Source of the DNA: Endomicrobiaceae bacterium
GTDB lineage: Bacteria > Elusimicrobiota > Endomicrobiia > Endomicrobiales > Endomicrobiaceae
Direction of reading: 5' to 3'
NCBI GenBank assembly: GCA_028711215.1
Contig: JAQTSO010000004.1
Location: 38,653-102,652, forward strand
Length of the DNA stretch: 64,000 nt
Shown here: in pieces, positions 1-64,000 of the stretch
Layout of the letters: each line of letters begins with the position of its first letter
Numbering within the stretch: position 1 is the first letter of the stretch
Notes under the pieces: model-generated
What the model was told of the DNA's origin: nothing
Databases searched by the model: none
Seen by the model: the letters and a program-made list of their open reading frames with translations, nothing else
Translations under genes and position numbers: made by a program

Positions 1-6
1 TTTGAT

Positions 7-1263
7 ATGACAACAACTAAGAAATTAAATTTTTCAACTATTAAAAGTGCCGTTAAAGATATTGCAACCGGCAAAATGATTATCGTTGTAGATGACCCTA
101 ACAGAGAAAACGAAGGTGATTTAGTATGTTCGGCACAGAAAGTTACTCCCGAAATAATTAATTTTATGACAAAATTCGGAAGGGGTCTTGTTTGTGTTCC
201 CGTTAAAGGAGAAAGGCTTGATAATCTTGAAATAAAAGTTGTGGAAAAAAAACACGGTGTCGTAATTAATGAAAAAATAAGCTGTGCTTTTACGGAATCA
301 GTTGATTATAAAAAAGGAACAACTACCGGAATTTCTGCCTATGACAGAGCAAAAACAATAAGGGCACTTGCAGACAATAAAAGTTTACCTTCAGATTTTG
401 AAAGACCGGGGCATATTTTTCCTTTAAGATATAAAGAAGGCGGGGTTTTGGTAAGGGCAGGGCATACCGAGGCTTCAGTTGATTTGGCTCTTCTTGCAGG
501 GTTGGACGGTTCTGCTGTTATTTGTGAAATAATGAAAGATGACGGAACAATGGCAAGATTACATGACCTGTTTGCATTTGCAAAAAAATATAAATTAAAA
601 ATTATCACCGTTGAAGAACTGATCAAATACAGAAGAAAAAATGAAAAATTGGTAAAAGAAGTTGTAAGTGTAAAATTTCCGACCAAATACGGCAATTTTA
701 ATCTGTCACTTTTTGAGGATACAATAAAAAAAGAAACTCATTTGGCAATTATAAAAGGGAATGTCAGGAATAAAAAGAATGTTCTTGTAAGAGTACATTC
801 ATCATGTGAAACAGGGGATATTTTTCACTCATTAAAATGTGATTGCGGAGAACAACTTGAACAAGCATTAACCATGATAGAAAAACAGGGTTGCGGGGTT
901 GTTCTCTATATGCACCAGGAAGGAAGAGGGATAGGACTTGCAAATAAAATAAAAGCATATAAACTACAGGAAGAAGGTATGGATACCGTTGAAGCAAATG
1001 TTGCTTTAGGTTTTGCGCCCGATCTTAGAGATTACGGAGTAGGAGCACAAATTTTATGCGAACTCGGGATATCAAGTATAAAATTAATGACAAATAATCC
1101 CAGAAAAATTATCGGATTAAATGGATACGGGCTGAAAATTACAGGCCGAGTTCCTATAGAAGTTCCTTCAAATAAAATAAATAAAAAATATTTAAAAACA
1201 AAAAAAGACAAGATGGGACATATTTTAAAAGAATTTAAAGGAGATAAAAATGAAAACTATTAG
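7..1263 (+). CDS. ribBA: Bifunctional 3,4-dihydroxy-2-butanone-4-phosphate synthase / GTP cyclohydrolase II
   Basis: N-terminal [12 protein letters not shown] (RibB); C-terminal [22 protein letters not shown] and [16 protein letters not shown] (RibA); followed by ribH. Confidence 0.96.
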
Positions 1264-1711
1264 TGGTCAGTTAAGTTCAACAGGTAAGAAATTTGCAGTT
1301 GTAGTTTCAAGATTTAATGAATTTATTACAAACAAATTAGCATCAGGTTCTGTTGATATGTTGGTCAGACACGGTGCAAAAGAAGATGATATTACAACAG
1401 TTTGGGTACCGGGTGCTTTTGAAATTTCAACAGTAGCAAAAAAATTAGCAGATTCATCAAAATATGATGCAGTTATTTGTTTAGGCTGTGTTATCAGAGG
1501 TTCAACACCGCATTTTGATTATGTTTCTGCAGAAGTTTCAAAAGGTATTGCAACGGTCGGATTATCAAGCAAAATTCCTGTAATATTCGGTGTTTTAACA
1601 ACTGATACGATAGAACAGGCTATTGAAAGAGCCGGAACAAAAGCAGGCAACAAAGGCAGTGATGCCGCTTTGACAGCAATAGAAATGGTAAGTTTGTATT
1701 CTCAGATATAA
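1250..1711 (+). CDS. ribH: 6,7-dimethyl-8-ribityllumazine synthase
   Basis: [38 protein letters not shown] motifs; overlaps the ribBA 3' end. Confidence 0.96.
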
Positions 1712-1735
1712 TAAGTTTATATACTGATTATTTTT

Positions 1736-3490
1736 ATGAAAAGAATATTTATAATTTTTACAATTCTTTTATTATTTACAGTTTTAAAAGCCGAGGAAAA
1801 AATTACTGATTTTAACGTTATACTTACGTTAAATACTGATGCATCTGCGACAGTAACAGAAAACATAACGGTAAATGCAGAAAACAAATCAATTAAAAGA
1901 GGAATTTACAGAACTATCCCTTTTGACAGAAACGAAAAAATAACCGTTATAAATTTATTTATGGACGGTCAGCCTCATCCTTATTTCATACAAAAACGCA
2001 GTGGTATTTTAACTGTGAATTTCGGCAATGACAATTTTATTTCTCAAGGCCTACATAAATATTCGCTAACTTACAAATTTGAAAACGCTGTAAATTTTTT
2101 TAAAGAATATGATGAAATTTACTGGAATGTAACAGGAAACAAATGGTCTTTTAAAATTGAAAAAGCTTCTTTTGAACTTATTCTTCCACAAGATGCCCTT
2201 CCTTTGAAAGATAAAATTTCTTTATACACCGGTCGATACGGTTCAAAAGAACACAATGCAAAACAAACGGCAGATTTATGTTTTGAAACAACAAAAATAC
2301 TTGAGATAAACGAAGGTTTTTCTGTAGCCGTTCCTTTTTTAAAAAATGCCGTAATAAAACATTCATTCTTTGATAAAAATAAAACAAATATAGTCATAGT
2401 GATTATATTAATAATACTACCATTCATATACTCAAAGATAATAAAAAGATTTTATATCGGCTCTGATATGAAGGACCGCATAATTCTACGCAATTTTACT
2501 CCGCCTGCGAATATTTCTCCTGCTTTTGCAGGATATGTAGCAAGTATGAATGCAGGTACGGCTTTTACAACCGTTATTGTATCTCTTGCATTAAAAGGTA
2601 TAATAGAAATAGAATATGATTCTTTACAGTCTGCTTACGTTTTAAAAAACAAGTTAAATACAATCGCACCTGAATTATCTGATGAAGAAAATGCAGCTTA
2701 TAGAACTCTTTTTCCTGTGGATTCTTCTTCGCATGTTGTCTTATCCGGCTATGTTAAGAAAATAGCCGAAGCAAGAAAAAATCTTATCTCATCTCTTAAA
2801 ACACAGGAAAGCGGAAATTATTTCAAAAAGAATATCTTGTGGTCTCTGCCATTGTGTTTGTTTATATTATTTTTAGCTGCATACGGACAGATTTCAGGAC
2901 TCATAATATTTGCGGCTTTATTTTTTGCGATAATATTTACAAAAGAAGATTCAATCCCGTGGTTTTTAACTTTTTTTGTGGCTTTTACACTGAGCATTAT
3001 AAATGGAAATGTTCCGTTTTTTTTCTCTGACAGTTTTTTTATCTTCACAATAGGATTTATTTGTCTTGTAATTATAAGTATTTTAATTACAAAAAGTTTC
3101 AGAAGATATACTGAAAAAGGGCGTTTTCTCATGGATGAAATTGACGGATTCAAACAGTATATTAAATCTGTTGAAGAATATAGAGTTGAATTATCGGATC
3201 CCACAAATGCACAAAAAATATTCTGTGATTACCTGCCTTTTGCGATTGCTTTCAAAATGGATAATAAATGGATAAATTCATTCGGTAAAATACTTGACAA
3301 AACAATGATTGACGAAGCATTGAAAACAAGAGGAATTCATACACATCAAGGAATATTTTTTGCAAACGGTATAAGCAATTTTACAAATGCTTTAAATGCT
3401 TCATCTTCGGCAAAAAGAAGCGGAAGCGGAGGAGGCGGTTTTTCAGGTGGCGGCAGAGGCGGTGGCGGCGGCGGCGGCGGTGGCAGATAA
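1736..3490 (+). CDS. DUF2207 family membrane protein with Gly-rich C-terminus
   Basis: Signal peptide, TM segments and C-terminal SGSGGGGFSGGGRGGGGGGGGGR, typical of the DUF2207 family. Confidence 0.85.
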   Translation: MKRIFIIFTILLLFTVLKAEEKITDFNVILTLNTDASATVTENITVNAENKSIKRGIYRTIPFDRNEKITVINLFMDGQPHPYFIQKRSGILTVNFGNDNFISQGLHKYSLTYKFENAVNFFKEYDEIYWNVTGNKWSFKIEKASFELILPQDALPLKDKISLYTGRYGSKEHNAKQTADLCFETTKILEINEGFSVAVPFLKNAVIKHSFFDKNKTNIVIVIILIILPFIYSKIIKRFYIGSDMKDRIILRNFTPPANISPAFAGYVASMNAGTAFTTVIVSLALKGIIEIEYDSLQSAYVLKNKLNTIAPELSDEENAAYRTLFPVDSSSHVVLSGYVKKIAEARKNLISSLKTQESGNYFKKNILWSLPLCLFILFLAAYGQISGLIIFAALFFAIIFTKEDSIPWFLTFFVAFTLSIINGNVPFFFSDSFFIFTIGFICLVIISILITKSFRRYTEKGRFLMDEIDGFKQYIKSVEEYRVELSDPTNAQKIFCDYLPFAIAFKMDNKWINSFGKILDKTMIDEALKTRGIHTHQGIFFANGISNFTNALNASSSAKRSGSGGGGFSGGGRGGGGGGGGGR

Positions 3491-3493
3491 GTA

Positions 3494-4474
3494 CTAATCT
3501 GTTGAAATACCGTCCATTTGCTCTAAAGCTTTTATTCTATCTTCAACCGGCGGATGTGTGGAAAATAATCCGTGAAGCGAATCAAAAATATTAATTCCCT
3601 CTTTTAAAGGACTTTCAATACACATTGCAGACATTATTTCTTTTCCGTCAAACGAATCAACTCTTGGGTTAGAACTTATTTTCTTTAAGGCGGAAATCAA
3701 CCCTTGGGGATTTCTGGTTATAAGAGCCGCAGTGGCATCAGCCTGATATTCTCTTCTTCTTGATACTGCAAGTCTGATTATAGGGGCAATTAATGTCCCG
3801 TAAATATATAGAATAAGACCGACAATAAGAAATATTAAGGCTCCTTTATTTCTTCCTCCCCTGCCCCTAAAAGAAACTCTCATTAATAAACTGCCTGCCA
3901 ATGTAAAAAAACCTATGACTAAAATTATAATCATCATAAGCTTTGTATCGCTATTTCCTATATGAGACATTTCATGAGCTATAACACCTTCAAGTTCAGA
4001 TTTTTCCAATTTTCCAATAATACCGGTTGTTAATACCACATAAGCATTTTCAGGATTTCGTCCTGTGGCAAAAGCATTTAATGCAGGTGTATCCATAATG
4101 TAAACTTGTGGCATGGGAAGTCCGGCAGTTATTGCTATATTTTCAACTAACCTTATAATTTCCTTGTCAGTTTCCCGGTTGGCTTGCCTTGAATTTACGG
4201 ATGATAATATAAAATTATGTCCGGAATAAAACGAAATCAAAGTCCATAGTGACGATAATATTATAATACCGGCAAAAATATATAAAAAATAAATGTTTAT
4301 ATTCTGCAAAACTGAAACAGCCGATATTTGATTTTGCGGCTGGTTACTGTTATAAATATATAAAAAACCAAATAAAGAAACGTAAGTCATAATAGCAAGA
4401 CTTACAGGAAAAAATGCTATTAAGAAAATGGTTTTTCTTTTGTTGCTGTCTATAAAATCATAGGTTGTTTTCAT
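3494..4474 (-). CDS. htpX: M48 family zinc metalloprotease HtpX-like
   Basis: HEMSH (HExxH) motif, TM segments, REYQADATAA; adjacent to lemA. Confidence 0.9.
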   Translation of the reverse strand: MKTTYDFIDSNKRKTIFLIAFFPVSLAIMTYVSLFGFLYIYNSNQPQNQISAVSVLQNINIYFLYIFAGIIILSSLWTLISFYSGHNFILSSVNSRQANRETDKEIIRLVENIAITAGLPMPQVYIMDTPALNAFATGRNPENAYVVLTTGIIGKLEKSELEGVIAHEMSHIGNSDTKLMMIIILVIGFFTLAGSLLMRVSFRGRGGRNKGALIFLIVGLILYIYGTLIAPIIRLAVSRRREYQADATAALITRNPQGLISALKKISSNPRVDSFDGKEIMSAMCIESPLKEGINIFDSLHGLFSTHPPVEDRIKALEQMDGISTD

Positions 4475-4481
4475 TTGTCAA

Positions 4482-5048
4482 TTAAAATGATATTTTTACG
4501 GGATTTTTTGCCGCCTGTTCATCTGCATCAAGTTCAAAAAATTTCTGTTTTTCAAAATTGAACATATTTGCAATTATATTGCTCGGAAAAAGCTCAATTT
4601 TTGTATTTAATGATAAAACATTTGCATTGTAAAATCTTCTGGATGCCTGAATTTTATTTTCAGTATCTACAAGTTCTCTTTGTAATTCTAAAAAATTCGC
4701 ATTGGCTTTCAAATCCGGATAATTTTCACTTAAAGCAAATAATGATTTTAATGTACCGCTTAATATATTTTCTGACTTTGCCTGTTCTTCTATTGAACCT
4801 TTATTTGCAGACATTGCCATATTTCTTGCTTGAATAACAGCTTCCAACGTATTTCTTTCATGTGCCGCATAACCTTTAACAATTTCTACCAGATTCGGTA
4901 TTAAATCATATCTTCTTTTTAATAAAACTTCTATATCGCTCCAAGCCTCTTTTACTCTGTTTTTCAATACTATAAATCTGTTATATGTAGACCATAAAAA
5001 CAAACCGACAACAACCAAAAGAAATACTATTACAGATAATGCAATCAT
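4482..5048 (-). CDS. lemA: LemA family protein
   Basis: N-terminal TM, YNRFIVLKNRVKEAWSDIEVLLKRRYDLIPNLVEIVKGYA. Start refined to MIALSV (SD GGGGGGAATAATG); the ORF track extends to 5102. Confidence 0.9.
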   Translation of the reverse strand: MIALSVIVFLLVVVGLFLWSTYNRFIVLKNRVKEAWSDIEVLLKRRYDLIPNLVEIVKGYAAHERNTLEAVIQARNMAMSANKGSIEEQAKSENILSGTLKSLFALSENYPDLKANANFLELQRELVDTENKIQASRRFYNANVLSLNTKIELFPSNIIANMFNFEKQKFFELDADEQAAKNPVKISF

Positions 5049-5087
5049 TATTCCCCCCAACTGCTTAAATTTTTCAACTGTTATTTC

Positions 5088-5093
5088 ATTATA
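5088..5093 (-). promoter_or_regulatory. Extended -10 (TGCTATAAT) upstream of lemA
   Basis: Reverse strand TGATTTGCTATAATG at the priA stop; 14-nt identity with the atp promoter core. Confidence 0.35.
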
Positions 5094-7074
5094 GCAAATC
5101 ACTTGGGTCTAATTCCAAATTAACATAAGTTTCTGTAGGTATTTTCAAATCCGTAATTTGTTCTAAAATTACTTTTATTTCGCGTTTTTTTCCTTTTAAA
5201 ATTATTTGCCATCTGTACGTTCCGTTTTGTTTTGCAATATAAGCCTGAGACGGACCTAACAATGTTATTTTATAACCAAACTTATCTATCTTTTCCTGCA
5301 GATAAACATATACCTGTTTAATAAAATCTAAAGTTTTTTTATCATCTTTATTTCTAACGGTGACTTTTGCAATATCACAAAAAGGCGGATATTTCAACTC
5401 TTGTCTAAATTCTATTTCCTGTCCGTAAAATTGTTTATAATTGTATTGTTTTGCATTCACTAATGCATAATTATCAAGATATTTTGTCTGCACCAAAACT
5501 TTACCCTTAATATCGGCTCTTCCGCACCTTCCTGCAACCTGTGTAATTAATTGAAAAGTTTTTTCGGAAGAACGAAAATCCGGCAAGTATAAAGAGGTAT
5601 CTGCATCAACAACACAAACCAGTGATATTCTTGAAAAATCAAAACCTTTGGCAACCATCTGGGTTCCCAGTAAAATATCATATTCCTCATTTTTTATACC
5701 TTCATAAACTTTAGAATATATTTCTTTACTTTTAGCCGTATCGGCATCCAATCTGAATATCTTTGCATGAGGAAGTATTCGTTTTAATTCTTCTTCAACC
5801 CTTTGCGTACCGACTCCAAAAATTGCAAATTCTTTCCCGTTGCATTTATTACATTTTATAGGGAATTTTACTTCCGAACCGCAATAATGACATTTTAATA
5901 TTTCAGGTTTTTTATGATATACCATTGAAACAGAACAGTTTTGACACTGATAAACCGTATCACATTTTTTACACATCAAAGTCGGAGAAAAACCTCTCCT
6001 GTTTAAAAATACTATTATTTGTTCTCTTCTTGCCAGTGCTTGTTTTATCGCTGAAATTAATTTGTTTGATAAAACCGATTCTTTATTTTTTATATCTTTT
6101 AAAGATATCATTTCTATTACCGGCATCTGTTTGTTATCTATTCTCTTTGGAAGCTCTAATAATTTTAAATGACCGTCAATACTTTTCTTATATGTTTCTA
6201 TTGCAGGTGTAGCTGAACCTAAAACACATACGGCATTATTGTATTTTGCGCGCCATAAGGCAATCTCTTTTGCATCATAACACGGTTTGTTATCTTGTTT
6301 ATATGTTGATTCATGTTCTTCATCTATTACAATAAAACCTAAATTTGTAAAAGGCAAAAAAATTGCAGATCTTGCACCTATTACAATCTTTATATCACCG
6401 GTTCTAACTGAATCAAATATTTTATATTTTTGTAACATTGACACACCGCTATGCCATAATGCGACGATGTCTCCGAATCTTTTTTTAATAATGCTTATAA
6501 ATTGGGGTGTCAGTGCGATTTCAGGAAGCAAAAAAATAGCCGTTCTGTTCTTATCCAGTGTTTTTTGAATAGCTCTTAAATAAATTTCAGTTTTACCTGA
6601 ACCGGTTACACCATGCAACAAAAAATTTATATTTTTATTTACGGATATTGCATCATATATTTTATCTAATGATTCTTTTTGATATTCGGTAACTTTAAAA
6701 TTGGGATTTTCTATTTTGGTTTTCTTACTGTTTTTTTTTGATGTTTTTCTTTTTGGAATTTTCATTGATATCGGAACTATCGTAGAAAGTGCTTCCCCTA
6801 CTGAACAAAGATATGTTTCAGATAACCAACCTGACATTTCTTTCATTTCTTTTGAAATAACGGGTTCATTGTCCAACACCTCAATAATATCTTTAAATTT
6901 TATTTTTTCATCACTTATTTCTTTTATATCAATTGCATAACCTGTAGTAATTCTGTTACCAAAAGAAACTTTTATCCTTCTGTCTATTATTTTTTCAGCA
7001 TCTAATTTAGCCGGAACCGTATAATAAAAGGATTTATTTAAAGGTATTGGAATAACAACTTCGATAACTCTCAT
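5089..7074 (-). CDS. priA: Primosomal protein N' (replication restart helicase)
   Basis: GVTGSGKTEIYL, DEEH, Zn-binding cysteine cluster CKKCDTVYQCQNCS...CHYCG...CNKC, GTQMVAKGFDF. Confidence 0.95.
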   Translation of the reverse strand: MRVIEVVIPIPLNKSFYYTVPAKLDAEKIIDRRIKVSFGNRITTGYAIDIKEISDEKIKFKDIIEVLDNEPVISKEMKEMSGWLSETYLCSVGEALSTIVPISMKIPKRKTSKKNSKKTKIENPNFKVTEYQKESLDKIYDAISVNKNINFLLHGVTGSGKTEIYLRAIQKTLDKNRTAIFLLPEIALTPQFISIIKKRFGDIVALWHSGVSMLQKYKIFDSVRTGDIKIVIGARSAIFLPFTNLGFIVIDEEHESTYKQDNKPCYDAKEIALWRAKYNNAVCVLGSATPAIETYKKSIDGHLKLLELPKRIDNKQMPVIEMISLKDIKNKESVLSNKLISAIKQALARREQIIVFLNRRGFSPTLMCKKCDTVYQCQNCSVSMVYHKKPEILKCHYCGSEVKFPIKCNKCNGKEFAIFGVGTQRVEEELKRILPHAKIFRLDADTAKSKEIYSKVYEGIKNEEYDILLGTQMVAKGFDFSRISLVCVVDADTSLYLPDFRSSEKTFQLITQVAGRCGRADIKGKVLVQTKYLDNYALVNAKQYNYKQFYGQEIEFRQELKYPPFCDIAKVTVRNKDDKKTLDFIKQVYVYLQEKIDKFGYKITLLGPSQAYIAKQNGTYRWQIILKGKKREIKVILEQITDLKIPTETYVNLELDPSDLL

Positions 7075-7075
7075 A

Positions 7076-7801
7076 TTATCTCTGTTTTAAATAGGATAGA
7101 ACTTCTTTCATATCCTGCCATGTATCTTTTTTCAAATTTGGATTTCTAAGCAATGCGGCAGGATGAAATGTCGGCATTAATTTGATGCCGTTATATGTCT
7201 TAAACTTTCCTCTTAAATTGCTGATAGTTTCTTCAGTATTTAATAAGCATCTTGTAGATGATGAACCCAAAGTTATTATTACTTTAGGAGAAATTATTTC
7301 TATCTGTTTATCAAGATAACCTTTACATTTTGACATTTCTTCTTGTGTAGGCGGCCTGTCATTATTGGTTAACTCAGGATTTGTAGGATCCTTCATCGGG
7401 TGACATTTTACTATATTTGCAATATAGATTGATTGTCTTGTATAGCCCATAGCTTCAATAATTTTATCAAGCAACGCACCTGCACGTCCTATAAACGGTT
7501 CGCCTTTATGGTCTTCCTTAAAGCCCGGACCTTCTCCGACAAACATAATCTCTGCATTTGGATTACCGACACCAAATACAAAATTCAATCTTGATTGTCC
7601 AAGAGAACATTTATTACAAACACATATTTTTTTTCTAAATATTTCCAATAACTCGCCGGCAGACTTTATTTGTTTTTGCTCTTTTACCATATTAGGTTTA
7701 GAAATTTCTTTACCGACAGAAATTTCGTCTTCCCCCCAGTTTTCATGTTCCCTAATTGCTGTTTTTGTAAGTTTTATAAGATTTGATTTTGATGATTTCA
7801 T
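7076..7801 (-). CDS. Family 4 uracil-DNA glycosylase
   Basis: [49 protein letters not shown]; cysteines consistent with an Fe-S cluster. Confidence 0.92.
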
Positions 7802-8405
7802 TAATTATCTCTTTTGCTATGTATTGTTTTTTTGCCGATTTTAATTTCTTTTTTTTGCCGTCGCTGAAAATCAAATACGGATTCGATTTTTCAGACGATA
7901 TTGTATCTATCCCGTTAGCAATTATCAGATCAAGTTTCTTTTCTTTAAGTTTCTTTTTAGCATATCCGAGTATATTATCTGATTCAAGTGCGAAACCAAC
8001 TACTGTTTTGTTATACTTATGTTCTGAGACATAACCGATTATATCAGGATTTTTTTTTAGTTTTAAATTTAAAATATTTTTATTTTTTTTAATTTTTATT
8101 TTTGAAAAAGAAACCGGAGCATAATCGGCAACTGCCGCAACACCGATAAAAATATCGGCAAATTTTAGATTTATTTTAACTGCATCAAACATTTGCTTTG
8201 CACTTATTACATCTATTATTTTACATTTCTTTGACGATTTCATTTCTTCTGAAGGACCTTTAACAACAATAATATTAAAGCCTTTTTTTAACGCCTCTTC
8301 AACTATTGCTTTTCCCATTTTACCGGAAGAGGAATTAGAAATAAATCTTACAGGGTCAATATACTCTCTGGTCGGACCGGATGTGATAAGAATTGTTTTT
8401 GTCAT
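7752..8405 (-). CDS. coaB: Phosphopantothenate-cysteine ligase domain protein (CoaB)
   Basis: [32 protein letters not shown]; directly downstream of coaC. Confidence 0.9.
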
Positions 8406-8417
8406 AGATTTTTAATT

Positions 8418-8963
8418 TCAGATAATTTCTTTAATTATTGTCTCTACTATATTTTCAACAGACGCTAAATTCCCGTTGCCGACAGTACCACATGCAAGTT
8501 TACCGCTTTTGGGTTCCACAAATTTATAGCCGTAATCTTTCAGAGTCATTATATTCTTTTGTGTGGCTTGATGTTCCAACATATTTGTATTCATTGCCGG
8601 ACATACTAAAATTTTGGCTTTTGTAGCAAGAACTGTCGAACAGACAAGATTATCTGCAAAACCATAAGCAAGTTTTGCAATCGTGTTTGCAGTTGCAGGA
8701 ACAACAACAACAATATCAGCTTTCTTTGCAAGGGATATGTGATCAATATCCCACGATTCTGTATTAAACATATCATGGTAAACTTTATTCTTTGATAATG
8801 TCTGAAATGTAAGCGGTGTAACAAATTTCATCGCATTTTCAGTCATAACACAAGTAACCATGGCATCTGCTGATATAAGTTTTCTAACTAAATCACAAAC
8901 TTTATACACGGCAATACCACCACAGACAGCCAATATAATGTTTTTACCTTTTAGGTTTATCAT
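8418..8963 (-). CDS. coaC: Phosphopantothenoylcysteine decarboxylase (CoaC)
   Basis: Flavoprotein fold ILAVCGGIAVYK, VVVVPATANTIAKLAYGFADNL, CPAMNTNML. Confidence 0.92.
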   Translation of the reverse strand: MINLKGKNIILAVCGGIAVYKVCDLVRKLISADAMVTCVMTENAMKFVTPLTFQTLSKNKVYHDMFNTESWDIDHISLAKKADIVVVVPATANTIAKLAYGFADNLVCSTVLATKAKILVCPAMNTNMLEHQATQKNIMTLKDYGYKFVEPKSGKLACGTVGNGNLASVENIVETIIKEII

Positions 8964-9220
8964 TACTGTTTTTCTTCTTGTTTTACTTGTTTAACAATTT
9001 TTTTCTTTTTTAATTCTGCTATTTCCGATTCTGTGTCTTGTTGTTTTTTACCCAACACATCTCTTACTGCCTTATCTAGCAACTGTATCTGAGATAAATG
9101 TTTATATCCTTCTTCGTCTTTTTTAACTTTTATCCATTCAATAGCCAGTTTTACAATTTCATACTTCCCCATTTTTGACTCAAAAAACACCTGATCTAAA
9201 GGTTTTTCAACTACACTCAT
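8963..9220 (-). CDS. rpoZ: DNA-directed RNA polymerase omega subunit-like
   Basis: Short ORF between gmk and coaC; MGKYEIVKLAIEWIKVKK resembles the omega N-terminal region; gmk-rpoZ-coaBC-priA synteny. Confidence 0.75.
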   Translation of the reverse strand: MSVVEKPLDQVFFESKMGKYEIVKLAIEWIKVKKDEEGYKHLSQIQLLDKAVRDVLGKKQQDTESEIAELKKKKIVKQVKQEEKQ

Positions 9221-9231
9221 TATACCGCTCC

Positions 9232-9825
9232 TTAAAATATTATTTTATTTCGTTTTATCGATAATCTTTCTGCTTTAATAACGGATTTTACATCGTTTAT
9301 ACTTTCCTGAAGTTTATCATTGAATATCAAATAATCATATTTGTCGGCATATTTTATTTCTTTTTTAGCATTTTCAATTCTTGTATTTATTGTTTCTTTA
9401 GAATCTTTATTCCTTTTTACAAGCCTGTTTTTTAATTCTTTTAAAGTCGGCGTCATGATAAATAACATCAAAGCATTTTTATATTGTTTCCTTATATTCA
9501 ATGCACCCTGAACATCTATATCCAGCAATACATCTTTGCCTTTTGATAATGCCCCCTGCAATACAGCTTTACTTGTCCCGTAATAATTGTTATGAACTTT
9601 TGCCCACTCAATAAATTTGCCGGTTTTAATATCTTGCTTAAATTTTTTTTCATCAACAAAAAAATATTCTCTGCCGTTTTTCTCACCGGTTCTCGGATTT
9701 CTTGTTGTGGTTGATATGGAATAAACTATATTTTTGTCATCTTTTATAATAGCATCACAAATACTTGTTTTGCCGGCTCCTGACGGAGAAGAAACTATAA
9801 TAATCATACCGTGTTTTTTATTCAT
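9232..9825 (-). CDS. gmk: Guanylate kinase
   Basis: IIIVSSPSGAGKTSICDAI, SISTTTRNPRTGEKNGREYFFV, DIDVQGALNIRK. Confidence 0.96.
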   Translation of the reverse strand: MNKKHGMIIIVSSPSGAGKTSICDAIIKDDKNIVYSISTTTRNPRTGEKNGREYFFVDEKKFKQDIKTGKFIEWAKVHNNYYGTSKAVLQGALSKGKDVLLDIDVQGALNIRKQYKNALMLFIMTPTLKELKNRLVKRNKDSKETINTRIENAKKEIKYADKYDYLIFNDKLQESINDVKSVIKAERLSIKRNKIIF

Positions 9826-10574
9826 TATACGCTAAATTTTTCCATGTCTTCCTTTGAAATATCAAAATTGGAAAACACATTTTTCACATCATCATATTCT
9901 TCAAGTTCATCCATAAGTTTTATCATATGTTCTGCATCTGTACCTGTAAGTTTTACATATGTTTGGGGAAACATTGATATTTCCGATGTTGAAATCTCAA
10001 TATTCTTACTGCTAAGAGCATTTTTTACAGTTTCCAAATCCTCAGGCTTAGTATAAATCTCATAAACTTCATCTTCAACGGAAAAATCATCCGCACCGCT
10101 TTCAAGAGCAAGTGTCATGACCGTATCTTCATCGGAAGCGGTTTTATTTATTGATATATATCCTTTTCTTGAAAACATCCATCCTACACAACCTGATTCT
10201 CCCATATTACCTGAATGTTTTGTAAACATTTTTCTGATGTCAGCTGATGTTCTGTTTTTATTATCCGTTGTAGTTTCAATAATTAGTGCAACACCTGCCG
10301 GACCGTATCCTTCATATGTTATTTCTTCATACATAACACCCGGAATTTCACCTGTTCCGCGCTGTATGGCTTTTTTTATATTATCCTGCGGCATATTTGC
10401 TTCTCTGGCATCATTCATTGCTTTTCTTAATCTGGCATTATTTTCAGGATTACCGCCGCTTTCTTTTGCCGAAACAACTATTTCTCTGATAATTTTTGTA
10501 AAAACTTTACCTCTTTTTGAATCTGTTGCAGCTTTTTTGTGCTTAATACTGGCCCACTTATTATGACCTGACAT
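9825..10574 (-). CDS. yebC: YebC/PmpR family protein (translation/transcription factor)
   Basis: MSGHNKWASIKHKKAATDSKRGKVFTKIIREI, YEGYGPAGVALIIE. Confidence 0.96.
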   Translation of the reverse strand: MSGHNKWASIKHKKAATDSKRGKVFTKIIREIVVSAKESGGNPENNARLRKAMNDAREANMPQDNIKKAIQRGTGEIPGVMYEEITYEGYGPAGVALIIETTTDNKNRTSADIRKMFTKHSGNMGESGCVGWMFSRKGYISINKTASDEDTVMTLALESGADDFSVEDEVYEIYTKPEDLETVKNALSSKNIEISTSEISMFPQTYVKLTGTDAEHMIKLMDELEEYDDVKNVFSNFDISKEDMEKFSV

Positions 10575-10585
10575 AACAACACCCC

Positions 10586-11500
10586 TTAATATCTTATTTT
10601 AAAAATTTGTTTTCCTGTACCGTCAAATGCCGTTCTTGAAATTTTTCTGCCGTTACTGTAAACATCTATATACAACGGAACTTCCGAATTATTATTGCTG
10701 TATACTTTTGTGTCCCCGTCTAATTTCCCATTTTTATATTTTTCAATTTTATTTATAGCACCGTCTTCATAATAGGTTCTTGTTTCACCAACCAGTTTGT
10801 CCTGAGAATAGTTGTATTCTTTCATTAATATCCCGTTTGAAAAATATTCTTTACTGTATCCTTCTTTTTTACCCTTGTAATATTCTGTTTCTGTTCTAAC
10901 AGTACCGGTGACAAAAAATTCCTTATATAATCCGTCCAATATACCGTCATAATACTGTGCGGACACTAAAAGTGTATCAGTCGGAGAATATTTTCTCAAT
11001 GTACCGTTTAATAAATTATTTTTGTACCCTGCCTCGCTTTTCTTGTTGCCGTTATCATAATATTCCGTAACTTGGCCTTCCAAATAACCGTTTTTATAAT
11101 TTTTTACATATTCCAGGTTACCGTTCGAATAATATTTTTTATTTAGCCCCTCAAGTTTACCGGCATTATAATTAATTTCTGCTACAAGTTTTTTATCCAT
11201 ATCATACTGTTTAATTAAACCCTTCGGAGTTTCGCCCTCAAACAAAATAACTTTACCGGCTTTATCCAATTTTTCTTTGGCAATAATTTTATCATTAAGA
11301 ACATACTCATATTCTCTGGGAATACCATTTGTCACAAGTACAAGTCTCTTTTCTGTATAAACAGGATTTTCGGATGCAATTTGATCACCCGGTTCTGTTA
11401 CCGATATTGGATACATTTCATTATTAATTTTTTGCGGCGAAGAGCAAGAAATTACTGAAAACATTAAAAACAATATCAGATAGCCAAAAATACATTTCAT
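10586..11500 (-). CDS. YwqK/MORN-repeat lipoprotein
   Basis: Lipobox-like FSVISC; repeated xxYYxNGxxxxxxxYKNGxxxG units across the protein; start overlaps the atpC stop (TAATG). Confidence 0.82.
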   Translation of the reverse strand: MKCIFGYLILFLMFSVISCSSPQKINNEMYPISVTEPGDQIASENPVYTEKRLVLVTNGIPREYEYVLNDKIIAKEKLDKAGKVILFEGETPKGLIKQYDMDKKLVAEINYNAGKLEGLNKKYYSNGNLEYVKNYKNGYLEGQVTEYYDNGNKKSEAGYKNNLLNGTLRKYSPTDTLLVSAQYYDGILDGLYKEFFVTGTVRTETEYYKGKKEGYSKEYFSNGILMKEYNYSQDKLVGETRTYYEDGAINKIEKYKNGKLDGDTKVYSNNNSEVPLYIDVYSNGRKISRTAFDGTGKQIFKIRY

Positions 11501-11931
11501 TATTTTGCACCTCTATTTCTATTTTTAATTTTGATTTTATCAAAAAATTTTAATTCCAAAACTGCTTTTTGCAAATCATGTTCGTTAATTGCTGATGTTA
11601 ATTTATCTTTCTTGTTCAATTGCTCTTCAGCATATTCTTTTGCTTTCTGTATTTTTTGTTCATCTAATTCTTCAGACCTTACTGCAAAATCCGCTATTAT
11701 ACTTGCCACATTATTTGAAACTTCTAAAAAACCGCCCATAATGGCAATAAATTTCATTTCTCCTTCATGCTCTATTTCAACCTGCCCACTTGATAATTTT
11801 GTAATTATATCAGCATGATCTGCAAGAATTGTAATAATGCCTGTTTCAGTAGGCAGAGTCATTTGGGATATTTCTCCGCTAAAAACTGACCCTTCAGGTG
11901 ATAGTATATCTAATTTAAACAACTTTGTCAT
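11500..11931 (-). CDS. atpC: ATP synthase epsilon subunit
   Basis: FKLDILSPEGSVFSGEISQMTLPTETGIITILADHADIIT; position after atpD. Confidence 0.95.
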   Translation of the reverse strand: MTKLFKLDILSPEGSVFSGEISQMTLPTETGIITILADHADIITKLSSGQVEIEHEGEMKFIAIMGGFLEVSNNVASIIADFAVRSEELDEQKIQKAKEYAEEQLNKKDKLTSAINEHDLQKAVLELKFFDKIKIKNRNRGAK

Positions 11932-11943
11932 TGTATATTACCC

Positions 11944-13386
<1,443 letters not shown>

Positions 13387-13414
13387 CTACAAAAAAACAT
13401 TTTTTTAAAAAAAT

Positions 13415-14260
13415 CTAACTTATAAGTCCGTTTGCCAAATCCAGTATTTCATTTGTAATTTTTTCCTGTCTTGATTTATTATAAACAGTCGTTAAAAATA
13501 TTGAAATATCTTTTGCATTTTCTTTTGAATTATTCATTGCCTGCATTCTTGCCGCCTGTTCGGATGCATAAGCATTCATTATCATATCGTAAAATTCAAC
13601 TTCAAAATAATACGGCATTAAACTTTCAAAAACGGATTTCGGAGAGGGTTCAAAAATATGAATCCCTTTATCCACAAAACCTTTATCTATTTCAACCGGT
13701 GCCAAAACTGTCGTAATCGGTTGCTGAACCATACGGTTTTTAAAATTTGTATAAACAACTTCGACGCCGCAAATCTTTTTCTGTGCATAATAGGTTTCAA
13801 TAAATTTCAACACATGTGTAAATTCGAAATATTTTGGAAAAGTCGTTCCCATATTAAACGATGCTATAACATTAAACCCGTTTTTTATACAGAAATTCTG
13901 TGCTTTTTTGCCTATGGTAACCACATAGTCATGCTTTGAAACTTTAGAAACAAACTCTAAAAAAAGATTTGCCAGTAATCCTCCGCACAAACCCTTATCC
14001 GGAGATATTATGTAGACCAATTTTTTATCTGTTACGGACTTTAATTTAAAAAATACATGTTCTGCCAGTTCATCACCATGTTTTGTTAAAAGCTTTTGAA
14101 CTACGGTTTTAACTCTTTGTGCATATGGTCTGTTTTTTTCAACGGCACTTTGTGCTTTTTTAATTTTAGATGCAGCAATCATTTCCATAGCTTTTGAAAT
14201 CTGTGCTATGTTATTTGCTGTTTTTATTCTCTTTTTTATTTGTTGTAAACTTTCTGCCAT
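13415..14260 (-). CDS. atpG: ATP synthase F1 gamma subunit
   Basis: IKKRIKTANNIAQISKAMEMIAASKIKKAQ; C-terminal YNKSRQEKITNEILDLANG. Confidence 0.96.
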   Translation of the reverse strand: MAESLQQIKKRIKTANNIAQISKAMEMIAASKIKKAQSAVEKNRPYAQRVKTVVQKLLTKHGDELAEHVFFKLKSVTDKKLVYIISPDKGLCGGLLANLFLEFVSKVSKHDYVVTIGKKAQNFCIKNGFNVIASFNMGTTFPKYFEFTHVLKFIETYYAQKKICGVEVVYTNFKNRMVQQPITTVLAPVEIDKGFVDKGIHIFEPSPKSVFESLMPYYFEVEFYDMIMNAYASEQAARMQAMNNSKENAKDISIFLTTVYNKSRQEKITNEILDLANGLIS

Positions 14261-14316
14261 TTATTTATCCTAAAGTTAAAAATTTCGGCGCAATGATTTA
14301 CTTTTTTTTACAAAAC

Positions 14317-15831
14317 CTAAACAAGCGTTTTCTTGCATTCATCTATTCTTTTTTTAAGTTCTGACAACGTATCTTCGTCTAATTTTTTATTTTCTGAAAT
14401 TTTTAAAATTAATTCTTTTTGGTTAGTTTTAATAAATTCAATAATTTTATTTTCAATATCCGAAACTTTTTCTATGGGAACATCATCTAAACAACCTGAT
14501 GTTGCCGAGTATATTGCTATAACTTCCGATACTTCGTCATAAGGCCGGTATTGAGGCTGTTTTAATATCTCTGTTAATACTTTACCTCTTAATATTTTCT
14601 TCAGCGTATCATTATCCAGATCAGAACCGAATTGGGCAAAACTTTGCAATTCTCTAAATTGAGATAATTCCAATCTTACAGGACCTGCAAGTTGTTTCAT
14701 CGGTTTTGTCTGGGCAGCACCGCCGACTCTTGATACGGATAAACCTACATTTAATGCAGGTCTGACACCTGAATTAAACAAGTCCGCTTCGAGATATATT
14801 TGACCGTCGGTAATTGATATAACATTTGTCGGAATATATGCAGACACGTCATTTCCCTGGGTTTCAATAATAGGAAGTGCCGTTAATGTTCCTCCGCCGT
14901 TTTTATCTGAAAGTCTCACTGCTCTTTCAAGAAGTCTTGAATGCAAATAAAAAATATCACCGGGATACGCTTCTCTTCCGGCAGGTTTTCTGAGCAAAAG
15001 AGATAACTGTCTGTATGCCCAGGCATGTTTAGTTAAATCGTCATATACAACCAAAACATCTTCGCCTTTTTCAGTAAAATATTCTCCTATTGCACAAGCT
15101 GCAAACGGTGCAATATATTGAAGTGAGGCATTATCCGAGGCAGTTGCCGAAACAACTATCGTATAATCCAATGCACCCTCTTCTTTTAACTTTGCAACTA
15201 TTCTTGCCACATTTGATCTTTTTTGTCCGATTGCACAATAAATACAAATAACTTTTTTTAATCCCAAATCTAATTTCTTTTGATTGATTATGGTATCAAT
15301 TGCAATAGCCGTTTTACCTGTATTTCTGTCTCCGATAATAAGTTCTCTTTGTCCTCTTCCAATCGGAATCATGGCATCAATTGCCTTAATACCTGTTTTT
15401 ATAGGTCTGTCAACAGGGCTTCTTTCAATGATACCTGCCGCTATTTTTTCAAACGGATATAGTTTCCCGTCATCAATTTTCAATTCTTTTTCATCTAAAG
15501 GAAGTCCCAAAGGATCAATAACTCTGCCGATAAGTTTTTCAGATACATTTATACCTAAAATTTTACCGGTTGTAATAATTTTCATACCTCTTGTTACTTC
15601 AATATCTGAAAGTAATACTATATATACGGCATCTTCATCTAAATTTAATACTAATCCTTTTACTTTATTTTCAAATTCAACTTCTTCTCCGTATCCGACA
15701 CTTGAAAGTCCGGTAGCTCTGACGATACCGTCTCCTACAGTATCAACAACTCCATAATTAACAAGCTCCGGATTTATATTTACTGAATTTAGTTTTTCTT
15801 CAATTTGTTTTATAAGCTCTTCTGGTTTCAT
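14317..15831 (-). CDS. atpA: ATP synthase F1 alpha subunit
   Basis: IGDRNTGKTAIAIDTIINQK, YDDLTKHAWAYRQLSLLLRKPAGREAYPGD. Confidence 0.98.
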   Translation of the reverse strand: MKPEELIKQIEEKLNSVNINPELVNYGVVDTVGDGIVRATGLSSVGYGEEVEFENKVKGLVLNLDEDAVYIVLLSDIEVTRGMKIITTGKILGINVSEKLIGRVIDPLGLPLDEKELKIDDGKLYPFEKIAAGIIERSPVDRPIKTGIKAIDAMIPIGRGQRELIIGDRNTGKTAIAIDTIINQKKLDLGLKKVICIYCAIGQKRSNVARIVAKLKEEGALDYTIVVSATASDNASLQYIAPFAACAIGEYFTEKGEDVLVVYDDLTKHAWAYRQLSLLLRKPAGREAYPGDIFYLHSRLLERAVRLSDKNGGGTLTALPIIETQGNDVSAYIPTNVISITDGQIYLEADLFNSGVRPALNVGLSVSRVGGAAQTKPMKQLAGPVRLELSQFRELQSFAQFGSDLDNDTLKKILRGKVLTEILKQPQYRPYDEVSEVIAIYSATSGCLDDVPIEKVSDIENKIIEFIKTNQKELILKISENKKLDEDTLSELKKRIDECKKTLV

Positions 15832-16184
15832 AAGTTCTCTCTTATATCTTTCATTATTTTTTCAACCATTGTTGAAACTGTATAGTCCAAAATATAGTCG
15901 CCAAAATTTATTTTTATCCCTGCTCCGATTTCTTCATCTTTTCTTACAAAAATAATATTTTTATCCGGAAACATTTTTTGAAATTTATTTTTTGATGTTT
16001 CTGACAAAACACCTGAATACTGGGCAACAACCGTTGCTTCTCTCCGTGCATTATTGAAATACCTCAGAAAAAGTTTCATGTCTGCTTTTGATAAATTATT
16101 AAGCATCCATTTTGAGACATTTTCCGATATTTCACCGCTTGCAACCACTGAATATGCAAGTTTTTTAATTTGTTCCTTTTTCAT
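15828..16184 (-). CDS. atpH: ATP synthase delta subunit (short)
   Basis: C-terminal EIGAGIKINFGDYILDYTVSTMVEKI matches the delta/OSCP C-terminal motif; position between atpF and atpA; only 118 aa. Confidence 0.85.
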   Translation of the reverse strand: MKKEQIKKLAYSVVASGEISENVSKWMLNNLSKADMKLFLRYFNNARREATVVAQYSGVLSETSKNKFQKMFPDKNIIFVRKDEEIGAGIKINFGDYILDYTVSTMVEKIMKDIRENL

Positions 16185-16686
16185 AACCGGTCTTCTCTAT
16201 TTTTTCTATTGCTTTTGACAAAATTGCCGACTTTTCCTGTTCTGTAAAAATTTCAGACAAAACTTTTGAAACAATTTTTTGCGAAATATCAACCGACATT
16301 TTACCTATTTGTTTACTTGCTTTCTCAAATTCTTCCGAAGCTTGTTTCCTTGCATCATCTACAATTCCGAGAGATTGTTTCTTAGCATCATCTATACTTT
16401 TTTGTTTTAAACTTTCAGCAACACTTTTTGTATTTTCCAAAATTTTATCAGCATCTATTTTGGCAACTTTTAAAATTCCGATTTTCTGCGTATCTGCTTC
16501 CTGTAAAGACTTTCTTGCTTTCTCAGCATCATCAAGTCCTTGCTTAATTCTTTGATTTCTTTCATCAAGCATTGACATAATCGGTTTATATAAAAAAACC
16601 TTTAAAATAAAAAAGAGTATAAGAAAATTTAGAATTTGTCCTATAAATAAGCCCGTTTCTAAGCCGAATAAATTTAATATATCCAT
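16165..16686 (-). CDS. atpF: ATP synthase Fo b subunit
   Basis: N-terminal TM, KPIMSMLDERNQRIKQGLDDAEKAR, long helix; operon position. Confidence 0.95.
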   Translation of the reverse strand: MDILNLFGLETGLFIGQILNFLILFFILKVFLYKPIMSMLDERNQRIKQGLDDAEKARKSLQEADTQKIGILKVAKIDADKILENTKSVAESLKQKSIDDAKKQSLGIVDDARKQASEEFEKASKQIGKMSVDISQKIVSKVLSEIFTEQEKSAILSKAIEKIEKTGYEKGTN

Positions 16687-16690
16687 AGTT

Positions 16691-16912
<222 letters not shown>

Positions 16913-16925
16913 CTAAAATATATCT

Positions 16926-17693
16926 TTAATGATTCTTGTCTGTCATTATACTCATAAAAACCATTGTCAGCATTGCAAATACTATTGCCTGTATAAGTGC
17001 AACTATTGTTTCCAACATCATAAACGGAACTTTTGCCAATACCTGCCCTGTAACAATAAGAAATGAAGGTAATGGAATTGCTCCTATTATTGAAGTAACC
17101 GTGCCTAATACAATTTCTCCCGCCCAAATATTACCAAACAATCTGAATGAAAAAGAAAGAATTTTTGTAAATTCACCTATAAATTCTAACAATCCGACAA
17201 ATAAAAATATCGGCAACATTTTAAACGATATAAATCTTCCTATATAAGATTTAATACCGGTATATTTTATGGATAATATATGTGTAACAACCAGCGAAAT
17301 TACCGCCAATGCCAATGTAAGATTTAAATCACTTGTTGCTGTTCTCAAAAGCGGAACGCCTTCAAGTTCGGTACTGCCAATCGGATGAAATCTGATAGAT
17401 TCAACTCCCGGCAATAACCCAATGAAATTTGAAATAACTATCATAATAAAAAAAGTTGTAACCCACGGGTAAATATAGCGTGCTCTTTCGCCTGCAATAT
17501 CTTTTGTAGCATTGTAAAAATATTCTATAACCATCTCACACATATTTTGAAATTTTCTGGGATACAAAGCAACAGAAAATCTGAACGCAAAAATAACGGC
17601 TATTATAACCACATCGGTAATAATAGTCATAAGAACTGTGTTTGTTATCGGTACACCAAAAATAGTGGACAAGACATTTGGAGCTATTGTCAT
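16926..17693 (-). CDS. atpB: ATP synthase Fo a subunit
   Basis: Polytopic; SFRLFGNIWAGEIVLG with the conserved Arg; first gene of the atp operon. Confidence 0.96.
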   Translation of the reverse strand: MTIAPNVLSTIFGVPITNTVLMTIITDVVIIAVIFAFRFSVALYPRKFQNMCEMVIEYFYNATKDIAGERARYIYPWVTTFFIMIVISNFIGLLPGVESIRFHPIGSTELEGVPLLRTATSDLNLTLALAVISLVVTHILSIKYTGIKSYIGRFISFKMLPIFLFVGLLEFIGEFTKILSFSFRLFGNIWAGEIVLGTVTSIIGAIPLPSFLIVTGQVLAKVPFMMLETIVALIQAIVFAMLTMVFMSIMTDKNH

Positions 17694-17735
17694 TGTAATA
17701 TATTCCTAAATGTTTTTTTATTAACAAATAATTTA

Positions 17736-17899
17736 TTGATTCTACTATTATAGCAAATCATTGTCAATAATCGTAATAATTGATTCGTATACGGTATTTT
17801 TATAATTTGATTTTTCTTTTATTTATTGGATTTCAAGAGATTATGGAAAACAATAAAATATCAGTAATACGATACTTCGTTGTATTGTAAACTGGTAGA
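17736..17899. repeat. Tandem repeat copy 1 (dnaE 3' end plus promoter-like segment)
   Basis: ttgattctactattatagcaaatcattgtcaa...gtaataattgattcgt...cttcgttgtattgtaaactggtaga, similar to 17907-18039. Confidence 0.93.
17739..17767 (-). promoter_or_regulatory. Putative sigma70-type promoter proximal to atpB
   Basis: Reverse strand: TTGACA-N17-TAGAAT; overlapping extended -10 TTTGCTATAAT; about 45 nt upstream of the atpB start. Confidence 0.65.
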
Positions 17900-17906
17900 C
17901 CGTTTT

Positions 17907-18039
17907 TTGATTCTACCACTATAGCAAATTATTGTCAACAATCATCGTAATAATTGATTCGTGTATTTTTATAGTTTGATATTAAAAAAACAATAAAACA
18001 TCGGTAATACTACACTTCGTTGTATTGTAAACTGGTAGA
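17907..18039. repeat. Tandem repeat copy 2 (overlaps the last codons and stop of dnaE)
   Basis: ttgattctaccactatagcaaattattgtcaa...gtaataattgattcgt...cttcgttgtattgtaaactggtaga. Confidence 0.93.
17910..17938 (-). promoter_or_regulatory. Putative second promoter in the duplicated unit
   Basis: Reverse strand: TTGACA-N17-TAGAAT conserved in the second repeat copy. Confidence 0.5.
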
Positions 18040-21000
18040 TTGCTCTCCCAACAAATTCTCAAGTTCTTTCAAACAATCATCGCTATATTTTACACTATAT
18101 TCCGTTTCAATTAAATAATCACCGTTTTGATAATCTTTTATATCTAAGAACACCTTGGATTTTCCCGGATATTTTTTTAGTGTGTCTATTATCTTTTCCG
18201 ACAATTCATCATCTAATAGAATTTCAGAAACATGTATATGCAGACATCCCAAATTTGGGGTATATTTCTTTTTTGCTTCATCAATTGTGTATATTTCTTC
18301 CACAACAATCTGTCTTTTTCCCTGTTTATTTAACAATTTTCCTTTAACGACTATTACATTTTTTTCACTTAAATATTTTTCTAATCTATCAAACGTTTTC
18401 GGGAACATAACACATTCAATGTCTCCGTGCAAGTCTGCAACAACAAAACTGGCAAATTTCTTTTTTTCTTCCTTTGTTACCAACATCCTAATGGAAGTAA
18501 TCATACCGGCAATTCTAATAATTTTAGCCGTAGCTAAATTATTATTTTCCGTCGGCATCGGTATTTTATCAAACCTATACTGTGAAAATGCAATCAGATC
18601 TCTTTTGTATTTATCCAATGGATGACCTGAAACATAAAAATCTAAAACTTCCTTTTCATATTCCAATGATATTGATTCTTCCAATGGTTCTGTCTTTTTC
18701 TGAACTGATGAATTTTTTTTGCTAAATGTTTCTTCCGGTTCAAATAAAAAACCTTGATTTGAATCTAAATTTTTCCTGTTTTTTGTTACTATTGACAGTA
18801 ATTCTTCCATATTTTCAAGTATATCAGCTCTAACCTGTAACTTATCTTTGCCAAAACTATCAAATGCACCTGCTTTTGCAAGAGATTCTATTGTTTTTTT
18901 GCTAACTGTAGCTAAATCAACTTTAGATAAAAAATCGTCAAATGAAGTAAATTTTTTATGTTCTTTTCTGGCATTTGAGATAGCATTTGCCGGACCTTCG
19001 CCGACATTTTTTATGCCTATCAACCCATACCTTATATTTTTCCCTTCTATTGAAAATTTCCCTTCTGAAAATTGAACATCAGGCGGTAAAACTTTTATCC
19101 CGAATTGTTTAGCATCTTCTATATATGAGACAAGTTTTTTTTCTTCTCCTTCTTTTGCTTTTGCTCCGCCTATTTCAGAATTCATCATTGCAGTCATAAA
19201 TTCCAGCGGATAATTTGCTTTTAAAAATGCTGTCTGATATGAAACATAACCATAGGCAGCTGAATGAGACTTATTGAAACCATATCCGCCGAATGTTTCC
19301 ATATTGTCGTAAATTTTATTGGCAATTTGTTCGCTAACTTTATTCTTCTTTGCTCCTTCAATAAATTTCGCTCTCTGTTTTTGAATTTCTTCAGGTTTCT
19401 TTTTTCCCATGGCTTTTCTAAGACCATCCGCTTCACCCGGAGTAAAACCGCCTATAACCATTGCCATTTGCATAACCTGTTCCTGATAAATGATGCAACC
19501 ATAAGTGTTTTTTAATATTGGCTCCTGTGAAGGATGATCATAAGATATGCTTTTTCTTCCGTGCTTGCAATCAACAAAAATATCAGGCATATGTGCATTC
19601 ATTGGTCCGGGTCTGTAAAGAGCTATTAAAGCAATAATATGATCTATGTTTGTCGGTTTTAGTCTCTTGGTTAAACTTTTTATTCCGTCAGATTCTAACT
19701 GAAATACACCATATGTTTTACCTTCTTGCAATAATTGATAAGTCTTTCCATCATCTAAATCTAATTTGCTTATATCAAATTTTTTATTTTTTAGTTGTAT
19801 TAATTTAACTGCTTCATCTATAATTGACAATGTTTTAAGTCCCAAAAAATCAACTTTCAGCAGGCCCAGTTTGGGCAGTGTATTTCCATCGTATTGTGTA
19901 GTTACTATGTCTTTTGAACCTTTTGCAAGAGGAGAAAAACGCCTTATGTCTTCAGGTGCAATAACCATACCGGCAGCATGAACACCTGTATGTCTTTTGA
20001 TTCCTTCAAGTTTGCCCGCAATTTTTATGAGTTCCGCTATTTTTTCATCACCTTTAATAATTTTCTGTAATTCTTCGGAATTTATCTTTGCATCACCGAT
20101 TGAGACTCCGTTAGGAATTGCATTTGCAATTTTTTGTCCTTCAGTCGGAGAAAATCCCATAGCTCTTGCAACGTCCTTAACAACCATTTTGGATTTCATT
20201 GATCCATATGTAATAATCTGGGCACAGTTATTATGTCCGTATTTATTGCGCACGTATTCAATAACTCTGTCTCTGCCAAAATCGGCAAAATCTATATCAA
20301 GATCAGGCATTGATCTTCTGTCCGGATTTAAAAATCTTTCAAAAAGCAAATTATACCTCAACGGGCATATATCTGTTATTCCCAGCACATAAGCAACAAT
20401 TGCACCGGCACCGGAGCCTCTGCCCGGACCTACAGGAATATTATTATCTTTTGCATATTTTATGAAGTCCCATACAATTAAAAAATATGAATCAAAACCC
20501 ATTTTTTTAATAATTTTTAACTCATGCTCCAATCTTTCTAAATGTTCTTTTTTTACTGTGCCATATCTTTTTACCAATCCTTCTCTGCATAATTTTTCTA
20601 AATATGTATCGGGAGTGAAACCTTCGGGAACAGTATAATTAGGAAGCAGCAATTGATCGGTTTTGATATTTAAATCTATTATGTCAGAAATTACTAAAGT
20701 ATTTTTTATAGCCTCAGGAACATATGAAAATGTTTCAATCATTTCTTGCGGTGGTCTGTAATAAAATAAATTTGAGCCGAATCTCATCCTGTCAGGATCA
20801 TTTACTAATTTATTTGTGTTTATGCATAATAGCACATCATGATAATATGCATCTTCTTTTTTTAAATAATGACAATCGTTTGTAGCAACAAGAGGAATCA
20901 TCGTTGTTTTTGAAAGTTCAATCAAAGGTGCAATTATTTTTTTTTGATCTTCAAGGCCGTTATCTTGAATCTCCAGATAAAAATTATCAGAACCAAAAGT

Positions 21001-21510
21001 ATCTTTATAAAAATTAGCACTTTTTTCAGCTTCTTTAATATTTCCTTCCAACAGCAAATTAGCAACTTCACCTGCAATACAACCGGACAGGCAAATAAGT
21101 CCTTTTGAATATTTTTCTAATAATTCTTTATCTACTCTTGGTTTTGAATAAAACCCTTCGGTAAAACCAAGACTGACAAGCATCATAAGATTTGTATACC
21201 CCTGCATATCTTTTGCAAGCAAAACTAAATGATGATATCCGCCTGTTTCTTTTGTTTTATCCAGCCTTGATTTTTTTGCGACGTAAACCTCACAGCCGAT
21301 AATAGGCTTTATTCCTGAATCTTTACATGCCCAATAAAACTCCATTGCACCATACATATTACCGTGGTCAGTGATGGCAAGTGCCGGCATTTTATACTCT
21401 TTAATAAGTTGAAATAATTCCGCAGGTCTACCGTCTTTTGTTAACCGAACTGCACCATCCAAAAGAGAATATTCAGTATGATTGTGTAAATGTATAAATT
21501 CTGATGACAT
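18010..21510 (-). CDS. dnaE: DNA polymerase III alpha subunit
   Basis: PHP domain FIHLHNHTEYSLLDGAVR; GPGRGSGAGAIVAYVLGITDICPL; MPDLDIDFADFGRDRVIEYV; FNKSHSAAYG. Confidence 0.98.
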   Translation of the reverse strand: MSSEFIHLHNHTEYSLLDGAVRLTKDGRPAELFQLIKEYKMPALAITDHGNMYGAMEFYWACKDSGIKPIIGCEVYVAKKSRLDKTKETGGYHHLVLLAKDMQGYTNLMMLVSLGFTEGFYSKPRVDKELLEKYSKGLICLSGCIAGEVANLLLEGNIKEAEKSANFYKDTFGSDNFYLEIQDNGLEDQKKIIAPLIELSKTTMIPLVATNDCHYLKKEDAYYHDVLLCINTNKLVNDPDRMRFGSNLFYYRPPQEMIETFSYVPEAIKNTLVISDIIDLNIKTDQLLLPNYTVPEGFTPDTYLEKLCREGLVKRYGTVKKEHLERLEHELKIIKKMGFDSYFLIVWDFIKYAKDNNIPVGPGRGSGAGAIVAYVLGITDICPLRYNLLFERFLNPDRRSMPDLDIDFADFGRDRVIEYVRNKYGHNNCAQIITYGSMKSKMVVKDVARAMGFSPTEGQKIANAIPNGVSIGDAKINSEELQKIIKGDEKIAELIKIAGKLEGIKRHTGVHAAGMVIAPEDIRRFSPLAKGSKDIVTTQYDGNTLPKLGLLKVDFLGLKTLSIIDEAVKLIQLKNKKFDISKLDLDDGKTYQLLQEGKTYGVFQLESDGIKSLTKRLKPTNIDHIIALIALYRPGPMNAHMPDIFVDCKHGRKSISYDHPSQEPILKNTYGCIIYQEQVMQMAMVIGGFTPGEADGLRKAMGKKKPEEIQKQRAKFIEGAKKNKVSEQIANKIYDNMETFGGYGFNKSHSAAYGYVSYQTAFLKANYPLEFMTAMMNSEIGGAKAKEGEEKKLVSYIEDAKQFGIKVLPPDVQFSEGKFSIEGKNIRYGLIGIKNVGEGPANAISNARKEHKKFTSFDDFLSKVDLATVSKKTIESLAKAGAFDSFGKDKLQVRADILENMEELLSIVTKNRKNLDSNQGFLFEPEETFSKKNSSVQKKTEPLEESISLEYEKEVLDFYVSGHPLDKYKRDLIAFSQYRFDKIPMPTENNNLATAKIIRIAGMITSIRMLVTKEEKKKFASFVVADLHGDIECVMFPKTFDRLEKYLSEKNVIVVKGKLLNKQGKRQIVVEEIYTIDEAKKKYTPNLGCLHIHVSEILLDDELSEKIIDTLKKYPGKSKVFLDIKDYQNGDYLIETEYSVKYSDDCLKELENLLGEQSTSLQYNEV

Positions 21511-21595
21511 TTTTTCCTTTAAAAACTATTTTGAATACACCCAAGGGAAACTTTGATTGTACAAGATAATTTAGTGTTTTTTATAAATATAAATC

Positions 21596-22069
21596 TTATT
21601 TTTTACTTTTATTTTTAATAACTTTCTTTTTAGATGCAATCTTTTTTACAGAAACTTTCTTCTTAACAACTTTCTTTTTAGCTACAAACTTTTTTATATA
21701 AACTTTTTTTATTTTTTCTTTTTTAGTTTTTTCATCGGGGGTGTTCCAGATTTTTTCAAGATTATACTGAGCCCTTACGTCCGGAGTCATTATGTGTACT
21801 AAAAGTCCTCCGAAATCAATAACCTTCCACGTCGGTGATGAACGACCTTCTCTTCTGACCGGCGGGACATCAAAATCATACTTTAATGTTTTCTCTATTT
21901 CATTTGATATAGCATTAATTTGCGGAGTAGAGGTAGCGGTAATTATAAGAAAATAATTAGCAATCGCAGTCTTGCCTGTTACATCAATGACTATGACATC
22001 TTCACCTTTCTTATCTTCTGCAATTTTTTGAGCTTGTTTTGCTAGTTCCAAAAAATCAATTTTTACCAT
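21596..22069 (-). CDS. rsfS: Ribosomal silencing factor RsfS with Lys-rich C-terminal tail
   Basis: ARKAEDKKGEDVIVIDVTGK-like N-terminus, ANYFLIITATSTPQINAISNEIE, WKVIDFGGLLVHIMTPDVRAQYNLEKIW; then a poly-Lys tail. Confidence 0.92.
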   Translation of the reverse strand: MVKIDFLELAKQAQKIAEDKKGEDVIVIDVTGKTAIANYFLIITATSTPQINAISNEIEKTLKYDFDVPPVRREGRSSPTWKVIDFGGLLVHIMTPDVRAQYNLEKIWNTPDEKTKKEKIKKVYIKKFVAKKKVVKKKVSVKKIASKKKVIKNKSKK

Positions 22070-22078
22070 GAAAATCTC

Positions 22079-23152
22079 CTATTTTTTTTGTATTTTATCA
22101 AGTTTATCATACAAATTACAATCATTACCAATCAAAACCGTCATATCCACAAATGGTTTGGGGTTTGGCACAACTAAAACTTCTCCACAGCCTAATATAT
22201 CAACGATTTGGCTTGATTTTTCATGATTATTTATCCTATCCAAAATAATTGTAAAATCATTTTTTTGAGATTCATTCCCCCAATAAAAAACGTCAAATAA
22301 ATTTTGTCTTAACATGTTTACCGCTTTTTCCGCCAATCTGTTTTTATTTGAAGCATTTAACACTTTAAGATTTATTTTATAACGATTGTCCTCCGTAAAA
22401 TCATTATTTAAGATTTCAATAACTCTATCAAATGATATATCATCTATTTCTATTCTATTTCTTCTTATCACCGTAGGTATATCAACAAATGTAATATCTT
22501 TAATGTTAATATTTTTTATAATATGATTTATTGGTATGCAATCAATCCACTTAAAATTTGTAGACATCACAATATTATTATTTTTTAAAAATTTAATAAT
22601 ATCAATTATCATCCTTCTGTTAAAATTCACAATGACATATTTGATTACTTTAATGTTTATTACTATATTGTTTAAATAATTACTATTGTTTAAAATATTT
22701 TTTAAAAAATTATCTCCAAATAATTTGTTTACTTCCGTCTTATTAAATAACTTTAAAAAGGAATTTAATGTATCCGTATTCAAATAAATATAATAATCTA
22801 TATTCAGAGCATTATTAAATAATTTTGCAATCTCTTTTTGAATAAAATCTATTCTGTTGTTTTCTTTTTCTGTATAAAATAATTCTTTTAATGTTCTTGT
22901 CTTTGATTTTCTTTTTAAAATAGCTATATTTTCATTTATAAACAAAAATTGAATACGTTTTGTTTTCGGAATGTATTGACATAAAAGAATTTTCAAAGTA
23001 TTCGGATATGTTTCCTGACTGCCTTCAATGACCACTAATACATTAATAGTTTTGTGTAAACCTATATATTCATATATATCAGAAAGATAATACAAAACAG
23101 ACGATGCAATAATTAAACAGACAAAAAAAACCAGTATAATTTTTTTAAACAT
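22079..23152 (-). CDS. LytR_C domain protein with divergent LCP-like N-terminal region
   Basis: N-terminal TM; C-terminal INLKVLNASNKNRLAEKAVNMLRQN...VVPNPKPFVDMTVLIGNDC matches the LytR_C pattern. Confidence 0.65.
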   Translation of the reverse strand: MFKKIILVFFVCLIIASSVLYYLSDIYEYIGLHKTINVLVVIEGSQETYPNTLKILLCQYIPKTKRIQFLFINENIAILKRKSKTRTLKELFYTEKENNRIDFIQKEIAKLFNNALNIDYYIYLNTDTLNSFLKLFNKTEVNKLFGDNFLKNILNNSNYLNNIVINIKVIKYVIVNFNRRMIIDIIKFLKNNNIVMSTNFKWIDCIPINHIIKNINIKDITFVDIPTVIRRNRIEIDDISFDRVIEILNNDFTEDNRYKINLKVLNASNKNRLAEKAVNMLRQNLFDVFYWGNESQKNDFTIILDRINNHEKSSQIVDILGCGEVLVVPNPKPFVDMTVLIGNDCNLYDKLDKIQKK

Positions 23153-23713
23153 TTATTTATTATAAGAATTCCAAATATTAATGATATCAGGATGTAATAC
23201 TTTAAATCTTGAGATAACATATTGAATTTTATTTTGCAAAACCAATTTAAAGGTTTGATCCAAATCTTTGTAGATTGTATCTTTTTCTATATTAAATTTA
23301 AATTTCCTATCAGGTGATAAAGCATCTGCTATGAAAACTATTTTTTCAGCACTGCTCATATTTATTCTGCCGACAGTATGATACTTTATTGCATTTAATA
23401 TTTTTTTATTTTTAATTTTAAATTTTCTTTTGGCAATGTCTTCCGATATATATGCATGTAAAATTTGAGGAGCAAATTTTAATATAAAGGAATAATATTT
23501 TATTTTAACTTTATTAATCGCAATATATTCTTGTGACTCTTGCAATGTCATCCATTTGCCGCAATCATGCAAAAGAGATGCTATTTGGATATTATAAATA
23601 TTTTCGTTATAGTTGGTTGCTAATTTTGTTGCAAAATCATAAACATGTAAAGTATGTTCATACCTTTCTGAATTCAAATATTTATACAAATAATCAAAAA
23701 TTTTATTTTCCAT
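23153..23713 (-). CDS. yqeK: HD domain protein, YqeK-like Ap4A hydrolase
   Basis: YEHTLHVYDFATKLA...ASLLHDCGKWM; YHTVGR; downstream of nadD. Start refined to MENKIFDYL; the ORF track extends to 23776. Confidence 0.88.
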   Translation of the reverse strand: MENKIFDYLYKYLNSERYEHTLHVYDFATKLATNYNENIYNIQIASLLHDCGKWMTLQESQEYIAINKVKIKYYSFILKFAPQILHAYISEDIAKRKFKIKNKKILNAIKYHTVGRINMSSAEKIVFIADALSPDRKFKFNIEKDTIYKDLDQTFKLVLQNKIQYVISRFKVLHPDIINIWNSYNK

Positions 23714-24281
23714 ATAAATTGTTATCCTTAATATATTCCAAAACTTTTTTTGGAATAAAATCATCAACATTTTCATTGTTTTTAATCATTGTTCTGATTT
23801 GTGTTGAGGCAATATCTTTCATCAACGTTTTTGAAAGACAGGCATACTTATAATATTTACTGTTTATATCTGTAACAACATTTGGCCTTTGCATTACAAA
23901 AAAACCGTATTTTTTAGCTATATATTCCGGTTTTTTCCAAGTATCTAATTGATTAAAAGTATCTGAACCTACTATCAACTTAATTTTATCCTTAAAATAT
24001 TTTTTTTGTAAATAATCTAAAGTTTGAAACGAATATATAATTTTTTTACTTTCTATTTCAAATGTATCAAGTAAAAATTTATGATTATTCTCTATACCCA
24101 ATGACACCATATTCAATCTATGCACATCGGAAACTTCTAATTTTTGTTTATGGGGTGGTAAATATGCAGGAACAAATATAACAAAATCTAATTCAAATTC
24201 AAAAACTGCTTTTTGAGCAACTTCTATGTGTGCATTATGTATCGGATCAAATGAGCCGCCCAAAACCCCTATTTTAGACAT
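23703..24281 (-). CDS. nadD: Nicotinate-nucleotide adenylyltransferase
   Basis: GVLGGSFDPIHNAHIEVAQ; IVGSDTF; STQIR. Confidence 0.96.
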   Translation of the reverse strand: MSKIGVLGGSFDPIHNAHIEVAQKAVFEFELDFVIFVPAYLPPHKQKLEVSDVHRLNMVSLGIENNHKFLLDTFEIESKKIIYSFQTLDYLQKKYFKDKIKLIVGSDTFNQLDTWKKPEYIAKKYGFFVMQRPNVVTDINSKYYKYACLSKTLMKDIASTQIRTMIKNNENVDDFIPKKVLEYIKDNNLYGK

Positions 24282-25016
24282 TTATATTTTCTCCACAGAA
24301 TTTTTGTCAACCCAACCGCTGAATCCGTCCAATAAAAGTTTTATATTAACCCATTTTCCTAATTCAAACAAAATTATAACTTTTCTGCCGGCAAAAACTT
24401 CAAATGCCACTTCTTCAGTTTTAATTGGTTTATTTCTTACATAGGTATCTGTTAAAACAATTGCTTCCTGCATTATACACTCATTATTAAATTTAATATA
24501 CATTAACACACCGCTTAATACAAATAATATAAAAAAGAAAATTGAACTTTTAAAAAATATTTTTTGTTTTTTTAAACAATATAAGCCGAAACAAAAAGCC
24601 AAAACCGCAAATGAAACACCTGCTATAACAGTTATTTCATTTAAGGAAACTAAAAACTTTATTTCCTGAACTATAAATTCTGCAATATTAGGGTCAGGCT
24701 CTTTCGCTAATTTTGCCAACAACATTCTGTTGTATTGTATATCTTTATCTCTTGGTACAAGCCTCAAAGCTCTTTCAATATTAACAGAAGCTTTTCCGAT
24801 ATTTCCTATTTTATAATATGCATTTGATAAATTATAAAAAACATAAGGATTATTCAAACCTTCTAAAATCATAATTTCATATTCTTTTACTGCTTGATCA
24901 TAATTTTCTTGCTGATAAAATAATAATGCTTTATCCGTTTGTTCTTGATTTGTGCCGAAAGCATAAACCAGTAAAAAACAAAAAAACAATAGGAAACCGA
25001 TTAATATTTTATTCAT
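24282..25016 (-). CDS. BatE-like TPR/SH3-type membrane protein
   Basis: TPR QQENYDQAVKEYEIMILEGLNNPYVFYNLSNAYYKIGNIGKA; TM pair; SH3-like C-terminus; next to batD. Confidence 0.82.
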   Translation of the reverse strand: MNKILIGFLLFFCFLLVYAFGTNQEQTDKALLFYQQENYDQAVKEYEIMILEGLNNPYVFYNLSNAYYKIGNIGKASVNIERALRLVPRDKDIQYNRMLLAKLAKEPDPNIAEFIVQEIKFLVSLNEITVIAGVSFAVLAFCFGLYCLKKQKIFFKSSIFFFILFVLSGVLMYIKFNNECIMQEAIVLTDTYVRNKPIKTEEVAFEVFAGRKVIILFELGKWVNIKLLLDGFSGWVDKNSVEKI

Positions 25017-26670
25017 AATATTTTCTTAGCTCTTTAATAATATATTTTGTTTTATAATAGTATTTATTCATTTCCAAAACATCAGCTTTTACGGATTTAA
25101 ATTTGAAAGTCTCACACTCTTTTAAAATCCCTGATATTTCTTTTATTAATTCCGGATCCATATCAATTTCATTAAGATTTATTTCTATTTCTCTTTTTGA
25201 CATATTCATATATCCGACACTGGTTTTAGATTGTAAAAATGTTTTTAGAGCAAAATCTAAATTTGTATAAAAATTCACTTGTTCTTCTTTGCATAGATTT
25301 TCATAAGAAGCGTTAAGATACTGCACTGATTTTTTATATGCTTTTATTTTTTGCATTTTTTCATGATCTCTTTCTATATAAATAATGATAATCCTGTATA
25401 TAAAAGAACATATTGCAAACATTGCAAACAAAAACAATATTAACATAAATAATTTATTTTTAACCAGATATCTTTTGTATTGTTTGATTTTTATATTATC
25501 TTTTACGGGTTTAAAAGTCTCTTGTATGATATCGGCATTATTATTTTTGTTATCCTGTTTTCTATCATATACTCCCGGATTTACATTAAATACTATGGGC
25601 GAAGATTTAGTAACAACATAACTTTTAAAATCAGGATCAAAATAAGAAAAAGTAATTTCGGGTATATTTTTTTTACCGCTGATTAACGGAATCAGTATGC
25701 ATCGGAATTTTTTCGAACTAATAACCTCATCTGTATCAATATTAACAAAAGTTGCATATTTTTTGATATCACTTGATAATTCAAAAACCGGCTCAGTTAT
25801 GGAATTAATATTACCGTTACCTTTTATATGTATTGTTAAATTAACAGGTTCGTTTACTTTTACATTAATTTTATTAATAGATGATGTAATATAATATTTT
25901 CCTACAGCACCCGTAAAATTTTCAGGAATATTTTTCTGTGGCAAAGAAAAAACTTTAATTTTAATCGGGTTTGTTTTAAAAGTATATTTATTTTTATTAT
26001 TCAAATATTTAACTTCAACAAGTGACGAATCTATAATTATATTCCCGTCCCTCATAGGATAGAGTTGAGTTGTAACTTTAAATGTAAAATAATTTTCTCC
26101 TCCTATCAATTCATATCCGCTTTTTACATTTGATTTGTTTTTCCAAAAATCTTTAAACATAGGAAGTATATAACTTGGATTTGAATGCAAATCATATCTG
26201 GTTGCAAATTCAAGTGTATAATACACCTGCTGATTAACATATGCTACTTCTGTATCGACATATGCTTTTACAAAAGTATTTTCATCACTCATTGTATAGT
26301 TCGCCTGCACTTTTTGTGTTTTAAGGACATGAACTTCTATTGGACTTGAAACAACTTCTTTTTGATCTGCATCATAAACAGTAACTGAAGGTATTGTAAA
26401 AAAACCGGATGTTTTAGGAGTTATGATATATTCATATGTATATTGACCGTTTTTTCTGTAATTTCTTTTTGACAGAACCAAAAAATCTTCTATTTTAGGC
26501 AGCTGAAATATATCTGAATCTTTAATACTCTCGGATAATTCTACACTTAATTTAATGTTTTCACCTTCAAAAATTTCTCTTTTATCAAGTGAAATATTAA
26601 AAATTTCATTGGCAAAAAGCAAAAACGGAATTAATAAAATAAATAATAAAAAAATAGATTTCTTTAACAT
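25009..26670 (-). CDS. BatD-like (oxygen tolerance) membrane protein
   Basis: Signal peptide, LDKREIFEGENIKLSVEL, NGQYTYEYIITPKTSGFFTIPSV; TM; Bat operon context. Confidence 0.85.
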   Translation of the reverse strand: MLKKSIFLLFILLIPFLLFANEIFNISLDKREIFEGENIKLSVELSESIKDSDIFQLPKIEDFLVLSKRNYRKNGQYTYEYIITPKTSGFFTIPSVTVYDADQKEVVSSPIEVHVLKTQKVQANYTMSDENTFVKAYVDTEVAYVNQQVYYTLEFATRYDLHSNPSYILPMFKDFWKNKSNVKSGYELIGGENYFTFKVTTQLYPMRDGNIIIDSSLVEVKYLNNKNKYTFKTNPIKIKVFSLPQKNIPENFTGAVGKYYITSSINKINVKVNEPVNLTIHIKGNGNINSITEPVFELSSDIKKYATFVNIDTDEVISSKKFRCILIPLISGKKNIPEITFSYFDPDFKSYVVTKSSPIVFNVNPGVYDRKQDNKNNNADIIQETFKPVKDNIKIKQYKRYLVKNKLFMLILFLFAMFAICSFIYRIIIIYIERDHEKMQKIKAYKKSVQYLNASYENLCKEEQVNFYTNLDFALKTFLQSKTSVGYMNMSKREIEINLNEIDMDPELIKEISGILKECETFKFKSVKADVLEMNKYYYKTKYIIKELRKYYE

Positions 26671-29600
26671 TTACCAATCTCTCTGAGTTTCATCTATTTC
26701 CTGCCCTTTTATTTTTTTATCATTTTCCGGCTTATCCATATCACCGTAAAAATTTAAAACCCGGTTCAAATCCTGATTGCCTATTTTTTTACTTTTTGTA
26801 TCACTACTTTGCTCATCCATATCCTCATTTTCTTTTGGATCAAAATCACTGTCTAAATCCGCCATTTCCGCCATTGATTTTTCAAATTCATCAGCCATTT
26901 TATTTTTTTCTGTCTTTAATTGTTCTTCTGTTTTCTTTAATTTTTCAAGTTTATTGTCAGAATCAGATACCTGACTTGCATACATTTTGGATTCTTTATC
27001 CATATTTTTATATTTCATCTTCATTTCATCCATTTTATTTGAACTTAATGCTTGTCCTACTTGAAGTCTCTGATCCATTGTTTTAATCAAATCACTTTCA
27101 GCGGTTTTAATTTTCCTTTCAATATTCGCATTTTTGTCTTCGTTATACTGTCTTCTTAATTTTTCTAATTCCGCTTCAAGTTCTCTTTGTTTCTTTAATA
27201 TTTGATCTAACTTTTCTTTTTCTTTTTGTAAAGCTTCCTGTTGTTTTTTTAATTCCAGGCTTGCAATATCTTTTTCGCTGTTTGCCCATTTTTTACCGTG
27301 CTCAGCTTTCTGTTTATCTTTTTCAACTCCCATCTGGGCTTCCTTGTTTTTGGTCAATTCTCTATTGATATCTTTTATTTTTTTCTGCATTTTCTGCATT
27401 TGTTTTTTTAATTCTGCCGTTTTTTTATCTTTTTCTGTTTCTTGAGGTTTTTTTACTAATTGATTTTCCTCTTTTTCATCTGTTTTTTTATTAATATTTT
27501 GCTTCAGATTTTTTATATTCTCCTCTAACATTTTTTGCTGTTGAATTAATTTATTATTTAATTTTCTGGTTTCTTCCTGTTGCTTTTTTAATTCATTTAT
27601 TGCTTCTTCCTGTTGTTTTTGTTCATCTTTATTTATTTCTTGATTATTAGCTCCACTTTTATCTTGATTTCTCCACATCTCTTTCAATATGCTTTCTTTT
27701 GTTTTATCATTTCCTATGTTCACTTTTTGTTCATTAAGATTTTTAATTTTATTACTGTTTTCATTTATTTCGTTTTGCAAGATTTCCTGTGCTTTTTCAA
27801 ATCTTTCAAATTTTTCAACATTTCTTTCTTTTTTGCTTTCTTTAAATTCATTTATTTTGCTTTCTTCTTTTTCTATTGATTTTTTAATTTCTTCCAATTG
27901 TTTAGATTGTTGCCTTAAATGTTCAAGTCTTTTTTGAGCTGTCACTTTTTCTTTTAAACTTCTGTTTACGGATTCAAGTTCTGAAAGAAGACTTTTTTGT
28001 TCCTGCTTAATTCTAGTTTCTTCTTCTTCCAGTTCTAATTTCTGCTTTTCAAGTCCGGCCATACTTTTATTAATGTCCAAATTATCAGACTTTGCCAATT
28101 TGACTTCAGTTGACTGTGTTTGCTTTTCATTCATACGGATATTTTCAAAAGATTGTTTTTTCTGTTTTTCCAAAATATTTTGAAATCCATCCTTTAACTC
28201 GTTATCTTTAATATCTTTTACTTGTTTTTCCAAATCATTAATATTTGTCTGCAAATACTGTTTGTTATTTATTAAATCTTCTTTAATTTTACTGTTTTTT
28301 TCCTGTTTTATCGTATCTTCCAATAATTGCATTTGCTCTTTATTTTTCTCTATCTGTTTTTCAAGCAATCTTTTATTTTCATTTTTTGTTTTTGCCAATT
28401 CCATATCTATATTTTCATTTAATTTTTTTTCTGTAAGATTTTGTTTTTCTAATAAATCTTTTAAATCTTTCTCTTTCGTATTTTTTCTTAACGTCATTTT
28501 TTTAAGTTCATATTTATTATTCTGTTGCTGTTCTAGAATTTCTTTATTTATTTTCTGTTGCATAGCATCTTCAAAAATTTTTGTTTTTTGATGAAGTTTT
28601 TCCTTTGATTCTATTTGGCGTTGCAGACTTTGCATATTGCGTTGATATTCCTTTGCAATTTCTGATTTGAAGTTTTTCATATCTTCCTTAATTTTTTGAA
28701 AAACTTCTTTTCTTTGATTTTCAATATCCTGTCTATCTTTTTCTATAATTTTTTCCTGACCGGTTAATTCATCTATTTTATCTTGTTGATTTTGATTTTT
28801 GTCCGTTTTTTTCAGTGCCATCTTTTGTGCATTTAATTGCATCTGTTTATTCAAAATTTCATCGTATTTTGCATCCAGTTGTTTTTTTTGTTCATTTAAC
28901 AAAAGTGATTTTTGTTGTTTTTCTGCTATTTTCTCAATCTGTTTATCCATCTGCTGTTTTAATTTTTCAATTTCATTTTTTTGCTCTGCATTTTGTTGTT
29001 CAATAACCGATAATACCTTCTCTTCTATTTTAACCTTAGACTTCTCATCCGCTAAATTTTTTAAGTCTTCAATATTTAACTTTTGCATTTCATTTTTTTG
29101 ATTTTGTTGGACTAATTTATTCTTTTCTTCTTCAAATATTTTATTATATTTATCTAATTCATTTTTCTCAGTTATGTTTTTCAAATTATTGATGCTGTTT
29201 TCCAACAACTCTAATTGCTGATTATATTGATGATTTACAAGTTCTTTTTTGTCAACTGACAATTTTTGCATTAATGTATTATTACTGATTTTTTGTTCAT
29301 ACTGCTGTATTTGGGATAGTTTCTGTTCCATATTTTCAGATTCTTTTTGTTTCAAAAGATTATCATGCTGTTTGTATACATCATTTAAATCTCCTGACAT
29401 AGAATCTATTTTTTCTGTGGTTTGCAGTTGATGATTTAATACATTTTCTTTTATCTCCAGAATATTTTTTTCAAGTTCTGTCCCCATCATTTGACGTTCT
29501 TGTATCAACGATTGGATATTATTTGAAATTTCATCAAGTTTTTGCCTGCTTAACCGTTCCTTGTTTGAGATATCATTTAATTTATCTTTGAGTTTTTCCC

Positions 29601-31038
29601 TTTCTTCTATATTCTGTGTTGAATTAATCTCATTTTCAACATTTGTTTTTTCCTGAGATAATTTTTCTATGGAATTATTCATCAATTGTTGTTGTTGATA
29701 AAGATTTTGCTCTTCACTGATATTCTTTTGTGCAATTTCTTTATTTAATTTTGACATTTCTCTTAAAATTTCCGATTGTTCATTATTTGATTGCTCAAGT
29801 ATTTTTTGTTTTTGAATATTAATCTGTTCAAAAGCATTTTGCACGTACAAATTATCTTTTTGCTGATTTTGCAAAGAATTCTGGGATTGGATTATATCTT
29901 CATGTTCATATTTATATTTTGATTTTTTGTTATCCTTTTCATTCTCCAACGGTGGTACATTATATACTATTTGTTTCTTTTCCTCTTTTTTTTCAATATC
30001 GGAATAATCAATTTGATTTAAATTACGGTATATTACTTCCTTTTCTTCTTCTATTAAAACCTTTTTATCGTCAGCATAGCTCGGAGCAAAATATCCGTCA
30101 ATAATCTTTTTCGGATTTATTACTTTTTCCGGTCTTACTACTTCCTGAAATATATTATCCTCTATTTTTTCCAGCATCTCAACTTTATTGTTGGTTTTTT
30201 TAAAGTTTTCTTTTAATTTTGACTCCAAAATATTTTTTTGTTCTTCCAATTTTAAATTTGCCGTTTTATCTTCTTCACTTAAAGAATTATTTGCAGATTT
30301 TTGAATATTATCTTCACTTTGTTTTGATATTGTTTTTTCCAATTCCTGTTTTTGTGCCAAAAGGTTTTGTTTTTCCTGCAATAAATATTGCAAATCATCT
30401 TTGATATATTTTGTATTAAGCTGTTTTTTTTCAGCAATAGCTGTAGCTATTTTTGCTACTTCTTCATTTTTAACCTGTTTTTCTGAACCCACCTCCTTTA
30501 AATTGCCGGTAATTTTTGTTTCTTCTTCTTCTATTTTATTTTTTTGTTCATTTAAATCTTCTTTGAATGCTTCAGCTATTTTTGCTATTTCTTCATTTTC
30601 CCAAATCAAATTCATGATATATTCGATATTGTACATTGCATCCATATCAATAGGATTAAGAAATAGAGTAAGCTTGTAATACTCTAATGCTTTATCATAA
30701 TCGTCATAAAGAAAATAAATATTGCCTATGTTATAGTATATTTCTGATTTTTCCAAATTATTTATTTTGCCTTCCTGCAGTATTTTTTCATATACAGCTA
30801 AAGCCTCTTCATAATTTGAAATTTTATATTTTAAATTTGCGTAATTAAATTTGAGAATATAATCATCTGTTTTTCTTTTTAACATTTTTTTAAATTCTGT
30901 TTCAAAATCTTTAAAATTACCGTTTTTCAGTTCTTCTACTGCACGGTTGTTTATTTTTTTAATACTTATAAAATAGTTATATGAAATAACCATCACAAAA
31001 GTTAATATAAGAAATACAAATATTTTAAATTTATTCAT
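26671..31038 (-). CDS. Giant TPR plus coiled-coil protein at the BatC position (~1455 aa)
   Basis: N-terminal TM and TPRs (YYNIGNIYFLYDDYDKALEYYKLTLFLNP), then over 1200 aa of K/E/Q-rich coiled coil. Start refined to MNKFKIF (SD GAGAGG); the ORF track extends to 31080. Confidence 0.85.
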   Translation of the reverse strand: MNKFKIFVFLILTFVMVISYNYFISIKKINNRAVEELKNGNFKDFETEFKKMLKRKTDDYILKFNYANLKYKISNYEEALAVYEKILQEGKINNLEKSEIYYNIGNIYFLYDDYDKALEYYKLTLFLNPIDMDAMYNIEYIMNLIWENEEIAKIAEAFKEDLNEQKNKIEEEETKITGNLKEVGSEKQVKNEEVAKIATAIAEKKQLNTKYIKDDLQYLLQEKQNLLAQKQELEKTISKQSEDNIQKSANNSLSEEDKTANLKLEEQKNILESKLKENFKKTNNKVEMLEKIEDNIFQEVVRPEKVINPKKIIDGYFAPSYADDKKVLIEEEKEVIYRNLNQIDYSDIEKKEEKKQIVYNVPPLENEKDNKKSKYKYEHEDIIQSQNSLQNQQKDNLYVQNAFEQINIQKQKILEQSNNEQSEILREMSKLNKEIAQKNISEEQNLYQQQQLMNNSIEKLSQEKTNVENEINSTQNIEEREKLKDKLNDISNKERLSRQKLDEISNNIQSLIQERQMMGTELEKNILEIKENVLNHQLQTTEKIDSMSGDLNDVYKQHDNLLKQKESENMEQKLSQIQQYEQKISNNTLMQKLSVDKKELVNHQYNQQLELLENSINNLKNITEKNELDKYNKIFEEEKNKLVQQNQKNEMQKLNIEDLKNLADEKSKVKIEEKVLSVIEQQNAEQKNEIEKLKQQMDKQIEKIAEKQQKSLLLNEQKKQLDAKYDEILNKQMQLNAQKMALKKTDKNQNQQDKIDELTGQEKIIEKDRQDIENQRKEVFQKIKEDMKNFKSEIAKEYQRNMQSLQRQIESKEKLHQKTKIFEDAMQQKINKEILEQQQNNKYELKKMTLRKNTKEKDLKDLLEKQNLTEKKLNENIDMELAKTKNENKRLLEKQIEKNKEQMQLLEDTIKQEKNSKIKEDLINNKQYLQTNINDLEKQVKDIKDNELKDGFQNILEKQKKQSFENIRMNEKQTQSTEVKLAKSDNLDINKSMAGLEKQKLELEEEETRIKQEQKSLLSELESVNRSLKEKVTAQKRLEHLRQQSKQLEEIKKSIEKEESKINEFKESKKERNVEKFERFEKAQEILQNEINENSNKIKNLNEQKVNIGNDKTKESILKEMWRNQDKSGANNQEINKDEQKQQEEAINELKKQQEETRKLNNKLIQQQKMLEENIKNLKQNINKKTDEKEENQLVKKPQETEKDKKTAELKKQMQKMQKKIKDINRELTKNKEAQMGVEKDKQKAEHGKKWANSEKDIASLELKKQQEALQKEKEKLDQILKKQRELEAELEKLRRQYNEDKNANIERKIKTAESDLIKTMDQRLQVGQALSSNKMDEMKMKYKNMDKESKMYASQVSDSDNKLEKLKKTEEQLKTEKNKMADEFEKSMAEMADLDSDFDPKENEDMDEQSSDTKSKKIGNQDLNRVLNFYGDMDKPENDKKIKGQEIDETQRDW

Positions 31039-32023
31039 TTTCATCCTCTCTTTTAAAAATTGATAGATAAAAAGATACACAAAACAAAATAAAAGCTATA
31101 AACAAAAATATCTGATATTGTTCCTCTCGTTTAACTTCTTTGCTTATTTCATCTTTTGATTTATCCAAAGAATGGGCTATTTGCAATATTTTAAAAATAC
31201 TGTCCTGGCTCTCAGAAAGATTTATATACTCTCCGCCGGTTTCATCCGAAATATACTGTAATGTTTGCTCATCAAGTCTTGTTATCACAGTATCGCCTTT
31301 TTCATCCTTCATATATTCATTGTTACTTACAGGTATTTTTGTTCCTTCGGTATTACCTATACCTATTGTATATATTTTAGTTTTATGTTTTTTTGCCTTT
31401 TCTATCAATACATGTAATCCGCTGTCATCATCTTCACCGTCCGTTACCAAAATAATCGCCTTCGCTCCCTCCGGTATATCAACCGTGCTGTTTAAAGCTA
31501 AATCGAGAGCTTTTGATATTTTTGTGCCGCCTAACGGCACATCATCGGGATTTAAAGTGTTTAAAAAATTATTCGCTGAAACCACATCGGCAGTAATCGG
31601 ACATTTCCAAAATGCGGAACCTGCAAATACAACTATTCCTATCTTGTTACCTTTAAAACCGGCTATTAAATTTGATAATGAAGCTTTTGCTATTTCTAGC
31701 CTGTTTGGTTTTAAGTCCTCTGCCAACATACTCTTGGAAACATCCATAACTATTACAATTGTAGCAGCTTTCTTTGAAACAATTATGGTTTTTACTCCAA
31801 ACTTAGGATTTGATAAAGCTATTATCACAAAAAATATACTGACTAACAGAAGAATATTTTTTAATTTATATCTGTTAATATTTATACCGGTTGTTTCATT
31901 AAACATCTTAAATGTCATGAATTTTGAAATATTTTTTTTCTTTTTATAAAAAAAATAAAATAAGAAGATTGCCATAAAAGGAATCAAAAGCAATAAAATT
32001 AAAAATTCTTTATTTTCAAACAT
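31031..32023 (-). CDS. VWA domain membrane protein (BatB-like)
   Basis: MIDAS DVSKSM, VTDGEDDDSGLH, flanking TMs. Confidence 0.9.
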   Translation of the reverse strand: MFENKEFLILLLLIPFMAIFLFYFFYKKKKNISKFMTFKMFNETTGININRYKLKNILLLVSIFFVIIALSNPKFGVKTIIVSKKAATIVIVMDVSKSMLAEDLKPNRLEIAKASLSNLIAGFKGNKIGIVVFAGSAFWKCPITADVVSANNFLNTLNPDDVPLGGTKISKALDLALNSTVDIPEGAKAIILVTDGEDDDSGLHVLIEKAKKHKTKIYTIGIGNTEGTKIPVSNNEYMKDEKGDTVITRLDEQTLQYISDETGGEYINLSESQDSIFKILQIAHSLDKSKDEISKEVKREEQYQIFLFIAFILFCVSFYLSIFKREDENE

Positions 32024-32024
32024 T

Positions 32025-33026
32025 TTATGTTAATTTCCTTAAAAAAATATTTTCCAACAATATTTTCACCATTATCATTATAAATAACAGCATTATAAAT
32101 TTGTAAAAAATATCCTGATATAAATTAAACTTTAACGATTTCATATCAGTTTTTTCCATTTCATCAATCTGGGCAATAATTTTTCCCAACATTTCTGTAT
32201 TATCCGCCCTGAAATACTTACCGTCGGTAATTGAAGCTATTTCTTTAAGAGTATTTTCATCAAGATCCTGTTCCTCTATCTTTACAAATGTCATTCCTTG
32301 AACAGGATCCATAACCTGATAATATGAGCCTTCCGGATCTCCTGCACCTATAGTGTATATTTTGATATTAAAATTCTTGGCAATTTCGGCAGCAGTTATA
32401 GGATCTATCTCTCCTATATTGTTTGAGCCGTCGGTAATAAGAATAATAACTCTGCTTTTTGCTTCGCTTTCTTTTAGTCTGTTACAAGCCGTTGCTATTG
32501 CAGAGCCTATTGCGGTCCCGTCTATTGAACTCATACCTATTTTTGCCGACATTAAAGTATTTGCTACAGACATTATGTCATTTGTCAGCGGAGCCTGAGT
32601 AAAAGCAAGTCCGGCAAACAAAACTATTCCTACTCTGTCATATTTTCTTGTTTTAACAAAATCAACCGCGATTTTTTTTGCTGCTTCCAATCTATTAATA
32701 GGTTTAAAATCCAACGCTTCCATACTTGAAGAGATATCCAATGCAATCATTATATCGGTACCCTGATTTAAAACATCATCTGTTTTTTCGCCGATTTGCG
32801 GTCTGGCAAGCGCCAAAATAAAAATAGCTATTATCAGATAATTAATTATCATTAGCAGTTTTGTATATATTTTTATCTTATTGGATAATCTGGTCTGTTT
32901 AACTATATCGTACCTTGAAAAGTTTATTAAGTTTTTATTTCTGTTCTTATTTTTAACGTAATTGTAAATTTCTATTATAAGTACCAAAGGAAACAAAATT
33001 AAAAATACTGGCGTAGCAAAATGCAA
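32025..33026 (-). CDS. VWA domain membrane protein (BatA-like)
   Basis: MIDAS DISSSM, ITDGSNNIGEIDP, flanking TMs. Confidence 0.9.
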   Translation of the reverse strand: MHFATPVFLILFPLVLIIEIYNYVKNKNRNKNLINFSRYDIVKQTRLSNKIKIYTKLLMIINYLIIAIFILALARPQIGEKTDDVLNQGTDIMIALDISSSMEALDFKPINRLEAAKKIAVDFVKTRKYDRVGIVLFAGLAFTQAPLTNDIMSVANTLMSAKIGMSSIDGTAIGSAIATACNRLKESEAKSRVIILITDGSNNIGEIDPITAAEIAKNFNIKIYTIGAGDPEGSYYQVMDPVQGMTFVKIEEQDLDENTLKEIASITDGKYFRADNTEMLGKIIAQIDEMEKTDMKSLKFNLYQDIFYKFIMLLFIMIMVKILLENIFLRKLT

Positions 33027-33044
33027 TCGATTACTCCGTTAAAT

Positions 33045-33962
33045 CTAAAATTTTTCTATTATTTCTCTAGTTTGTTTAAAACTTTCCCAAAAATCCTCAT
33101 TACTTAAATTTCCTGTTCCGGTATATTTCACTTGATCATACCTTTCAAACAATAAAGAAATTTCATTAAAATATTTATTGAATATATTACCATCAGCTCT
33201 TATTAAGTCTAATAATTCTGTTGTTGTTATTTCTTTTTTTATGTCTAATGTGTCAGTGATAAAATGATTCAAGATATTACTCAACTCAAAATAATGTTCT
33301 TTTATTTTTTCATTGGAGATTAGATATTTCATATATAATCTATTCAAATTTTTTATGGCTTTTTCTTTACAAGTAAATACATATTCCGGCTTTATCAATT
33401 TTGATATTTTTACAATCACAAGATGTCTGTAAACGACAAATATTACAAATAATCCGTAGAATAAGGCGATATAATAGTATAAATGCGTAATATTCATCTT
33501 CTTAAATTGCTTAATATCTCTTATATCGGAAAAATTGTTATCTTTAAATATATTTTTGATATTAACCAATACAGAATTACTAAAAAAATAAAATATTTTA
33601 GGATTAGAATCATTTATCTCGTCTTTGTTAATATAAGAGAATCTTACCGGAGGTATGCCTCTTATTCTGCTGTCAAATGTTGTTATTTTCAAACCTACAA
33701 TATATTTTCCCTCAGTCGTTATATCTTTTTTAAATGATAACTCCTGAATATCCCATCCGGGAATTAAAATATTTTCTTCCGCCTGCAAAAGATCAACAAA
33801 ATCGGGAATAAACACTTCAATCCTAGCCTGTATTGGTTGTCCTATCGTTATCTCTGTTTTATCTGTGGTCAAATCGGCACTTGGAAATGTTACAAAAGCC
33901 AATATTGACCCGCAAAACAAAAACAGAAAATTTAGAATAAGTATTATTTTATATCTATTCAC
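33045..33962 (-). CDS. BatD-like / DUF4381-type membrane protein
   Basis: TM, beta-rich extracytoplasmic segment, TM and cytoplasmic domain; between DUF58 and batA. A GTG start (GTGAATAGATATAAA) just after the DUF58 stop is more likely than the ORF-track start at 34034. Confidence 0.65.
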   Translation of the reverse strand: MNRYKIILILNFLFLFCGSILAFVTFPSADLTTDKTEITIGQPIQARIEVFIPDFVDLLQAEENILIPGWDIQELSFKKDITTEGKYIVGLKITTFDSRIRGIPPVRFSYINKDEINDSNPKIFYFFSNSVLVNIKNIFKDNNFSDIRDIKQFKKMNITHLYYYIALFYGLFVIFVVYRHLVIVKISKLIKPEYVFTCKEKAIKNLNRLYMKYLISNEKIKEHYFELSNILNHFITDTLDIKKEITTTELLDLIRADGNIFNKYFNEISLLFERYDQVKYTGTGNLSNEDFWESFKQTREIIEKF

Positions 33963-33966
33963 TTTG

Positions 33967-34854
33967 TTATCCCAAAACAGTTTTTCTCTGCCTGTTTGCA
34001 AAAAATTTTGAAAGTTGCGGCAAATAATTGGCACCTGTCATTATATTTATTACATCTACAGAACTTTTGGCAAACATTTTTTTTCTTTGTTCATCCAAAT
34101 ACTGTATTTTATGATAATAATCTGTTATCATTCGTCTATCGGAAGAATCTATCGTAAAAACTTTATTTCTCTCAGGGTCATAAAAATCTATCATGCCGAC
34201 CCTAGGCAATCCCTTTTCTTTCGGATCGGAAATATTTACGCAGATCAAATCATGTCTTTTCGCTGTTAATTTTAAATCTTTTTCATAGTTTATGTCCTGA
34301 AAATCCGAAACTAAAAAAACAACTGCTTTTCTTTGCCATATTTCATTTATTGCTTTCAGTCCGACAGATATAGATGTTTTTGTACCCTTAGGTTTAAAAT
34401 GTAATAATTCTCTTATCATTCTCAAAATATTATTTTTACCTTTTTTAGGTCTGAGCACCTGTTCTATCTTGTCCGTAAAAGATAACATTCCGACCATGTC
34501 ATTATTTTTAATTGCAGAAAAAGCAAGCACTGATACAATTTCTGCAGCCAGTGACATTTTTGTCTGGTCAATACTTCCAAAAGACAAAGATGCAGACATA
34601 TCTATTAAAAATATAACCGTCATTTCCCTTTCTTCGGTAAAAACTTTAATATACGGTTTTTGATGCTTTGCAGTAACATTCCAATCTATATTTCTTATAT
34701 CATCGCCGTATTGATATTCTCTGACAGAATCAAATTCCATACCTCTGCCTTTAAACGTACTGTGATACTTACCGGCAAGGCCGCTGTTTACCAAACGGTT
34801 AGATTTTATTTCTATTTGCCTTATCTTTTTTTTTAAGATATCTTTTGTATCCAT
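33967..34854 (-). CDS. DUF58 domain protein
   Basis: GKYHSTFKGRGMEFDSVREYQYGDDIRNIDWNVTAKHQKPYIKVFTEERE. Confidence 0.95.
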   Translation of the reverse strand: MDTKDILKKKIRQIEIKSNRLVNSGLAGKYHSTFKGRGMEFDSVREYQYGDDIRNIDWNVTAKHQKPYIKVFTEEREMTVIFLIDMSASLSFGSIDQTKMSLAAEIVSVLAFSAIKNNDMVGMLSFTDKIEQVLRPKKGKNNILRMIRELLHFKPKGTKTSISVGLKAINEIWQRKAVVFLVSDFQDINYEKDLKLTAKRHDLICVNISDPKEKGLPRVGMIDFYDPERNKVFTIDSSDRRMITDYYHKIQYLDEQRKKMFAKSSVDVINIMTGANYLPQLSKFFANRQRKTVLG

Positions 34855-34873
34855 TTATTTTATCCCTGACAAT

Positions 34874-35869
34874 CTAAGGAATCGGTATTTCTGAAAATAT
34901 CTGTTTAATAATATCATCTGATTTTAATGATTCAGCCTCTGCTTCATAAGTTGTTATTATTCTGTGTCTCAAAACATCCAACCCTATTGCCTTTACATCT
35001 TCAGGTATTACAAAACCTCTGCCCTGCAAAAAAGCATAGGCTTTAGATGCAAGTGTTAAATTTATTGTTGCTCTCGGAGAAGACCCGATTGATATAAGAG
35101 GTTTTAAATTATCTAATCCGTATTTTTCCGGTTGTCTTGTGGCAAACACAATGTCAACTATATAATCTTTAACCTTTTGATCAACATATACCTCATTTAC
35201 CAATTCTTTAGCTTTTTGAATATCTTCCAAAGCTAAAACCGGTTTTGTTTTCATTTTTTTATTTTTAGTCATTCTGTCAAGAATAATTCTTTCTTCTTCA
35301 ATATTGGGATAAACAACATTTAACTTTAACATAAATCTGTCAAGTTGTGCTTCCGGCAAAGCATAAGTTCCTTCCTGTTCTATCGGATTTTGGGTCGCCA
35401 TAACTAAAAAAGGCGAAGGAAGTTGATATGTTGTATCACCAATCGTTACCTGTCTTTCTGCCATAGATTCAAGAAGAGCACTTTGGACTTTTGCAGGAGC
35501 TCTGTTAATTTCATCTGCTAAAACAATGTTTGTAAATATCGGACCCTTTTTAACGGTAAAATCAGATTTCTGAGGATTATATATCATTGTTCCGATCAAA
35601 TCAGCCGGTAATAAATCCGGTGTAAATTGTATTCTTTTAAAATCTGCCTGAATCGCATTGGCTAAAGAATTAACCGATAACGTTTTTGCAAGACCGGGAA
35701 CTCCTTCCAATAAAATATGCCCGTCAGCCAGTAATCCGATAAGCATTCTCTCTATTACATATTTTTGCCCGACCACAACATTTGCTATTTCGTCCACAAT
35801 TTTTTTTATTTCAAGTCCTTCTTTATGTATTTTCTCATCCAATTCTTCAACACTGATTTTATCTTCCAT
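34874..35869 (-). CDS. MoxR family AAA+ ATPase
   Basis: LEGVPGLAKTLSVNSLA, FTPDLLPADLIGT, LADEINRAPAKVQSALLESMAE, ATQNPIEQEGTYALPEAQLDRF. Start refined to MEDK (SD GGAGGGG). Confidence 0.96.
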   Translation of the reverse strand: MEDKISVEELDEKIHKEGLEIKKIVDEIANVVVGQKYVIERMLIGLLADGHILLEGVPGLAKTLSVNSLANAIQADFKRIQFTPDLLPADLIGTMIYNPQKSDFTVKKGPIFTNIVLADEINRAPAKVQSALLESMAERQVTIGDTTYQLPSPFLVMATQNPIEQEGTYALPEAQLDRFMLKLNVVYPNIEEERIILDRMTKNKKMKTKPVLALEDIQKAKELVNEVYVDQKVKDYIVDIVFATRQPEKYGLDNLKPLISIGSSPRATINLTLASKAYAFLQGRGFVIPEDVKAIGLDVLRHRIITTYEAEAESLKSDDIIKQIFSEIPIP

Positions 35870-35894
35870 GTACCCCTCCAAAAAATACAATATT

Positions 35895-37160
35895 TTAATT
35901 TCTTATATGTCCGTTACCTCTGACTATAAACTTTGTGGTTGTCAATTCTCTTGCTCCCATTGCACCCCTGGCATGCAGTTTATTTGTTGCAATCCCAATT
36001 TCTGCTCCTATACCGAAAACACCACCGTCATGTAATCTTGTTGAAACATTATGAAATACAGCCGCACTGTCAACTTCTTTTATAAACTTTTCGGCTCTTT
36101 CTTTATTTTCGGTAATTATTGAATCAGAATGAGCTGACCCGTATCTGTTTATATGTAATATTGCATCTTCCAATGAATTTACAACCTTAATTGAGATTAT
36201 TAAAGACTGATATTCCATACTCCAATCTTCTTCTGTTGCGTCAATAACTGCAGGAACTATGGCTTTTGTCAAAGGACAACCTCTTATTTCTGTCCCAAGT
36301 TCACTGTATTTACTGCAAAGTTTAGGTAACACTTTACCTGCAATATCTCTGTGTACTAATAATGTCTCGGTAGCATTACATACGCCCGGTCTTTGGCATT
36401 TGGCATTTACTGCAACTTTTATTGCCATATCAATATTTGCTTCTTTGTCAATATAGGTATGACACAATCCTTTTCCGTGGGATAAAACAGGAATTGTTGA
36501 GTGTTTTTTTATAAAATTAATAAATTCTTCTCCGCCTCTTGGGATTAATAAATCTATAAATTTATCCAGCACTATTAATTCTGAAATAGCTGTTCTGTCG
36601 GTAATATCGATAAAAGAAATTGCCCCAACAGGCATTCCGCCGGCTTCTGCTGCCGTTGAAATTATTTTTGCTAAAATTTTATTTGAATTGATTGCCTCAG
36701 AACCGCCTCTTAAAACTATTGCATTGCCCGATTTGATAGCCAATGCAGTGGCATCAACGGTTACATTTGGTCTTGATTCGTATATCATTGCTATAGTTCC
36801 GAGAGGAACTCTGATTTTTTGAATATTTAAACCGTCATTTAATGTTCTGCTTTCCAATATCTCTCCAACAGGATCCTGCTGATTTACAATATCTCTGATG
36901 CCTTTTATCATCTCTTTTATTCTTTTCTCTGAAAGCGTAAGCCTGTCTATCAATGTACTTGCAAATCCTTCCGATTTTGCAACATCAACATCAATTTTAT
37001 TATGGAAAAGAATATCATCCATACTCTTTTCCAAACCGTATGCTATGGCTAAGAGAATGGCATTTTTCTGTTCGGAAGTTAACAAGCCGAGTTTCTGTGA
37101 TGCAATTTTTGCCGACGAAACTTTTTGTAAAACTAAACTTCTGATTTCTTTATTTTCCAT
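35895..37160 (-). CDS. proA: Gamma-glutamyl phosphate reductase
   Basis: GTIAMIYESRPNVTVDATALAIKSGNAIVLRGGSEA; LIPRGGEEFI; QRPGVCNATETLLVH. Confidence 0.96.
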   Translation of the reverse strand: MENKEIRSLVLQKVSSAKIASQKLGLLTSEQKNAILLAIAYGLEKSMDDILFHNKIDVDVAKSEGFASTLIDRLTLSEKRIKEMIKGIRDIVNQQDPVGEILESRTLNDGLNIQKIRVPLGTIAMIYESRPNVTVDATALAIKSGNAIVLRGGSEAINSNKILAKIISTAAEAGGMPVGAISFIDITDRTAISELIVLDKFIDLLIPRGGEEFINFIKKHSTIPVLSHGKGLCHTYIDKEANIDMAIKVAVNAKCQRPGVCNATETLLVHRDIAGKVLPKLCSKYSELGTEIRGCPLTKAIVPAVIDATEEDWSMEYQSLIISIKVVNSLEDAILHINRYGSAHSDSIITENKERAEKFIKEVDSAAVFHNVSTRLHDGGVFGIGAEIGIATNKLHARGAMGARELTTTKFIVRGNGHIRN

Positions 37161-37161
37161 T

Positions 37162-39081
37162 TTATTTTACACCCTCTTTTATCCAGTTTAACAAACCTCC
37201 GGCAAAAATAATTTCCTTTTGTCTGCCGGTAAAATTATAATTCAGTTTTATGTTCTTGCCGGCGATTTTTATTGTTAAATCTGTATTATTTTTAATCGCA
37301 TTTTTTATATTTAAAAATTCTATTCTGTCACCCAATTTTATATTTTCATAATCACTAGGATTATGAAAAGTTAAAGGTATAATTCCAAAATTAATTAAAT
37401 TTGCCAAATGTATTCTTGCAAATGACTTTACCAAAACAATTTGAATGCCCAAATATCTCGGGGCAAGTGCTGCATGTTCTCTTGAAGAACCTTGCCCGTA
37501 ATTATCCGCTCCTATTATTACTCCGCTTGAAACTGCTTTTGCTCTTGAAACAAAATCTTTATCAACACTGGCAAAAGTATATTCGGATATCGCAGGTAAA
37601 TTAGACCTCAACGGAAGAATTTTTGCACCTGCCGGCAGTATATGATCGGTTGAAATATTATCACCTACTTTTAAAACAACTTCTGCTTTTATTGTATCTT
37701 TAAGTTTCTCAAATATCGGCAACGGCTTTATATTCGGACCTCTGACTATTTCCACTTTTGAAGTATCTTTCATCGGCAACTGAAAGTGATCATCGTTAAC
37801 ATAAAACTGTTCCGGTAATGTTATCTCAGGTTTATCAGAAAAATATTCCATCGGATCTGATATCTCACCGGATAAAGATGCCGCTAATGCCACTTCCGGT
37901 GAACAAAGATAAACCTGAGCATCTTTTGTACCGCTTCTTCCTTCGAAATTTCTGTTAAATGTTCTTAATGAAACTGCCTTTGTTTTAGGAGCCTGTCCCA
38001 TACCTATGCAAGGACCACAAGCACATTCTAATATTCTTGCTCCTGCATCTATAATATTAAATAAATCACCTGAATTTGCAAGCATTGACATAACTTGTCT
38101 TGAACCCGGTGAAATGACTAAACTTGTATTTCTATTTATCTTTTTACCCTTTAAAACTTTAGCACATAACATCATATCTGCAAGCGATGAATTTGTACAT
38201 GACCCGATTCCAACTTGGTCTACTTTAATGCCCTTTAACTCTTTAACTTTTTTAACATTGTCCGGACTGTGAGGCATTGCAATCAGCGGTTCTAAAGTAT
38301 TTAGGTCTATTGTCATTTCTTCATCATATTTGGCATCTTGATCTGCACCCAATTCTACCCAAACATTTTCTCTTGACTGTTTTTTTAGAAAATCTTTTGT
38401 TATTTCATCAGACGGAAATATTGTAGTTGTCGCACCAAGCTCAGTTCCCATATTTGTTATTGTCGCTCTTTCAGGGACAGATAAAGTTTTTACTCCCTCA
38501 CCTGAGAATTCAAATATTTTTCCTCTGCCACCTTTGACAGAGAGTATTCTTAAAAGTTCAAGTATAATATCCTTAGCACTTACCCATGGTCTGAGTTTGC
38601 CAATTAAATTCACTCTGACAATCTTTGGCATTGTTATATAAAAAGGTTGTCCTGCCATAGCACATGCAACATCCAATCCGCCCGCCCCAAATGACAACAT
38701 TCCAATTCCTCCGCCTGTCGGAGTGTGAGAATCCGAACCTATTAAAGTTTTACCCGGTATTCCAAATCTTTCAAGATGTACCTGATGACAAATACCTGTG
38801 CCTGCAGGAGAAAAAACTATTCCGTATTTACTTGCTATTGTCTGTAAAAATTTATGATCGTCTGCATTTTCAAAACCCGATTGAAGAGTATTGTGATCAA
38901 TATAACTTACTGAAAGTTCTGTTTTAACTCTAGGAACACCCATGGCCTCAAATTGTAAATATGCCATTGTCCCTGTTGCATCCTGAGTTAGTGTTTGATC
39001 TATTTTTAATCCTATCTCTGTACCTGCTTCCATTACACCGTTAACCAAATGTTGTTTAATAATTTTTTTCGATAAATTCAT
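37162..39081 (-). CDS. Aconitate hydratase
   Basis: IGSDSHTPTGGGIGMLSFGAGG, IGSCTNSSLADM, CGPCIGMGQAPK, DNYGQGSSREHAALAPRYLG. Confidence 0.94.
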   Translation of the reverse strand: MNLSKKIIKQHLVNGVMEAGTEIGLKIDQTLTQDATGTMAYLQFEAMGVPRVKTELSVSYIDHNTLQSGFENADDHKFLQTIASKYGIVFSPAGTGICHQVHLERFGIPGKTLIGSDSHTPTGGGIGMLSFGAGGLDVACAMAGQPFYITMPKIVRVNLIGKLRPWVSAKDIILELLRILSVKGGRGKIFEFSGEGVKTLSVPERATITNMGTELGATTTIFPSDEITKDFLKKQSRENVWVELGADQDAKYDEEMTIDLNTLEPLIAMPHSPDNVKKVKELKGIKVDQVGIGSCTNSSLADMMLCAKVLKGKKINRNTSLVISPGSRQVMSMLANSGDLFNIIDAGARILECACGPCIGMGQAPKTKAVSLRTFNRNFEGRSGTKDAQVYLCSPEVALAASLSGEISDPMEYFSDKPEITLPEQFYVNDDHFQLPMKDTSKVEIVRGPNIKPLPIFEKLKDTIKAEVVLKVGDNISTDHILPAGAKILPLRSNLPAISEYTFASVDKDFVSRAKAVSSGVIIGADNYGQGSSREHAALAPRYLGIQIVLVKSFARIHLANLINFGIIPLTFHNPSDYENIKLGDRIEFLNIKNAIKNNTDLTIKIAGKNIKLNYNFTGRQKEIIFAGGLLNWIKEGVK

Positions 39082-39184
39082 ATATCAATCCTCATTAAAA
39101 TATTTTTTCTATTTTATCAAATTTAAAGATTTTTTTCATCTCAGCAAACAAATATAAATTACAATTTTTATTATACAAACTTGT

Positions 39185-39213
39185 TTGACAGTTATGTGCT
39201 AAAAAGATAGAAT
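39185..39213 (+). promoter_or_regulatory. Putative sigma70-type promoter of thrC
   Basis: TTGACA-N17-TAGAAT located 34 nt upstream of the thrC ATG. Confidence 0.65.
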
Positions 39214-39246
39214 TCTAAGACAAAAATTTATAAAAAAGGAAATTTT

Positions 39247-40308
39247 ATGTACACAGGATTAATAACAAAGTATAGTAAATATTTACCGGTCAGCGATAAA
39301 ACTCCGGTAATCACATTACACGAAGGAAATACGCCTTTAATACCTGCGAGAAATTTAGCCGAAAAAATCGGTTTTCCGGGGACTATATATTTCAAATATG
39401 AAGGATTAAATCCAACCGGTTCTTTCAAAGACAGAGGCATGACAATGGCTGTTTCAAAAGCTGTTGAAGAAGGCAGTAAAGCTGTTATATGCGCCTCAAC
39501 CGGAAACACATCGGCTTCAGCAGCCGCTTATGCAGCAAGAGCTGGAATAAAATGTGTAGTATTAATACCGGAAGGAAAAATTGCTTTGGGTAAACTTTCA
39601 CAAGCGGTTATGCATGGTGCAACAGTACTTGCAATTGACGGCAATTTCGATGTTGCATTGGAACTTGTAAAAGATTTAAGCAAAAATTATCCTTTAACTC
39701 TTGTTAATTCCGTTAATCCTTACAGAATAGAAGGTCAAAAAACAGGATCATTTGAAATTTGTGAAGCCCTTGAACAATCTCCCGATTATCAATTTATGCC
39801 CGTAGGCAATGCCGGAAATATAACTGCTTATTGGAAAGGATACAAAGAATACAACTCATTATTTCCTGAAAAATATAAATTGCCAAAAATAATGGGGTTT
39901 CAGGCAGAGGGCTCAGCTCCTATAGTAAAAGGACATCCTATTGAGAAACCTGAAACACTTGCAACTGCTATCAGAATAGGCAATCCCGCTTCATGGAAAA
40001 CTGCTGAAGAGGCCAGAGATGAATCAAAAGGTGTTATAGATATGGTGAGTGATGATGATATAATTGAAGCATATCAAATGATTGCTTCTAACGAAGGTGT
40101 TTTTGCAGAACCGGCATCAGCTGCATCATTTGCAGGTCTTTTAAAATATACAAGACAAGGGTATTTTAAAAGTGAAAAAAATCTAAAGGCAGTTTGTATT
40201 TTAACCGGACACGGATTAAAAGACCCGGACAGAGCCGTTATGTGTTCACAAAAACCTCATCAGGTTAAGGCAAATATGCAGGATATTATAAAAGCAATCG
40301 GATTCTAG
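39247..40308 (+). CDS. thrC: Threonine synthase
   Basis: EGLNPTGSFKDRGMTMAVSKA; ICASTGNTSASAAAYAARAGIKC; PVGNAGNITAYWKGY. Confidence 0.96.
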   Translation: MYTGLITKYSKYLPVSDKTPVITLHEGNTPLIPARNLAEKIGFPGTIYFKYEGLNPTGSFKDRGMTMAVSKAVEEGSKAVICASTGNTSASAAAYAARAGIKCVVLIPEGKIALGKLSQAVMHGATVLAIDGNFDVALELVKDLSKNYPLTLVNSVNPYRIEGQKTGSFEICEALEQSPDYQFMPVGNAGNITAYWKGYKEYNSLFPEKYKLPKIMGFQAEGSAPIVKGHPIEKPETLATAIRIGNPASWKTAEEARDESKGVIDMVSDDDIIEAYQMIASNEGVFAEPASAASFAGLLKYTRQGYFKSEKNLKAVCILTGHGLKDPDRAVMCSQKPHQVKANMQDIIKAIGF

Positions 40309-40316
40309 GGGGTCTT

Positions 40317-40613
40317 ATGGCAGAAGAACTAAAAAAACAAGAGATAAAAATTGAAATTGACGAACAAACTGCAAACGGTGCATATTCAAACTCGGCATTA
40401 ATAGCACATTCAGAAACAGAATTTATTATAGATTTTATTTTTGTCCAACCTCAAAATGCTAAGGCAAAGGTAAGAAGCAGAATTCTTCTATCACCTTTAC
40501 ATGCGAAAAGGTTATCTGAAGCGCTCAAAGAAAACATCATGAAATATGAAATGAGATTCGGACAAGTAAAAAATCCGACAGCATCTCAAGAAAAATCTGA
40601 ATTTTATAATTAA
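40317..40613 (+). CDS. DUF3467 domain protein
   Basis: ANGAYSNSALIAHSETEFIIDFIFVQP...AKVRSRILLSPLHAKRLSEALKENI. Confidence 0.85.
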   Translation: MAEELKKQEIKIEIDEQTANGAYSNSALIAHSETEFIIDFIFVQPQNAKAKVRSRILLSPLHAKRLSEALKENIMKYEMRFGQVKNPTASQEKSEFYN

Positions 40614-40623
40614 CAGGTTTTAA

Positions 40624-41922
40624 ATGAAAATTGAACTTATTTGTACAGGTTCGGAATTATTGACCGGCAAACTAAATACCAATGCTTCGTTCATTGGGCA
40701 AAAATTGTCATTATTAGGTTTGGATTTATCATTAATAACAACAGTATCCGACAGAAAATCAGAATTTACAGAAACGTTAAAACTTGCAAAAGAAAGAAGC
40801 TCTGTAATTATTATTACGGGCGGACTCGGACCGACTTTTGACGATATAACTGTTGAAACTGTAGCAAAAGTTTTAGAATTAAAGACTTACAAAGATGAAA
40901 ATGTCGTTAAATCAATATGTCAATTTTTTGAAAAAAGGGGACTTAAACCTTCACAAAACAATGAAAGACAATCTTATATTATCCAAAATTCAAAAGTTTT
41001 AGAAAATAGATTTGGTACAGCTCCGGGACAGATGTTGCATTTTGAATATTTAAAACAGGACGGTAAAAAAATTAGAAAAACAATATTTTTATTGCCGGGT
41101 CCTCCAAGAGAAATGCAGCCGATGTTTGAAGAAAATCTTTTGCCGTTTTTTAAAAGTTATCAAACAGTTATGAAAAAGGCTTTGATATTGCATGTTTGCG
41201 GAATGCCGGAATCACTGGTTGATGAAAAAATTCAACCGATCCTTGAAATGTATCGTGAAAATAAAGATGTTGAATTTGCAATACTTGCACATCAATATAT
41301 TATTACGGTAAAGGCATTTATCAAAGGTGAAGATGAGATGCTTATTGATGAAACTATAACAAATATAAAATGTGAGTTTGTAAATATTTTGGGCGAAAAT
41401 ATTTTTGGTTATGACAATGATACCGTTGAAAGTGTCGTACAAAAATTATTGATTGAAAATAAAAAAACAATTTCAATAGCTGAGTCTTGTACCGGAGGAC
41501 TGATTACAAGTAAATTGATATCAATACCCGGCAGTTCTATATGCATAAAAGAAGGAGTTATTACATATTCCAACGAATCAAAAATCAGTCTGTTGGGTGT
41601 AAAAAAAGAAACTATTGATAAATTCGGAGCTGTAAGCGAACAAGTTGCAAGCGAAATGCTGGATGGAATACTAAATTTATCAAAATCTGATTTTGCCGTA
41701 TCTATTACAGGCATTGCAGGTCCTTCAGGTACAACTGACAATAAACCTGTCGGACTTGTTTATATCGGAAGCGGTGGTTGCGGTGATTATGAAATTTCAA
41801 AATACATATTTACCGGCACCAGAAATGATATCAGAGAACGAGCATCAAATGTTGCGCTTGATTTAATCAGAAAAAAACTTTTAAATTTAAAAAATAAAAC
41901 CAAAAGTAAAAAAGGAAAATAA
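40624..41922 (+). CDS. cinA: CinA-like nicotinamide-nucleotide amidase
   Basis: MoCF-like GSELLTGKLNTN, TGGLGPTFDDIT; C-terminal AESCTGGLITSKL, SITGIAGPSG. Confidence 0.95.
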   Translation: MKIELICTGSELLTGKLNTNASFIGQKLSLLGLDLSLITTVSDRKSEFTETLKLAKERSSVIIITGGLGPTFDDITVETVAKVLELKTYKDENVVKSICQFFEKRGLKPSQNNERQSYIIQNSKVLENRFGTAPGQMLHFEYLKQDGKKIRKTIFLLPGPPREMQPMFEENLLPFFKSYQTVMKKALILHVCGMPESLVDEKIQPILEMYRENKDVEFAILAHQYIITVKAFIKGEDEMLIDETITNIKCEFVNILGENIFGYDNDTVESVVQKLLIENKKTISIAESCTGGLITSKLISIPGSSICIKEGVITYSNESKISLLGVKKETIDKFGAVSEQVASEMLDGILNLSKSDFAVSITGIAGPSGTTDNKPVGLVYIGSGGCGDYEISKYIFTGTRNDIRERASNVALDLIRKKLLNLKNKTKSKKGK

Positions 41923-42347
41923 TGGGAAGATTTTTAGGTATAGATTACGGTAAAAAAAGAATAGGTTTGGCATTATCAGATATTATGGCTATATTTGCAC
42001 AACCTTTTGATGTTATTGAAAGTAAAGGCATAAAAAACGATGCTTTAAATATTTTAAAAATATCAAAAGAAAATTCCGTTTCCTGTATAGTTATCGGAAT
42101 TCCGATAAGACTTGATACCAGCGAAGGCGAAATGGCGGAACTCACAAAGGAATTTATTGAAGAACTAAAAAAACTAACAACAGAAATTAAAATAGATGTT
42201 ATAGATGAAAGATTAACAACTACACAGGCAGAGCGAATGTTAACGGAAGAAGCAAACATGTCAAGAGAAAAAAGAAAAAATGTCAGAGATAAAATAGCCG
42301 CCACATTTATTTTACAAACATATTTGGATATAAAAGCAGGTTGTTAA
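41922..42347 (+). CDS. ruvX: Putative pre-16S rRNA nuclease (Holliday junction resolvase-like)
   Basis: LGIDYGKKRIGLALSD; VIGIPIRLDTSEG; DERLTTTQAE. Confidence 0.94.
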   Translation: MGRFLGIDYGKKRIGLALSDIMAIFAQPFDVIESKGIKNDALNILKISKENSVSCIVIGIPIRLDTSEGEMAELTKEFIEELKKLTTEIKIDVIDERLTTTQAERMLTEEANMSREKRKNVRDKIAATFILQTYLDIKAGC

Positions 42348-42353
42348 ATTGTT

Positions 42354-42848
42354 ATGGAATACATAATTGATGGTTATAATGTTATAAAAAACGATAAGTA
42401 TTCTCATTTATTTGAAGATAAAACTCTGGAAAAATCCAGAAATAAATTATTTAACTTTGTTTATTCAAATCACCCCCAAGGTGAAAATAACATAACAATT
42501 GTATTTGATTGCAGAAATAAAAATCCATATGAGTTTGACGGTTATAGTGCCGGTACCGTTATAGGCATGAGGATAATTTTCAGCGACGGACAATTGAGGG
42601 CAGATGATGTAATAGTTGAACTTGTTGAAAATGCCGAAAATCCTGCTGATATGACAATTGTAACTAATGACAAAGGTATTAAGAGAAGAATCGGTGGTAG
42701 CGGGGCAAAAACAAAATCCGTTGAAGATTTTATAATAAAAGGATTAAAAAACATAAAAAAAACTGATAATATAAGTAAAATGGCAGAAAAAGATAATGTT
42801 GAACAAATAAATAAAGAGTTTCTGAAAAAATGGTTAAACAAAAAATAG
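42354..42848 (+). CDS. NYN domain (YacP-like) ribonuclease
   Basis: YIIDGYNVIKND; ITIVFDCR; RADDVIVELVE; IVTNDKGIKRR. Confidence 0.88.
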   Translation: MEYIIDGYNVIKNDKYSHLFEDKTLEKSRNKLFNFVYSNHPQGENNITIVFDCRNKNPYEFDGYSAGTVIGMRIIFSDGQLRADDVIVELVENAENPADMTIVTNDKGIKRRIGGSGAKTKSVEDFIIKGLKNIKKTDNISKMAEKDNVEQINKEFLKKWLNKK

Positions 42849-43801
42849 TTAAATTTATTTTTATATTTTTTATATCTTTAAGTTTATTTTCATGTTCAAA
42901 TGGAAATAAAGATATAGAAATTGTTTTTCAAAAGGGATTATCTCCCAGAGGTATGGCAAATAAACTTAGGGATGCTGATTTAATCTCATCAAGTAATATA
43001 TTTGTAGCAATTGTAAAATTATTTGGTTGGTCAAAAGAATTAAAAGCAGGCAGATATGAATTTAATGAAAGTGACAGTATTTTTAAAATCTTGTCTAAAA
43101 TAAGAAAAGGTGAAAGTTTAAATATAAAAATAACAATTCCTGAAGGTTTTGATATTAAAAAAATCGCTGATTTATTACAAGAAAAAGGAATAGGTACAAG
43201 TAATAATTTTGTTGAACTTGCAAAAAAACAAAATATGGAAGGTTTTTTACTGCCTGAAACTTATTTTGTAGATCCGACATCAACAGAAAAAGATATAATG
43301 AAAACTATGAATGATGAGTTTAATAAATTTTGGTCTCCGGAATTTGATGAAAGAACAAAACAACTTAAAATGACACAAAAAGATATAATAATTCTTGCTT
43401 CCATAGTTGAAAAAGAAGCTGTATCTGCTAATGAAAGAAATATAATAGCCGGAATTTTTTATAACAGATTATATAAAAAAATGAGATTAGAATCTTGTTC
43501 CACAGTTTTATATGCTATGGGAATCAATAAAGAAAGATTAACTTTTGAAGATTTAAAATTTGATTCAAAATATAATACTTACCAACATTCGGGTTTACCG
43601 CCGGGACCTATATGTAATCCGGGAAAAGAAACAATTAAAGCAACGTTATTTCCGGCAATAACCGATTATTTATATTTTGTATCGAAAGGAGACGGGACTC
43701 ATTTATTTGCAACAAATTTAAATGAACATGTTATTCAAAAACAAGTTACTAAAAAAATAATAAAGAAGGCAAAAAATGGCAAAAAGAAAAGTTTATCTTG
43801 A
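42830..43801 (+). CDS. mltG: Endolytic transglycosylase MltG
   Basis: IPEGFDIKKIADLL, LPETYFVDP, ASIVEKEAVSANERNIIAGIFYNRL, HSGLPPGPICNPG. Confidence 0.95.
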   Translation: MVKQKIVKFIFIFFISLSLFSCSNGNKDIEIVFQKGLSPRGMANKLRDADLISSSNIFVAIVKLFGWSKELKAGRYEFNESDSIFKILSKIRKGESLNIKITIPEGFDIKKIADLLQEKGIGTSNNFVELAKKQNMEGFLLPETYFVDPTSTEKDIMKTMNDEFNKFWSPEFDERTKQLKMTQKDIIILASIVEKEAVSANERNIIAGIFYNRLYKKMRLESCSTVLYAMGINKERLTFEDLKFDSKYNTYQHSGLPPGPICNPGKETIKATLFPAITDYLYFVSKGDGTHLFATNLNEHVIQKQVTKKIIKKAKNGKKKSLS

Positions 43802-44960
43802 CAACAGTGCAACAACCTACACAAGACCGGAAGTTGTTGAGGCAATGTTGCCATATTACACAAATATTTACGGGAATGCTTCTTCCGTTCATAGCTTTGG
43901 GCAAGATGCAAAAAATGCATTAACGGAAGCAAGAAAAAAGTTTGCACAACTTATAAATGCCGAGTCGTCTGATGAAATAATTTTTACAAGTTGCGGGACT
44001 GAATCTGACAATATGGCAATAATCGGATTATTGGAAGCTACAAATGGCAAGCATATAATAACAAGTCAACTGGAGCATCATGCTGTTTTACATACTTGCA
44101 AATATCTTGAAACTTGCGGATATAAGGTAGATTATATACCTGTTGATTCGTCAGGTATAATAAAATTGGATGTTTTAAAAGAAAAAATTACAGATGATAC
44201 AACAATTATAAGCATAATGCATGCAAACAATGAAATCGGTGTTATTGAGCCGATTGAAGAAATTTCAAAGATTATTAAAGAACTTAATAGCACCAGAAAA
44301 AATCAAATATTCTTTCATACTGATGCAGTTCAAACTGCCGGTAAAATAAAATTAGATGTGCAAAAATTAGGAATAGATTTATTGTCAGTTTCTGCACATA
44401 AATTTTACGGACCCAAAGGTGTCGGTGCATTATATGTAAAACAAGGAACTAAAATTAGCCCTATATTGCATGGCGGACATCATGAAAACGGTTTAAAACC
44501 CGGAACAGAAAACATTGCAGGGATTGTCGGAATGACAAAAGCCTTAGAACTTGCAAATAATGAAATTGAATCTGAAAATAAAAAATGTTCTATGTTAAGA
44601 GAAAAATTAAAAACCGGAATTTTAAACCTAATTCCAAAATCAATAATAAATACAGATTTTTCAAATTCTGTTTCCAGTATTTTAAATGTCAGCTTTGAAT
44701 CAGTTGAAGGAGAGTCATTACTTTTAATGTTAGATATGCAAGGTATAGCGGTATCTACAGGGTCTGCATGTGCTTCCGGCTCAACAGAACCTTCTTATGT
44801 TTTAAAATCCATTGGACTTGATCCTGTAACGGCTCAAGGAACGATAAGATTTTCTCTCGGCAGACAAAACACACATGAAGATATTGCTTACGTATTGGAA
44901 GTATTGCCAAAAATCGTAGAGAAAGTCAGACAAATGTCGCCGGTTTGGAATAAAAGGTAG
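43776..44960 (+). CDS. Cysteine desulfurase (NifS/IscS family)
   Basis: YLDNSATTYTRPEVVEAM; VSAHKFYGPKGVGALYV; STGSACASGSTEPSYVL. Confidence 0.95.
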   Translation: MAKRKVYLDNSATTYTRPEVVEAMLPYYTNIYGNASSVHSFGQDAKNALTEARKKFAQLINAESSDEIIFTSCGTESDNMAIIGLLEATNGKHIITSQLEHHAVLHTCKYLETCGYKVDYIPVDSSGIIKLDVLKEKITDDTTIISIMHANNEIGVIEPIEEISKIIKELNSTRKNQIFFHTDAVQTAGKIKLDVQKLGIDLLSVSAHKFYGPKGVGALYVKQGTKISPILHGGHHENGLKPGTENIAGIVGMTKALELANNEIESENKKCSMLREKLKTGILNLIPKSIINTDFSNSVSSILNVSFESVEGESLLLMLDMQGIAVSTGSACASGSTEPSYVLKSIGLDPVTAQGTIRFSLGRQNTHEDIAYVLEVLPKIVEKVRQMSPVWNKR

Positions 44961-44970
44961 GTTTATTATA

Positions 44971-46002
44971 ATGAAAGTTGTTGTTGCTATGTCAGGCGGC
45001 GTTGATTCGTCAGTTTGTGCATATTTATTAAAAGAACAAGGTTTTGATGTTGTTGGACTAACATTAAAGTTATATGATACAAAATCCTCTGTTTGCGGTT
45101 CTTTGCGCAATATTGAAGATGCAAAAAAAGTCTGCAATATCCTTAGGATAGAACATGAGGTATTAGATTTACAAAAAGATTTTTCAAAAGAAATCATTGG
45201 TAACTTTAAAAACTCTTATTTATCTGCAAGAACGCCAAATCCCTGTATATTGTGTAATGAAAAAATTAAATTTGGATTAATGTTGAAATATGTAACAGCA
45301 AATAATTTTGATTATCTTTCAACCGGACATTATGCCACAATAGAAAAAAACGGTAATGAATATAAATTAAAAATCCCAAAAGACAAATCAAAAGATCAGA
45401 CATATTTTCTTTATAGATTATCACAAGAAAAATTATCAAAAATATTGTTCCCTCTCGGTGAATATACAAAAAAAGAAATAAGAGATTTGGCAATTAAGGC
45501 AAATTTGCCGGTAGCAAAAAAACCTGATAGCCAGGAAATATGTTTTATTCAAAACACATATCATGATTTTTTAGAAAACAATATAAAAGATTTTAAAAAA
45601 ATTGTATTGCCGGGATTAATAGTAGACAGTAAGGGTAATAAATTGGGAAAACACAAAGGTTTAATTTATTATACTATAGGGCAAAGAAGTGGACTCGGCA
45701 TTACAACACCGGAACCTGTATATGTTTTAAGATTGGATATTGCAACAAATACGGTCATTGTAGGAACAAGAGAGGAAGTCTTCGGCAGAGTAGCAAAAAT
45801 CTATGATATAAATTTTATTTCTGACAATCCAAAAAAAGATTTCAGGGCATCTGTTAAAATAAGAAGAATGCACAAACCTGCACAAGCAACAATAAATAAT
45901 GATATAATACTGTTTGATGAAAAACAATCATCAATAACACCGGGACAGTCTGCTGTGTTTTATGACGGAGATTATGTTTTAGGCGGAGGATTTATAACAT
46001 GA
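44971..46002 (+). CDS. mnmA: tRNA-specific 2-thiouridylase
   Basis: VVAMSGGVDSSVCAYLL; TPNPCILCNEKIKFG; STGHYATI; KPDSQEICFI. Confidence 0.96.
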   Translation: MKVVVAMSGGVDSSVCAYLLKEQGFDVVGLTLKLYDTKSSVCGSLRNIEDAKKVCNILRIEHEVLDLQKDFSKEIIGNFKNSYLSARTPNPCILCNEKIKFGLMLKYVTANNFDYLSTGHYATIEKNGNEYKLKIPKDKSKDQTYFLYRLSQEKLSKILFPLGEYTKKEIRDLAIKANLPVAKKPDSQEICFIQNTYHDFLENNIKDFKKIVLPGLIVDSKGNKLGKHKGLIYYTIGQRSGLGITTPEPVYVLRLDIATNTVIVGTREEVFGRVAKIYDINFISDNPKKDFRASVKIRRMHKPAQATINNDIILFDEKQSSITPGQSAVFYDGDYVLGGGFIT

Positions 46003-46265
46003 TTAAATATATAAAATTTCAATACTCAATACCGATTTGTGCCATACTTTTTTTAAGTTTAAATCCAACTGCTATAAAAATATACTCCAGCTATAAAGAA
46101 AAAACCGATTTATTATCAAAAATAGCTCTTATAAAACAAGAAAATGAAAAATATACCAAGAGTTTATACTATTTAGAAACAAAAGAGTCACACTTAGAAA
46201 GAATGGTTAAATCCGAATTAGGAGTTATAGCAAACGGTGAAATCGAGTACAGATTTATAAAATAA
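45999..46265 (+). CDS. FtsB/DivIC-like septum formation initiator protein
   Basis: 88 aa, N-terminal TM plus short coiled coil, YYLETKESHLERMVKSELGVIANGEIEYRFI. Confidence 0.7.
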   Translation: MIKYIKFQYSIPICAILFLSLNPTAIKIYSSYKEKTDLLSKIALIKQENEKYTKSLYYLETKESHLERMVKSELGVIANGEIEYRFIK

Positions 46266-46284
46266 GATTTTGAAAGGTAAATGA

Positions 46285-47091
46285 ATGAAATTTAGATTCG
46301 TATCATTTTTAATATGTTTCTGTTTATTATTTAGTACCATTACTTTTGCGGGAGAACGAAAAAAACTTAAAGTCGCTGTAACAACATCACATTTGTCGAG
46401 CCTTATGCAGGAAATATGCCAAGACAAAATTGATGTTATAACAATCCTGGAGCCGACAACTTGTCCCAGTAACAATGACATTGATGCAAAAAAAATCAAA
46501 GAGATTTCAACAAGCAATATTGTTCTTTATCACATCTGGCAACCTTGGGCAAAAGACTTAAAATATAAAATAGCTAATTTAGAAATCTTATATAAGGAAT
46601 TTAAAACCGAAGGTAATTTAATGATTCCGTATATAAACATCAGAGGTGCCGAAGAAATAAAAAATATATTTTCCGTGTTAGATGCCGAAAACAAACAAAC
46701 TTATGAATCAAATTTCATAAAATATGTTTTTAAAATTAATCAACTATCTGAAGAAATAATAAGAAACAATGGCAACAATTATAATAAAAAAATCGCATGC
46801 AATTATATGATTTCAGATTTTATGAAATGGTTAGGATTTAATGTTGTTGCCACATACCCAAAATCCGATAAAATTTTATCTTCGGACATGGCAAATTTAA
46901 TAAGAAAAATAAAAAAAGCAAATGCCGTATGTGTGGTTGACAATTTACAACTTGGCACTGATGTAGGAAGAATATTGAACAAAGATTTAAAAATAAGAAA
47001 CACTGTTATCAGCAACTTCCCGCTTGGAAATTCATATATACACACTCTAAAAGATAACATTGCAAAGATAGATAAGGTTATTAACCAATGA
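46285..47091 (+). CDS. ZnuA-like metal ABC transporter substrate-binding protein (divergent)
   Basis: Signal peptide, KVAVTTSHLSSLMQEICQDKIDVITILEP; directly precedes the ABC ATPase and permease. Confidence 0.75.
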   Translation: MKFRFVSFLICFCLLFSTITFAGERKKLKVAVTTSHLSSLMQEICQDKIDVITILEPTTCPSNNDIDAKKIKEISTSNIVLYHIWQPWAKDLKYKIANLEILYKEFKTEGNLMIPYINIRGAEEIKNIFSVLDAENKQTYESNFIKYVFKINQLSEEIIRNNGNNYNKKIACNYMISDFMKWLGFNVVATYPKSDKILSSDMANLIRKIKKANAVCVVDNLQLGTDVGRILNKDLKIRNTVISNFPLGNSYIHTLKDNIAKIDKVINQ

Positions 47092-47804
47092 CATCTATCA
47101 TTTCAATTAAAAACTTAAATGTAACAAGCAATAAACATGTAATGCTTAAAGATATTAATATTGAAATTGAATATGGTGATTGTATTGCCATTTTGGGTCC
47201 TAACGGAGCTGGTAAAACGACTTTTTTAAAAACGGTAAACGGATTAATAAGGCAAAAATCGGGAACCGTTAAAGTTTTGGGAATGCCATTAGATAATGAT
47301 ATAAAAAGTAAAATAGGTTATATACCCCAAAACAATTATTTTGATTCTTTGTTGCCAATATCAGTAAGAGATGTCATTTCAATAGGAATATCTGCTCAGT
47401 TTGGAATATTTAAAAAATTTACAAATTTCGACAATAAAACAATTGAAGATATAGCCAAAGGTTTAAATATTTTTAACTTGATTGATAAGCCTATAGGACA
47501 ACTCTCCGGCGGTGAAAGTCAAAAAGTTTCAATAGCAAGAGTTCTGGCACAAAATCCCAAATTAATCTTGATGGATGAACCTCTTTCTAACTTAGATAAT
47601 AAAGCTCAAACAGATATTCTTAATTTAATTGATTTTATATATCAAGAACAAACAATAACATTATTGATAGTAGTGCATAATTTAACTCAAATACCTAAAT
47701 CATGTAACAAAGTAGTTTTAATTGCAGACGGACAAATAATTGATTCTGGAAAAAAAGAAGATGTTTTCAAACACAACAAATTTAAAGAACTTTATAATTT
47801 ATGA
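47088..47804 (+). CDS. Metal ABC transporter ATP-binding protein (ZnuC-like)
   Basis: LGPNGAGKTTFLKTVNGL; QLSGGESQKVSIARVLAQNPKLILMDEP. Confidence 0.93.
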   Translation: MTSIISIKNLNVTSNKHVMLKDINIEIEYGDCIAILGPNGAGKTTFLKTVNGLIRQKSGTVKVLGMPLDNDIKSKIGYIPQNNYFDSLLPISVRDVISIGISAQFGIFKKFTNFDNKTIEDIAKGLNIFNLIDKPIGQLSGGESQKVSIARVLAQNPKLILMDEPLSNLDNKAQTDILNLIDFIYQEQTITLLIVVHNLTQIPKSCNKVVLIADGQIIDSGKKEDVFKHNKFKELYNL

Positions 47805-48619
47805 TTGAATTCTTAGATTTTTTTAATTTTTCATTTTTTAACAGGGCATTGATAATGTCTGTTTTATGCGGAATTTCATGTGGTATTATCGGTGTGTGGA
47901 TTTTACTTCTTAATATTCCGTTTATAGGCGTTACAATGGCACATTCTGCATTTGCCGGAGCCATTGTAGGACTGGTCTGTGGAGTAAATCCGATATTATC
48001 AGGATTTATTTTTTGTATTTTATCATCTTTTATTATAGGGCCTTTATCGGATAAAACGAAACTTAATAATAATATGAGTATTAATCTTTTGTTCTCTCTG
48101 ACTATTGGAGTAGCATTTTTATTAATAGGCATACAGAAAGATTCCAATGCAAATATTTTAACATTTATATGGGGCAGTATTTTAATGACTTCTTGGTTAG
48201 ACATACAAATATCAATTGTCATAATAGTCTTATTACTATTGTTTACATTTATATTTCATAAAGGGATATTGGCTGTTTTATTTAACAGAGAAATCGCAAG
48301 ATCCTGCGGTATTCCGGAAAGAGCTATTTTTTATGCTTTGTTAATATTTTCCGGTATGATTGTAAGTTTAAATTTGCATGCTGTCGGCGGTTTATTAATT
48401 TACAGTTTGATAGCGTTGCCTTCTGCTACAGCATATCAGTTAACAAACAAAATTAAAACAATGTATGTATTATCTTCTGTTTTTTCAGTCGGAGCTTGTT
48501 TGTTGGGACTATTTACATCAACTATTTTTAATTTACCGGTCAGTGCTACAATAATTGTTCTATCATGTGTAATATTTTTTGTTTCAATAATTTTTTCTAA
48601 AAAACATATTGATAAATAA
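47801..48619 (+). CDS. Metal ABC transporter permease (ZnuB-like)
   Basis: Polytopic; GVTMAHSAFAGAIVGLVCGVNP; HAVGGLLIYSLIALPSATAYQL. Confidence 0.92.
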   Translation: MIEFLDFFNFSFFNRALIMSVLCGISCGIIGVWILLLNIPFIGVTMAHSAFAGAIVGLVCGVNPILSGFIFCILSSFIIGPLSDKTKLNNNMSINLLFSLTIGVAFLLIGIQKDSNANILTFIWGSILMTSWLDIQISIVIIVLLLLFTFIFHKGILAVLFNREIARSCGIPERAIFYALLIFSGMIVSLNLHAVGGLLIYSLIALPSATAYQLTNKIKTMYVLSSVFSVGACLLGLFTSTIFNLPVSATIIVLSCVIFFVSIIFSKKHIDK

Positions 48620-48637
48620 CTAATATATAAATATAAT
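48609..48637 (+). promoter_or_regulatory. Putative promoter of gpmA
   Basis: TTGATA-N17-TATAAT upstream of the gpmA ATG at 48677. Confidence 0.55.
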
Positions 48638-48676
48638 ACTTGTCATTATAAATATAAAATCAGGGGGAGTTACAGG

Positions 48677-49423
48677 ATGTATAAAATTGTTTTAATCAGG
48701 CACGGCGAAAGCACATGGAACAAAGAAAACAGATTTACCGGATGGACAGACGTTGATTTGTCTGAAAAAGGAGTTCAGGAAGCAATAAATGCCGGACAAC
48801 AACTGAAAAATGACGGATTTGATTTTGATTTGGCATATACTTCAGTATTAAAAAGAGCTATTAAAACACTAAGCAATGTTTTAGAACAGATGGATCTTTT
48901 ATGGATACCTGTAATTAAATCTTGGACACTCAATGAAAGACACTATGGAATATTACAAGGCTTAAATAAAGCAGAAATGGCAAAACAATACGGCGAAGAT
49001 AAAGTGAAAATATGGAGAAGAAGTTATAATATCCCCCCTGAACCTTTGACTGAATCTGATCCGAGATATGCAGGAAATGACAAAAGATACAAAGATTTGA
49101 ACAAAAAAGACATACCTCTTACAGAATGTCTAAAAGACACTGTTGCAAGAGTTATTCCTTTCTGGACATCTGAAATTGTGCCTAACATCAAGGCAGGTAA
49201 AAAAATAATCATAGCTGCACACGGCAACAGTTTAAGAGCATTGATAAAATATTTGGACAATGTCAGTGAGAGTGATATTGTTAATTTGAATGTGCCGACT
49301 GCTATGCCTTTGGTATATGAATTAGATGATAATCTAAAACCGATAAAAAGTTATTATGTAGGCGATCCTGAAGCAGTTAAAAAAGCTATGGAAGCAGTTG
49401 CTAACCAAGGAAAAACTAAATAA
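48677..49423 (+). CDS. gpmA: 2,3-bisphosphoglycerate-dependent phosphoglycerate mutase
   Basis: [59 protein letters not shown]. Confidence 0.97.
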
Positions 49424-49433
49424 AATTTTGAAT

Positions 49434-49478
49434 AAAAAAGAAAGACACTTAATTCTATATTAAGTGTCTTTCTTTTTT
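49434..49478. terminator. Bidirectional intrinsic terminator between gpmA and sulP
   Basis: Perfect 20-bp inverted repeat aaaaaagaaagacacttaat / tctat loop / attaagtgtctttctttttt with A and T tracts on both sides. Confidence 0.92.
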
Positions 49479-49514
49479 CAATTTCAATCTTTACAGATTT
49501 TATCTTTATTCAAA

Positions 49515-51191
49515 TTATTTTTGCACTAACGATTTTATATATTTATCCGCCTGTTTAAGAGCAGAATTTAAATTTAAAGAAATATTTTCTCTTCCAATAT
49601 CATTTATAAAGTTATATTTTGTTAATAATTTTAAAGGTTGTTTTTGAATATGACATAAAATTAATCTTGTATTGGTTTTTTTACATCTTTTATATATTTT
49701 ATATAAAGCGTTATACCCGGTTGCATCCATAACAGGCACTTTTCTCATTCTTAAAATTATTACTTTACACTGTTTGATATTTTCCATATGTTCAACAAAT
49801 GTACTTGCTGCTCCAAAGAAAAAAGCTCCCGTAATTTCATGAACTACAACATCTTTTGCAAATATTTTTTTATCAATGCCGTCTGAATCTTCTATTTCGT
49901 CTTCAAAGTCACTTTCCTGGTCCAAAACAGAAATATTAGTCATATCCGACATTCTTTTCATAAATAACAATGATGCTAAAACAACCCCTATTTCTATTGC
50001 ATAGATTAAATTTACAAATACTGTTAAAAGAAACGTTGTTATTAAAACTAATGTGTCATTTTTTGGAGCTTTTGTAATTTCAGAAAAAGCCCTAAAATCA
50101 ATCATTCTGTAAGCTACATTAAATAAAATAGTAGCCAATACAACCATCGGAATTAATTGAACATATTGCATACAAAATATCATTGCAATAAAAATAAATA
50201 TTGCATTTGCTATTCCTGCTATCGGAGTTCTTGCTCCATTTGTAATCCCGGCAGATGTTCTTGCAATTGCGCCGGTTGCCGGCACACCACCAAAAACAGC
50301 AGACCCTAAATTAGCAAAACCTTGCGCGATAACTTCCGTATTTGATCTGTGTTTTTTTTCAATCATACCATCGGCAACAACAGCAGACAACAAAGATTCA
50401 ATTGCCGCAAGAAAAGCGATTATAAACGCCGAAGGCATTAAATGAACCAGCATATCAATATTTACCGAAGGAATTTTCGGCATAAAAGAAACTGTTTTTG
50501 ATATATCCCCAAAATGTGTATATATAGTATCAACATTGAAATTAAAAAATTTAACAGCAAGTGTTGATATTACAATAACGGCTAAACTTGCAGGAAAAAA
50601 TTTAAATCTTTTCGGGTAAAAAAACATAAATAAAAGTGAACCTATTCCCAGGGCTAGCGTTTGAAAATTGACATTGACAATATTTGCCAGATAAAGTTTC
50701 CACTGAGGGATAAATTCGCTTGGAATATTTTTGAGACTTAAACCGAAAAAATCATTTATTTGTGTGGAAAACAGGACAACTGCAATTCCGCTTGTAAAAC
50801 CTATAATCAACGGATCCGGTATATATTTTAAAACACTTCCGAATTTCAAAAAACCCATTACAACTAAAATTATACCGGCCATTGCAGTTGCAACAATAAG
50901 TCCGTCTATACCGAATTTTTGCACAATACCGTATACAATAACAACAAATGCACCTGTCGGTCCTGCTATCTGAACCCTGCTGCCGCCAAAAACAGAAACT
51001 ATTATACCTGCAATAACACCTGTTATCAATCCTTTTTCAAGACTAACACCTGAAGCAATTGCAAGTGCTATTGATAACGGTATTGATATAAAAGATATTA
51101 TAAGCCCGACCATAATTTCTTTTAGAATATTATGAGGTTTAAATTCTTCCGGTTTATTTTTCAACAACGTAAATAACTTAGGTCTAAACAT
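49515..51191 (-). CDS. SulP family anion transporter with STAS domain
   Basis: GLIISFISIPLSIALAIASGV; VFGGVPATGAIARTSAGI; C-terminal STAS MRKVPVMDATGYNAL. Confidence 0.92.
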   Translation of the reverse strand: MFRPKLFTLLKNKPEEFKPHNILKEIMVGLIISFISIPLSIALAIASGVSLEKGLITGVIAGIIVSVFGGSRVQIAGPTGAFVVIVYGIVQKFGIDGLIVATAMAGIILVVMGFLKFGSVLKYIPDPLIIGFTSGIAVVLFSTQINDFFGLSLKNIPSEFIPQWKLYLANIVNVNFQTLALGIGSLLFMFFYPKRFKFFPASLAVIVISTLAVKFFNFNVDTIYTHFGDISKTVSFMPKIPSVNIDMLVHLMPSAFIIAFLAAIESLLSAVVADGMIEKKHRSNTEVIAQGFANLGSAVFGGVPATGAIARTSAGITNGARTPIAGIANAIFIFIAMIFCMQYVQLIPMVVLATILFNVAYRMIDFRAFSEITKAPKNDTLVLITTFLLTVFVNLIYAIEIGVVLASLLFMKRMSDMTNISVLDQESDFEDEIEDSDGIDKKIFAKDVVVHEITGAFFFGAASTFVEHMENIKQCKVIILRMRKVPVMDATGYNALYKIYKRCKKTNTRLILCHIQKQPLKLLTKYNFINDIGRENISLNLNSALKQADKYIKSLVQK

Positions 51192-51220
51192 GATGTTTGA
51201 TCTTCCTTTTTTTAAGATTA

Positions 51221-51679
51221 TTATTGTTTATCTTTTTTTTGAAACAACATTGAAATGATAAATAAAGCAACACCTATACAAACGCAGGAATCAGCAAAAT
51301 TAAATGAGGGCCATCTATAAATATTTTTATATCCCACATCTATAAAATCAATGACGGCACCTCTGAAAATTCTATCTATGAGATTGCCTATCCCGCCTGA
51401 AATAACTAATATCATTGCATGCATTTGCAATTTTGTTAATTCATGTTTATATCTGAATATAAATAATATAACACCAACGACAACTGATGCGGTTAATACA
51501 GTAAAAATTGCATTTAGCCCCTGTAACATGCTGAAAGCAACACCTGTATTTGTTATATGAACTATATTCAGATAATCACAAATTGTTATACTCGAACCGT
51601 AAGGAATGTTTTTGACAACTACCCATTTCGTCAGTTGGTCAAAAATTATATAAAATAAAGCTAATATTAAATATATCAT
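51221..51679 (-). CDS. lspA: Lipoprotein signal peptidase
   Basis: IIFDQLTKWVV; NTGVAFSML; GGIGNLIDRIFRGAVIDFID; FNFADSCVCIG. Confidence 0.96.
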   Translation of the reverse strand: MIYLILALFYIIFDQLTKWVVVKNIPYGSSITICDYLNIVHITNTGVAFSMLQGLNAIFTVLTASVVVGVILFIFRYKHELTKLQMHAMILVISGGIGNLIDRIFRGAVIDFIDVGYKNIYRWPSFNFADSCVCIGVALFIISMLFQKKDKQ

Positions 51680-51703
51680 TTATTTTCTTCTATTATTTAT
51701 AAA

Positions 51704-54484
51704 TTATTTTATTGCATCCGTACATCTTGCACAAAGTCCGTCTTCAATTCCGTCAATATGCCTCCAACATCTGTCACATTTTTCAAAATTTGATTTATTT
51801 GAAGTAACGATTAAAGTATCCTCATTAATATCTTTTTCAAATGTTATATCCCAACTACCAAAAACAACGTTTGCAAGTGATTGATCTTTTAGGGATTGTT
51901 CATATTTATTGCCGTATTTTATGGTTAAACTTGCTTGTAAATTAGAACCTATTATTTTTTGTTGTCTTAACTTTTCATTTTCTGCAAGTACTTTTTGTTT
52001 TATTAAAACAAGATTTTCCCATTTTGTTAATGTTTCATTGTCCAGATTATATTTCATGTTTTCTTTCGGATAATCAGCTAATGTAACAAATTTTGGTAAA
52101 TTTTTATTTATCTTTATTATTTCATTCCAAGATTCTTGAGTTGTAAATGATAAAATAGGAGCTAAAATTTGAGTTAAAACAGTTACAATTTCAAGCATTG
52201 CGGTTTGTCCGCTTTTTCTGTCTTTACTGTTAACTTTATCACAATACATAATATCTTTTAATGCGTCTAAATAAAATCCGCTTAAGAAAACCGTACAGAA
52301 ATTATTTACAGCATTAACAGTTTTGTGAAATTCATAATTTTCAAAACCAAGTGTTGCCTGTTTTATAACATCATTTAAAGACGACAATGCATATTTATCT
52401 ATTTCATTTAAATCATTATATTCAACAATATCTCCAGAAGTCATATCTCCGATATTACCCAGTAAAAACTTTATCGTGTTTCTTATTTTTCTATAGGCAT
52501 CAATATGCCCTTTTAATATTTCTTCCGATACTCTGACATCTTCCCTGTAATCACAACTTGCTACCCATAATCTCAGAACATCCGCACCATATTTATTTAT
52601 AATCAGTTCCGGTTCCATACCATTTTTTAGTGATTTTGACATCTTCTTGCCTTGACCGTCTACTAAAAAACCGTGAGTCAAAACAGTTTTATAAGGTGCT
52701 TTATTTTTTAATGCAACTGACGGAAGCAAAGAAGTTTGAAACCATCCTCTGTGCTGGTCACTGCCTTCCAAATACATATCGGCAGGAAATTGTAAATCAT
52801 CGTAATTGCCGCTTGATAAAACCGCTTCCGCAGATACTCCTGAATCAAACCAAACATCTAATATATCTTCTTCTTTTTTAAATTCTTTTTTACCGCATGA
52901 ATGGCATTTAACATCAAAACCTTCGAGTAATTCTTCAGCAGTTTTTTCAAACCAGACAGTTGCACCGTGAACAGCGAATAATTCTGCAACTTTATCAATA
53001 ATTTTTTTATCTACAATAGCTTCACCGCATTCTTTACAATAAAATACCGGTAACGGCACTCCCCATAATCTTTGTCTGCTTAAACACCAATCAGGTCTTG
53101 CTTCTATCATTGATGTTATTCTGTTTTCGCCGTATTTCGGTATCCAACCTACATTTTTTATTTCAGACAGCAAATTCTGTCTTAAATTATTATGTTCAAC
53201 ACTCATAAACCATTGTGGTGTTGCCCTGAATATTACAGGTTTTTTACATCTCCAACAATGTGGGTATGAATGTTCTATTTTTAAACTTGCTAAAATTTTA
53301 CTTTCACTTTGTAATTTTTCTATTATTAAAGGATTTGCCTTAAAAACATTTAGCCCTTCAAACTCCGGTACTTGATTTGTAAATTGTCCTCTGTCATTTA
53401 ACGGCGAAATCACATCAAGTTTATAAGCTATGCCTGCCTGATAATCTTCCTGTCCGTGTCCCGGAGCAATATGAACTACACCGGTCCCGTCTTCCATACT
53501 GACAAAATCAGCAAGTATCCCTACTGATAATCTGTCAACAACAGGATTTTCACATTTTATATATTCCAGATTTACACCTGAAATTTCATCTGTTATTTTG
53601 TATGAATCGGCATTTATTTTTGTTTTTACATTTTCCAATAAATCTTTAGCAACTATTAATTTCTCGGTTTTATCAGCTATCGTAAATTCACATGCAACAT
53701 AAGTTGCATTCGGTGAAAATGCCAAAGCAACATTTGACGGCAATGTCCAAGGAGTTGTCGTCCATATTAAAACCGAATATTGAGATAAATCTTTGCCTTT
53801 TAATTTATCGTTTATCTCAACTATTTGAAATTTTACAAATATTGATTCTGAACTATGGTCTGCATATTCCACTTCAGCATCTGCAAGTGCAGTTTCACAC
53901 GACGCGCACCAATAAACAGGTTTCTTTTTTCTAAATAAAAAACCTTTTTCTGCCAATTCTCCGAACACTTTAATTATGGAAGCTTCATATTTTGGATCAA
54001 GCGTTAAATAAGGTTTATCCCAATCCGCAAAAACTCCGAGTCTTATAAAACCTTCTTTTTGTATATTAACAAATCTCTTTGCAAAATCGCCTGCTTGTTG
54101 TCTGAATATTTTTTTATCTACATTATTTTTATCTGTTTTTAATTCTTTCAAACATTGTGTTTCTATCGGGAGTCCGTGACAATCCCAACCGGGCGTAAAA
54201 GGTGTGTCAAAACCCTGCATATTTTTATATTTAACAACCAAATCTTTTAAGACCTTATTTAAAGCATGTCCCAAATGTAAATTACCGTTTGCATAAGGCG
54301 GTCCGTCATGCAAAATAAATTTTTCTTTGCCTTTATTTTTTAATCTCATTTGTTGATAAATCTTAGAATCCTGCCATTCTTTAATAAATAAAGGTTCTCT
54401 CTGAGGCAAATTAGCTTTCATAGCAAAATCTGTTTTAGGCAGATTTACTGTTTTAGAGTAATCTTTTTTTTCGTTATTTTCCAT
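51704..54484 (-). CDS. ileS: Isoleucyl-tRNA synthetase
   Basis: GPPYANGNLHLGHALNKVLKD; DGQGKKMSKSLKNG; C-terminal Zn motif CDRCWRHIDGIEDGLCARC. Confidence 0.98.
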   Translation of the reverse strand: MENNEKKDYSKTVNLPKTDFAMKANLPQREPLFIKEWQDSKIYQQMRLKNKGKEKFILHDGPPYANGNLHLGHALNKVLKDLVVKYKNMQGFDTPFTPGWDCHGLPIETQCLKELKTDKNNVDKKIFRQQAGDFAKRFVNIQKEGFIRLGVFADWDKPYLTLDPKYEASIIKVFGELAEKGFLFRKKKPVYWCASCETALADAEVEYADHSSESIFVKFQIVEINDKLKGKDLSQYSVLIWTTTPWTLPSNVALAFSPNATYVACEFTIADKTEKLIVAKDLLENVKTKINADSYKITDEISGVNLEYIKCENPVVDRLSVGILADFVSMEDGTGVVHIAPGHGQEDYQAGIAYKLDVISPLNDRGQFTNQVPEFEGLNVFKANPLIIEKLQSESKILASLKIEHSYPHCWRCKKPVIFRATPQWFMSVEHNNLRQNLLSEIKNVGWIPKYGENRITSMIEARPDWCLSRQRLWGVPLPVFYCKECGEAIVDKKIIDKVAELFAVHGATVWFEKTAEELLEGFDVKCHSCGKKEFKKEEDILDVWFDSGVSAEAVLSSGNYDDLQFPADMYLEGSDQHRGWFQTSLLPSVALKNKAPYKTVLTHGFLVDGQGKKMSKSLKNGMEPELIINKYGADVLRLWVASCDYREDVRVSEEILKGHIDAYRKIRNTIKFLLGNIGDMTSGDIVEYNDLNEIDKYALSSLNDVIKQATLGFENYEFHKTVNAVNNFCTVFLSGFYLDALKDIMYCDKVNSKDRKSGQTAMLEIVTVLTQILAPILSFTTQESWNEIIKINKNLPKFVTLADYPKENMKYNLDNETLTKWENLVLIKQKVLAENEKLRQQKIIGSNLQASLTIKYGNKYEQSLKDQSLANVVFGSWDITFEKDINEDTLIVTSNKSNFEKCDRCWRHIDGIEDGLCARCTDAIK

Positions 54485-54489
54485 TTTTT

Positions 54490-55533
54490 TTATTTAACCT
54501 TTTTTAATGTTGAAATTTTATTCGGTTTGAATACGCCTTTTTCAGTGATAATCATTGTAATATTGCTTGCAGGAGTTATATCAAAACTTGGATGTCTTAC
54601 AGCAGTTCCTTTCGGTGCTATTTCTTTACCATTTATTTTTAGAACTTCATCTGCAGATCTTTCTTCTATTACGATTTTTGAACCGTATGTGGTATTAAAA
54701 TCTATTGTTGAACTTGGAGCAACAACATAAAACGGAATCTTATGGTACTTTGCAAGTATTGATAAAGAATACGTACCAATTTTATTTGCAACATCGCCGT
54801 TTAACGCAACCCTGTCTGCACCGACTATAACAGCATCTATTTTATTGGTTTTCATAATATATCCTGCCATACTGTCTGTTATAAGAACACATGGTATTTT
54901 TTCTTGCTGCAATTCCCATGTAGTAAGCCTTGCTCCCTGTAAATAAGGTCTTGTTTCATCAACAAATACATTTTTTATTTTACCGTCTTTATATGCAGTT
55001 CTTATAACTCCCAGAGCTGTTCCGTATCCTGCAGTTGCAAGTGCCCCCGCATTACAATGTGTCAATACTGTTGAGTCTTTTTTTAATAATCTTGCTCCGA
55101 ACTCTCCCATCTTTTTGTTTATAGCAATATCTTCATCATACATATCCAGTGCCGCTTGTTCCAGCTCATTTATATAATTTTGAGGATTAAGATTAACTGA
55201 TTTTTCCGAAACTTTTGCCATTCTCTCTACAGCCCATTTTAAATTTATGGCTGTCGGTCTTGATGATATCAACACTATTGAAGCTTTTTTTATGTACGAA
55301 AGCTTTTCAAGCGGAGAAAGCCTTGATGCTTTTATTCCGGCAAGAACTACTCCAAAAGCACCGGCAACACCTATGGCCGGAGCTCCTCTTATTATCATAT
55401 TTTTTATAGCTTCAGAGACATCAGTATAAGTTGTACACTGTTTATATGAAACTTTACAGGGTAAAGCCAACTGGTCTAGTAAATGAAGCGTATTGCCTTT
55501 CCAAAACAAAGTTTTAGCTATATCTTTTTTCAT
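54490..55533 (-). CDS. mtnA: Methylthioribose-1-phosphate isomerase
   Basis: MIIRGAPAIGVAGAFG; THCNAGALATAGYGTALGVI; VDETRPYLQGARLTTWEL; VGADRVALNGDVANKIGTY. Confidence 0.96.
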   Translation of the reverse strand: MKKDIAKTLFWKGNTLHLLDQLALPCKVSYKQCTTYTDVSEAIKNMIIRGAPAIGVAGAFGVVLAGIKASRLSPLEKLSYIKKASIVLISSRPTAINLKWAVERMAKVSEKSVNLNPQNYINELEQAALDMYDEDIAINKKMGEFGARLLKKDSTVLTHCNAGALATAGYGTALGVIRTAYKDGKIKNVFVDETRPYLQGARLTTWELQQEKIPCVLITDSMAGYIMKTNKIDAVIVGADRVALNGDVANKIGTYSLSILAKYHKIPFYVVAPSSTIDFNTTYGSKIVIEERSADEVLKINGKEIAPKGTAVRHPSFDITPASNITMIITEKGVFKPNKISTLKKVK

Positions 55534-55555
55534 TATTTTGTCTCTAAAATTCAGT

Positions 55556-55819
55556 CTACGGTATTGTTCCTAAAACTTCTTCCAATTCTTCCTCAGTACG
55601 CCCGTTAATTTCAATTGTTTTTTCTCTTCCTCGCTCACCTTTTCTCAGTAAAACATTAGACCTTCCCACATCAAAAAAATCAGATAAATACTCACATAAC
55701 TCTTCATTTGCTTGCCCCTCAACGGCAGGAGCTGCTATTTTAACTCTCAAAATCGAACCAATTCTACTGACAACATCATTTCTTTTTGAGTTTGGAATAA
55801 CTCTAACTTTAATAATCAT
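55556..55819 (-). CDS. DUF167/YggU family protein
   Basis: IIKVRVIPNSKRNDVV...LRVKIAAPAVEGQANEELCEYLSDFF. Confidence 0.9.
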   Translation of the reverse strand: MIIKVRVIPNSKRNDVVSRIGSILRVKIAAPAVEGQANEELCEYLSDFFDVGRSNVLLRKGERGREKTIEINGRTEEELEEVLGTIP

Positions 55820-55847
55820 TTGCCACCTCTTAAATACTAAAATATAT

Positions 55848-56663
55848 TTAAAGTTCTTCAGATCTTTTTTTTGCCTTTTCTATAGCTGAAAAAACGATTT
55901 GTCTAAAATTATTATTTTCAAAATCTTCTATTGCTTTTTCCGTAGTTCCGCCGGGTGAAGTAACATGTTTTCTTAATATTGTATCGTCTAAACCACTCTC
56001 TATAAGCATCGTGCCTGCACCATATATTGTCTGGTAAACAAGGTGCTTTGCGACATCAGCCGGAACACCAAACTGCTCAGCTGTATTTCTCATAATCTCT
56101 GATAAATAAAAAACATAAGCCGGACCTGAACCGGAAACAGCAGTTATTGCATTCATTATTTTTTCTTCAACACATTCAACTCTTCCTATAACAGAAAACA
56201 TATCTGCTATATCCTGTATATTTTCTTTACTTGCATTTTTACCACCACAAACAGCTATAGCTCCTTTTCCAACCAGTGCCGGGGTATTCGGCATTGCTCT
56301 GACAACGATATTTTTTGGTAAAAACTTTTCAATAAACTCAGTACTTATACCGGCTGCAACTGATACTATCAACTTTGCCTTCTTTATTTCATCAGAATGC
56401 TCTTTTAGAATGGTATCAAAATGTTGCGGTTTTGTTGACAAAAAAACAACTTCCGCATTTTCCAATGCCTGAGATTTATCTTGCTGTATTTCAACAGCAT
56501 ATTTGTGTGATAAAATGCTTAATCTTTCTTCCGATATATCATTACAAACAATATTAGAACTTTTTACAATATCATTTTTCACAAAACCGGCGATTATGGC
56601 TTCCGCCATATTGCCTGAACCTATAAAAACAATTTTTTTATCATAAAATTTTTTATTTATCAT
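55848..56663 (-). CDS. proC: Pyrroline-5-carboxylate reductase
   Basis: IVFIGSGNMAEAIIAGFV; VVRAMPNTPALVGKGA; AVSGSGPAYVFYLSE; VTSPGGTTEKAI. Start refined to MINKKF; the ORF track extends to 56693. Confidence 0.95.
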   Translation of the reverse strand: MINKKFYDKKIVFIGSGNMAEAIIAGFVKNDIVKSSNIVCNDISEERLSILSHKYAVEIQQDKSQALENAEVVFLSTKPQHFDTILKEHSDEIKKAKLIVSVAAGISTEFIEKFLPKNIVVRAMPNTPALVGKGAIAVCGGKNASKENIQDIADMFSVIGRVECVEEKIMNAITAVSGSGPAYVFYLSEIMRNTAEQFGVPADVAKHLVYQTIYGAGTMLIESGLDDTILRKHVTSPGGTTEKAIEDFENNNFRQIVFSAIEKAKKRSEEL

Positions 56664-57351
56664 ATATTCTTTCTCCAAATACAGCTGAACCAATCCTAAC
56701 CATATTCGACCCTTCTTGTACAGCTATTTCAAAATCATCTGACATACCCATTGATAGAACTGAAAAATCTTTATTATTAAATCTGTGCTTTAACTTTAAA
56801 AAAATATTATAAGCTGTTTTAAAATACGGTCTGACTTCTTCTTTAAGTTCAAAATAAGGAGCTATTGTCATTATTCCACATATTTTGATATTTTGACAAT
56901 TCTCAATGCAATAATCATATATTCCAGCCGCTTGTTCCTCAGAAACACCGTGTTTTGTAATTTCCTGTGAAACTTTTAGCTCAATCAAACATTCTTGAAT
57001 TTTGTTAATATCTCTGGCATGTCTATTTATATCAGATGCTAACTCTCTGCTGTCTAAAGATTGTATTAAGTCAAAATTTGATACAGTCTTTTTAACTTTA
57101 TTTGATTGAAGATGTCCGATAAAATGTTTTTTAACATTTTTTAAAACTTCTTTATTTGAAAGAACATCAAACTTTGGCAGAGCTTCTTGAATCTTACTTT
57201 CAGCTATATCTGTTATGCCAGACATAATAGCTGATTCAACATAATCTGCTTTAAAAGTTTTAGTAACGGCAACAATAGAAACATTCCTGCTATTAGACAC
57301 ATCTGATATTCTGTCACGGATAAATGCTATATTTTCACTTATATTTACCAC
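56653..57351 (-). CDS. YggS/PROSC family PLP-binding protein
   Basis: IVAVTKTFKADYVESAI; KHFIGHLQSNKVKK; LSMGMSDDFEIAVQEGSNMVRIGSAVFGER. Confidence 0.95.
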   Translation of the reverse strand: MVNISENIAFIRDRISDVSNSRNVSIVAVTKTFKADYVESAIMSGITDIAESKIQEALPKFDVLSNKEVLKNVKKHFIGHLQSNKVKKTVSNFDLIQSLDSRELASDINRHARDINKIQECLIELKVSQEITKHGVSEEQAAGIYDYCIENCQNIKICGIMTIAPYFELKEEVRPYFKTAYNIFLKLKHRFNNKDFSVLSMGMSDDFEIAVQEGSNMVRIGSAVFGERIYDK

Positions 57352-57360
57352 TGTTCGTTT

Positions 57361-57366
57361 ATTATA
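57361..57366 (-). promoter_or_regulatory. Extended -10 (TGCTATAAT) upstream of yggS
   Basis: Reverse strand ATATGCTATAATAAACG shortly before the yggS ATG (57351); no clear -35. Confidence 0.4.
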
Positions 57367-57414
57367 GCATATTTTGGATGGATTTTAAAATACATTTGTA
57401 TGTGATATATTAAT

Positions 57415-59589
57415 TTAACACACTACTTTGTCAATTGGCTCTGCAAGATTTTTTGACATTGGCAATGTTATTAAAAAACTTGACCCATGTCTGTATTTTG
57501 TTTTAAAAATTATTTTCCCATTATGGTTTTCTTCTATCATTCTTTTTGTAACATATGCTCCTATACCGGAACCTGATTTACTTGATGGTTTTGTAGTAAA
57601 AAATGCAGAAAATATTTTCGCTTCATTCTCCTTTTTTATACCTATACCATTATCTGCGATTTCTATATTTACTAATCCTTCTATAAATTTCAAACTTACT
57701 TTAATCTCCGGTTTAAAATTATTTTTTATATTTTCCAACCTATTCAATTGTTCCATTTCAACAATCGCTTCATAGGCATTGTCCAAACAATTATATATAA
57801 CCTCCTGTATCTGAGATTTAACACCATATATCTTATCTTCTTCCGGTATTTCTAACACCATGGGGATATTTTCAATTCCATGCTTTACCTTCATCAGATC
57901 CATTGATTGGTCTACTATTTCCTTAAATGCAAAATATCCAAAGTATGTATCTCGCTCCGTTGTCTTTGCAAAACTTAATATACCTTTTAATATTGTATCT
58001 GTCTTTTTTACATTCTCTGTCATTTTAGCAATGATTTCTTTTATTTCTTCTACCATATTTTTAACTTTCGGATTATTTTCTACAAACTCCTTATTTTCGC
58101 CTTCAAAATCTCTTATTTCAAAGTCAATACTTGTCTGTCCCATTAAAAAAACGTTCAATCTATTTTTGATTTGATGTGCCATTCCGTCAGCCATTCCACC
58201 TATAGATGCCAATTTTTCAGCATCAAACAATCTTTTTTGTTGTTTTTGTGTTTCTGCCAAAAAATTACAATTTTCTACTGCAAGTCCCGCCTGATTTGAC
58301 AATGTTTTAAATACCTCTATATCTTGTGATGAATAAACCGTTTTGTTGGTTTTTTCTCCCAATACTAAAAAAGCTATCAATTTGTCTCTTAACATTGACG
58401 GGACTATTAAATTTATATCATTATGTATCTCTGAAAATAATTCTTTCAATTCTTTGGTCATACTTAAAAATAAAAACGGATTTCTCATAAACTTCATATA
58501 CTGGCAAATTTTACTATCATCTAAAAAAGTTATATCCAAATTTTTATTTGCATCCCCTCTTGCACCTAAACAAATAAATTTATTTTTTTCTTGATCAAAT
58601 ATAAATAAATATACAAAATTAACTTTTACTGATCTCTTAATAATTCTAACTGTCAACTGAGCTAATTTTGGCAATTGTTGTTGTTCCATCATGCCCTTTG
58701 ATGCCTGTACTAACAATTGCTGATATGCATTCTGTTCTGCTAATAATATTTTTTCAGCTTTTTTTTGTAAATATCTAAAAAATATGGGACCTATTGTAGA
58801 CAAAACAAATAACATTATTGAAGAAATAATCCATTGATTCGTTACAAATCCAAGGTAAAAGGGTACACCTAAAATTAAAGCATATAACACAATAAAAATA
58901 CCCGTTTGTGTTAATGCTAATTTAATATCCATTAAATTAGTTTTTACAATACTCAAACTAATAATCGCAAGAAAAATTAAGGTAAGTATATATCCAAATG
59001 GATATATTTCTATAGAATTAAATTTAGTTATATAATCGCCTGATCCCAAAAAAGCAATTGAAAAAGCAACTAGTAAATATTTTAATTGCTGTTGTTTTAT
59101 CGCACTGAATTTTGGATTATTTAAATTTTTCAGCAACAGAATCATAGCTATAGCGATTACAACGGTAAATTGTACAAGTATAAGAAAATATAAATTCCCA
59201 GCTTTTGGATAAAATCCCCAAAAACATATTTTGATACCACTATAAAAATAATTTGTAAAAAAACCAATTACCCAAGCTCCTGTAGAAAAAGCATACAGTA
59301 TTTTAACAATCTTTTCATATTTATGTTTCAAAAAAGTTACTATCATATGAAATATACCAACAGGCAAAATAAGAACACCTAGAAAGCCTATTTTGGCAAA
59401 TATATATGCCTTTTTTGGATCTGCTGTCCAGTACATCAAAGAAAATGGAAAAAGCCAAAAAAATACAGCTAAACAAATTATAAGATAAGCTCTGTTAATA
59501 TTAGCTTTTTTATTTTTAAAAAATACAAAAAAACCTAAAAATAAAAACAAAACAGAAGTTATTGTTGGTAAAAGGGCATAGTAATTCAC
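57415..59589 (-). CDS. Sensor histidine kinase (7TM-type N-terminus, GAF, HATPase)
   Basis: N-terminal polytopic region; GAF-like segment; H-box MADGMAHQIKNRLNVFL; N-box YNCLDNAYEAI; DNGIGI; SGSGIGAYVTKRMIEENHNG. GTG start. Confidence 0.9.
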   Translation of the reverse strand: MNYYALLPTITSVLFLFLGFFVFFKNKKANINRAYLIICLAVFFWLFPFSLMYWTADPKKAYIFAKIGFLGVLILPVGIFHMIVTFLKHKYEKIVKILYAFSTGAWVIGFFTNYFYSGIKICFWGFYPKAGNLYFLILVQFTVVIAIAMILLLKNLNNPKFSAIKQQQLKYLLVAFSIAFLGSGDYITKFNSIEIYPFGYILTLIFLAIISLSIVKTNLMDIKLALTQTGIFIVLYALILGVPFYLGFVTNQWIISSIMLFVLSTIGPIFFRYLQKKAEKILLAEQNAYQQLLVQASKGMMEQQQLPKLAQLTVRIIKRSVKVNFVYLFIFDQEKNKFICLGARGDANKNLDITFLDDSKICQYMKFMRNPFLFLSMTKELKELFSEIHNDINLIVPSMLRDKLIAFLVLGEKTNKTVYSSQDIEVFKTLSNQAGLAVENCNFLAETQKQQKRLFDAEKLASIGGMADGMAHQIKNRLNVFLMGQTSIDFEIRDFEGENKEFVENNPKVKNMVEEIKEIIAKMTENVKKTDTILKGILSFAKTTERDTYFGYFAFKEIVDQSMDLMKVKHGIENIPMVLEIPEEDKIYGVKSQIQEVIYNCLDNAYEAIVEMEQLNRLENIKNNFKPEIKVSLKFIEGLVNIEIADNGIGIKKENEAKIFSAFFTTKPSSKSGSGIGAYVTKRMIEENHNGKIIFKTKYRHGSSFLITLPMSKNLAEPIDKVVC

Positions 59590-59590
59590 T

Positions 59591-61165
59591 TTATTTCCTT
59601 GTTAGACTTATTCCTTGCAAATGACTTGTTTTTTGCCATATATAATTCATTTCGCCGGAAGGTCCTCCGGTTTTTCCGACTCCACCATGAACAGCGTTAT
59701 ATGGAGATACGTCAACATGCCTTGAATTTATTCTCAATAAACCACTATTATCAATATATTTCATAAATTGCCTGGTGTAATGTGGCGATTTTACCCAAAC
59801 AGATGCTCTTAATCCATATTCATTATTTTCTGCAATTTCCAGCATCTTATTAAAGATATCTTTATCTCTGTCAATTTTATTATTTTTAATGGATTTTACT
59901 TTTATTACCGGTATTACGGGGAAAAAGTTTTCTTCTTTAATAAGTCGAATATTGTATAAATCTAGATTTTCCGTATCAAATTCTACTAATGTTGGTTGAA
60001 AATATACACCCCTTTCATTTTCAATTCCGTTATGATCAACTCTTTTCCCCCCACATAATAATTCCCCTTTTTTATTTAATGCTTCTTCTAAAAATTCTTG
60101 ACATTCTTTCATTTTAATAACGGGAGTTAAAACAGTTTCAGAATTTGATGGAAGAGCAATTTTTGTTTTTTTAACTTCACAAATAAACTTTTCAATGAAT
60201 AAATCATATATATCTTCATGGACTATTATATTTTTAGGAACCATACATATTTGTGTTGAACCCAAAAATGCATCTAGCGATGCTTTTACTGCATCATCAA
60301 AATTACAATCATGCCAAACATATAAATTATCATTACCGGATAACTCCAATATCATTTTTTTACCATTATTATACCCTCTCTTAGCTAATTCCAAACCATG
60401 TTCGCTTTCACCGAAAAAGAAAATATCATTAACCTTAGAATTTGATATCCATTCATCCATTATATTTTTTGCGTTACCATTTATTATATTTAAAACGCCA
60501 TCTGGAGCATTATTTTCTTTTAAAACTTTTACAACAATATTTTTCCATGCAAAAATTGTGGCAATAGGAGCTTTTAAAGGTGCTTTTACAATAACAGCAT
60601 TACCTGATAAAAAAGCATACACAGCTGCTAAAGAATTACTGGCTGATGCATTTTTAGGTGGACTAACAACGATAACACCGTCTGGTTTTCTCACAGAATA
60701 AGTTCTCTCATTGCCTTCGGAACCAAGTTCTCTAAATAAATCATTCTTACATAAATTATTACTTGTTTCTGATAATCCTTTTAACATTGAATGAAATTCC
60801 CATTTTGCAAGGTTATAGGGATGTCCTTCTATGACAAGAATATTTATAAATTTCTCTTCATTTCGTTCTAAGTTTTTTAAAATATCTAGAACAATTTTTT
60901 TTCTCTTCGAAATCGGCATATTTTTCATAATTTTACTTGCTCTATATGCAGATTCTATTGCCTGTTTATTAAGTTCATTATCCCCAACACAATATTTGGC
61001 ATAAATATATTTATCAACATCTTCAGGAATTTCACCCCTCTTCAATTTTGTAATTGTCTGGTAAGTTTTTTTAAAATCAAGGATAGCCTGGTCAGCATAA
61101 GGGAAATATTCATACTTACCTGTATCAACATCTTTGCCGTTGACAAACAATGTAAATTCTTCCAT
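59591..61165 (-). CDS. Aldehyde dehydrogenase family protein
   Basis: GVIVVSPPKNASASN; LELSGNDNLYVWHDCNFDDAV; candidate catalytic Cys in GSTQICMVPKNIIVHEDIYD. Confidence 0.88.
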   Translation of the reverse strand: MEEFTLFVNGKDVDTGKYEYFPYADQAILDFKKTYQTITKLKRGEIPEDVDKYIYAKYCVGDNELNKQAIESAYRASKIMKNMPISKRKKIVLDILKNLERNEEKFINILVIEGHPYNLAKWEFHSMLKGLSETSNNLCKNDLFRELGSEGNERTYSVRKPDGVIVVSPPKNASASNSLAAVYAFLSGNAVIVKAPLKAPIATIFAWKNIVVKVLKENNAPDGVLNIINGNAKNIMDEWISNSKVNDIFFFGESEHGLELAKRGYNNGKKMILELSGNDNLYVWHDCNFDDAVKASLDAFLGSTQICMVPKNIIVHEDIYDLFIEKFICEVKKTKIALPSNSETVLTPVIKMKECQEFLEEALNKKGELLCGGKRVDHNGIENERGVYFQPTLVEFDTENLDLYNIRLIKEENFFPVIPVIKVKSIKNNKIDRDKDIFNKMLEIAENNEYGLRASVWVKSPHYTRQFMKYIDNSGLLRINSRHVDVSPYNAVHGGVGKTGGPSGEMNYIWQKTSHLQGISLTRK

Positions 61166-61184
61166 AGATAATCCCCTTTTATAA

Positions 61185-62271
61185 TTATTTTTTTTGCATT
61201 AGTTTCCAATTTAAATACTCATTTATAAAATTATCCAAATCACCATCCATAACTTTTGACACTTGTGACGTTTCATAATCGGTACGATGGTCTTTAACAA
61301 GCTGATAGGGCATAAAAACATAAGAACGGATTTGGTTCCCCCACGCAATTAATCCTTTTGCATCGTAATGTTTCTCATAAGCCTGCCTGTTTTTTTCTTG
61401 TTCATATTCATATAACTTGGCTTTTAGTAAAGTCATTGCAGTTGCTCTGTTTTTTATTTGCGATCTTTCAGCTTGAGATTGAGAAACAATATTTGTCGGC
61501 AAATGCGTAATTCTAACTGCTGAATCTGTTGTATTAACATGTTGTCCGCCGGCACCGCCTGACCTATATGTATCAATTCTTAAATCTTTTTCGTCTATAA
61601 CCATATCTATTTCGTCATCTACTTCCGGTATAACATCTACTGAACAAAAAGAAGTATGCCTTCTTTTATTTGAATCAAAAGGTGATATTCTCACCAATCG
61701 GTGAACCCCGATTTCTGATTGCAATAGTCCATAAGCATATTCACCCTTAACAATGAAAGTTATATTTTTTATACCTGCTTCATCGCCGTCTAATATATCT
61801 ACGGTATTTAAACTAAAACCTTTATCTTCTGCCCACATTGTATACATTCTAAAAATCATTGAAACCCAGTCACAGGACTCAGTTCCGCCGGCACCTGCAT
61901 TTATTGAAACAATGGCATTATTTTTATCATGTTGTCCGGAAAGTTTTGTTTTTATATCTAATTTTTTTATTTCTATATCTAATTTTTTGGTGTCTTCTTG
62001 TAATTGCCTGGCTAATTCTTCATCTTGCTCTGTTTCTAACAGTTGTTCTATCTCCGACAATTCGTTTATTTGTGTATATAAATTTTGCCACTGGTTAACT
62101 AAATTTTTTAGTCCGTCTAATTTCCCCATAATTGTTTTTGCATTATTTTGATCTAACCAAAAATCTTGTGCCAAGACAATATTATCTAACTCTGAAATCT
62201 CTTTAATTTTACCATCTATATCAAAGAGACCCCCTTAACATATTTATTTTTTCTTTAAATTCTTCAAGCAT
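61185..62271 (-). CDS. prfB: Peptide chain release factor 2, expressed by programmed +1 frameshift (join of 62271..62224 and 62222..61185)
   Basis: Reverse strand: ATG CTT GAA GAA TTT AAA GAA AAA ATA AAT ATG TTA AGG GGG TCT CTT TGA T; then +1 frame DIDGKIKEISELDNIVLAQDFWLDQ joins the 61185..62174 ORF. SPF and GGQ motifs present. Confidence 0.95.
62221..62226 (-). promoter_or_regulatory. RF2 programmed +1 ribosomal frameshift site (CTT TGA)
   Basis: Reverse strand AGGGGGTCTCTTTGAT, with an SD-like AGGGGG just upstream of CTT-TGA. Confidence 0.93.
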
Positions 62272-62282
62272 TTTTATCCTCT

Positions 62283-63770
62283 TTATATTATAAAAATTAT
62301 TATTAAAATAAATAATGTAAATGTAACGCATGCAAATGCAAAAAAATCACCAAATTTACTATATATCGTTACATAATCATTTTGATATGCACTGCTTGTA
62401 AAATTAATATTTTCATTTACTTGGGTTTTAAAAATAGTATTCCCGTATGAATCTATAACACCTGATACCCCTGAATTTGCAGACACTATTATGTTCTTTC
62501 TGTTTTCTACCGCTCTGAAAATATTCATTACAAAATGCTGGTATGGAGCAAACGTATCAAAAAACCAAGCATCATTCGTATGGTTAGTTAAAATTTTAGC
62601 ACCCTTTGAAACTAAGTCTCTTGATAATGACGGAAAGAAATTTTCGGAGCATATAGTCGGACCGACAATTATTTTACCACAACTGTAGACTTGCATTACA
62701 CCACCCTTTGAAAAATCCCCAAGAGAATTTAAAATACCGAAAAATTTGGATAATATTTTTCTAAACGGTATGTACTCCCCAAAAATAACTAAATGATTTT
62801 TATCATGTATATTGGCAATTTCTTCATTATTAATCGCAAAAATAGAATTATATATTTTGTTATCAATTTTACTTGGTGCACCAATTAAATTCAAATATGA
62901 AAGTTTTGAAATATTTTTTATTAAATCCTGTATTTCTGTATCACCTTGCAAAAATCCGGGCAGTGTTGTTTCCGGATATACTATCATATCAACATTTTTA
63001 TTTTCAAAATATTTTGCAGAACTTTCTAATGTTGTCAGTATTTCATTTTTATACTCACTATCCCATTTTTTATATTGGTCAATATTAGGCTGTACGACAC
63101 CGATTGTTAATTTTTCACCGTACGAAGTATTAAATTTCTGCATTTTCATTAAACCATAGGTGATTAAAATTAACATTACCAGTGCTGAAATTAATATATA
63201 TTTACGTTTCCCGCTTTTGGAAAACAACCAATAATATAACAACATGTTTACACAAATTATTACAAATGAAATTCCATACGTGCCAATAACATCTGCTATT
63301 TGAATTATTTGAAGAAAAGAATTTTGTGTGTAACCTAATAAATTCCACGGAAAACCGGTTAAAAAATATGTTCTTAAAAGTTCTAATGAAACCCAGGCAC
63401 AAGAAGCAAATAATATTGATAATAAAGGATACAAATGCCTTCTGGTAAAACTCAAAAAACCCGACCATAAAGCAAAATATAATGCCAAATATGACCATAA
63501 CAAAACTGACACTATAACTGATTGAATTATTGAATCTGTATTGTATTGAATAAACGGGAATATCCAGTATAATGATATTCCGTTACATATAAATCCTGCC
63601 AAAAAACCATATATTAAAGAATTTTTAACACAATTTCTAAGTGCGGAATATATAAGAGGAACAAATGCAATCCACGTCAGATAAAAAGCATTTATTTTTG
63701 GAAATGATAACGCTATAAGGACACCTGTTAATATAGACAACAAAAAGTATTTTAACCTAAATTGTCTCAC
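62283..63770 (-). CDS. lnt: Apolipoprotein N-acyltransferase
   Basis: N-terminal TMs; SLELLRTYFLTGFPWNLLGYTQ; VYPETTLPGFL; GPTICSENFFPSL; NHTNDAWFFDTFAPYQH. Confidence 0.94.
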   Translation of the reverse strand: MRQFRLKYFLLSILTGVLIALSFPKINAFYLTWIAFVPLIYSALRNCVKNSLIYGFLAGFICNGISLYWIFPFIQYNTDSIIQSVIVSVLLWSYLALYFALWSGFLSFTRRHLYPLLSILFASCAWVSLELLRTYFLTGFPWNLLGYTQNSFLQIIQIADVIGTYGISFVIICVNMLLYYWLFSKSGKRKYILISALVMLILITYGLMKMQKFNTSYGEKLTIGVVQPNIDQYKKWDSEYKNEILTTLESSAKYFENKNVDMIVYPETTLPGFLQGDTEIQDLIKNISKLSYLNLIGAPSKIDNKIYNSIFAINNEEIANIHDKNHLVIFGEYIPFRKILSKFFGILNSLGDFSKGGVMQVYSCGKIIVGPTICSENFFPSLSRDLVSKGAKILTNHTNDAWFFDTFAPYQHFVMNIFRAVENRKNIIVSANSGVSGVIDSYGNTIFKTQVNENINFTSSAYQNDYVTIYSKFGDFFAFACVTFTLFILIIIFII

Positions 63771-63819
63771 AGCCCACCTATTTACCGTTTATTTTTTTCC
63801 TAATTTTTACAATAATTTT

Positions 63820-64000
63820 CTAAACATTTACTCCACAACATTTCTTATATTTTTTACCACTGCCACATGGACATGGATCATTTCTTCCGATTTTTTTTAT
63901 ATCTTTAGCATTGATTTTACTTTTATTATTATTTTCTTTCTCAACTCCGTCGGCGGGTTTTCCCTCTACCATTTTTTGTTGGTTAAAAACAGGTTTAGGG
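63820..64000 (-). CDS. secA: SecA C-terminal fragment (truncated by window edge)
   Basis: Reverse-strand reading [59 protein letters not shown]; SecA-type Zn motif; secA-prfB neighbourhood. Confidence 0.85.

Follow-up and report, generated by a model that had tools for sequence, protein, structure and literature searches.

A giant BatC of Endomicrobiaceae with a long predicted coiled-coil region between conserved ends

The Bat (MoxR-VWA) system is a membrane machine that is widespread yet still little understood. In Leptospira biflexa, bat deletion left growth, morphology and the response to oxidative stress without a detectable phenotype; in the words of that study, "Bat function remains elusive" (PMC3557215). 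The window analysed here, a stretch of 64,000 nucleotides, comes from a MAG of Endomicrobiaceae (Elusimicrobiota) belonging to the same genus as Ca. Proruminimicrobium, and its Bat operon encodes a protein of 1455 residues where a small BatC would be expected. Is this protein a true BatC, is its size maintained, and what could the additional sequence contribute? The answers may provide a new handle on the function of Bat.

Operon context and conserved ends

The gene order MoxR-DUF58-(TM protein)-BatA-BatB-BatC-BatD-BatE is complete (Table 1), and the presence of MoxR, DUF58, two VWA proteins with MIDAS motifs, BatD and BatE identifies a Bat operon. The TM protein between DUF58 and BatA found no match in Pfam or NCBIfam. 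As originally predicted, the giant is encoded by an intact frame at the BatC position, between BatB (VWA) and BatD and downstream of MoxR-DUF58-BatA-BatB, and it overlaps or abuts both neighbours. The frame opens with a GTG at 31080, and the ATG at 31038 is preceded 6 nt upstream by the Shine-Dalgarno-like sequence GAGAGG, so that the length of 1455 residues is correct. Another species of the genus encodes an orthologue that is 62% identical over all 1455 residues, and the giant is thus neither a chance ORF nor an assembly error.

Table 1. Features of the Bat operon and of the giant BatC (window coordinates)
Feature	Position	Strand	Evidence
MoxR AAA+ ATPase	34874..35890	-	Pfam/domain search
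DUF58 protein	33967..34854	-	Domain search
TM protein between DUF58 and BatA	33045..34034	-	Recurrent at this position
BatA, VWA, MIDAS DxSxS intact	32025..33026	-	Domain search and sequence
BatB, VWA, MIDAS DxSxS intact	31031..32023	-	Domain search and sequence
Giant BatC, whole gene, 1455 codons	26671..31038	-	Single intact uninterrupted ORF
TM anchor, residues about 6-30	30949..31023	-	Hydropathy maximum 2.3 at residues 6-24; AF2 helix 2-39
About 3 TPRs, residues about 42-150	30589..30915	-	Pfam TPR_1/TPR_12; AF2; TPR_BatC_Lepto 2.1e-18
Proximal helical/coil segment, residues about 132-298	30145..30645	-	AF2 helices 132-244, 256-300
Conserved non-coil module, residues about 299-395; QEVVRPEKVINPKKII...EEKKQIVYN...SKYKYEHEDII	29854..30144	-	Identity, dN, COILS, AF2
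Predicted main coiled-coil/helical region, residues about 405-1415, K/E/Q/N-rich	26794..29826	-	COILS, periodicity, alignment
Conserved BatC C-terminal motif, residues 1416-1455; ...DLNRVLNFYGDMDKP...QRDW	26674..26793	-	Identity, dN, terminal W
BatD	25009..26670	-	PF13584 8.5e-28
BatE, TPR and SH3	24282..25016	-	Domain search

Hydropathy, Pfam and the AF2 helices agree on the expected N-terminal TM segment, the hydrophobic stretch typical of BatC, followed by a few TPRs. PF00515 matches residues 99-129 (4.4e-8), and AF2 places helices at 42-55, 60-72, 76-89, 94-110, 114-127 and from 132 onward, with pLDDT values of 71-92. While the full-length protein matches no NCBIfam model, residues 1-150 find TPR_BatC_Lepto (NF047507) as their best match there, at 2.1e-18 and 66.6 bits, which is below the cutoff of 175 of this Leptospira-specific model. 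By this homology and by its operon position, the giant protein is BatC.

The C-terminus had been described as a distinct tail, a view that has to be abandoned, as it corresponds to the ordinary conserved terminus of the family. A terminal tryptophan is present in 35 of 36 BatC proteins versus 3 of 434 control ORFs, and each of another 21 BatCs or BatB-BatC fusions, drawn from Bacteroidota, Chlorobiota, Omnitrophota and other Elusimicrobiota, has [D/N]W at its end. The last 30 residues are nearly invariant among the giants, and the whole motif is 88% identical to that of G001 (dN 0.057). Profile-profile comparison relates the giant tails only to those of mid-length BatCs (E 1.7e-4), and not to short-type tails (E 0.54). 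The [D/N]W ending is a motif defined in the present analysis, which the giant carries and which a plain HMM recognises weakly; a strict HMMER model of small-BatC tails did not separate giant from shuffled tails. Tail homology is therefore argued from terminal position, tryptophan frequency and profile-profile comparison. [D/N]W closes nearly every BatC examined. The literature searched offered no account of this near-universal terminus, which, across the four phyla sampled, represents a directly testable candidate interaction motif.

Since the tail is the family terminus, the expansion is an insertion between two conserved ends. The proposal that the BatC tail had grown into a rod was thus right in placing the expansion in the charged-linker region of ordinary BatC and wrong in assuming growth of the tail itself. 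The giant resembles the BatC of ordinary Bat (Bacteroides aerotolerance) operons in its position between BatB and BatD, its N-terminal hydrophobic segment, TPR type, charged linker and [D/N]W end. It differs in size, as the ordinary BatCs found comprise about 204-480 residues, or 550-650 as BatB-BatC fusions, and in possessing the coil and an extra module. Given the homologous ends and the position, size is a variant feature that does not define descent. One subunit has grown more than sixfold, from about 220 to about 1,450-1,600 residues, with both ends kept, which points to the TPRs and the terminal [D/N]W peptide as the working parts and indicates that the spacing, or a scaffold, that separates them can have a function of its own.

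Structure and constraint of the inserted region

The inserted region was originally taken as more than 1200 residues of heptad-like coil. Its coiled-coil character stands, although it is interrupted by the non-coil module and by further breaks near residues 826-850, 950-976, 1112-1135 and 1327-1345. COILS, in a re-implementation that uses the MTIDK table, weighting and a 28-residue window, assigns P>0.5 to 71% of residues 150-1415 versus 36 +/- 6% (maximum 48%) for locally shuffled sequences, and so does not fail over most of the length. Averaged across the aligned giants, hydrophobic periodicity likewise exceeds composition-matched shuffles, with a peak at 3.64 residues (power 3.18 versus a shuffle maximum of 2.22), and the main coil contains only about 1 proline per 1000 residues. 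In the module, the genus's two species share 95% identity over residues 301-360, against about 60% to another genus, with a dN of 0.08, COILS values of about 0 over 301-363 and pLDDT mostly <50; a pattern search recovered its signature VVRPEKV from giants alone.

The single rod of about 180 nm that had been proposed finds no clear support in the AF2 fragments, which show interrupted helices of 24-127 residues, separated by breaks of 3-6 residues, in addition to the non-coil module. As these breaks permit fold-back or hairpins, a length of about 165-180 nm for the modelled coil would be an upper bound only. A fully extended coil would not fit upright across a periplasm of ordinary width.

The coil may instead form antiparallel, spectrin-like helical hairpins or bundles that build a compact local scaffold at the Bat complex and have no long reach. 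This arrangement, which we consider a tentative possibility, is suggested by adjacent predicted helices such as 856-912/916-945, with pLDDT of about 90 in part, and by a hydrophobic periodicity of 3.62-3.70 versus 3.5 for a pure heptad; moreover, an ordinary periplasm is far narrower than 165-180 nm. However, two segments of about 125 residues are predicted as single helices, and AF2 confidence is modest (mean pLDDT 65 and 69). The low pTM values (0.33 and 0.22) mean that helix packing is not determined by AF2. A fold search of the PDB with the AF2 C-terminal model yielded no matching solved fold (best E 0.7).

Comparison across related genomes indicates that the length is maintained. Giant orthologues of 1443, 1507 and 1575 residues occur in two genera and fragments in a third (one of at least 1597 residues), and none of the orthologues at this position is a short protein accompanied by a separate coil gene. 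About 1000 coil residues are nearly indel-free at 36-65% identity: G011 and G020 are 65% identical over 1030 coil residues with zero indels between about 414 and 1451, and G000 and G011, at 36% identity, show gaps of only 7, 1, 1, 6, 2 and 1 residues within about 405-1400. Among the giants, indels cluster near residues 240-265. Between 70 and 85% of hydrophobic positions are kept among coils at 32-58% identity, and the coil dN of 0.28 and dS of 1.7 give a dN/dS of about 0.16. Judged by these comparisons, the giant form is real and under purifying selection with conserved length.

The same data bear on a neutral origin, in which replication slippage lengthened the charged linker of a low-GC gene by low-complexity growth and without a specific role. 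The gene is AT-rich, ordinary BatC linkers vary in length (proteins of 209-480 residues) and the coil of G028 contains a 216-bp (72-residue) tandem repeat, but no protein-level repeats are detectable in the window's copy, and the giant is kept in two to three genera. The indel and substitution pattern led us to reject neutral expansion, which we regard as highly improbable.

Membrane side and proposed role

The original prediction placed the rod outside the cytoplasm, and by homology this is likely. Its own TM segment is flanked by equal positive charge (+2/+2), so that the positive-inside rule does not fix its orientation, and the MoxR and DUF58 proteins encoded alongside it belong to cytoplasmic families; both features would suit an N-out, C-in signal anchor with a cytoplasmic coil that tethers MoxR or parts of the cytoskeleton instead of periplasmic partners. 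Such a topology is nevertheless unlikely, as the giants of the sister genus carry N-flanks of +2/3 versus C-flanks of 0 or -2, and a signal peptide is recognisable by eye in the short BatC paralogue that the window's genome also encodes. In BatB-BatC fusions, the TM-TPR part of BatC follows the last TM of BatB, an order that places TPRs and VWA domain on one side of the membrane, and the BatA-type VWA domain of BB0173 is experimentally periplasmic (PMC5700661).

The reading that we moderately favour is a BatC in which the short disordered charged linker has been replaced by a helical/coiled-coil region of about 1000 residues plus the module, and which serves as a length-constrained periplasmic spacer or scaffold in a second, diverged Bat operon. 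The TM segment would anchor the protein in the inner membrane and leave the TPRs on the periplasmic face, next to the VWA domains of BatA and BatB, which MoxR would drive from the cytoplasm. The coil, which is probably an oligomer and in part folded back on itself, would offer both the terminal peptide and the module to some partner distant from the core complex; alternatively, it may cross-link several Bat complexes along the envelope. That a rod of constrained length makes the Bat complex a scaffold or ruler that acts over a long range and carries the terminal peptide far off, or joins many complexes into an envelope-wide filament, is a more doubtful extension, and no description of such a role for any Bat system was found in the literature searched. 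Long membrane-anchored periplasmic coiled-coil or helical spacers occur in Thermotoga Omp-alpha and in domain II of TolA. The giant BatC would resemble them in spacer architecture; operon and ends differ.

Distribution and relatives

A survey of 341 Elusimicrobiota, 285 Omnitrophota and 198 Bacteroidota genomes revealed no other giant. Frames of 550-650 residues in other Elusimicrobiota proved to be BatB-BatC fusions rather than longer BatCs, the true BatC behind an 816-residue frame in G047 has 209 residues, and a 1112-residue frame in Omnitrophota encodes a TPR protein that is unrelated and whose N-terminal part, by eye, is spermidine-synthase-like. Other Endomicrobiaceae, as neighbouring lineages, contain mid-length BatCs of 305-480 residues, which share the uncleaved TM anchor, TPRs and NYY...DW tail with the giant, while their linker is 3-6 times shorter and lacks the VVRPEKV signature in pattern searches. 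Giant, mid-length and short Bat operons form separate clades, with the mid-length clade sister to the giant one (SH-aLRT 99).

The genome of the giant also contains a canonical Bat operon with a 219-residue BatC. Although this MAG shows 8.8% contamination, contamination as the origin of the second operon is ruled out by G001 (100% complete, 1% contamination), which holds both. By these comparisons, the giant belongs to a second, diverged Bat operon alongside the canonical one, and a division of labour within one genome becomes testable. A second giant paralogue is present in G011 (1104 residues, L037:166-3480) and, partially, in G020. It lies downstream of BatE and is accompanied by its own small TM protein copy. 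Its middle has no detectable homology to the main coil, BLAST matches being confined to the N-terminal about 250 residues, yet it shares with the main giant the TM segment, the TPRs, a long middle and an end in ...NDW.

The giant BatC gene and its operon

The giant coiled-coil BatC originally predicted between BatB and BatD is confirmed, and the interpretation first given to it is supported in part: the gene is a single unbroken frame of 1455 codons in a closely packed minus-strand operon ordered MoxR, DUF58, TM protein, BatA, BatB, BatC, BatD and BatE, and both of its ends are those of BatC. The predicted start is right, since GAGAGG lies 6 nt 5' of the ATG at 31038 and too near the ATG at 31044. 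The TM protein between DUF58 and BatA has no match in Pfam or NCBIfam; it may be a protein with a BatD-like domain, and it recurs at that position in most of the family's operons. Genes with cytidylyltransferase (nadD-like), HD (yqeK-like), LytR_C and RsfS family matches lie downstream of the operon.

The host genome, G000, is a 2.2-Mb MAG. The second species of the genus, G001, is Ca. Proruminimicrobium quisquiliarum, whose giant protein is also encoded, identically, by record JAHDRN010000007.1. The genus (g1) belongs to the Endomicrobiaceae, phylum Elusimicrobiota; Proruminimicrobium is found in anaerobic digestors, basal to rumen Endomicrobia (PMC11257099).

Coordinates of Bat features in the window and in other loci (L)
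Feature	Genome or genus	Coordinates	Strand
Giant BatC	G000	26671-31038	-
BatB	G000	31031-32023	-
BatD	G000	25009-26670	-
TM protein	G000	33045-34034	-
Short BatC, canonical operon	G000 (C65)	L034:4065-4724	
Second giant BatC-like protein	g11	L037:166-3480; L039:1-582	
Large protein after DUF58	g9	L049:9417-12155; L050:735-3347	
Tandem repeat in coil	G028 (g9)	L041:2107-2690	

The two conserved ends

Residues 1-150 comprise a TM and about three TPRs. Their best NCBIfam match is TPR_BatC_Lepto (2.1e-18, under that model's strict cutoff), and a search with them recovers BatC at the same operon position across the whole family. At the other end, among 36 BatCs whose 3' end is intact, 35 close with a terminal W (29 with [D/N]W); the exception is G024, located at a contig end. 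Control ORFs of the same loci end in W in 3/434 cases and in [D/N]W in 2/434, and some of this handful could themselves be pieces of BatC or fused BatCs. The [D/N]W ending is also present in each of 21 additional sequences, BatCs as well as BatB-BatC fusions (Flavobacteriaceae, Bacteroidales, Chlorobiota, Omnitrophota, other Elusimicrobiota), two of which duplicate sequences counted before.

Profile-profile comparison aligned giant with mid-length tails (E 1.7e-4) and gave no alignment with short-type tails alone (E 0.54). Because a plain HMM of small BatC tails did not distinguish giant from shuffled tails, homology of the giant C-terminus with that of BatC is backed by position and motif, not by score alone. 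What had been described as a distinct tail is thus the ordinary terminus of the family, and the extra length has been inserted between the conserved N- and C-terminal parts of BatC.

[D/N]W closes nearly all sampled BatCs of Elusimicrobiota, Omnitrophota, Chlorobiota and Bacteroidota (loci L034-L094), and is possibly an unrecognised interaction motif.

The coil and its proposed role

A COILS re-implementation with a retyped scoring table gave P >0.5 at 71% of residues 150-1415, a figure to be read against the 36 +/- 6% in local shuffles. Aligned giants show a hydrophobic periodicity of 3.64 residues, exceeding every shuffle. AlphaFold2 models of the parts flanking residues 434-825 predict the TPR helices (pLDDT 71-92), helices at 132-244 and 256-300, a low-confidence stretch at about 300-395, and, in the C-terminal part, helices at 827-850, 856-912, 916-945, 949-981, 987-1109, 1138-1188, 1201-1327 and 1334-1397. 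If residues 434-825 are as helical as their COILS profile suggests, helical residues would total about 1100 and span at most roughly 165 nm, in a fully collinear arrangement. The module at 299-395 is non-coil, yet it ranks among the best-conserved regions: residues 301-360 are 95% identical to those of G001, and dN is 0.08.

The coils of G011 and G020 (both g11) align over 1030 residues at 65% identity with zero indels between about 414 and 1451. G000 and G011, at 36% identity, differ in 405-1400 by gaps of 7, 1, 1, 6, 2 and 1 residues; remaining indels among giants cluster at about 240-265 and 389. Hydrophobic positions are retained at 70-85%, against 32-58% overall coil identity, and between G000 and G001 the coil has dN 0.28 and dS 1.7 (near saturation). 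The scarce indels, kept hydrophobic positions and dN/dS contrast argue strongly against slippage as the explanation of the long coil, which, judging from these alignments, is under selection. The exception is G028, in which a 216-bp (72-aa) unit is repeated in tandem about 2.7 times (89% matches); it illustrates a route of coil growth, here recent and in steps of 72 residues.

In BB0173, a BatA-type protein, the VWA domain is periplasmic (PMC5700661). The BatC TPRs are probably on the same side, since the paralogue has a signal peptide and fusions keep the BatC TM after BatB. We lean slightly towards the coil acting as a periplasmic spacer or scaffold, which would place the conserved C-terminal peptide either at a distance from Bat complexes or in between them. 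As an ordinary periplasm is too narrow for a straight crossing, the coil would have to follow the envelope lengthwise or double back on itself, or do both; local folding into hairpins is the main rival, though a less probable one. Speculatively, the terminal [D/N]W peptide could bind as a ligand to the VWA MIDAS or to the TPRs of BatC/BatE.

Distribution and related loci

Among 77 family genomes, giants occur in g1 (2/2), g11 (2/2) and three g9 members (G028, G024, G034), the latter all incomplete at contig ends; the highly complete g9 genomes G009 and G018 yielded short-type BatC alone. A quick tree of MoxR, DUF58, BatA, BatB and BatD, its inner forks uncertain, gives three clades by BatC size: short (219-271 aa; g1, g4, g9, g11 and the long-branched G008), giant (g1, g9, g11; long stem, 0.48) and mid-length (305-480 aa; other genera). 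The last two are sisters (SH-aLRT 99). With g1 in separate short and giant clades, G000 and G001 thus retain the canonical operon beside the giant one.

Surveys through the TPR end, at set E cutoffs that diverged copies can escape, covered Elusimicrobiota, Omnitrophota and Bacteroidota. No further giant was found among 341 Elusimicrobiota genomes, and the longest frames among matches listed were 909 in 285 Omnitrophota and 631 in 198 Bacteroidota genomes. The window gene is a bona fide BatC whose insert has no counterpart elsewhere in the genomes searched.

Elusimicrobiota frames of 550-650 aa were considered as longer BatCs; those checked were BatB-BatC fusions, a type on record for L. biflexa (PMC3557215). 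Fusions of this kind, about 550-590 aa long, turn up repeatedly, in several families of Elusimicrobiota, with the BatC portion and its DW terminus retained (L065, L084-L091).

The canonical G000 operon encodes MoxR, DUF58, BatA, BatB, a 219-aa BatC with signal peptide, and BatD; no BatE was detected beside it in the stretch covered. In g11, BatE is followed by another giant that resembles BatC (1104 aa in G011) and comes with a separate copy of the small TM protein; this giant ends in NDW, and BLAST shows no relation between its middle and the main coil. In the g9 short-type operon, DUF58 is separated from the small TM protein by an inserted protein of 870-912 aa, which by eye resembles a Sel1-like/TPR repeat protein with a charged C-terminus.
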